Part shown: positions 1 through 25,490 of the stretch, in pieces | Position numbering within the stretch: position 1 is the first letter of the stretch | How the letters are laid out: the number at the start of each line of letters is the position of its first letter | From: a virus | Virus record (IMG/VR): IMGVR_UViG_3300035451_000008 | Location: 2,860-28,349 of that record | DNA: 25,490 bases | Reading direction: 5' to 3' (one strand) | The notes under the pieces: generated by a model | Told to the model about the DNA's origin: nothing | The model's database searches: none | The model's input: only the letters and a program-made list of their open reading frames with translations | Position numbers and translations under genes: made by a program

Positions 1-824
1 TGCGGTACCAGGGCAAGATCGATCTGGTGTTGTGGGACCGGGAGAATGGGCGCCTGATAGTGCAGGATCACAAGGGCACGGCTGGCAACGTGCGGGCACT
101 GGAACCAAAGCTGGTGCTCTCCACGCAAATGTCCGGTTACGTGGCGGCGCTCGGGGCGTTGCGCGTGGGGCCAACGGCGGACCTGGTGCGCAGCACTACT
201 GCCGCGGCGCAGGCCATTGTGTCGCATGATCTGGCTGCGTTGCGCACGGCAACGATTGGCGCGATCGCTTTCAACGTGATTCGGCGACGCTCGCCTGAGG
301 CTCCCAAAACCAACTTGCTCAAGAAAGGGCAGGTGGCGACTCCGAACCAAGCAGAGCTTTTTCGCGCCCAGTCCGAGGATGGTGAGCCGCGCGGTGAAGT
401 GTCGGTAGCTGCGTGCGACACAACCGCGGAGTTCTACGCCGACGCATTGCAGGCGCAGGTGGTGGACCGGGAGCTACCGATCGCGGAAAAGCAGCGGGAG
501 ATGTTGGACAAGTTGAAGCGGCAAGGGAACACGTTCTTTGCCCAACTGGAGTTCTTTCGCGACGGGTCCGAACTGGAGCGGTGGCGAACAGAGCTGGTCG
601 CGGAAGCCCGCCGAATCAGGGAGGCGGATCGGGACGATGCGAGACGCACCCGGAACCCGTCGGCGTGTACCGAGCCGTGGTCGCCACGGTGCGCGTACGC
701 CACGGTGTGCCAGTACCCTGACGATCCTGGGGTACGCAACGGATACCTGGTAGTGGACAGGCCACACCAAGAGTTGGAGGAACATGGCAGCGACCAAACG
801 AACGAAGGCGGACAAGGCGACTGA
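1..824 (+). CDS. PD-(D/E)XK nuclease, RecB/Cas4-like (5' partial)
   Basis: The reading frame is open from base 3, so the true start lies before the window; the first internal start-like codon is at 27. Visible PD-(D/E)XK motifs are an Asp in GKIDLV, the D-x-K core in VQDHKGT, and a QxxxY motif (QMSGY) typical of RecB/Cas4-type exonucleases. Near the C-terminus a Cys cluster (CTEPWSPRCAYATVC) resembles the iron-sulphur ligands of this family, but only three Cys are visible. The family degrades or trims DNA ends. Placement just before a Sak4-like ATPase and an SSB-like protein suggests a role in phage recombination. It overlaps the next gene by 41 bases. The family call is confident; substrate polarity is unknown. 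Confidence 0.8.
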   Translation, partial: RYQGKIDLVLWDRENGRLIVQDHKGTAGNVRALEPKLVLSTQMSGYVAALGALRVGPTADLVRSTTAAAQAIVSHDLAALRTATIGAIAFNVIRRRSPEAPKTNLLKKGQVATPNQAELFRAQSEDGEPRGEVSVAACDTTAEFYADALQAQVVDRELPIAEKQREMLDKLKRQGNTFFAQLEFFRDGSELERWRTELVAEARRIREADRDDARRTRNPSACTEPWSPRCAYATVCQYPDDPGVRNGYLVVDRPHQELEEHGSDQTNEGGQGD

Positions 825-1209
825 CAACCTGAGCGGGTTGGTCCAGTCTGGAGACAAGGGTGCGTTGGATGCGGTGAACGAGATCGTGAACGCGTTCAAC
901 GCGTTCACTGACGCCAAGGCAAACGCCAAGAAGATCGCCAAGGAGTCCCGGCTACGGGAGGAACAGGAGATGGCTGCGGTCAAGAACGCGATCGAAGACT
1001 CGCTCCCGACCAACGCAGGAGCTCAGACAGTCATGGGCAAGTTGACCACGATCGAGAGCTCCTGGCAGGAGTATCAGGACGCGATCGCCATGGGGATCGA
1101 AGAGCGGAAAGCCGCCAAGGCTGATCTGAAGGCAGCGTCCAAGCGGTTGGATCGGGCAGTGGTGGAGTCGGCGCAACTAGCGCTTGATTTCACGGACGCA
1201 GTGAGTTGA
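784..1209 (+). CDS. Hypothetical protein, 141 aa, mostly helical
   Basis: I do not recognise this protein. The start ATG follows a GGAGG at 776-780 with 3 nt between and lies inside the end of the nuclease gene, so the two are probably translationally coupled. The sequence is charged, rich in Ala, Lys and Glu, and looks helical from residue 25 on, with no Cys and no membrane segment. Lying between the exonuclease and the recombination ATPase, it may be an accessory replication or recombination factor, but nothing in the sequence proves this. Confidence 0.75.
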   Translation: MAATKRTKADKATDNLSGLVQSGDKGALDAVNEIVNAFNAFTDAKANAKKIAKESRLREEQEMAAVKNAIEDSLPTNAGAQTVMGKLTTIESSWQEYQDAIAMGIEERKAAKADLKAASKRLDRAVVESAQLALDFTDAVS

Positions 1210-1212
1210 AGT
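1184..1212 (+). promoter_or_regulatory. Possible weak promoter TTGATT-17-TGAAGT
   Basis: TTGATT at 1184-1189 and TGAAGT at 1207-1212 are 17 bases apart. The -10 departs from TAnnnT at its second base. The predicted transcript start near 1219 would put the hairpin at 1218-1235 at the extreme 5' end of the mRNA. Weak on its own; it gains some weight from the repeated arrangement elsewhere in the window. Confidence 0.3.
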
Positions 1213-1217
1213 TGAGA

Positions 1218-1246
1218 GGCCACGGTTTGGTGGCCAGAAAGGAAAG
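1218..1246 (+). promoter_or_regulatory. Hairpin plus GAAAGG ribosome-binding cassette
   Basis: GGCCAC (1218-1223) and GTGGCC (1230-1235) form a perfect 6-bp stem around the loop GGTTTG. The ribosome-binding site AGAAAGGAAAG follows at once (1236-1246) and the GTG start is at 1252. Five other gene groups carry the same architecture with different stems, at 10128, 11033, 11894, 12359 and 20237. Confidence 0.6.
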
Positions 1247-1251
1247 ACGAA

Positions 1252-2190
1252 GTGAAAAGGCTAGACGATTCGAAGGATCCGGTGTGGATCAACGCTTGCG
1301 TGTACGGCAAGCCGGGAACAGGCAAGACGAGTTTGGGTGTGAGTGCGCCGAAGCCGCTGATCTTGCTGAGCGAGAGTCAGGGCATGGTGCACGTGCGGCA
1401 GGCGGCGCAGCGGTTGGGGGTTGAGCCCCCGCCCACGTTCTTGGTCGAGTCAGTGGACGACTACAGGGCGTGGCTGCGGGCTCTGCATGGCGACAAGTCC
1501 AAGCCGCTGCGGGTATACGACCAGTACAAGGGCGACGATGGCAAGGTGGAGCGAACCTTGGTGGCTGAGCTCACGGAGTGGCCTGAAACCGTGGTGGTGG
1601 ATTCACTGACCGATGCGGCGCGGTTGGTGACCGAAGAGATTCGGCGCCAGAGTCCGCCCAAGAAGGGCAAGGACGGGCTGCCGGTGGACGCACAACGGTT
1701 CTGGCAAGTGTTGGCGGACAGGATGAAAAACCTCATTATGGGGTTTCGCGACTTGCCCATGCACACGCTCTTCTTGTGCCTGGCGGACGATCGCGAAGTG
1801 GGCGAAGAGGACTCGAAGCAGCGCCAGCTCGGACCAGATCTGCCCATGCGGCGGCTGCCAGATCTGGTTGCGGCTGCGGTGAACGTGATCGGGTACACGT
1901 ACCGGCGAGAAGTGCGAGAAGCGGGGAAGCCGGCCAAGTTGGCGTACGGCGTCATGACGGTAGGCCCCGAGTACATGCTGCTCAAGCCGTACCGCCCGTT
2001 GCGGGACGTGGAAGTCGCGAACTTCTCGAAGTGGGTGGAGATCATCCACGGGCAACTGGCGAAGTTGCCGGCGGCTCCTCCGCCTTCGCACGAAACGACA
2101 CTGACGGAAGAGCTAGCGCCGGAAGCGGCACCAGAACCAGACGAAACCAAGAAGCGGAAGAGCGCAAAGAAGGAGGTGGAGAATGCCTAA
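1252..2190 (+). CDS. RecA-fold ATPase, Sak4-like single-strand annealing / phage nucleotide-binding protein
   Basis: The 312-aa product has a Walker A motif GKPGTGKT at residues 19-26 and a Walker B strand TVVVDS with Asp at about residue 117. The short N-terminus and this spacing match the AAA_24 / Sak4 group of phage RecA-like recombinases, which anneal single strands or act with an SSB. The C-terminus is Pro, Glu and Lys rich. The GTG start sits 9 nt after AGAAAGGAAAG. Neighbours are a nuclease upstream and an SSB-like protein overlapping downstream by 8 bases, the usual exonuclease-annealase-SSB set. The family call is good; the choice of Sak4 over another phage AAA protein is inference. 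Confidence 0.8.
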   Translation: MKRLDDSKDPVWINACVYGKPGTGKTSLGVSAPKPLILLSESQGMVHVRQAAQRLGVEPPPTFLVESVDDYRAWLRALHGDKSKPLRVYDQYKGDDGKVERTLVAELTEWPETVVVDSLTDAARLVTEEIRRQSPPKKGKDGLPVDAQRFWQVLADRMKNLIMGFRDLPMHTLFLCLADDREVGEEDSKQRQLGPDLPMRRLPDLVAAAVNVIGYTYRREVREAGKPAKLAYGVMTVGPEYMLLKPYRPLRDVEVANFSKWVEIIHGQLAKLPAAPPPSHETTLTEELAPEAAPEPDETKKRKSAKKEVENA

Positions 2191-2791
2191 GCTAGGACCA
2201 GCGACCAGTGGTGACCGGACCGAAGCGCAAGTGATCCCAAGCGGTGAGTACATGTTGGCGATCGTGTGGATCCAACGCCGCACCGGAAAGTCCTCGGGGA
2301 ATGACTACCTGCGCTGCAAACTGGAGGTGTGCGGTGGCCCGTTGGCGGGGACTCAGTTCTTCTCGAACTGGTCGTGCGACCTGTCCAAGGATGGCACGGT
2401 GCGACGCTGGCAAGTGCTGATGGAATCTGCTGGCGTGTCCGAGGAGTTCGAGTTGGGATCAACGGCAGAAGGCACGGCGGACGAAGGCAACCGAAACATT
2501 CGGCGCTTGTTCTACGGGAAGCCCTTCAAAGCGAAGGTCAAGAAAGAGAACAACGGACAGTACCAGAACAACGATCTGGAGATGGTGCTGTACCCATCGT
2601 CGTGGACCGAACGCGACCATGAGTGGGCCCGGGAGTGGCGCACCGAATGGGAAGCGAACAGCTCTGGTAGCGCAGCGCCAGAAGATGCGGCGAGCGCTCC
2701 ACCGGACGATGATGCGCCGGTGGAAGTGGACCAGTTCGATTCCTACGACGCTGCCGACGATGACGACCCATTCAACCCCGGGCATATCTAA
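2183..2791 (+). CDS. Putative single-stranded DNA-binding protein with acidic tail
   Basis: 202 aa. The strong ribosome-binding site AAGGAGG (2171-2177) and the overlap with the ATPase gene fix the start. The first 145 residues contain alternating strand-like segments (GEYMLAIVW, YLRCKLEV) and aromatic residues, compatible with an OB-like fold, though I cannot confirm the fold. The C-terminus is a long acidic tail ending DAADDDDPFNPGHI. The DDDPF core near the end recalls the DDDIPF tip by which bacterial SSB recruits partners. Together with the ATPase it probably coats ssDNA during phage replication or recombination. Confidence 0.6.
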   Translation: MPKLGPATSGDRTEAQVIPSGEYMLAIVWIQRRTGKSSGNDYLRCKLEVCGGPLAGTQFFSNWSCDLSKDGTVRRWQVLMESAGVSEEFELGSTAEGTADEGNRNIRRLFYGKPFKAKVKKENNGQYQNNDLEMVLYPSSWTERDHEWAREWRTEWEANSSGSAAPEDAASAPPDDDAPVEVDQFDSYDAADDDDPFNPGHI

Positions 2792-3362
2792 GGCAAGGCA
2801 GCTTGCGATCCGTTTGGCCAAGCTTCCTGCCCAGTACTTGGACGGGAAGCTGACCACCAAGAAGCTGGCGGTGGAGCTTCGAGCGATCGCGGATTGGATC
2901 GATCCGGAAGGGGAATTCCGTCCGGTCGAAAAGCAGCCCAGCACAACCCCGGAAGAGCGCGAAGTCTTCGCCTACTGGCAACGGGCTGTGGGCAAGCCGG
3001 AGGCAAAGTTCACAGCCGATCGGCGGGCGAAGATCCGGGCTAGGTTGCGCGAAGGGTACTCGGTAGACGACATCAAAAAAGCGATCCGCAACGTGGCAGA
3101 GAGTACCTACCACCGGGGCGAGAACGCCAACGGGCACGAATACTGCGACCTGACCCTGATCTGCAGGAACGGCTCAAAGCTGGAGGGCTACCGGGACATT
3201 GCCGGCGGCATCGAGCCAGCGCCCAAGGTGCTGGAGTCTGGTACAGAGGGACGAATACAACAACTACAGCGGGATGCGGCGGCGCTTCTCGCGGAAGGAA
3301 AGATCGATGCCTACAATCAGACCCAGTCCGAGATCCGAAGGCTTCGTTCCGCTCGGGGGTAG
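2760..3362 (+). CDS. Replication-associated protein with conserved phage C-terminal domain
   Basis: 200 aa from ATG 2760, which overlaps the end of the SSB-like gene by 32 bases. The in-frame ATG at 2619 would overlap far more and read an Arg-rich shadow. From about residue 67 the segment PEEREVFAYWQ, then RRAKIRARLREGYSVDDIKKAI, then a HRGENANG..YCDLTLICRNG block matches a domain common at the C-terminus of phage replication-initiation or helicase-loader-like proteins. I assign it by remembered pattern, not by search. There is no ATP-binding motif. It could load a helicase or bind the origin. Confidence 0.6.
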   Translation: MTTHSTPGISKARQLAIRLAKLPAQYLDGKLTTKKLAVELRAIADWIDPEGEFRPVEKQPSTTPEEREVFAYWQRAVGKPEAKFTADRRAKIRARLREGYSVDDIKKAIRNVAESTYHRGENANGHEYCDLTLICRNGSKLEGYRDIAGGIEPAPKVLESGTEGRIQQLQRDAAALLAEGKIDAYNQTQSEIRRLRSARG

Positions 3363-3909
3363 TGTGAGTCTGGAGGTCAGGTTGCGCGGTGCCGTGGAGG
3401 TGGCCGCGAACCTGGCACCGTACGCTCCTACGGGGTTTCCCGAGCGCCCTGAGGTGCTGACCTATGACGACGGACAGTTGGTCGAGGCGTACCGGGCGCG
3501 CGAGTACGGCGACAAGATGAGCAAGGCGGCCGGTGAGCAACTCCGGTACTTCGGGGCGTGGCGAACCGCGGTGTGGCGCATCGAGGCGCACCAAGAGGGG
3601 ACTCTGGTCATGCTAGCGGGCGCGATCAATGCGCTGGAACTGGGAGACCGGTGGGACCTGGCCAAGGTGATTCGGGAGTTCATCCGCCAGCACTGGCGGG
3701 CGTCGTTGCCAGAGCCAGTACCGAGCTCCGGGAGATGGGTGTACGGCTGGGCGCAGCGGTTCTCCCAGAATCGAACAGTGTTGCCGTTGTGGCTTCGCAC
3801 GATGACGAAGCCTCCGGTGGGACATGGGACCAGAAGCAGTGGTCGCCCCGAGTCAGGGGGGCAGAGAGACTTGAACTACGGCACAGCCGAAGAATGGAGC
3901 GACGAATGA
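3307..3909 (+). CDS. Hypothetical protein, about 200 aa
   Basis: No recognised domain. Two starts are possible. ATG 3307 has an excellent ribosome-binding site, GGAAGGAAAG at 3293-3302, but overlaps the upstream gene by 56 bases. GTG 3364 sits next to the upstream stop codon and gives 181 aa. The body contains a Trp-rich helical segment (RTAVWRIEAH, IREFIRQHWRASLP) and a polar tail rich in Gly, Ser and Arg. It sits between a replication gene and a small coiled protein, so a replication role is possible but unproven. Confidence 0.65.
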   Translation: MPTIRPSPRSEGFVPLGGSVSLEVRLRGAVEVAANLAPYAPTGFPERPEVLTYDDGQLVEAYRAREYGDKMSKAAGEQLRYFGAWRTAVWRIEAHQEGTLVMLAGAINALELGDRWDLAKVIREFIRQHWRASLPEPVPSSGRWVYGWAQRFSQNRTVLPLWLRTMTKPPVGHGTRSSGRPESGGQRDLNYGTAEEWSDE

Positions 3910-4226
3910 GGGCGACAGAATCGGACTTGGAGCGGATTCGGGAATCGATCAAGGCTTCGACAGAGGATCCGTTGGCGGCCCAAGCCTGGGTCGCGCGGGC
4001 GAAGCTGGACTTGGAGCTGCTGGTCGAAGACTTGACCGATCGGCTGCGCGTGACTGGCGGGTCGTTTGCCGTGCTTTTGCGGGACGCGATCGAGGCGAAG
4101 GTCCTTGAGCAGGTGAACGGGCGAGTGCGGTTGACGCGAGCAACGACTGAGCGATCTGTCGGGGTGCATGTGACCCCGGTGGGTGTGTTCGTGGACGTGC
4201 GATTGGAGATCGGGGTGGGAACATGA
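3906..4226 (+). CDS. Hypothetical protein, 106 aa
   Basis: The ATG overlaps the upstream stop codon as ATGA, with GGAG about 6 nt before it, so translation is likely coupled. ATG 3894 in the same frame is an alternative. The N-terminal two thirds is an acidic helical region (ESDLERIRES, KLDLELLVEDL). The end is a short strand-rich stretch (RSVGVHVTPVGVFVDVRLEI). No family recognised. It overlaps the RuvC-like gene by 4 bases. Confidence 0.65.
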   Translation: MRATESDLERIRESIKASTEDPLAAQAWVARAKLDLELLVEDLTDRLRVTGGSFAVLLRDAIEAKVLEQVNGRVRLTRATTERSVGVHVTPVGVFVDVRLEIGVGT

Positions 4227-4759
4227 AGCGGTGCAATTGGCGAGTGAAGCGCAACGTGGAGGCGTTTAGGGGTGCTGCGTTTGCGACCATGGATCCGGGG
4301 GTGCATGGCTGGGTGCTTGGGTTCTCGGCTGGGTCCCGGCTGCCCACCACTCACGGAGATCCGATGGTGCCTGAGTCGTGCGCCACGGCGCTGGAGCGCT
4401 GCGGGGCTAGGTTGCTGATCTTGGAGGATCAGTTCGTGACCGATTCGCGGCGGGCAAGATCGGTGATCGAGCTGGCCTTCACCATGGGGGTGACGGTTGG
4501 TTGGGTGTTGCACGACTTTTGGCAGGTCGGCGCCGAGCTGACCCTGATGCATGTTGCGCCTGCGACATGGCAAGCCACGCAGCGGGCCGCCCATGGCGGG
4601 GTGGTCGGCAAAGGCGAAGCGGCAAAGCTGGCGCTGCGGCAGGCCGAGTATGTGTTGGGCGAAACGCTCGCGTGGAAGTCCGCCGACTCGAAGGCCCGAA
4701 CTGGGATCGCTGCGGCGTGGGGGATTGCTGAGTGGTGGCGCGGGGTGGTCGATGGTTGA
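4223..4759 (+). CDS. RuvC-like Holliday junction resolvase (RNase H fold)
   Basis: 178 aa, the usual size of RuvC proteins. The N-terminal strand ATMDPGVHGWVLG carries the first acidic residue (Asp24). A second strand LLILEDQ carries Glu68. The C-terminal helix ADSKARTGIAAAWGIAEWW supplies Asp155 and Glu170 in the position where RuvC has its last carboxylates. The family cleaves four-way DNA junctions and, in phages, resolves replication or packaging intermediates. It is the last clear recombination gene of the left block and overlaps both neighbours by a few bases. Confidence 0.7.
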   Translation: MKRCNWRVKRNVEAFRGAAFATMDPGVHGWVLGFSAGSRLPTTHGDPMVPESCATALERCGARLLILEDQFVTDSRRARSVIELAFTMGVTVGWVLHDFWQVGAELTLMHVAPATWQATQRAAHGGVVGKGEAAKLALRQAEYVLGETLAWKSADSKARTGIAAAWGIAEWWRGVVDG

Positions 4760-5030
4760 GCCGGTGACGGTGACGGCTGCCCGGGTGCGTTCCTACCGTA
4801 GGCTAGGGTTTTTTGCGGCGTACCGGGAGTTGCTGCTACGGTTCCCGCGGCATCGGATACGGTGCACGCTGGTGGGGGGGATCGTGCACGTGCGGTTGCG
4901 CGTGCGGTGGTGGGAGTACTTGACCTTGGGTGTCATGCACGGAGTGAGGTGGTGGCAATGTCGAAGAGTAGCAAAGCAGGCGGTGCAAGCGGCGCGGGTG
5001 AAGTTGGCAGTGAAGGTCCGGGTGACCTGA
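4752..5030 (+). CDS. Hypothetical basic protein, 92 aa
   Basis: ATG 4752 overlaps the end of the resolvase gene by 8 bases. The product is strongly basic and rich in Arg, Val and Trp (SYRRLGFFAAYRELLLRF, VRLRVRWWEYLTLGV), with no acidic stretch. It could bind nucleic acid or contact a membrane through its Trp/Leu segments. No family is recognised. The last 73 bases overlap the next gene in another frame, so either this C-terminus or the next N-terminus may be poorly conserved. Confidence 0.5.
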   Translation: MVEPVTVTAARVRSYRRLGFFAAYRELLLRFPRHRIRCTLVGGIVHVRLRVRWWEYLTLGVMHGVRWWQCRRVAKQAVQAARVKLAVKVRVT

Positions 5031-5353
5031 CCCAGGAGGAACGGATCGATGCCACCATGTGGCGGGTGCTGCGGGATGTGGCCTTGGTGGCCATGCTGAG
5101 GCCGCTGGCGAAGCGCACGGTCGACCTGACCGTGGACCAGCAAAACGAGCTCCTGGGCCCGCTGGTGCCCAGTCTGGTGGGTGCGCACGGGATGTTGCGC
5201 GAGTGCGCGCGCCAGTACTACCTGCTGGGCATCGGGCGGGTCCACGATGCGCTCCACGATGCCCCCGGGGTGGACCACGAGATGTTGAGCGAGGCGATTG
5301 ACTTTCATGGGCGCGTGCCAGACCACGAAGAGCCCCCCTACATTCTGGAGTGA
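4958..5353 (+). CDS. Hypothetical protein, 131 aa
   Basis: ATG 4958 has a GAGG-like site a few bases upstream; ATG 5057 is a shorter alternative that would remove the overlap with the preceding gene. The first 28 residues are Gly/Ser rich and probably disordered. The remainder is helical and acidic, with a conserved-looking core (QNELLGPLVPSLVGAHGMLRE). It has no known motif, no Cys pair and no membrane segment. Confidence 0.65.
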   Translation: MSKSSKAGGASGAGEVGSEGPGDLTQEERIDATMWRVLRDVALVAMLRPLAKRTVDLTVDQQNELLGPLVPSLVGAHGMLRECARQYYLLGIGRVHDALHDAPGVDHEMLSEAIDFHGRVPDHEEPPYILE

Positions 5354-5356
5354 CCC

Positions 5357-5458
5357 ATGGCTTACGATTGTCGATGGTGCGGGGATACGGGAATCGAACC
5401 GAGTACGATGGCGTGCCATCGGTGCCGGTACGTGACTCCGGAAGGTGGTGCCACATGA
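5357..5458 (+). CDS. Zinc-ribbon mini-protein, 33 aa
   Basis: A 33-residue frame from ATG 5357 to a TGA that overlaps the next ATG. Two CxxC knuckles are plain, C-R-W-C at residues 5-8 and C-H-R-C at 20-23, separated by 11 residues, which is enough for one zinc site. Four well-placed Cys in 33 residues and tight packing between stop and start codons support a real gene despite its size. It may act as an adaptor binding protein or nucleic acid. It is one of several Cys-pair mini-proteins in this phage. Confidence 0.6.
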   Translation: MAYDCRWCGDTGIEPSTMACHRCRYVTPEGGAT

Positions 5459-6111
5459 GTAGCCCCGGACACGAGTGGACGCCGCACGAGCGCGATGGTT
5501 GGTCCGTCTGTTCGCGTTGCGGCATGGTGCGCAACTACGACCGCGAGACCACGACATGCAGCGGCGCGCTGCCGAAGATCCGGCAGCGCAGCGAGATCGA
5601 GGACTGCGGCCAGGATGGCGTGTGCAAGCTTTCTCCGGGCTGCAACCGGCACTGGGAGGAGCGGAACCGCGAGCTGGTGCGCGAGAACGAGACTCTCCGC
5701 TCGAACAGCGACCATCTCAGTTCGGAGAACGCCTCGCTGGCCCGGCAGGTTGAGTCGATGGCGATGCGCATCGAGAGTCTCGCTGAGGAACTGGCCAAGC
5801 CCGAGGATGTGAGGCTGCGCGAAGTGGTTGACGCGCTCGACGGGCGCGCGGTCATCTTCGACGGACTTGGGGAGCGCGTGGGGCATTTGCTCGACGAGAT
5901 GGACGAGTGGATCGCGCGGGCCGGCGCAGCCGAGAGGCGCCTCAAGAAGGCTGAAGAAGTGGTGATGCTGGCCCGCCAGTTGACGGCGTACTCTTGGGAA
6001 GACCGTCTGGAAGACTGCGAGGTCAGTGACAACGCAAAGCAGGATTCGCGCGAGTTGAGTATCGCCGTCTGGCTCTACGACCAAGAGTCAAAGACTGGGG
6101 ACAAATCATGA
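5455..6111 (+). CDS. Zinc-ribbon and coiled-coil protein, 218 aa
   Basis: Start ATG 5455 overlaps the previous stop (ATGA); the in-frame codon at 5350 would read through the 33-aa gene above. The N-terminus has GHEW (His6), CSRC (Cys19, Cys22) and Cys35, a pattern seen in phage zinc-ribbon proteins, plus three more Cys at 51, 57 and 63. Residues 65-120 form a clear coiled coil (REN..L..N..HL..EN..L..QVE). The rest is acidic and helical. Function is unknown; a DNA- or protein-binding scaffold is plausible. Confidence 0.7.
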   Translation: MSSPGHEWTPHERDGWSVCSRCGMVRNYDRETTTCSGALPKIRQRSEIEDCGQDGVCKLSPGCNRHWEERNRELVRENETLRSNSDHLSSENASLARQVESMAMRIESLAEELAKPEDVRLREVVDALDGRAVIFDGLGERVGHLLDEMDEWIARAGAAERRLKKAEEVVMLARQLTAYSWEDRLEDCEVSDNAKQDSRELSIAVWLYDQESKTGDKS

Positions 6112-6115
6112 GTTC

Positions 6116-6214
6116 GTGCAGAGCGACGAATGCGAAGGATGCCAAGATCCGGACGAAGCTGTTCGGGGCGTACTTCAGGCCCTGGAAACCATGAAAAGGA
6201 AACGCGGAGAATGA
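6116..6214 (+). CDS. Possible zinc-knuckle mini-protein, 32 aa
   Basis: From GTG 6116 a 32-residue frame reads QSDECEGCQDPDEAVRGVLQ and ends KRKRGE, with one CxxC pair and an amphipathic helix. It ends with TGA overlapping the next ATG, the same stop-start arrangement as its neighbours. No good ribosome-binding site precedes the GTG, so it would depend on re-initiation after the upstream gene. A 28-aa alternative frame from ATG 6108 looks less protein-like. Low confidence. Confidence 0.4.
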   Translation: MQSDECEGCQDPDEAVRGVLQALETMKRKRGE

Positions 6215-6816
6215 CTCAGATGTTGATTGCGGCGGTGCTGACTGCCTACGTAGTGACCCTAGCTCCGATCCGATACTCGGGCCCAGCGCCAGAGACGGCA
6301 GAGCGGCGGCAGGAGCGGCTGGCGATGGTGGCCGAAGTGGTTTCCGAAGTGGCGTCCGAGGGCACCACACAGTGGCGTCCAGACGACGTGGCCGCCCTGG
6401 TGCTCGCCACGTGGGTGGATGAATCCGCGCTGGAATACTGGGTGCATGCTGGTGGGGTGTCGCCGCTAGGCAACCAGGATGGTGGGCGCGCGCGGTGCCT
6501 AGGCCAGATCCAAACGTGGCCCGGCAATACGCTGTTGTCGCCGGACGAACACCGGGCGCTAGTGGGTGTGGACCGTGCGGCAACGAAGCGGTGCGCGCAA
6601 GCCACGGTGGAGTACTATTGGGCCCACCGGCGCTGCTTACGGTCGAGGCAGCCAGCTGCCACGCGGTGGAAATCGGCGCTGAAGCCAGGGGAACTGGCGT
6701 TGTTGGCGGCCGCTTACGGCAAGGGGTGGTGTGCTCCGGTCGGCAGGAGTGCGTCCACGCTGGCGCTGCGGGCGACCAGGATCCGGGAGCGGATATGGCA
6801 CGCCCAGAGTCAGTGA
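6211..6816 (+). CDS. Secreted lysozyme-fold / transglycosylase-like protein
   Basis: 201 aa from ATG 6211, with GCGGAGA just upstream. Residues 4-20 are a hydrophobic signal peptide or anchor. The centre resembles a soluble lytic transglycosylase domain: ATWVDESALEYW carries the likely catalytic Glu71, then GGRARCLGQIQ matches the conserved G-x-GQI strand, and AAYGKGWC occupies the later A-x-Y-N-G position. Such enzymes cleave peptidoglycan. The gene sits among small accessory genes well away from the virion genes, so it may act from inside the producing cell, in lysis or envelope remodelling. It could also be inactive. Confidence 0.6.
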   Translation: MTQMLIAAVLTAYVVTLAPIRYSGPAPETAERRQERLAMVAEVVSEVASEGTTQWRPDDVAALVLATWVDESALEYWVHAGGVSPLGNQDGGRARCLGQIQTWPGNTLLSPDEHRALVGVDRAATKRCAQATVEYYWAHRRCLRSRQPAATRWKSALKPGELALLAAAYGKGWCAPVGRSASTLALRATRIRERIWHAQSQ

Positions 6817-7406
6817 CGCGAGCGCTCGAAGTGAGTCAGCCATGGGCGAGCACCCTATTGGCTGGCAAGCTCGAAGTGGTCAACCTGTGGCTGCCACCCA
6901 AGCCCGAGCTCGTGGGCACGCGGATCGTGATCGTGGCCACCGAAGTGGACAGCTGGGACCTGTGGATGCTGCCGAGTCTCCACAAGGTGAAGCTAGCGAC
7001 CCCAAAGAACCACGTCTGGTCGCACGGAGTGCTCGGGACGTGCCTCTTGGCGGGCTGGGTGCGGACCGAGCTCGGAAAGGGCGTCGTGGGCCAGTACAGG
7101 CCCGGGAACACGACCCAATTCAGGAAGCTCAAGGGCCTAACTGGTCCAGTGGGTTGGGTGCTGAGGCAACCGGAAACCACTAGAGTGCCGAACCTCGAAG
7201 GGTTGCTTCGGATTCGAGCTGGGTACTGGGATCAAGCCGAGGTCCAGAAGTACCTGGTGTGGTACGCTGAGACCTACGGCACGAAGGACTTGAGTCCAGA
7301 ATATCTGGCGCGGCTTGAAGTGTTCAGGCCAAAGTGGAAGGGAAAGTTGGAAGGCTATGACGGAAACGCAAAACCAGCGGGCAGTGCGGGTAGCAATCCC
7401 GGTTGA
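6795..7406 (+). CDS. ASCH-domain protein, 203 aa
   Basis: ATG 6795 follows GGGAGCGG and overlaps the previous gene by 22 bases. Residues 10-50 match the ASCH pattern: RALEVSQPWASTLLAGKLE, an Asn in VVNLW, then a strand GTRIVIVAT. ASCH domains resemble PUA and bind RNA or modified nucleosides; some remove acyl groups from cytidine. The C-terminal 80 residues contain several aromatic residues (VQKYLVWYAETYG) and have no known match. The domain call is good; the ligand is unknown. Confidence 0.65.
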   Translation: MARPESVTRALEVSQPWASTLLAGKLEVVNLWLPPKPELVGTRIVIVATEVDSWDLWMLPSLHKVKLATPKNHVWSHGVLGTCLLAGWVRTELGKGVVGQYRPGNTTQFRKLKGLTGPVGWVLRQPETTRVPNLEGLLRIRAGYWDQAEVQKYLVWYAETYGTKDLSPEYLARLEVFRPKWKGKLEGYDGNAKPAGSAGSNPG

Positions 7407-7716
7407 AGGTGTGTGGTTTGATCGCGAATCGAACGATCGCGAGTCGAAGCGGGTCTATTGGGTCAACGGTCAGGTCGCGGTACAGGCGATGGTGATCGAG
7501 GCGCCGACCCGTCCTGGGCTGTGGCTCACGGCGGTCGCGTGGGTGAACCCAGAAGACCCGAGCAAGACCCACGCTCACGAGTTCGGCCCCTTCGAGCGCC
7601 GGGCGACGGCAGAGCAGGCTCTGGACGCGATTGGGATTGGCATCCAGGTGGTGCGCCCGGCGAAGCATATCAGTGAGATTCCGGGGGCGGAAAAACTCGA
7701 ACCAGCGAAAGACTGA
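7357..7716 (+). CDS. Hypothetical protein, 119 aa
   Basis: ATG 7357 follows GGAAGG and overlaps the ASCH gene by 50 bases. The N-terminal half reads as beta strands (VRVAIPVEGVWF, RVYWVNGQVAVQAMVIEA); the second half contains an AEQALDAIGIGIQVV helix. There is no Cys or known motif. The small mixed fold could bind a ligand or a protein, but no family is recognised. Confidence 0.65.
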   Translation: MTETQNQRAVRVAIPVEGVWFDRESNDRESKRVYWVNGQVAVQAMVIEAPTRPGLWLTAVAWVNPEDPSKTHAHEFGPFERRATAEQALDAIGIGIQVVRPAKHISEIPGAEKLEPAKD

Positions 7717-7723
7717 AGGACTC

Positions 7724-8194
7724 ATGACAGACAGGGACAAGTTGAACGGCGCAGCCCCAACGGATTCGGGAGTGGAGATCTACGTGCTCACCGACGAACA
7801 GCATGTGAGGGCTCTCCTGATGGGGGCTGCTGCACTGGGCATCGTCCCATCGGGGATGGTGTCGCGTGTGTCTCGGGCTAGGTTCGAGCAGGTCTCGAAT
7901 GGCGCCACGCTGCAGCTCTGGACGCGCCCAGCGGCCTCGCCTCCACCGGACACGACTGTGCTTCGAGACGCCCTGGTGCGTCTACTCGGTGAGTCGGTTC
8001 CAGCGATGGCTGAGATCGCAACCTGGTCACGGGAACAGATCGAAGAAGTGGCCGAATGGGCTGTCCTCGCCAAGAGGTCACTGGACGCCAACGAATCATT
8101 CCCGGTCCCACCCACGTTCTTGGCGAGACCAGGAGAGCCCAAGCCCAAGCGGAAGCGGCGCACCCAAAGCGATCCACCGGGGGAGCCGAACTGA
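7724..8194 (+). CDS. Hypothetical protein, 156 aa, basic tail
   Basis: ATG 7724 is preceded by GAAGGA at the right distance. A strand-helix-strand N-terminus (EIYVLTDEQHVRALLMGAAA) is followed by a helical middle (RDALVRLLGESVPAMAEIAT) and a Pro/Lys/Arg tail (PKPKRKRRTQ) that may touch nucleic acid. Function is unknown. It lies directly before an HNH-like gene, with 2 nt between them. Confidence 0.65.
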   Translation: MTDRDKLNGAAPTDSGVEIYVLTDEQHVRALLMGAAALGIVPSGMVSRVSRARFEQVSNGATLQLWTRPAASPPPDTTVLRDALVRLLGESVPAMAEIATWSREQIEEVAEWAVLAKRSLDANESFPVPPTFLARPGEPKPKRKRRTQSDPPGEPN

Positions 8195-8196
8195 CC

Positions 8197-8487
8197 GTGG
8201 CCAGTCCGGACCGGGACCCCGACTACCTACGATGGGTGGCGAGTAGGCCATGCTTGTTCTGCCAGGGGCCCGCTGGACACGCTCACCATGACGGCAAGTT
8301 CAAAGGCGGCGGCACAAGCATCAAGTGCTCCGACTACCACACGGTCCCGCTCTGCCCGAAGCACCACGCCGAGTACCATCAACGTGGCCAGATCGGATTC
8401 TGGAACCCGGAAACCACCAAGCGCAAGTTCTCCCGAGCGATCGAATTGCTCCAGAAACAGTACCAGCTCCAGACAACGGGTCAGTAA
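8197..8487 (+). CDS. HNH-like zinc endonuclease, 96 aa
   Basis: GTG 8197 lies about 11 nt after GGGGAG. Motifs read in order: CLFC (Cys19, Cys22), AHH (His30, His31), Cys44 in KCSDYHTVPLC, and CPKHH with His56, His57 and His61. This is the arrangement of short phage HNH / DUF968-like proteins, where Cys pairs hold zinc and His residues form the nuclease centre. Likely roles are nicking during recombination or assisting packaging. The next gene's ATG overlaps its stop by one base. Confidence 0.65.
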   Translation: MASPDRDPDYLRWVASRPCLFCQGPAGHAHHDGKFKGGGTSIKCSDYHTVPLCPKHHAEYHQRGQIGFWNPETTKRKFSRAIELLQKQYQLQTTGQ

Positions 8488-8987
8488 TGCCCAAGCACCA
8501 GAAACGCTTCAAATCAGAGAAACAGCGGGTTTTGGCCCGATACATGGCGATCCGCCTACTCTCCCAACTCGTGGACGACTGGGAGGTGATCGAGGCCCTA
8601 GAGCGGCAGTTCAACGTCTCGGATACGGTGGCCAAGACCCTGGTGCGCGAGGCCTGGGCCGAGATCGTGTCCGCGGACGATGGACTCGACCTGAGGCGTC
8701 GCAAGGGCATCATGTTCATGGCCGCCCGGGAACACTTCCGGCGGTGCAACGAGAAGGGCGACTTGGCCCAGGCCACGGCGAGCCTGCGACTCATCGCCAG
8801 GATCTGGGGACTCGACAAGCCCCAGGAAGAACGCGATCAGTTGCCCAGCGAGCAGACCAAGGACGAGTTCAGTGGACGTTCCGCGTCGGAGCTCCGGTAC
8901 TATGAACAGCACGGTTGCTGGCCCGCGGACGCGTTGCCCCCACCGAAGGGGAACAAGCCCCAAGATCCACTCGCTGGACTACACTGA
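8487..8987 (+). CDS. Helix-turn-helix protein, candidate small terminase subunit
   Basis: 166 aa from ATG 8487, translated by stop-start overlap with the HNH-like gene. Residues 20-60 contain a helix-turn-helix-like segment (DDWEVIEALERQFNVSDTVA). The middle (MFMAAREHFRRCNEKGDLAQ, then LRLIARIWGLD) resembles the oligomerisation region of small terminase-like phage proteins. The C-terminus is Pro rich. The HNH gene just before it would fit a packaging role, but the large terminase is about 4.7 kb downstream, so a transcription or replication factor is also possible. Confidence 0.5.
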   Translation: MPKHQKRFKSEKQRVLARYMAIRLLSQLVDDWEVIEALERQFNVSDTVAKTLVREAWAEIVSADDGLDLRRRKGIMFMAAREHFRRCNEKGDLAQATASLRLIARIWGLDKPQEERDQLPSEQTKDEFSGRSASELRYYEQHGCWPADALPPPKGNKPQDPLAGLH

Positions 8988-9030
8988 TTCAGGTACACCG
9001 GAGAAGGCGCGCTGGTGTTGAGTTTCTGGG

Positions 9031-9060
9031 CCCATTCGTGGGTTGTCCAGACTGAAAGGG
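9031..9060 (+). promoter_or_regulatory. Short hairpin plus GAAAGGG ribosome-binding site
   Basis: CCCA-TTCG-TGGG at 9031-9042 is a short hairpin with a TTCG loop, followed by GAAAGGG at 9054-9060 and GTG at 9067. The stem is only 4 bp and the spacing is longer than in the other cassettes, so this is a weak member of the hairpin plus ribosome-binding series. Confidence 0.35.
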
Positions 9061-9066
9061 AAAGCA

Positions 9067-9399
9067 GTGGACGAACAGGGAAAGATCCAGAGTTGGACGG
9101 ACAGCAAGGGCAACGTTTTTTCTGCCTCAGAATTCGAGGCAGCGAAGCGGGAGCATGGGACCTACGCGCTGGTCTGCTTGCGCTGCCGGACCTCGCACTT
9201 CTTCCAGGGTCCGCCGTTGCACCCGAGATGCACTGAGTGCGGCGGGGCTCTCCTGACTGAGGCGCAGGTGATCGAGGCAGTGCGCGAGCATGATGGGGCG
9301 GCACGGGCGCTGCAGCGGGTGCAGGGGTTGGCCCTAGCGGACGGTCTGAATCGCCACGAAAGACGCAAGGCGAAGGCCCTAGCACGGAGGAAGCGATGA
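9067..9399 (+). CDS. Zinc-ribbon protein, 110 aa
   Basis: GTG 9067 is placed 6 nt after GAAAGGG; the TTG at 9043 in the same frame has no such site. The core holds CLRC and CTEC pairs about 18 residues apart, a classic zinc ribbon. A helix (VIEAVREHDGAARALQRVQG) follows, and the end is strongly basic (RHERRKAKALARRKR), suggesting nucleic-acid binding. No specific family recognised. It begins a run of four tightly coupled small genes. Confidence 0.65.
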   Translation: MDEQGKIQSWTDSKGNVFSASEFEAAKREHGTYALVCLRCRTSHFFQGPPLHPRCTECGGALLTEAQVIEAVREHDGAARALQRVQGLALADGLNRHERRKAKALARRKR

Positions 9400-9764
9400 A
9401 GGACGAGCTGGAGCCAGAGCTGGACCGCAACAACGTGCCGATTCTGCGGGGTGTGCGTGCAAAGATTGCCGACCTGGATCGGCGTCGCGTGTACCTCGAA
9501 GAGAAGCTGGCGAGCCGAACGGGAAGCCGGTCTTCACTAGAGTTCGCGAAGCGTGAGGTGGAGGCGATTGTGGCAGCTCAGATCGCCTTGACCTTCCACA
9601 TGAATACCGTGCAACGGCTGGATGAGCCCGTGGGGCTATTGCGCGAGTTCGTGGCGGCCTACGAGGGACCGATAGCCGAAGAGGGCCGGTTGCGGGCCGT
9701 TGTGGCGCGTGGGAAGACCTTGCTGGAAGAGTTCGACGCACTCATGCAAGGACAGAGACGATGA
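9396..9764 (+). CDS. Hypothetical helical protein, 122 aa
   Basis: The ATG overlaps the upstream stop by 4 bases, with AGGA just before it. The protein is almost wholly helical, with heptad-like stretches (AKIADLDRRRVYLEEKLAS, REVEAIVAAQIALTF). It has no Cys and no catalytic motif. It may be a structural or adaptor protein; no family is recognised. Confidence 0.65.
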   Translation: MKDELEPELDRNNVPILRGVRAKIADLDRRRVYLEEKLASRTGSRSSLEFAKREVEAIVAAQIALTFHMNTVQRLDEPVGLLREFVAAYEGPIAEEGRLRAVVARGKTLLEEFDALMQGQRR

Positions 9765-9925
9765 AAAAGCGAACAGTGGTGATCGTGTTTGGAGCTGACC
9801 AACGGCTATGGCAACCGGAGCCAGACCCAACTCGCTTGAGCGAAACCAGCAAGCGGCGGCGGCGAACAGCAGTGGTTGAACTGACGAAAACCCAGCAACT
9901 GGTAACCAAAGGGGCAGTGCAATGA
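9761..9925 (+). CDS. Hypothetical basic mini-protein, 54 aa
   Basis: A 54-residue frame from ATG 9761 to TGA 9923-9925, joined to both neighbours by 4-base ATGA overlaps. The N-terminus is a strand (KKRTVVIVFGADQRLW); the middle is basic (KRRRRTAVVEL). The exact fit between two coupled genes is the main support. Function unknown. Confidence 0.55.
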   Translation: MKKRTVVIVFGADQRLWQPEPDPTRLSETSKRRRRTAVVELTKTQQLVTKGAVQ

Positions 9926-10116
9926 GCCATGGCGTGAGAACGAACAAGCACCACGAGATCGTGGCAACGATCCAGTGGGGTTCGGGCATGGCGAAGCCCG
10001 AGGGCGTGGAGTTGATCGCGCCCGAAGACTACGCCAGAGTGTGCGTGGAGATGACCCGGCTAGGAAAACCCCGGTGGAAACGGGACCCCAAGACTGGTGT
10101 CGTGACCAAGGTGTAA
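9922..10116 (+). CDS. Hypothetical protein, 64 aa
   Basis: The ATG overlaps the previous stop, with AAAGGGG about 8 nt upstream. The product is a small, slightly basic strand-rich protein (HEIVATIQWGSG, ELIAPEDYARVCVEM) ending in KRDPKTGVVTKV. No family is recognised. The gene closes the coupled run before the MazG group. Confidence 0.6.
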   Translation: MSHGVRTNKHHEIVATIQWGSGMAKPEGVELIAPEDYARVCVEMTRLGKPRWKRDPKTGVVTKV

Positions 10117-10152
10117 ACTGAGCCAAAGAGGCGTTGGGCCTCGAACGAAAGG
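10114..10152 (+). promoter_or_regulatory. TAAACT box, hairpin and GAAAGG cassette before the MazG-like gene
   Basis: TAAACT at 10114-10119 overlaps the end of the previous gene and could be a -10 element; no good -35 is seen at 16-18 bases. GAGGC (10128-10132) and GCCTC (10138-10142) pair around GTTGG. ACGAAAGG follows, with ATG at 10159. A start near 10126 would place the hairpin at the 5' end of the transcript. Confidence 0.5.
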
Positions 10153-10158
10153 AAAGCA

Positions 10159-10683
10159 ATGATGATTGATCTAAGGGTGCGAGCTGTTGGGCTCGCGGTG
10201 CGGGCGATTCGGACGTTCGGCGAGGAGCCCCAGTGGCGCCAGTTGCAGGAGGAGTGCGGCGAACTGGTGGCAGCCGTGAACCATTCGATGCGGCGCAACG
10301 ACAAGTCCGAGCTGATCGGTGAACTGGCGGATGTGCTGTTCATGCTGTTGCAGGCGCTGATTCTGGTGCCCCCAGAGCTGGTGTTCGCGCGGTTGGAGCA
10401 AAAGCTAGAGCGGTTCGAGAAGGTGCTGCATGGGCGTCCGGAACTGAATGAGAGTCTGCTGTATCTGCGGCGTGCCAAGCTGGCGTTGGAGTGGTTCGGC
10501 GCCCCGAAGGAACCAGACGAAGGAGACACGCTGGACGCCAACGCGGAACATGCCGAGCTGCTGCAGGCCGTGGGGGAGCTCGAAGACTGGCTGGTGCGCT
10601 ACGGGGACACGCCCAACGATCGGAGTCCAGCGGGTGTGGTTCGCGCGGCGGTGGCAGAGCTCACGAAGGCGAGGGCCCGATGA
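10159..10683 (+). CDS. MazG-like nucleotide pyrophosphohydrolase
   Basis: 174 aa. The motif EECGE (residues 31-35) followed by ELIGELADVLFML (Glu55, Asp58) is the EExxE...ExxD metal-binding signature of all-alpha NTP pyrophosphohydrolases. They hydrolyse NTPs or dNTPs to monophosphates plus pyrophosphate. Phage copies may clean the nucleotide pool or lower (p)ppGpp. The C-terminal 75 residues are an extra helical extension with no known match. ATG 10162, directly after 10159, is an alternative start. It heads its own hairpin-led group and overlaps the next gene by 4 bases. Confidence 0.75.
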   Translation: MMIDLRVRAVGLAVRAIRTFGEEPQWRQLQEECGELVAAVNHSMRRNDKSELIGELADVLFMLLQALILVPPELVFARLEQKLERFEKVLHGRPELNESLLYLRRAKLALEWFGAPKEPDEGDTLDANAEHAELLQAVGELEDWLVRYGDTPNDRSPAGVVRAAVAELTKARAR

Positions 10684-11006
10684 CCAGTCCTTGCGTCAAC
10701 GTCGCATTGGGTGCTTCGGATTGGGATGTGATCCAAGGTGCCGCGGCGCGGTTTGGATTCGAAGTCCCTTCGGGTCGAGGTCCTGTCGTTGCGGTGCCGT
10801 TACACCAGCTGGCGGCGTTGTTGGCTTGCGCGGACGCCGTTAATCCGGAACTGTGGCGGAGGATCCGGGACTCAGTGGGGCATCGTGCCCATGAGCTGTA
10901 CATGCAACACGCGGCCAAAGCATTGGACGAAGACAGTGACAGGGGATGGCTGCAGACGATGAGTGAGCTCGAAGATTGCCTTGGCCCGCTGCTGGATGTA
11001 CCATGA
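10680..11006 (+). CDS. Hypothetical protein, 108 aa
   Basis: ATG 10680 overlaps the MazG stop by 4 bases, with GGCGAGGG upstream. The N-terminal half is strand-rich (CVNVALGASDWDVIQGAAAR), then comes a helical, His-containing half (RDSVGHRAHELYMQHAAKAL). No known motif. Likely co-translated with the MazG-like enzyme. Confidence 0.65.
   Translation: MTSPCVNVALGASDWDVIQGAAARFGFEVPSGRGPVVAVPLHQLAALLACADAVNPELWRRIRDSVGHRAHELYMQHAAKALDEDSDRGWLQTMSELEDCLGPLLDVP
10976..11004 (+). promoter_or_regulatory. Promoter TTGCCT-17-TACCAT
   Basis: TTGCCT (10976-10981) and TACCAT (10999-11004) are exactly 17 bases apart, inside the end of the upstream gene. The predicted start near 11011 gives a leader of about 60 nt to ATG 11070 that includes the hairpin at 11033. 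Confidence 0.5.
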
Positions 11007-11032
11007 CGGCATGCACACAACTGGTTGACCCA

Positions 11033-11062
11033 GCGCGCAACCGCGCGGGCGGGAACGAAAGG
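11033..11062 (+). promoter_or_regulatory. Hairpin plus GAAAGG ribosome-binding cassette
   Basis: GCGCG (11033-11037) and CGCGC (11042-11046) pair around CAAC. AACGAAAGG ends at 11062 and ATG is at 11070. The gap between hairpin and GAAAGG is 10 nt, longer than in the other copies. Confidence 0.5.
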
Positions 11063-11069
11063 CAAGACC

Positions 11070-11258
11070 ATGAGCGAGATCAGAACTGGAGTGTACCGGT
11101 GCCCAACGAAGCCGGACGTGGTGGTGGTTCAGCAGATCGAGGAGTTCGTGCTGTACCGGGATTACCAGACCCAGAAAACCGGTCTGGTAGGACCGCTGCT
11201 GGCGTATCTGGAGCGCAACGGATACCGGTGGGAGCCCCGCGGCAACCATTGGAACTGA
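11070..11258 (+). CDS. Hypothetical protein, 62 aa
   Basis: ATG 11070 is 7 nt after GAAAGG. The protein reads as strands (VYRCPTKPDVVVVQQ, EFVLYRDYQ) and a helix (VGPLLAYLERNGY). It has a single Cys. No family is recognised. It leads a unit with three further mini-genes. Confidence 0.6.
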   Translation: MSEIRTGVYRCPTKPDVVVVQQIEEFVLYRDYQTQKTGLVGPLLAYLERNGYRWEPRGNHWN

Positions 11259-11260
11259 CG

Positions 11261-11449
11261 GTGTGCCAGCAATGCGACCAATTGGTGGCGGTCTCGCCGA
11301 AGGCCGGCTGGTGCTGGCCTTGCTACAACCAGCACGTCTTCCGGCGCTACCGGCTCATGATTCGAGGGCTGGCCGCCATGGTGTTCGTGTTGGGGTGTGT
11401 AGCGGTTGGGTTGGCGCTGGCGCTGTTCGTGCGAATGGTGAGATCGTGA
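11261..11449 (+). CDS. Zinc-ribbon membrane mini-protein, 62 aa
   Basis: GTG 11261 starts two bases after the previous stop. The N-terminus holds CQQC (residues 2-5) and CWPC (residues 18-21), forming one zinc site. Residues 36-57 (LAAMVFVLGCVAVGLALALF) form one clear transmembrane segment ending in Arg. The likely layout is a zinc knuckle on one side of the host membrane with a single-pass anchor. Possible roles include a membrane tether, superinfection exclusion or lysis control, none proven. The ribosome-binding site is weak, so coupling is likely. Confidence 0.6.
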   Translation: MCQQCDQLVAVSPKAGWCWPCYNQHVFRRYRLMIRGLAAMVFVLGCVAVGLALALFVRMVRS

Positions 11450-11562
11450 AGTGCGTGATCTGTTCTGGTTGGTTCTTCTTCTTCGAGCTGCCCAATCCGG
11501 CGGTTGCTTGCTGCGCCAGGTGTGCCCAGCTGCGCGGTAGAGGTGATTACCGTGGGCGGTAA
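11446..11562 (+). CDS. Zinc-ribbon mini-protein, 38 aa
   Basis: GTG 11446 overlaps the previous stop (GTGA). CVIC at residues 3-6 and a CCARC cluster near residue 25 can form a single zinc knuckle around an aromatic stretch (GWFFFFELP). It ends with TAA inside the start of the next gene. The size is small, but the Cys spacing and the packing support it. Confidence 0.5.
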   Translation: MKCVICSGWFFFFELPNPAVACCARCAQLRGRGDYRGR

Positions 11563-11806
11563 GATTCGCATGCTTGGCCGTACCGTGCGCAGCGAGAGGC
11601 AGGTTGGGGGACTGGACGTCCAATTGGTGGAGAGCGCAGCTGGGTTCCGCGTTTTCCTGGGTCGACTTGAGGGTGCCTCATGGGTGGAGCGCGTGACGGC
11701 GGGGACGAGGTCTGGGGAATTGCTGGCGCTGGCGGACGAGCTGCGGCGTTTGGCCGATCAGATTGATCGGCTCAGCCCTTGCGGACCGCGCCCGCGAAGC
11801 GGATAG
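11552..11806 (+). CDS. Hypothetical protein, 84 aa
   Basis: GTG 11552, with AGAGG 8 nt upstream, starts within the end of the preceding gene; in-frame ATG 11570 is an alternative. Strands (DVQLVESAAGFRVFLGRLE) are followed by a helix (ELLALADELRRLADQIDRLS). There is no Cys in the core. Function unknown. It is the last gene before the large hairpin at 11822. Confidence 0.6.
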   Translation: MGGKIRMLGRTVRSERQVGGLDVQLVESAAGFRVFLGRLEGASWVERVTAGTRSGELLALADELRRLADQIDRLSPCGPRPRSG

Positions 11807-11821
11807 TGACCAAGCAGATTC

Positions 11822-11882
11822 TGCGCGCCAGGCCCTCCTTCCCCCACGAACCTCGAACCTCCCCCGGGGGGCCTGGTGCGCA
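11822..11882 (+). terminator. Large GC-rich hairpin, candidate terminator
   Basis: The 17-base arms at 11822-11838 and 11866-11882 pair along their whole length, with two G-U pairs as RNA, around a 27-base C-rich loop. It lies between gene 11552-11806 and the next hairpin-led gene. No T-run follows, so it would be a terminator without a U-tail, or a processing or regulatory structure. Confidence 0.5.
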
Positions 11883-11893
11883 CCTAGTTACTC

Positions 11894-11917
11894 GGGGCAA
11901 AAGGCCCCAACGAAAGG
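11894..11917 (+). promoter_or_regulatory. Hairpin plus GAAAGG ribosome-binding cassette
   Basis: GGGGC (11894-11898) and GCCCC (11904-11908) pair around AAAAG, followed by AACGAAAGG (to 11917) and ATG at 11927. The stem and flanks nearly match the copy at 12359. Confidence 0.6.
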
Positions 11918-11926
11918 AAAAGAAGA

Positions 11927-12154
11927 ATGCCGACGATGAAAGCAAGCGAACTAGATCCTGGCGAGTGCAAGGGGTGCGGTGCCCTGATTTACTGGGTCAA
12001 GATGGCTGACACGGGGAAAGCGATGCCAGTGGACCGTGGTGCCGACCTGCGCGTGCTTCCGGGGCCCGATGGAGCTCGGGTGGTGAAGTGTTACATCTCG
12101 CACTTCCGATCGTGTTCGGCTGCGGCTCACTTCCGAAAGGTGGAAAGCCGGTGA
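11927..12154 (+). CDS. Zinc-finger protein, 75 aa, phage-type
   Basis: ATG 11927 is 9 nt after GAAAGG; ATG 11936 is an alternative. The order MKASELDPGECKGCG, IYWVKMADTGKAMPVD, then C-Y-I-S-H and Cys-containing SHFRSCSAAAHFR is a pattern I associate with a small zinc-binding protein found in many phages. Ligands would be the CxxC pair plus the later Cys/His residues. The role is unknown; protein or nucleic-acid binding is likely. Confidence 0.65.
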   Translation: MPTMKASELDPGECKGCGALIYWVKMADTGKAMPVDRGADLRVLPGPDGARVVKCYISHFRSCSAAAHFRKVESR

Positions 12155-12354
12155 AGGTTTGGACCTTCCCGCTGGACGTGGCAGGTGGGGTCGAGTTGCA
12201 GATCTCGTACTGTCGAAGGGCTGAGATGCTACTGGCCTGGTGTGATGTTGCCGGCTTCGATCACCCCACGGTGGCTTCGCTGCTGGCTGACATGTTGATC
12301 GTGGGGTGGCGTTTTCTTGGCCAGGTCGGGACAGCGTGTTACTTCAACAAGTGA
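12151..12354 (+). CDS. Hypothetical protein, 67 aa
   Basis: GTG 12151 overlaps the previous stop and follows GAAAGG (12134-12139) at some distance, with GGAAAG closer. The product starts with strands (WTFPLDVAGGVELQISYC) and continues with a helix (PTVASLLADMLIVGWRFL). It is the distal gene of the pair started by the hairpin cassette at 11894. No family recognised. Confidence 0.55.
   Translation: MKVWTFPLDVAGGVELQISYCRRAEMLLAWCDVAGFDHPTVASLLADMLIVGWRFLGQVGTACYFNK
12317..12345 (+). promoter_or_regulatory. Possible promoter TTGGCC-17-TACTTC
   Basis: TTGGCC (12317-12322) and TACTTC (12340-12345) are 17 bases apart; the last base of the -10 is off consensus. The predicted start near 12352 would put the hairpin at 12359 close to the 5' end. 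Confidence 0.35.
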
Positions 12355-12358
12355 ACTC

Positions 12359-12382
12359 GGGGCGTTTGGCCCCAACGAAAGG
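12359..12382 (+). promoter_or_regulatory. Hairpin plus GAAAGG ribosome-binding cassette
   Basis: GGGGC (12359-12363) and GCCCC (12369-12373) pair around GTTTG, followed by AACGAAAGG to 12382 and ATG at 12392. Same geometry as the copy at 11894; only the loop differs. Confidence 0.6.
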
Positions 12383-12391
12383 ACAATCAAG

Positions 12392-13060
12392 ATGAACCAA
12401 GAGACTCAAGAAGAGTGCAGGCGCCGATTCCGGGACACGGGGTTGTTGGCCACGGTGGAAGTCCTAGCGGGATGCGAGTACGAACCTCAGCTGCGCAAGG
12501 TGTTTCTTCGATTGCCGGATGAGATGATCTGGGCATCGATCAAGTCCGCCAGTGTGATGGTGCAGTTGGTAGCCGCCCTGGTGGGTGACACACGGATCGT
12601 GCTACTGGCTGCGCTGGAGGCTGTGGAGCTGGCGGCAAGCGAAGAGTCTGCAGAGGCGGGTCGAATGGTGGAGCGCCTACGACGCGTGCTGCTGAAAAGT
12701 TACAAGGCAGCAGATCTGCAGGAGGTGGAGTTCGAGGTGCGCTCTCGTGTGGACCGCGTGCGAGAGCTCGGGCGAGAGAGTTGGCGGTGCGTGACGTGGG
12801 AGGCAATCAACCTGATTGCCTGCGCTGTGGTGCGTTTCGTTGCTGGTCGCTCGCAGGCGGGTCAGCTGCGGTCGATGGTTGTGTCTGCTGTACAGGCAAC
12901 GTTCACAGCGCAAGTGAAGCGGCTGGAGGGGTCTGGGGTAGAGGAAGCGGAAGCAGTTGGGCAAGCTCACAGGGATCTGACCCACGAGATTCGGTCGGTG
13001 GTGTCGTACAAGCTGTTGCGCGCCACGTTGTGGCCAGTTAGCGCTGAGGCGGCATGTTGA
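12392..13060 (+). CDS. Hypothetical helical protein, 222 aa
   Basis: ATG 12392 is 9 nt after GAAAGG. The protein is helical throughout, rich in Ala, Val, Glu and Arg, with several amphipathic segments (VMVQLVAALVGDTRIVLLAA, INLIACAVVRFVAG). The hydrophobic runs are interrupted by charges and are not clear membrane spans. No motif recognised. It overlaps the methyltransferase gene by 7 bases and may be co-expressed with it. Confidence 0.65.
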   Translation: MNQETQEECRRRFRDTGLLATVEVLAGCEYEPQLRKVFLRLPDEMIWASIKSASVMVQLVAALVGDTRIVLLAALEAVELAASEESAEAGRMVERLRRVLLKSYKAADLQEVEFEVRSRVDRVRELGRESWRCVTWEAINLIACAVVRFVAGRSQAGQLRSMVVSAVQATFTAQVKRLEGSGVEEAEAVGQAHRDLTHEIRSVVSYKLLRATLWPVSAEAAC

Positions 13061-13683
13061 TCGAGCAGAGCGGGTACGCCTTCAGTGGCGAGGCAAAGGA
13101 CCTGAACCAGTACTTCACCGGGCGCAAGCTCGCGAAGCGGATCGTCCAATGGGCGGAGCTGTCGCGTGGGATGCGAGTGCTGGAACCGAGTGCTGGGGAC
13201 GGCGGAATCGTCCAAGCGCTGCCGATGAACATTGCGGTCACGGCGGTGGAGACAGATCCGCGCATGGCAGCGGAGCTGCGACGGATCAACCACCCGGCGC
13301 TCACGGTGATTGAAGGGGACTTCCTGAAGGTCACACCAGGTCGCGATTCGTTCGACGTTGCGATCATGAACCCACCCTACGGGGAGGGGGCGGACGGTCG
13401 CCACACGGCGCAAGCGCTGAGGTACGCGCAACGGGTGATCGTGCTGGTGCGCGTGAACTTCGAGTATGGCGTAGAGCGGTTCAATACGGTGTTTCGGTGG
13501 TCCCAGGTGACCCGGCGTGCGTTGTTGACGCGGCGTCCCCACTTCTACGGGCCGGCGAATGAGGGACACACGGCGCGCCACGATTACGTGGTGCTGGAGT
13601 TGGTGCGGCGCGATGACCGGCTGAAGGATCCAACTCCGGACCAGGTGGAAACCGAGTACTGGACCGAGAGCTGGAGCGAGTGA
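13054..13683 (+). CDS. N6-adenine DNA methyltransferase-like protein
   Basis: 209 aa. Motif I VLEPSAGDG (residues 42-50) binds S-adenosylmethionine, ETDP (66-69) is the acidic loop after strand 2, and NPPY (106-109) is the catalytic motif IV of N6-adenine methyltransferases. The N-terminal YFTGRKLAKRIV is typical of Type I/IIG-like small enzymes. There is no separate target-recognition domain and no nuclease partner nearby, so it probably modifies phage DNA before packaging to evade host restriction. An inactive or regulatory role cannot be excluded. The gene lies 4 bases before the large terminase. Confidence 0.75.
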   Translation: MLIEQSGYAFSGEAKDLNQYFTGRKLAKRIVQWAELSRGMRVLEPSAGDGGIVQALPMNIAVTAVETDPRMAAELRRINHPALTVIEGDFLKVTPGRDSFDVAIMNPPYGEGADGRHTAQALRYAQRVIVLVRVNFEYGVERFNTVFRWSQVTRRALLTRRPHFYGPANEGHTARHDYVVLELVRRDDRLKDPTPDQVETEYWTESWSE

Positions 13684-13687
13684 TCGC

Positions 13688-15226
13688 GTGCTGAACCGAC
13701 TGTTGGTTGAAGCGCAGAAGGTTCAGCGCGGGCAGCGCAAGGCGACGCGCGCCCAACGGCAGGAAGCCGCGGCGCGTGCTCGCAAGGCCGAGCAGATCGA
13801 GCTGGCTAGGACCAACGCGGGGGCATTCATCGAGTTCGCACTGCGCAACGAAGCGACGGGGCAGATCCTGCGCAACGCGCCGTTCCACTGGGAGTGGCAC
13901 CAGCACTTCGACGAGAACCCGTTCGCGGTGCTGGTGTCTCCAGTGGAGCACGGCAAGAGCCAGCAGGTGGCGGTGGGGCGCGTGCTGTGGCGACTGGGGC
14001 AGGACACGAGCCGCACGATCGCGCTGATCCAGGGGACGTCCAAGATGGCGGAGAAGACTCTCAGCCAGATTCGGGCGCACATTGAGCGCAACGCCCGGCT
14101 GCGGGAAGTCTTCCCCGGGCTCCGGCCCAGTACGAACCGAGGGGCCCCCTGGACGCAATCGCAGATCACGGTCGAGCGCTCGATCGTGGCGCGCGACCCG
14201 AGCATTCAGGCGCGGGGCGTGTTCGGTGACGTGGTTGGTTCGCGGTTGAGTGACATCGTCTTGGACGACGTACTGACCTTCGAGAACACGCGAACCGAAG
14301 AGCAGCGCAAGAAGCTGATCGAATGGTTCGACACCACGGTGTTCACGCGGCTGCTGCCCAACGGAGTGATCTGGGCCATTGGGACACCGTGGCACCCAGA
14401 AGATCTGCTCCATGAGCTGGAGAAGCGCCCGGCCTTCAAGGGGCTGCGGTACTCGGCAGTCTACAACCCGGACGATCCACCAGCTCGGTGGCGCCCCCTG
14501 TGGCCTGAGCAATGGGATCTGGCCCGGCTCGAAGAGCGGCGGCAGAACATGCCGGAGTCGACCTTCGTCCGAAAGTACCTCTGCCGGGTGCGGTTGGACG
14601 AGACCAGCCGATTCCGGCGCGTGTGGCTGACCAGGATGTGCCAGCTCGGGATTGGGCGGACATTCACCGCTGAGGCCCCCAAAGCCTTCCACGGGGGGCC
14701 CAAGCTGCCCTGCTTCACCGGTGTGGATCTTGGGGTGGGTGCGAAGGACGAGAATGCCCAGACGGTGATCTTTACGTTGGCGCTGCTGCCGGACGGGCGC
14801 CGACTGGTGGCGGATATTGAGGCGGGGCGGTGGCAGGCTCCGGAGATCCTGGACCGGCTATTCTCCGCGTACCGTCGCTTCGATTCGGAGGTGCATGTGG
14901 AGAGCAACGCGGCCCAGGCGTTTCTGGTGCAGATCGCCCAGGGGACAATTCCGGTCACGGCTCACCACACTGGAGGGAACAAGTGGTCGACTGAGTTCGG
15001 CGTGGAGTCCCTTGCGGTGGAGATGCGCAATGGGCTGTGGGTCATGCCGAGCGGAGCGAGCGGGGAAGCCGTGCCCGAGGAAGGGAAGGCGTTCATTTCG
15101 GAGTGTCTCCACTTCAACCCGAGCGAGCACACCGGGGATCGGCTGATGGCGGCATGGATCGCCAGGGAAGCGCTACGCAAGTTCGCGTCCCCCCGAACCC
15201 GGGCGCTGGATACCCTGGCTCGGTAG
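13688..15226 (+). CDS. terL: Terminase large subunit
   Basis: 512 aa from GTG 13688. The ATPase part has a degenerate Walker A SPVEHGKSQ (residues 84-92), Walker B IVLDDV (190-195) and the coupling motif GTPWH (232-236). The nuclease part has GVDLG (Asp347), a VHVES strand (Glu405) and HTGDRLMAAW (Asp484), the three acidic residues of the RNase H-like domain. The enzyme translocates DNA into the prohead through the portal and cuts it. The protein looks complete. It is followed after 40 bases by a leaderless-type gene, then by the portal. The symbol is generic. Confidence 0.9.
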   Translation: MLNRLLVEAQKVQRGQRKATRAQRQEAAARARKAEQIELARTNAGAFIEFALRNEATGQILRNAPFHWEWHQHFDENPFAVLVSPVEHGKSQQVAVGRVLWRLGQDTSRTIALIQGTSKMAEKTLSQIRAHIERNARLREVFPGLRPSTNRGAPWTQSQITVERSIVARDPSIQARGVFGDVVGSRLSDIVLDDVLTFENTRTEEQRKKLIEWFDTTVFTRLLPNGVIWAIGTPWHPEDLLHELEKRPAFKGLRYSAVYNPDDPPARWRPLWPEQWDLARLEERRQNMPESTFVRKYLCRVRLDETSRFRRVWLTRMCQLGIGRTFTAEAPKAFHGGPKLPCFTGVDLGVGAKDENAQTVIFTLALLPDGRRLVADIEAGRWQAPEILDRLFSAYRRFDSEVHVESNAAQAFLVQIAQGTIPVTAHHTGGNKWSTEFGVESLAVEMRNGLWVMPSGASGEAVPEEGKAFISECLHFNPSEHTGDRLMAAWIAREALRKFASPRTRALDTLAR

Positions 15227-15229
15227 GGA

Positions 15230-15266
15230 TTGGACACCTGGGCCCGGCCCGGATACCCTGTGGGGC
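15230..15266 (+). promoter_or_regulatory. Promoter TTGGAC-18-TACCCT with leaderless-type start
   Basis: TTGGAC at 15230-15235 and TACCCT at 15254-15259 are 18 bases apart. The -10 lies exactly 7 nt before ATG 15267, so transcription should start at or next to the A of the ATG. There is no GAAAGG-type ribosome-binding site. Confidence 0.55.
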
Positions 15267-15713
15267 ATGCGATTCGATTTGCAGATTCCGAGCACGGGTG
15301 GGGCGGCGGCAGATCCTGACCCGAGGACGAGCCCAGAGCAGGTCCCGGACCGCAACGTTGGCGATGTGCCGGCGACCATGTTGGGCACGGACCAGTCGCC
15401 GCAGACCTTGGTTGTGGCTTTGGAGGGCACCACGGGGCAATCCGCGACGATTCAGCTGTGGACCATCGAAGACCCGGTCAACACGCAGATTATTGCTGAC
15501 CCAAAGGCGGAGAAGGCGGCTCGTCGGTACTACTCGGTGGGCGAACCGCTCACGCTGAGCGTGGGTGACGCACTGACCTTCATTGGCGAGCAGGGTAGCG
15601 GGGCAAACGTCTTGATCGCCAAAGTCCCGTGCCCGATTGGGCGGGTCTACCTGCAGGTCACGACGCGGCCGGCGGCGGATGCGACGATCAAAGTTGGTTG
15701 GCTCGGGGCTTGA
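15267..15713 (+). CDS. Probable virion-associated protein, 148 aa
   Basis: The protein begins with a Pro/Gly/Asp-rich disordered segment of about 40 residues. Beta strands follow (QTLVVALEGTTGQSATIQLW, GEPLTLSVGDALTFIGE, RVYLQVTTRP), compatible with a jelly-roll or Ig-like fold. Its place between terminase and portal and its strand-rich composition suggest a structural or decoration protein. No family recognised. The start is set by the leaderless promoter. Confidence 0.6.
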   Translation: MRFDLQIPSTGGAAADPDPRTSPEQVPDRNVGDVPATMLGTDQSPQTLVVALEGTTGQSATIQLWTIEDPVNTQIIADPKAEKAARRYYSVGEPLTLSVGDALTFIGEQGSGANVLIAKVPCPIGRVYLQVTTRPAADATIKVGWLGA

Positions 15714-15731
15714 ACCTGAAAGGGTGCGCGC

Positions 15732-17366
15732 GTGAATGTGCAAGACGGTCAGGTGTTGAGCCTGACCCCCCAATTGGGACGAGTAAGCTTGGTTGAGCTG
15801 TGCGGTTCGGCTCGAACGGCGGAACTGGCGCGGCTGGACAGCTACGCTCGGTCCACCCAATACGACCACCGACGGTTCGACTGGGACGGCAAGATGACCG
15901 GCTACGGGGAGCAAGCCGACATTTCCCCGGGGTGGTACGTGCCGCTCAAGATGCGGCGCCCACGCGCGCGGTACGACTTGCCCAAGCTGATCACGAAGCG
16001 GCTGTCCGCGATGACGCTCGGGTCGGAGCGTTGGCCTGAGCTCCGCGTGGACGGGGACCCCGAGGCCGAAGACTACATCAAGGCTTTGGCCGAAGCGGCG
16101 AAGCTGCCAGCCAAGATGCTCGAAGCTCGGGAGAAGGGCGGTTCTTCGGGGACCGCGGTTGTGAGCTTCAAGTTTGCCGATGGGAAGCCGCGGGTGCTGG
16201 TGCACGAGTCACGACACGTGCACGTCTTGCGATGGGCAGATCGGGACGAGCGGGTGATCGGCGCTGTGCTCAAGGCCTACGCCTACCCTCGCACGGTGTG
16301 GGATCAAGAGGGGCGCCCCAAGCAGATCACGCTCTACTTCGCTCGCTACTGGGACGAGACCAAGGAGGTGGTGTGGGACCCGATACCTGAGGCGCTGGCG
16401 CGCAACGGAGCGTGGGCCACGGCGGTGAAGTCCTATGCCGTGGAACACGGCTACGGAGAGTGTCCAGTCTACTGGGCACAGAACCTGCCCGACTCAGAGC
16501 AAGAGGACGGGTTGTCGGACTTCGAGGGGTTGTTGGATCAGTTCGACGAGATCAACGAACTGCTCTCGGCTACCAGCAAGGGCACGAAGGCCAACGTGGA
16601 CCCCACGCTGGTGGTGAAGGACGATCCAGGGAACAACCCCGGCGTGGTGCGCAAGGGCTCCGGTCAAGCGATCTTTTCGAAGGGCGGCGCCGAGTATCTG
16701 GAGCTCAAGGGTGACGCGGTGAAGGCCGGCCAAGAGTTGGTCAAGACCCTGTCTCAGATGGCGCTCGACGTGGCGGGGGTGGTGTTGGGTGACCCGAAAG
16801 AGCTGGGCACCAGGGCGCAAAGCGCGGCGGCCATGCGGATGCTCTACCAGCCGATGATTGCCCAGTGTGACGTGCTGCGCTCCCAGTACGGTGAGCTGAT
16901 CGCGCGGCTGCTGTTGGGCATGCTGCGCGCGGCTCGGCTGATCAACCAGACCGAGGCTGGGGAGGTGGTACTGACGGCGGATGGTCGGCGAGTGCAGGAG
17001 AAGCCGGTAGTGGTGTTGCCACCACGCTTCGAATCGACCGGTGAGGGTGACGATCGGACAGTGACCGTTGTGGAGCGTACGCCCGGGACGTCGGAGAACC
17101 TGACGCTGAACTGGCCGTCCTACTTTGCCGCCACGGCAAGCGATGTGAGCCAGGACGTGGACGCGGCAACCAAGGCCAAGGGCACCACGATCTCGGCCAA
17201 GACCGCGGTGAAGTACACGGCCCACCATTTTGGTGTGAAGGACGTGGATCAAGAGATCGCTGAGATCGAGGCCGAGAAAGAACTGGCGCTGGAAAACATG
17301 CGTGACATGGCGCCCCCACCGGCGATGGGTAACGGTCCGAAGGACGAAGACGAAGCGGAGGACTGA
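15732..17366 (+). CDS. Portal protein
   Basis: 544 aa from GTG 15732, which follows GAAAGGG by 8 nt. Size, position after the terminase and before a MuF-type protein, and the helical wing/stem-like region (DFEGLLDQFDEINELLSATS, then LVKTLSQMALDVAGVVLGDP, and a long helix with AAAMRMLYQPMIAQ) are typical of portal proteins. The C-terminus is acidic. The portal forms the 12-subunit ring at one capsid vertex through which DNA passes. The assignment rests on pattern and context. The next gene follows after 3 bases. Confidence 0.85.
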   Translation: MNVQDGQVLSLTPQLGRVSLVELCGSARTAELARLDSYARSTQYDHRRFDWDGKMTGYGEQADISPGWYVPLKMRRPRARYDLPKLITKRLSAMTLGSERWPELRVDGDPEAEDYIKALAEAAKLPAKMLEAREKGGSSGTAVVSFKFADGKPRVLVHESRHVHVLRWADRDERVIGAVLKAYAYPRTVWDQEGRPKQITLYFARYWDETKEVVWDPIPEALARNGAWATAVKSYAVEHGYGECPVYWAQNLPDSEQEDGLSDFEGLLDQFDEINELLSATSKGTKANVDPTLVVKDDPGNNPGVVRKGSGQAIFSKGGAEYLELKGDAVKAGQELVKTLSQMALDVAGVVLGDPKELGTRAQSAAAMRMLYQPMIAQCDVLRSQYGELIARLLLGMLRAARLINQTEAGEVVLTADGRRVQEKPVVVLPPRFESTGEGDDRTVTVVERTPGTSENLTLNWPSYFAATASDVSQDVDAATKAKGTTISAKTAVKYTAHHFGVKDVDQEIAEIEAEKELALENMRDMAPPPAMGNGPKDEDEAED

Positions 17367-17369
17367 TCC

Positions 17370-20201
17370 GTGGAGGACGTGAACGCGGCGATCGAAGCCA
17401 CGCTCACGCGTGCCGGGAAGATCTTCACGCACGTGGGCACATTGCCTGCGATGCTGGCGAAAGCGGACGCGAACTTGTCGGCACGGCTGCACGGCGTGCT
17501 GGCGAAAGCGGGGGGACCGAACGCGAAGTTCAGCGAGGCCAGCGCATTCTTGTTCCGAAAACAGATCCGGCTGGTGCAAGAGTACGCGGACAAGCGCTTG
17601 CTAGGTCTGACGCATGAACAGGCGTTGCAGGCGATGGCGAAGAGCGTCAAGTCCACCGTGGACCTGGCCAAGCGGCTAGAGAAGCGCTTCGCAGGGATAG
17701 CGAAGCCGCTGGCGCTCGAATCCCAGGCCATGCAAGACGCAGTGACACGGGGTGAGGGGGCGTCGCTGTTGCGCCAGCACCAGACCAGTGTTGCCCGCTA
17801 CGGCAAGGCGATGATTGGAGACTTCGAGACCCAGCTGCGGTTGGGGGCTCTCGAAGGGCTCTCGAATCACGCGGTGATCAGCCGACTGGTAGAAGTCGGG
17901 CAGTTCGGCGCAGTGAACGCTGCTGGTTTACACCAGAACGAGCCCGCGTGGTTCCCTTCGCCAACCAGCTATATCAAGCGGCGGTACTGGGCCGAACGGA
18001 TCGTTCGTACGGAAACGGCCTACGCATACAACGCGGCGGGGCTCCGGACGATCCAGGTCGCGAGGGAGACCGACTTCCCCGACATGCAGAAGAAGATCCT
18101 GGCGCACTTTGACAACCGAACGGCACCAGACTCGATCGCGGTGCATGGGCAAGTGCGCCCCGTGGATGGGTACTTTTTGGACGGCGCGGGGCGCCAGTAT
18201 CTGCACCCACCAGCTCGCCCCAACGACCGCGAGACCGTGATCCCGTGGCGCCCACAGTGGACCGACACGGCGGCCACGGCGAGTGCTGATCCGGTGGAGC
18301 AGGCGCAGCAAGCAGCGGCTGCATTGCCCCCCCCACCGTTGCCTGGTCCAGAGCAGAGTCCGAACACGACGATCGGTAACACGGCGGCGCTGCTTGCCAA
18401 GACGAACGCCAAGGTCCTGGCCAAGAAGGAAGCCCAGGCTGCAGCGGAGAAGGCAGCGGTTGAGCGCGTGGCCAAGTTCGAGGCGAAGAAGGCGGAATCG
18501 GAGGCCAAAGCGAAAGCCGAAGCGGTGCTGGTAGCTGCGAAGGTCACGGCGGCAGAAAAAGCAGCGGCGGCCAAGGCAACGGCAGCGGAGAAGGCAGCCA
18601 AGGCGGCAGCCAAGAAGGCCGAGAAGGCTACCCAGAAGGCTGCTGCAGTCGAAGCGGCCAAGATCGCCGCAGCGGCCAAGGTAGCAGTCAAAGCCGCCCA
18701 GAAGGCCGCCAAGCGCATCAAGATCGATGCGGCAAAGGACGCGAAGCTTGGCATGGTGGATCTCGGCGCGCTGAAGCAGATCGGTCCCCAGAAGGGATCG
18801 AATCCTGGGGCGCTGTACGAAGACGCCAACGGCGTGCAGTGGTACGTCAAGACGCCCAAGTCGGAAGAGCACGCCCGGAATGAGGTGCTGGCTGCGAAGC
18901 TGTACCGCGCGGCGGGTGTCGAGGTCCCGGACGTGGAGCTGGTGCGCCACAACGGCGTCGTGGCGGTGGCGTCCAGGATTGTGGACGGTGCGCGAGCGAG
19001 CCAGGCGTTGCTCACTGGCGCAGTCAAGCCAGACGGGCTCTACCAGGGGTTCGCGGTAGACGCCTGGCTGGGGAATTGGGACGTGGTGGGCGCCACGTAC
19101 GACAACCTATTGGTCCTCGGGGACGGTGGCGCGGCGCGGGTGCTCCGGGTGGACACTGGCGGAGCATTGCGTTTCCGGGCCCAGGGCGCCCCCAAGGCTG
19201 AAGCTTTCGGTCCGACCGTGGGCGAGGTGTCGAGTCTGCGGTGGGGCTCAAACAACCCCCAATCCGTGGCGGTGTTCGGGTCGCTGCAAGACCGTGAGTT
19301 GCTCGCGAGCATGGATCGGGTGCTGGCCACTCCGACCAAGGCGGTCACGGATGCGGTGCGCCGGTTCGGGCCTCGGGATCCGGGGGAGCGCGCTGCGCTC
19401 GAAAAGGTGCTGCTGGCACGGCGGGACGATATCCGGGCGAAGCGCGCGGCCCTGAACACGAAGCTGCGCCAGGAAGCCAAGGCGAAGAAAGATCCGGTCG
19501 GCTCACTGCGGGTGGCTGAGCGACATTGGCGCCAATTGGCCACGACGGCCGAGCGAGAGGCATTCTTGGCTGCGCTGCATGAGCAGAAGGTGCCAGGATT
19601 GGACGCGGAATCCAGGGACTGGTCTGGGAAACCTTCCAAAGCGGACTTTTGGAAGTTGTCGAACGATCTGGGGAAGCAGCTTCGTGGGCACGAAGGTACA
19701 GCTATCTGGAGATTCTCCCAGAACGATTACGGAGAGATCCGTGCTTCGGAGCGTGCTGGAAACCCCGATGAGAATTCGGTGGCGTTGCAGTCGGGGTTGG
19801 CACGGGGAACCCCAGTTAAAGGACTGGAGGTGTGGCGCGGGATCAAATACATAACGGCGGACCAGGTGGGGCAATTCCTGACCGGAAGAAAGTTCGGACT
19901 GGGGGAAGACGGTGTGCAGGGGACGGCCAGCACTAGCCGGCATCGTGACAAGGCGGCTAATTTCGCCAGCGTGGACCTGTCCCCAGCCGGGACGCTACAG
20001 CACGGTGAACCTGGAAGCGGGACGTACAAGGTGCTCTTGCGACTGCGCAACCGGGTTGGTGTGGCGATCGAGACGATTTCGGCGCACAGATCGGAATTTG
20101 AGATTTTGCAGCCGTACAAGGCCAAGTTTCGAGCCACCAAGATCTACCGGGTAGAGGGCTCCAAGAGGGTGCTGGTGGTGGAAGCTGAGGGTGTGGATTG
20201 A
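17370..20201 (+). CDS. MuF minor head protein fused to a HipA/PI-kinase-like domain and an ADP-ribosyltransferase toxin
   Basis: 943 aa, GTG start 8 nt after GGAGGA. Residues about 150-295 form a MuF-type head morphogenesis domain (AERIVRTETAYAYNAA with the RTE motif at 213-215, then AHFDNRTAPDS and HGQVRP). Residues 340-460 are an Ala/Lys-rich helical linker. Residues 470-655 resemble a HipA/phosphatidylinositol-kinase fold: GSNPGALYED loop, Lys494 in WYVK, Glu505, DAWLGNWD (Asp564, Asn569, Asp571), DN (578-579) and Asp595 in RVDTGG. Residues 775-943 match R-S-E class ADP-ribosyltransferases: VWRG (Arg823), ASTS (853-856) and SEFE (Glu909, Glu911); ExE enzymes usually modify Arg. MuF-toxin fusions are known in temperate phages. 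The protein probably rides in the virion and acts in the infected cell. Confidence 0.8.
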   Translation: MEDVNAAIEATLTRAGKIFTHVGTLPAMLAKADANLSARLHGVLAKAGGPNAKFSEASAFLFRKQIRLVQEYADKRLLGLTHEQALQAMAKSVKSTVDLAKRLEKRFAGIAKPLALESQAMQDAVTRGEGASLLRQHQTSVARYGKAMIGDFETQLRLGALEGLSNHAVISRLVEVGQFGAVNAAGLHQNEPAWFPSPTSYIKRRYWAERIVRTETAYAYNAAGLRTIQVARETDFPDMQKKILAHFDNRTAPDSIAVHGQVRPVDGYFLDGAGRQYLHPPARPNDRETVIPWRPQWTDTAATASADPVEQAQQAAAALPPPPLPGPEQSPNTTIGNTAALLAKTNAKVLAKKEAQAAAEKAAVERVAKFEAKKAESEAKAKAEAVLVAAKVTAAEKAAAAKATAAEKAAKAAAKKAEKATQKAAAVEAAKIAAAAKVAVKAAQKAAKRIKIDAAKDAKLGMVDLGALKQIGPQKGSNPGALYEDANGVQWYVKTPKSEEHARNEVLAAKLYRAAGVEVPDVELVRHNGVVAVASRIVDGARASQALLTGAVKPDGLYQGFAVDAWLGNWDVVGATYDNLLVLGDGGAARVLRVDTGGALRFRAQGAPKAEAFGPTVGEVSSLRWGSNNPQSVAVFGSLQDRELLASMDRVLATPTKAVTDAVRRFGPRDPGERAALEKVLLARRDDIRAKRAALNTKLRQEAKAKKDPVGSLRVAERHWRQLATTAEREAFLAALHEQKVPGLDAESRDWSGKPSKADFWKLSNDLGKQLRGHEGTAIWRFSQNDYGEIRASERAGNPDENSVALQSGLARGTPVKGLEVWRGIKYITADQVGQFLTGRKFGLGEDGVQGTASTSRHRDKAANFASVDLSPAGTLQHGEPGSGTYKVLLRLRNRVGVAIETISAHRSEFEILQPYKAKFRATKIYRVEGSKRVLVVEAEGVD
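18390..18749 (+). repeat. Ala/Lys-rich low-complexity linker inside the MuF fusion gene
   Basis: About 120 codons are mostly Ala, Lys and Glu, with many near-repeats of AAEKAA and AKAAAKKAEKA. It probably forms one long charged helix or coiled coil joining the head domain to the kinase-like domain. The near-repeated DNA may allow slippage or length variation between related phages. Confidence 0.6.
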
Positions 20202-20226
20202 AACCCTGGCTCGCTAGAGCTACCCT
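20198..20226 (+). promoter_or_regulatory. Promoter TTGAAA-17-TACCCT behind the toxin gene
   Basis: TTGAAA (20198-20203) contains the toxin gene's TGA stop codon; TACCCT (20221-20226) follows after exactly 17 bases. This is the best -35/-10 pair in the window. It gives the two genes behind the toxin their own transcript, beginning near 20233, just before the hairpin at 20237. Confidence 0.6.
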
Positions 20227-20228
20227 TC

Positions 20229-20261
20229 AAACCGAGACCCGGTTTGCGGGTGACGGAAAGG
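20229..20261 (+). promoter_or_regulatory. Overlapping inverted repeats and GAAAGG cassette
   Basis: ACCCG (20237-20241) pairs with CGGGT (20247-20251) around GTTTG, and GGAAAGG follows with ATG at 20268. A second inverted repeat, AAACCG (20229-20234) with CGGTTT (20240-20245), shares bases with the first, so both cannot form at once. The second straddles the predicted transcript start and may be an operator. Confidence 0.5.
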
Positions 20262-20267
20262 AAAAGC

Positions 20268-20549
20268 ATGCGACGGGACGAGCAATTGACCGTGCTGGGC
20301 TATCTGATTGCCCGACACGAACAGCGAGCGGTATGGGGAAAGCTGGTGCCTGAGGCGTTCCCATTGGACGATCTGGCGCGGTGGGGACTGAGCCGAGAAA
20401 TGCCAGACGAGGAGCTAGGGTTGGTGGCGGCAGCGTTCGCTCACTACGTTCGGAGCCATGGGGACATTCCGGAGGTAAGAGGCCTGCAAATGCGGGCAGA
20501 GCTCGAACGAGTGAAGCGGGACAACCCGAAGCACTGGGGCGTCCAATGA
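20268..20549 (+). CDS. Unknown 93-aa protein, candidate partner of the toxin
   Basis: ATG 20268 is 6 nt after GAAAGG. The protein is helical and charged (QLTVLGYLIARHEQRAVWGK, EELGLVAAAFAHYVRSHGDI) with no Cys or membrane segment. I recognise no family. It is the first gene of a short unit with its own promoter directly after the ADP-ribosyltransferase gene, where immunity genes often lie, and it overlaps the macrodomain gene by 4 bases. An immunity, chaperone or targeting role is inference from position only. Confidence 0.65.
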   Translation: MRRDEQLTVLGYLIARHEQRAVWGKLVPEAFPLDDLARWGLSREMPDEELGLVAAAFAHYVRSHGDIPEVRGLQMRAELERVKRDNPKHWGVQ

Positions 20550-21019
20550 AGCGGATCCGAGGTGACATTTGGCGGTTGTGGGACAAGGGCTTCCACGTGG
20601 TGGTGACCACGAATATCGGCTGGGATCATCGCGACATGAACAACATGGGCGCCGGGACCGTCCAGCGAGCAGCGTCAGTGTGGCCTGAGCTGCCTCGGTG
20701 GTATGGGAGCTGGTGCCGGTCGATGGGCGCCAAGATGGGGGTAGTCAGGCGTCCTGGATTGCGACTGGTCTTTCTTCCAGTGAAGCCATTGATCGAAGCC
20801 TGCCCGAGTCTGAGCTGGGATCAGAAGGCGGATCTGGTGCTGATCGAGCGTGGTCTGGTCCAGCTCGGCGTGTGGTGGCGGCGCTACCGTCCAGCGCTGG
20901 CGATGACCCTGCCAGGGGCGGGAAACGGCGGTCTAGATCCGGCGGAAGTGCTGGCGTTGGTTGAGCGTGTACTTGGCGACACTGAGATCGTGCTCTGCGA
21001 TCTGCAATTGGCGGAGTAG
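20546..21019 (+). CDS. Macrodomain protein, DarG-like
   Basis: 157 aa. GDIW (residues 6-9) opens the domain, VVVTTN (18-23) forms the ADP-ribose strand, and NNMGAGTVQRA (32-42) is the Gly-rich loop. FLPVK ends in Lys80, and LPGAGNGGLD (122-131) is the second loop. This order and the GxGNGGL signature are what I remember for DarG/ALC1-like macrodomains, which bind ADP-ribose and can remove it from DNA or protein. Lys80 falls where the DarG group has its conserved catalytic lysine. The protein is a lone domain. Its place in a unit directly after an ADP-ribosyltransferase gene suggests it reverses or limits that toxin; counter-defence against a host transferase is the alternative. Confidence 0.75.
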   Translation: MKRIRGDIWRLWDKGFHVVVTTNIGWDHRDMNNMGAGTVQRAASVWPELPRWYGSWCRSMGAKMGVVRRPGLRLVFLPVKPLIEACPSLSWDQKADLVLIERGLVQLGVWWRRYRPALAMTLPGAGNGGLDPAEVLALVERVLGDTEIVLCDLQLAE

Positions 21020-21029
21020 ACTCCGGTTC
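21017..21029 (+). promoter_or_regulatory. Leaderless-type promoter box TAGACT
   Basis: TAGACT (21017-21022) lies exactly 7 nt before ATG 21030 and overlaps the macrodomain gene's stop codon. No Shine-Dalgarno is present. The -35 at 17 bases (TCTGCG) is poor. Confidence 0.45.
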
Positions 21030-21380
21030 ATGTGGAGATTGAGCAACGGGGTGTCGATCGGTGCGGACTGGACGATCGAGGGGAGCGGCCCCGTTGCTCG
21101 GGCGGTCATGCTGGGGGTGGCTGAGATCCGGAATGGCCGAGTGCTGCGGATGCCAGCTGCTGTGGTGGTGGCGCCGGATGGCGAACCGGTGCCGAGCCGG
21201 TTGACTGGGACCCGTCGGGTGACGACACGGGCGGCGTTTACCGACTGGCTGGCGGCGCTAGGTGGGGCCGTGGGCGTGACAGTGATCGAGTGCCCCGAGG
21301 ATGGCCCGTTGCCCCGCGTGGTGGCGCCCAAGCCGCGGGGAGTGCACCGACAGAACCCGCCCCGACATTCGAGGCGGTAG
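21030..21380 (+). CDS. Hypothetical protein, 116 aa
   Basis: The start is chosen because TAGACT is 7 nt before the ATG and no ribosome-binding site exists. The product has strand-rich segments (GVSIGADWTIEGSG, NGRVLRMPAAVVVAPDGEPV) and a short helix (FTDWLAALGGAVG), then a basic tail (RGVHRQNPPRHSRR). No family recognised. It may be a small structural or head-associated protein. Confidence 0.55.
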   Translation: MWRLSNGVSIGADWTIEGSGPVARAVMLGVAEIRNGRVLRMPAAVVVAPDGEPVPSRLTGTRRVTTRAAFTDWLAALGGAVGVTVIECPEDGPLPRVVAPKPRGVHRQNPPRHSRR

Positions 21381-21400
21381 CGTCCCTGGCGGTGCTGCGG

Positions 21401-21413
21401 TACCATCCAGAGC
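21401..21413 (+). promoter_or_regulatory. Leaderless-type promoter box TACCAT
   Basis: TACCAT (21401-21406) lies exactly 7 nt before ATG 21414, with no Shine-Dalgarno. The -35 position at 17 bases reads TAGCGT, a weak match. Confidence 0.45.
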
Positions 21414-21785
21414 ATGCCGTACGAACACCCGAAGCACCCAGACCGTCACGTGCTGTACCCAGGAGACTTTCCGGCGTCGTCTGAGACGGTGGCCGAGATT
21501 GAGCGGTTGCAGCGTGCCCAGTTCGACGCGGAGATGAAGGAGCGACACCTGAACCAGGCGTTCGAGTTCGCGCGGTCGGAGCGCCAAGAGCTGGCACAAC
21601 GGCGAATGAGCGGGCCGCTTGCTCACGGGTACAGGCGAGAGGATGGGCCGCTTTTCCCTCGGGAAGAGAAGATGGAGCGGGATTATCAGATCGCGGAACG
21701 CGCCATTCGGTGCGGGTTGCCGGACTCTTCGGAGGAAATGCCGGCGGTTGCGGTTGCTGGTGGTTTCCCCGCTCGCTTCGAGTGA
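21414..21785 (+). CDS. Hypothetical protein, 123 aa
   Basis: It begins with a His/Pro-rich segment (PYEHPKHPDRHVLYP). A long charged helix follows (ETVAEIERLQRAQFDAEMKE, then NQAFEFARSERQELAQRR), probably a coiled coil. The tail is acidic then hydrophobic. No family is recognised. It may be an internal head or assembly protein given its place before the structural genes. The start is set by the TACCAT box. Confidence 0.6.
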   Translation: MPYEHPKHPDRHVLYPGDFPASSETVAEIERLQRAQFDAEMKERHLNQAFEFARSERQELAQRRMSGPLAHGYRREDGPLFPREEKMERDYQIAERAIRCGLPDSSEEMPAVAVAGGFPARFE

Positions 21786-21822
21786 GGTAGACGGCTTTTC
21801 TTGATCGTGCCATCCTTTGCGC

Positions 21823-22113
21823 ATGGCTGATCGAACCCCTCGGACTTTGGCCCCCACCGGAACCGGCGGGGAAGGCGTTGGCAATGCTGGGCGAGGCCCG
21901 GCGTATCCGGAGCAGAATCCGGAGCAGACTCAAGGTGGGGCGCCTGGTGGCGCTTTCTTCTCTGAAGGTGAGCTCCCGGTGATTTCGACCTTCGCGCCCC
22001 CTGCGACGCTGAACGGTTACTCGGCAGATCCGGGCCGAGTGCCTCAGGTGTCCAATGTCCAGGACCCGCGCGGGCTTGGGGTTACTGCTCCACTGAGCGG
22101 CGCGCGGCGCTGA
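21823..22113 (+). CDS. Disordered small protein, 96 aa
   Basis: ATG 21823 has no Shine-Dalgarno. CATCCT lies 6 nt upstream, a degenerate version of the TAnnnT boxes before the two preceding genes. The protein is Gly, Pro, Asn and Thr rich (APTGTGGEGVGNAGRGPAYP) with no regular fold visible. Such proteins occur as virion linkers or head-tail accessories, but I cannot assign it. TTG 21817 in frame is an alternative start. Confidence 0.5.
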   Translation: MADRTPRTLAPTGTGGEGVGNAGRGPAYPEQNPEQTQGGAPGGAFFSEGELPVISTFAPPATLNGYSADPGRVPQVSNVQDPRGLGVTAPLSGARR

Positions 22114-22144
22114 ATTCTCTTCTTCCTGCGAAGGTACTTTTCCC

Positions 22145-22864
22145 ATGAGCTGTTTGGTCAATCTGACCGGCAAGATCACGGTCGGTGGTGACTGTGGGTG
22201 TTCCGGTGGCGGAAGTGGTGGTGCCCCAACGAAGCAGCAACCGCTGTCGTTCGCCTGCCAGGGGGTGAACTACCCGGCGATTGTGTCAACGGATTGCCCT
22301 CAGCAGATCCAGACGCCCGGTGTGATCGGAGCAAGCTGGGTGGATGTGCCTGGCCAGGGCACGCTGGCGAACTACCGGCTGCTATACGTGCTGACGAAAG
22401 CGCCGATGGCTCTGCGGATCGGCGCGGCGGCGGCAACCTTGCTGGGCTCAGGGGGTACGTTTCCCACGGGCTTCGTGGGCGGCGAGACCTTCGCGTTCGA
22501 GGCTGACGGGATCGCGGTTCCTGTGGTGTTTACCAGTGGGGCTCAGTCAGCGGCGCAAGTCGTGGCTCAGATCAACCAGGCCGCGGTTGGTGCAGGGCTG
22601 ACCTACCTGCCGGCTACGGTGGACACGACCGGGCAAGTGCGGTTGACGGGCAAGGCCACCGGGGTGCAGGGCTCGATCGAGATCACGACTGCGAATGCAG
22701 TGGTCGGTTTTGCGGCTGCAACTACCGTTGCTGGTTCTGGTTCCGATGTGCGAATCAACGGGCTGTTCCTGGCGCAGTTCGATGAACAGGCAGCACCCAC
22801 GAGGATCCAGATCAGTGGGCAAGGACAGGTCGAAGTTTTGGCGGCTGGTTCAGCCGTCGTGTGA
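22145..22864 (+). CDS. Probable virion structural protein, 239 aa
   Basis: ATG 22145; the nearest purine-rich site is GCGAAGG, rather far upstream. The N-terminus has a Cys/Gly/Ser-rich stretch (GGDCGCSGGGSGGAP) and two more Cys by residue 51, which may bind metal or form disulphides. The remainder is strand-rich with Thr, Val, Ala and Gly (TTGQVRLTGKATGVQGSIEI, GQGQVEVLAAGSAVV), typical of head decoration or fibre proteins. It lies between the head-protein genes and the scaffold. No family is assigned. Confidence 0.6.
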   Translation: MSCLVNLTGKITVGGDCGCSGGGSGGAPTKQQPLSFACQGVNYPAIVSTDCPQQIQTPGVIGASWVDVPGQGTLANYRLLYVLTKAPMALRIGAAAATLLGSGGTFPTGFVGGETFAFEADGIAVPVVFTSGAQSAAQVVAQINQAAVGAGLTYLPATVDTTGQVRLTGKATGVQGSIEITTANAVVGFAAATTVAGSGSDVRINGLFLAQFDEQAAPTRIQISGQGQVEVLAAGSAVV

Positions 22865-22871
22865 TGTTGGT

Positions 22872-22888
22872 CGCAAGGTGCGGCCGAT
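22872..22888 (+). promoter_or_regulatory. Short hairpin before a structural gene
   Basis: GGTCGC (about 22872) pairs with GCGGCC (ending 22888) around AAGGT, with one G-U pair. It lies between two structural genes; GGGAG and ATG 22916 follow. It resembles the hairpin cassettes but lacks the GAAAGG site, so it may be unrelated. Confidence 0.3.
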
Positions 22889-22915
22889 GAATGAACAACT
22901 GGGAGCAAGACGACA

Positions 22916-23557
22916 ATGGGACGATCACTTCGAACGATTCTGAACGAGAGCAACCCGAACAAGCTGCCGAGCGCGACGCAAGCTGCCCGGCTGGGTAGTG
23001 CGCTGGCCTTGCTGCCACGCTGCGTCAAGAGCGCGGTCACGAGCCACCAGATCGTTCTCCCAGACAACGCCAAGGCTGTAGCGGTGCTGCGCGCGTTCAG
23101 TGCTGCGGGCACGGTGACGGGGAACCTGGTCCCGGTGACCACGGCGGCCCCCACCACTGGTCAGGTGGGCGTGGGTACCGACGGGGATCTTGTGTTCGCT
23201 GCTGCCGACGCGGTGACGCAGGCGGAAGTCGTCTACGTCCAGGTCGAAGGGGACGTGGTCGAAGAAACGGTTCCCGTGGTCTCGAACGTGGCTTCGCTCA
23301 CGGCTGGACGGAAGGGCATCCTGTTGATCTCGGCTACGGCCACGGCTGGCACGTCGTTGGGCGCCAAGGGTATTCTGGCTCGTGGTACGGCAGCCACGGC
23401 TGGCAACGCTGCGCTGAATCTGCTGGGCACCGGGGTGGCGTTTTTTGGCGCTGACGCGGTGACGCAGGCAACGATCAAGTACATCGCGACCCCTGGTGAG
23501 GGTTCGGCGAAGGACGCGATCGGAACGAATCTGGACGACACCAGCTTCCAGTTCTGA
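22916..23557 (+). CDS. Probable capsid decoration / structural protein, 213 aa
   Basis: ATG 22916 follows GGGAG by about 10 nt. After a short helical start (LRTILNESNPNKLPSATQAA) the protein is strand-rich and repetitive in Ala, Val, Gly and Thr (AVLRAFSAAGTVTGNLVPVT, ADAVTQAEVVYVQVEGDVVE). The segment ADAVTQA occurs twice (about residues 97 and 179), hinting at an internal duplication. Composition and place before scaffold and capsid fit a decoration or minor capsid protein. No named family is assigned. Confidence 0.65.
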   Translation: MGRSLRTILNESNPNKLPSATQAARLGSALALLPRCVKSAVTSHQIVLPDNAKAVAVLRAFSAAGTVTGNLVPVTTAAPTTGQVGVGTDGDLVFAAADAVTQAEVVYVQVEGDVVEETVPVVSNVASLTAGRKGILLISATATAGTSLGAKGILARGTAATAGNAALNLLGTGVAFFGADAVTQATIKYIATPGEGSAKDAIGTNLDDTSFQF

Positions 23558-23562
23558 TCTTT

Positions 23563-23581
23563 CCGCGGGTATCCCCCGCGG
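23563..23581 (+). terminator. GC hairpin, candidate terminator
   Basis: CCGCGGG (23563-23569) and CCCGCGG (23575-23581) form a perfect 7-bp stem around TATCC, six bases after the stop of the structural gene and before the next promoter. No T-run follows. Its place at a transcript boundary supports a terminator. Confidence 0.5.
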
Positions 23582-23599
23582 CCCCATTGAAGCAGTTCG

Positions 23600-23636
23600 T
23601 TGTCGAAGATGCCCCGCTGGGATACCCTGGCGGGGC
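23600..23636 (+). promoter_or_regulatory. Promoter TTGTCG-17-TACCCT with inverted repeat over the -10
   Basis: TTGTCG (23600-23605) and TACCCT (23623-23628) are 17 bases apart. A perfect 7-bp inverted repeat, GCCCCGC (23611-23617) and GCGGGGC (23630-23636), flanks the -10 and may be an operator. The predicted start is near 23635, giving a leader of about 58 nt to the scaffold gene. Confidence 0.55.
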
Positions 23637-23692
23637 GTCTGCATTTGGGCGCAACGTGACGGCTACGGTTCAGGCCGGCAAAAGGACAAGCG

Positions 23693-24442
23693 ATGAAGCA
23701 TCTATTCCGGGGCGTGTTGAGTGAGAAAGTGGGCGAGGGATTGGCTGGCGGCGTAGCAGCCCCATTGGCTGGCGCGGAAGGGACTGCGCCACCAATGCCC
23801 AAAAGCAAAGGCGAGGGCGAGAGCGGGGGAGACGATGGGCTGCTGCACCTGAGTCAGGAGCAGTTGGGGGAGCGGCTGGCGCGGGCGAACCGGAGCCAGC
23901 TCAAGAAGCTGTTCGGCACGGATGACGTGGAGCAGATCACGGGGAGGTGGAAGCAGCTGGACGAGCTGACCAAGGCTGAGGAAGAGCGCAAGCGCGCTCA
24001 GATGACCGAGATCGAGAGGTACAAGGCCGACCTGGGGGCGAAGGACAGCGAGCTCGCGAACACGCGCGCGGAGCTGGCCGAGATCAAGTTCACAGCTCAC
24101 GTGACCGGGATTTGTGCCCAACTGGGGATCAAGAACCTGGACTACGCCAAGTGGCTGGTGTCGAGCGTGGCGGAGCGGTTGCCGGAGGGCCAAGAGCTGG
24201 ATGCGTCCAAGTTCTTGGAGGAGCGGCTCGCTGAAAGTCAGTACGCTGCTGCGTTCGGTGTTGCTGGTGCCAGCGTAGCGCCGAAGGGAGCCAGCTCGTC
24301 CCCTGAACCTGGGGTGCAGCCCCCGCCGGCTCCGGGCGTAGCCGGCGCCAAGAGTGGCGGCGCTAAGTCGGTGAAAGACATGAGTCCCGGTGAGTTTCAG
24401 GCTCACTTGGCCTCGCTGGGCGTGGGGTCTCCTGGATCCTGA
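23693..24442 (+). CDS. Capsid scaffolding-like protein, 249 aa
   Basis: ATG 23693 follows AAAAGGA. The protein is acidic and Gln/Glu/Lys rich with a long central coiled coil (TKAEEERKRAQMTEIERYKA, then LGAKDSELANTRAELAEIKF). The N-terminus is flexible and Gly-rich; the C-terminal tail is rich in Pro, Ser and Gly. Size, composition and position directly before the major capsid gene are typical of phage scaffolding proteins, which guide shell assembly and leave before maturation. No protease motif is seen, so cleavage would need another enzyme. Confidence 0.7.
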   Translation: MKHLFRGVLSEKVGEGLAGGVAAPLAGAEGTAPPMPKSKGEGESGGDDGLLHLSQEQLGERLARANRSQLKKLFGTDDVEQITGRWKQLDELTKAEEERKRAQMTEIERYKADLGAKDSELANTRAELAEIKFTAHVTGICAQLGIKNLDYAKWLVSSVAERLPEGQELDASKFLEERLAESQYAAAFGVAGASVAPKGASSSPEPGVQPPPAPGVAGAKSGGAKSVKDMSPGEFQAHLASLGVGSPGS

Positions 24443-24444
24443 CG

Positions 24445-24477
24445 TTGCAGCGGCAAAGCTGTGCTGATAGGCTTTGC
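24445..24477 (+). promoter_or_regulatory. Promoter TTGCAG-17-TAGGCT with inverted repeat
   Basis: TTGCAG (24445-24450) and TAGGCT (24468-24473) are 17 bases apart. GCAAAGC (24453-24459) and GCTTTGC (24471-24477) form a perfect 7-bp inverted repeat; the right arm overlaps the -10. The start near 24480 gives a leader of about 97 nt before the capsid gene. The repeat could be an operator, or a terminator for the scaffold transcript. Confidence 0.5.
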
Positions 24478-24576
24478 GAAAGTTCAAACCCCAAGACCTG
24501 AGCGCAACGCGTACGACGGCGGGAACAGTCGGGATGGCAGACGGTCCACGGGCAACCCCAAAATTGGAGTTTCCAA

Positions 24577-25490
24577 GTGTCTGTATCCCTTCAAGGTGTC
24601 CCTAGTTCGATCGTTGCTCTGATCCAGGACGGCACGCTGGAGCGCGTCTTCCACGATGCGCTCTATCCCCGTCTGCTGTACCGCGGCGAGGCCGTACCTG
24701 AGCTGTGGCAGGCCAATCTTGGCGAGCGGCAGCTGTTCACCCGTACGGGGCTCATGGCTCCGTCGATCAGTCCGCTGGTGCCGGGCAATGACCCGAACCC
24801 TGGCGGATACGAGACCGAACAGTGGGAGGCGAGCGCGTCCCAATACGGGTCCACGATCGACACCCACATGCCGACCAGCTACGTGGCTCTGGCGAGCACG
24901 TTCCTCCGGAACACCCAGCAACTTGGCTTGCAGGGTTCCCAGACGATGAACCGCTTGGCACGCAACCGCATGTTCACGGCATACCTGGCCGGCGAGGCCA
25001 TGGTCACGGCTGCGGCTGCGGCTGGCGCGATCCAGATCGCGATCTCGACGCTGAACGGGTTCACGCAGCAACTGAGCAACGGGCGGCTGGCTTCGGTCAA
25101 CCCGGCCAACCCGCTCCCGATTACGTTCACCACGGTTGGCGAACCCGCCAACGCGGTGACTGGCTTTGCGCCGTCCAACCCGAACGATCCGTTCGGCCCC
25201 GGCGTGATCACGTTGCAGGCAGCGCTCACGGTGGGCGTTGCGGTGCGTGCTGGCGTGTTCGCTTCCACCCGGTCTCGTCGGCTGCGCGTAGGCGCGGGCG
25301 CCACGGTGGACGCACTCACGGCCACCAATGTGCTCACGCTGAACGACGTGATCGCGGCTGTAACTCGGCTGCGATCGCAAAACGTGCCCCCGCACGCGGA
25401 CGGGTACTACCACGTCCACCTGACCCCAGAAGGGGAGCAGGAGATCTTCGCCGACAACCACTGGCAGCGCTTGCACCAGTCGCTGCCCGA
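24577..25490 (+). CDS. Major capsid protein (3' partial)
   Basis: GTG 24577 follows GGAG by 7 nt and the frame is open to the window end (304 codons), so the C-terminus is missing. Position right after the scaffold gene, its own promoter and long leader, and segments such as TRTGLMAPSISPLVPGNDPN, EQWEASASQYGSTIDTHMPT and RNRMFTAYLAGEAMV fit a phage coat protein of a type I have seen annotated as major capsid protein. The fold, likely HK97-like, is assumed from this context. It should be the most abundant virion protein. Confidence 0.75.
   Translation, partial: MSVSLQGVPSSIVALIQDGTLERVFHDALYPRLLYRGEAVPELWQANLGERQLFTRTGLMAPSISPLVPGNDPNPGGYETEQWEASASQYGSTIDTHMPTSYVALASTFLRNTQQLGLQGSQTMNRLARNRMFTAYLAGEAMVTAAAAAGAIQIAISTLNGFTQQLSNGRLASVNPANPLPITFTTVGEPANAVTGFAPSNPNDPFGPGVITLQAALTVGVAVRAGVFASTRSRRLRVGAGATVDALTATNVLTLNDVIAAVTRLRSQNVPPHADGYYHVHLTPEGEQEIFADNHWQRLHQSLP

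Follow-up and report, generated by a model that had tools for sequence, protein, structure and literature searches.

The DNA analysed here, referred to as the window, is a 25,490-nt stretch of IMG/VR record IMGVR_UViG_3300035451_000008 (positions 2,860 to 28,349), and between positions 5357 and 12154 it contains a dense cluster of small genes whose products have paired cysteines (Table 1). All seven of the frames that an initial annotation had listed as zinc-ribbon mini-proteins with paired Cys motifs are present. Two CxxC motifs are found in the products of 5357, 9067, 11261, and 11446, which is four of the seven; that of 5455 has one CxxC (CSRC) plus five further cysteines and that of 11927 one CxxC plus H-x3-C, and the 6116 frame has one CxxC only. 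The density itself is real and above chance. With gene lists picked by the analyst, in which 5357 and 11446 were counted since they had been named for their cysteines and the CxxC at 8197 is part of a DUF968/HNH nuclease, the motif occurs in 7 of 21 genes of the region, twice in four of them, compared with none of the 17 genes counted in the rest of the window (18 listed, minus one with a wrong frame). Shuffling within each protein gave means of 1.86 genes with a CxxC and 0.07 with two, and the observed counts were matched in 2 and 0 of 10,000 shuffles, respectively.

Table 1. Features of the window and their positions.
Feature	Position	Strand	Remarks
ORF of 33 aa, two CxxC	5357..5458	+	ATGA-coupled to 5455; either a cassette gene or a phage gene
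Segment aligning with putative mobile cassettes of other phages, the right-hand cassette part	5439..6137	+	blastn
Protein of 218 aa, zinc-ribbon-like N-terminus and long helical coiled coil	5455..6111	+	Final gene in the cassette
ATGA stop/start overlap at the cassette right end	6108..6111	+	RTGA in 14/14 records
Cassette right end	6109..6136	+	Stop TGA plus GTTCGTGCAGAGCGACGAATGCGAA; bulged hairpin predicted, followed by GCGAA
GTG frame of 32 aa, named in the initial annotation	6116..6214	+	Begins inside the right end
HNH nuclease, DUF968 type	8197..8487	+	PF06147 E 1.3e-11, phrog_96 E 7.7e-13
Protein of 110 aa, two CxxC, zinc-ribbon-like, GTG start	9067..9399	+	
Protein of 62 aa, two CxxC and one hydrophobic segment	11261..11449	+	
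ORF of 38 aa, two CxxC	11446..11562	+	GTGA-coupled to 11261
Protein of 75 aa, CxxC...HxxxC, family phrog_5984	11927..12154	+	phrog_5984 E 1.7e-9

The proposal that these products form one family did not hold up, as they match different families or none in Pfam and PHROGs, and neither the profiles nor searches for relatives support a family common to all of them. Judged from its sequence, the region is a group of several unrelated small proteins of zinc-binding type. The 11927 product agrees with phrog_5984 both in its profile match and in the conserved CxxC/HxxxC; residues C14, C17, H59, and C63 are invariant in 3/3 aligned proteins, the two relatives being 43-47% identical to it. By tblastn its relatives occur in 8 GenBank phage records, with E values of 3e-5 to 7e-4 for Geobacillus-type phages, and Gordonia phage Finkle is matched at E 0.07 only. 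The 9067 product weakly matches Zn_ribbon_NUD (E 0.016) and phrog_4046 (E 0.009), and the only relative found is a near-identical protein in record L003. For 5357, 11261, and 11446, which were scanned against Pfam and PHROGs only, 11261 gave no significant family (best DUF7685, E 0.21), and codon usage is ambiguous in both 5357 and 11446. The 5357 frame does have an SD-like GGAG and ends in a stop codon that overlaps the ATG of 5455.

The gene that could be traced is 5455, for which the coding evidence is strong (dN/dS 0.04-0.16 in the core and 0.10-0.14 in the N-terminus) and relatives were found in 10 distinct other records, 9 of them viral and 1 a contig of a metagenome-assembled genome (MAG). 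In an AlphaFold model with a pLDDT of 70.8 and a low pTM of 0.28, strands at residues 8-10, 16-19, and 25-27 are followed by helices at 61-113, 117-187, and 192-217. Conserved Cys spacing, found for 5455 and 11927 only, here takes the form of a type-A N-terminus with a CxxC and four further cysteines that is kept in L016, L037, and L022. Elsewhere the same coiled-coil core carries several different N-terminal Cys modules and differing C-termini. No relative of the coiled-coil protein was found in GenBank phages, a rescan of viral_contigs by protein alignment found no further record, and PADLOC matches to LmuB (E 7.5e-4) were ascribed to the coiled coil.

Comparison with other records shows the gene at 5455-6111, together with the end at 6109-6136, to be the right-hand part of an apparently mobile phage gene cassette that recurs in unlike surroundings. 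In blastn, window positions 5439-5543 align to L019, 5444-5603 to L027, 5456-6087 to L016 (87%), 5680-6087 to L004 and L017 (84-85%), and 6095-6137 to L004. The right end is found in 14 distinct records (L031 was left out as a chance match), and 25-27 of its 28 positions are identical in all 13 others. Mean identity falls from 0.95 over these 28 nt to 0.28 directly after them (91 pairs). In the gene next to it, dS reaches 0.7-0.9 between the window and L016, L017, or L004, while the right end stays conserved. The 6116 frame was rejected as an independent gene; on synonymous codon usage it scores lower than any real coding segment of about its size, it has only the single CxxC, and past the conserved element its frame, and with it the Cys spacing, differs between records.

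The opposite end of the cassette consists of a hairpin followed by a fixed first gene and is common to 7 records. Its 25 nt are at identity 1.00, compared with 0.27 outside (21 pairs); pattern matches in L040-L044 were dropped as chance, as they do not continue into the sequence found next to it in the other records. The first gene shows a dN/dS of 0 to 0.57, based on few changes, and has no relative in the phages searched. Five complete cassettes measure 930-1749 bp and hold 3-5 genes each. Neighboring genes are joined by an RTGA stop/start overlap at 17/17 junctions listed, where for L023 4371 and L004 91 the GTGA begins 3 nt before the listed coordinate. Genes and protein domains have been swapped between cassettes, the coiled-coil core and both ends being conserved. 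The right and left ends differ from each other and have in common a 7-bp inverted ATTCGTT, a length reached in 44 of 5000 shuffles. Hairpins are predicted at both ends, with folding no stronger than that of shuffles (z about -1).

A CxxC is present in 6 of the 9 cassette gene types. This, together with the enrichment over shuffles and over the remaining window, counts against the view that the window's other Cys-pair proteins have no theme in common and belong to the usual, unrelated small proteins of a phage replication region, their clustering reflecting the location of such genes. That view nevertheless comes close to an even chance, given that the proteins belong to different families or none and that, in other phages, phrog_5984-like relatives lie among genes for recombination or replication.

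The surroundings of the cassette are unlike. Outward from the boundary the carriers' flanks show no collinear similarity, only short scattered matches. By a longest-ORF count, no more than 9 of 14 cassettes appear co-directional with the right flank. Some carriers are related to a degree: L004 and the phage of the window are relatives, and a diverged module is common to L037, L019, and L022. Two relatives of the L017 phage (L055 and L056, 93-97% nt identical in a downstream region) lack a cassette at the corresponding position. They have diverged around it, similarity stopping at L017 position 1269 and resuming at 3316/3342, and the comparison yielded no exact empty site. The contigs L004, L020, L033, L034, L038, and L039 end inside the cassette, as repeats do in assemblies. 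Scanning with the whole L037 cassette, one of the five complete ones, gave no match in plasmids and, in GenBank phages, only 47 bp that matched a Streptomyces phage present in two records. Hydrogenedentota was rejected as a regular host, the right end being present in 1 of 68 genomes of the phylum, the already known one. The MAG contig with the right end is regarded as phage DNA that was binned together with this MAG.

The explanation that we consider probable as a whole is a mobile cassette with fixed ends and RTGA-chained genes that is moved in trans and carries zinc/coiled-coil adaptors as cargo. The cassette would insert between phage genes, be transcribed by the phage operon, and have its genes translated by stop-start coupling, and the right end, with RTG and GTG in two frames, would pass ribosomes to the next phage gene. 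Movement would depend on an enzyme supplied in trans that recognizes the hairpin ends, with recombination probably taking place there, and resident copies would be reshuffled by homologous recombination. The cargo proteins would serve as adaptors that combine a zinc-binding part with a coiled coil and are directed against host functions, perhaps against restriction or another defense.

Alternatively, ordinary homologous recombination between phages whose host ranges overlap may be all that spreads the blocks, and the conserved ends would then be boundaries that mark module exchange rather than the ends of a transposable unit. Mosaicism at the level of genes and domains, its breakpoints falling at gene ends or close to them, would be expected from such exchange, and 4 of 18 records searched contain AAA_24 genes, which we take to be Sak4-like. 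The left end is absent from five copies with ample upstream sequence (L019, L021, L027, L036, and the window, where up to 5 mismatches were allowed), so that not every copy can be described as a simple transposon with two ends. No record has more than one exact right end (one copy in 15 of 19 records, 0 in the other 4), and the MAG has a second match with 2 mismatches. We nevertheless regard this alternative as rather unlikely; the ends are sharp to a few nucleotides, and since the carriers' flanks have no collinear sequence in common, there would be no outside homology to act on at first insertion. Distinctly less credible is selection of the right end as a translational signal, a termination-reinitiation site at which the following gene is started and which is conserved for expression, its sharp border being mere loss of downstream homology: the RTGA in all 14 records, the second GTG in another frame, and an ORF of at least 150 aa in frame with either start in 5 of 14 (that of L036 reaching the contig end) are in keeping with such a site, but two of three frames often fit a nearby gene by chance, and the site would leave unexplained why 7 records have an equally sharp left end and why parts of the cassette are near-identical between unlike flanks (94-97% nt, L016/L017).

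The cassette can be compared with several known mobile elements. No recombinase is recognized among the cassette genes, and the phages were not found to encode a tyrosine or serine recombinase, with no PF00589 or PF00239 match in 17 phage records, many of them fragments. The mycobacteriophage mobile elements MPME1 and MPME2 are not known to have a recognized transposase either, and mobility in phages without one is a feature that the cassette shares. As described in two papers (PMC3029335, PMC4351075), they are very small mobile elements of phage genomes whose movement was seen by comparing related phages. MPMEs are ~440 bp long, with a single ORF of 123 residues and inverted repeats on the left and right. 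The cassette differs in its length of 930-1749 bp, its 3-5 exchangeable genes, and its unlike ends with a 7-bp inverted match only. Integron cassettes and CALINs, which according to PMC9892861 are tandem genes exchanged between contexts and are present in virulent phages too, resemble it in both the tandem arrangement and the exchange. Here, however, there is one end per array rather than one per gene, the 17 records contain no tyrosine integrase, and an integron attC was rejected, as no RYYYAAC/GTTRRRY pair spans the right end in 5/5 records (window, L016, L017, L023, and L037) from 120 bp before to 140 bp after it. Non-autonomous elements of the IS200/IS605 (HUH) type and REP-type palindromes have subterminal hairpins at both ends and are mobilized in trans. 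Hairpins are predicted at both cassette ends, though no stronger than in shuffles. A Y1 transposase was found in 0 of the 17 phage records; the MAG that holds L037 has 5 matches to it.

Tentatively, the cassette may be a new kind of phage mobile element: transposase-free, hairpin-ended, and multi-gene, with interchangeable genes joined by RTGA, spreading zinc-binding/coiled-coil and possibly counter-defense proteins among viruses and bringing a start codon to the neighboring gene. A literature search covering few subscription papers gave no description of such a cassette among the matches listed. Although phage genomes are mosaics, one can rarely see which units are exchanged or by what machinery. 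In the present case the two ends of such a unit are legible nearly to the nucleotide across different phages, and what moves small accessory genes thus becomes testable.

The initial annotation had further suggested that the Cys-pair proteins are adaptors acting on host proteins, which is a guess from sequence features. The sole hint at such a role comes from a sister cassette and not from the window: the gene at L023 3878-4135 encodes a small protein of the CPFC...C..C type that resembles the Lar restriction-alleviation proteins (PF14354/phrog_599), with a weak match to phrog_599 (E 0.0011) and a failed one to PF14354 (E 0.1, 13.3 bits against a cut-off of 28.6). If the cargo is counter-defense, the cassettes would supply a list of candidate inhibitors whose genes are so tiny that annotation overlooks them.

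The right end of the proposed mobile cassette is a 25-bp sequence directly 3' of the last stop codon, and it is present in 13 of the 14 matching viral stretches with the proper context as well as in L037, a contig of a Hydrogenedentota MAG. Counted with the stop codon, it has a mean identity of 0.95 over 14 distinct records, which falls to 0.28 just beyond, and five different last genes lie upstream of it. The left end, recovered in seven records, consists of GAAGGGATTCGTTTGAATCCGCGAA and then a constant first gene; identity outside it is 0.27 in these seven. An upstream frame (at least about 50 codons, counted from a possible start) enters the left end and closes there with KGFV and a stop in four of the seven copies (L016, L017, L037, and L039), is short in L023 and L038, and is absent in L032. 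At both ends, GCGAA comes directly after a predicted hairpin, and the two have in common an inverted ATTCGTT six bases in; the folding energies of the hairpins by themselves are unremarkable. The five complete cassettes measure 930 to 1749 bp. Similarity in the window copy spans 5439-6137, and the left end was not found there or in L019, L021, L027, and L036.

Coordinates of the features discussed, in the window and in compared records
Record	Position	Feature	Remark
Window	5455-6111	Coiled-coil gene of the cassette	
Window	6109-6136	Right end	
Window	8197	HNH nuclease	Profile matches
Window	10159-10683	MazG-type nucleotide pyrophosphohydrolase	PF03819, E 1.6e-6
Window	10504-10530	In-frame deletion in L003	Inside MazG-like gene
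Window	11927	Member of phrog_5984	Profile match
Window	10144, 11054, 11909, 12374	AACGAAAGG	Shortly 5' of start codons
L004	1394, 2989, 12588	AACGAAAGG	Shortly 5' of start codons
L004	2593-2958, 5468-5833	Other Cys-pair ORFs	Between right end and terminase
L017	1322-1570	Extra small gene	Directly left of cassette
L024	9699-10937	Diverged coiled-coil gene	160-kb contig; neighbours: look-alike of an L023 cassette gene, and a further CxxC gene
L027	9451-9609	Type-A zinc N-terminus as free-standing 52-aa mini-protein, without coiled coil	Reverse-complemented locus; upstream of right end

The flanks have no collinear DNA in common, as 91 right-flank and 21 left-flank pairs yielded just three short blastn matches and one tblastx pair. 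The functional neighbourhood is partly common, with AAA_24 genes in 4 of 18 records and a diverged AAA/SSB-like module upstream in L037, L019, and L022. Interiors are near-identical between L016 and L017 (94-97%), six contigs end inside the cassette (L004, L020, L033, L034, L038, and L039), and two relatives of the carrier L017 (L055 and L056) are without it, the empty place not being exact. Unlike flanks, near-identical interiors, contigs stopping inside, and cassette-free relatives all say that the cassette moves. No recombinase was recognised in the eight of nine cassette gene types scanned. A search of 17 phage records, many of them fragments, turned up no Pfam tyrosine or serine recombinase and no Y1 transposase. 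The extra small gene of L017, missing in L055 and L056, may have arrived with the cassette. In the portions of the literature consulted, the closest known systems are the MPMEs of mycobacteriophages and phage-borne integron cassettes; defining features of each were looked for in the cassette and not found.

Besides the phage's own copy, relatives of the window's cassette gene occur in ten distinct records, nine viral contigs and the MAG contig, at DNA identities from 73% (L024) to 91% (L022, which shares the N-terminal module alone), mostly 81-87%. Against L004, this gene is 85% identical and the terminase gene 74%. The coiled-coil core is strongly constrained (dN/dS 0.04-0.16), as is the Cys-bearing type-A N-terminus (0.10-0.14). 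Among copies, both the N-terminal Cys module and the C-terminus vary; L019 has a tandem of two N-terminal types, and L022 joins type A to another coiled coil. The L024 locus has no recognisable cassette ends and may represent an older type of cassette or a different one. If the coiled-coil genes with different N-termini are treated as two separate types, there are nine cassette gene types; six of these contain CxxC, and one weakly matches a Lar-like family. The structure predicted for the window protein, which has low pTM, shows long helices bearing a small head rich in strands. The likeliest role of the cassette proteins would be to counter host functions.

The initial annotation had proposed a set of zinc-ribbon mini-proteins forming one family of adaptors. 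All seven frames are present; 5357, 9067, 11261, and 11446 contain two CxxC pairs each, and a single CxxC is found in 5455 (plus five more Cys), 11927 (plus a conserved HxxxC), and 6116. CxxC is carried by 7 of 21 genes in the region versus 0 of 17 elsewhere in the window, and within-protein residue shuffles reached seven such genes in 2 of 10000 trials and four with two CxxC in none of 10000, figures that flatter the case because the gene list was partly picked for Cys. Synonymous codon usage favours 11261, 11927, and the 5455 N-terminus as coding. It gives no clear answer for 5357, 11446, 9067, or the 6108 frame, and it weighs against the 6116 mini-protein.

A single family is not borne out, the genes at 11927 and 8197 having separate assignments and 9067 showing weak zinc-ribbon matches, with a near-identical copy as its only relative found. 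Relatives of 11927 in one Geobacillus and one Gordonia phage (the latter match weak taken alone, E 0.07) sit between YqaJ and RecT, and beside RusA. The expected conservation of Cys was seen here, as C14, C17, H59, and C63 are invariant across the three aligned proteins. The Cys-pair ORFs of L004 are different ones; therefore, the type persists while genes change.

The window lies within a 36.8-kb IMG/VR virus record. The phage is a tailed one, its genes including those for terminase and portal and related ones, and megablast found no match among GenBank phages. The same phage appears in two further contigs, L002/L014 and L003 (99.75%); the nearest relative after these is L004 (terminase 73%). 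The 27-bp deletion in L003 makes up 27 of its 33 positions differing from the window.

L005 has no AACGAAAGG site. A GC-rich hairpin immediately precedes all seven exact sites in the window and L004, one of which heads gene 11927. The stem sequence differs among most sites, and no single hairpin has an extreme folding energy (1-14% of random 26-mers are equally stable). These sites resemble the start-associated sequences with inverted repeats described, in the part of the account consulted, for Cluster K mycobacteriophages (PMC3203893).
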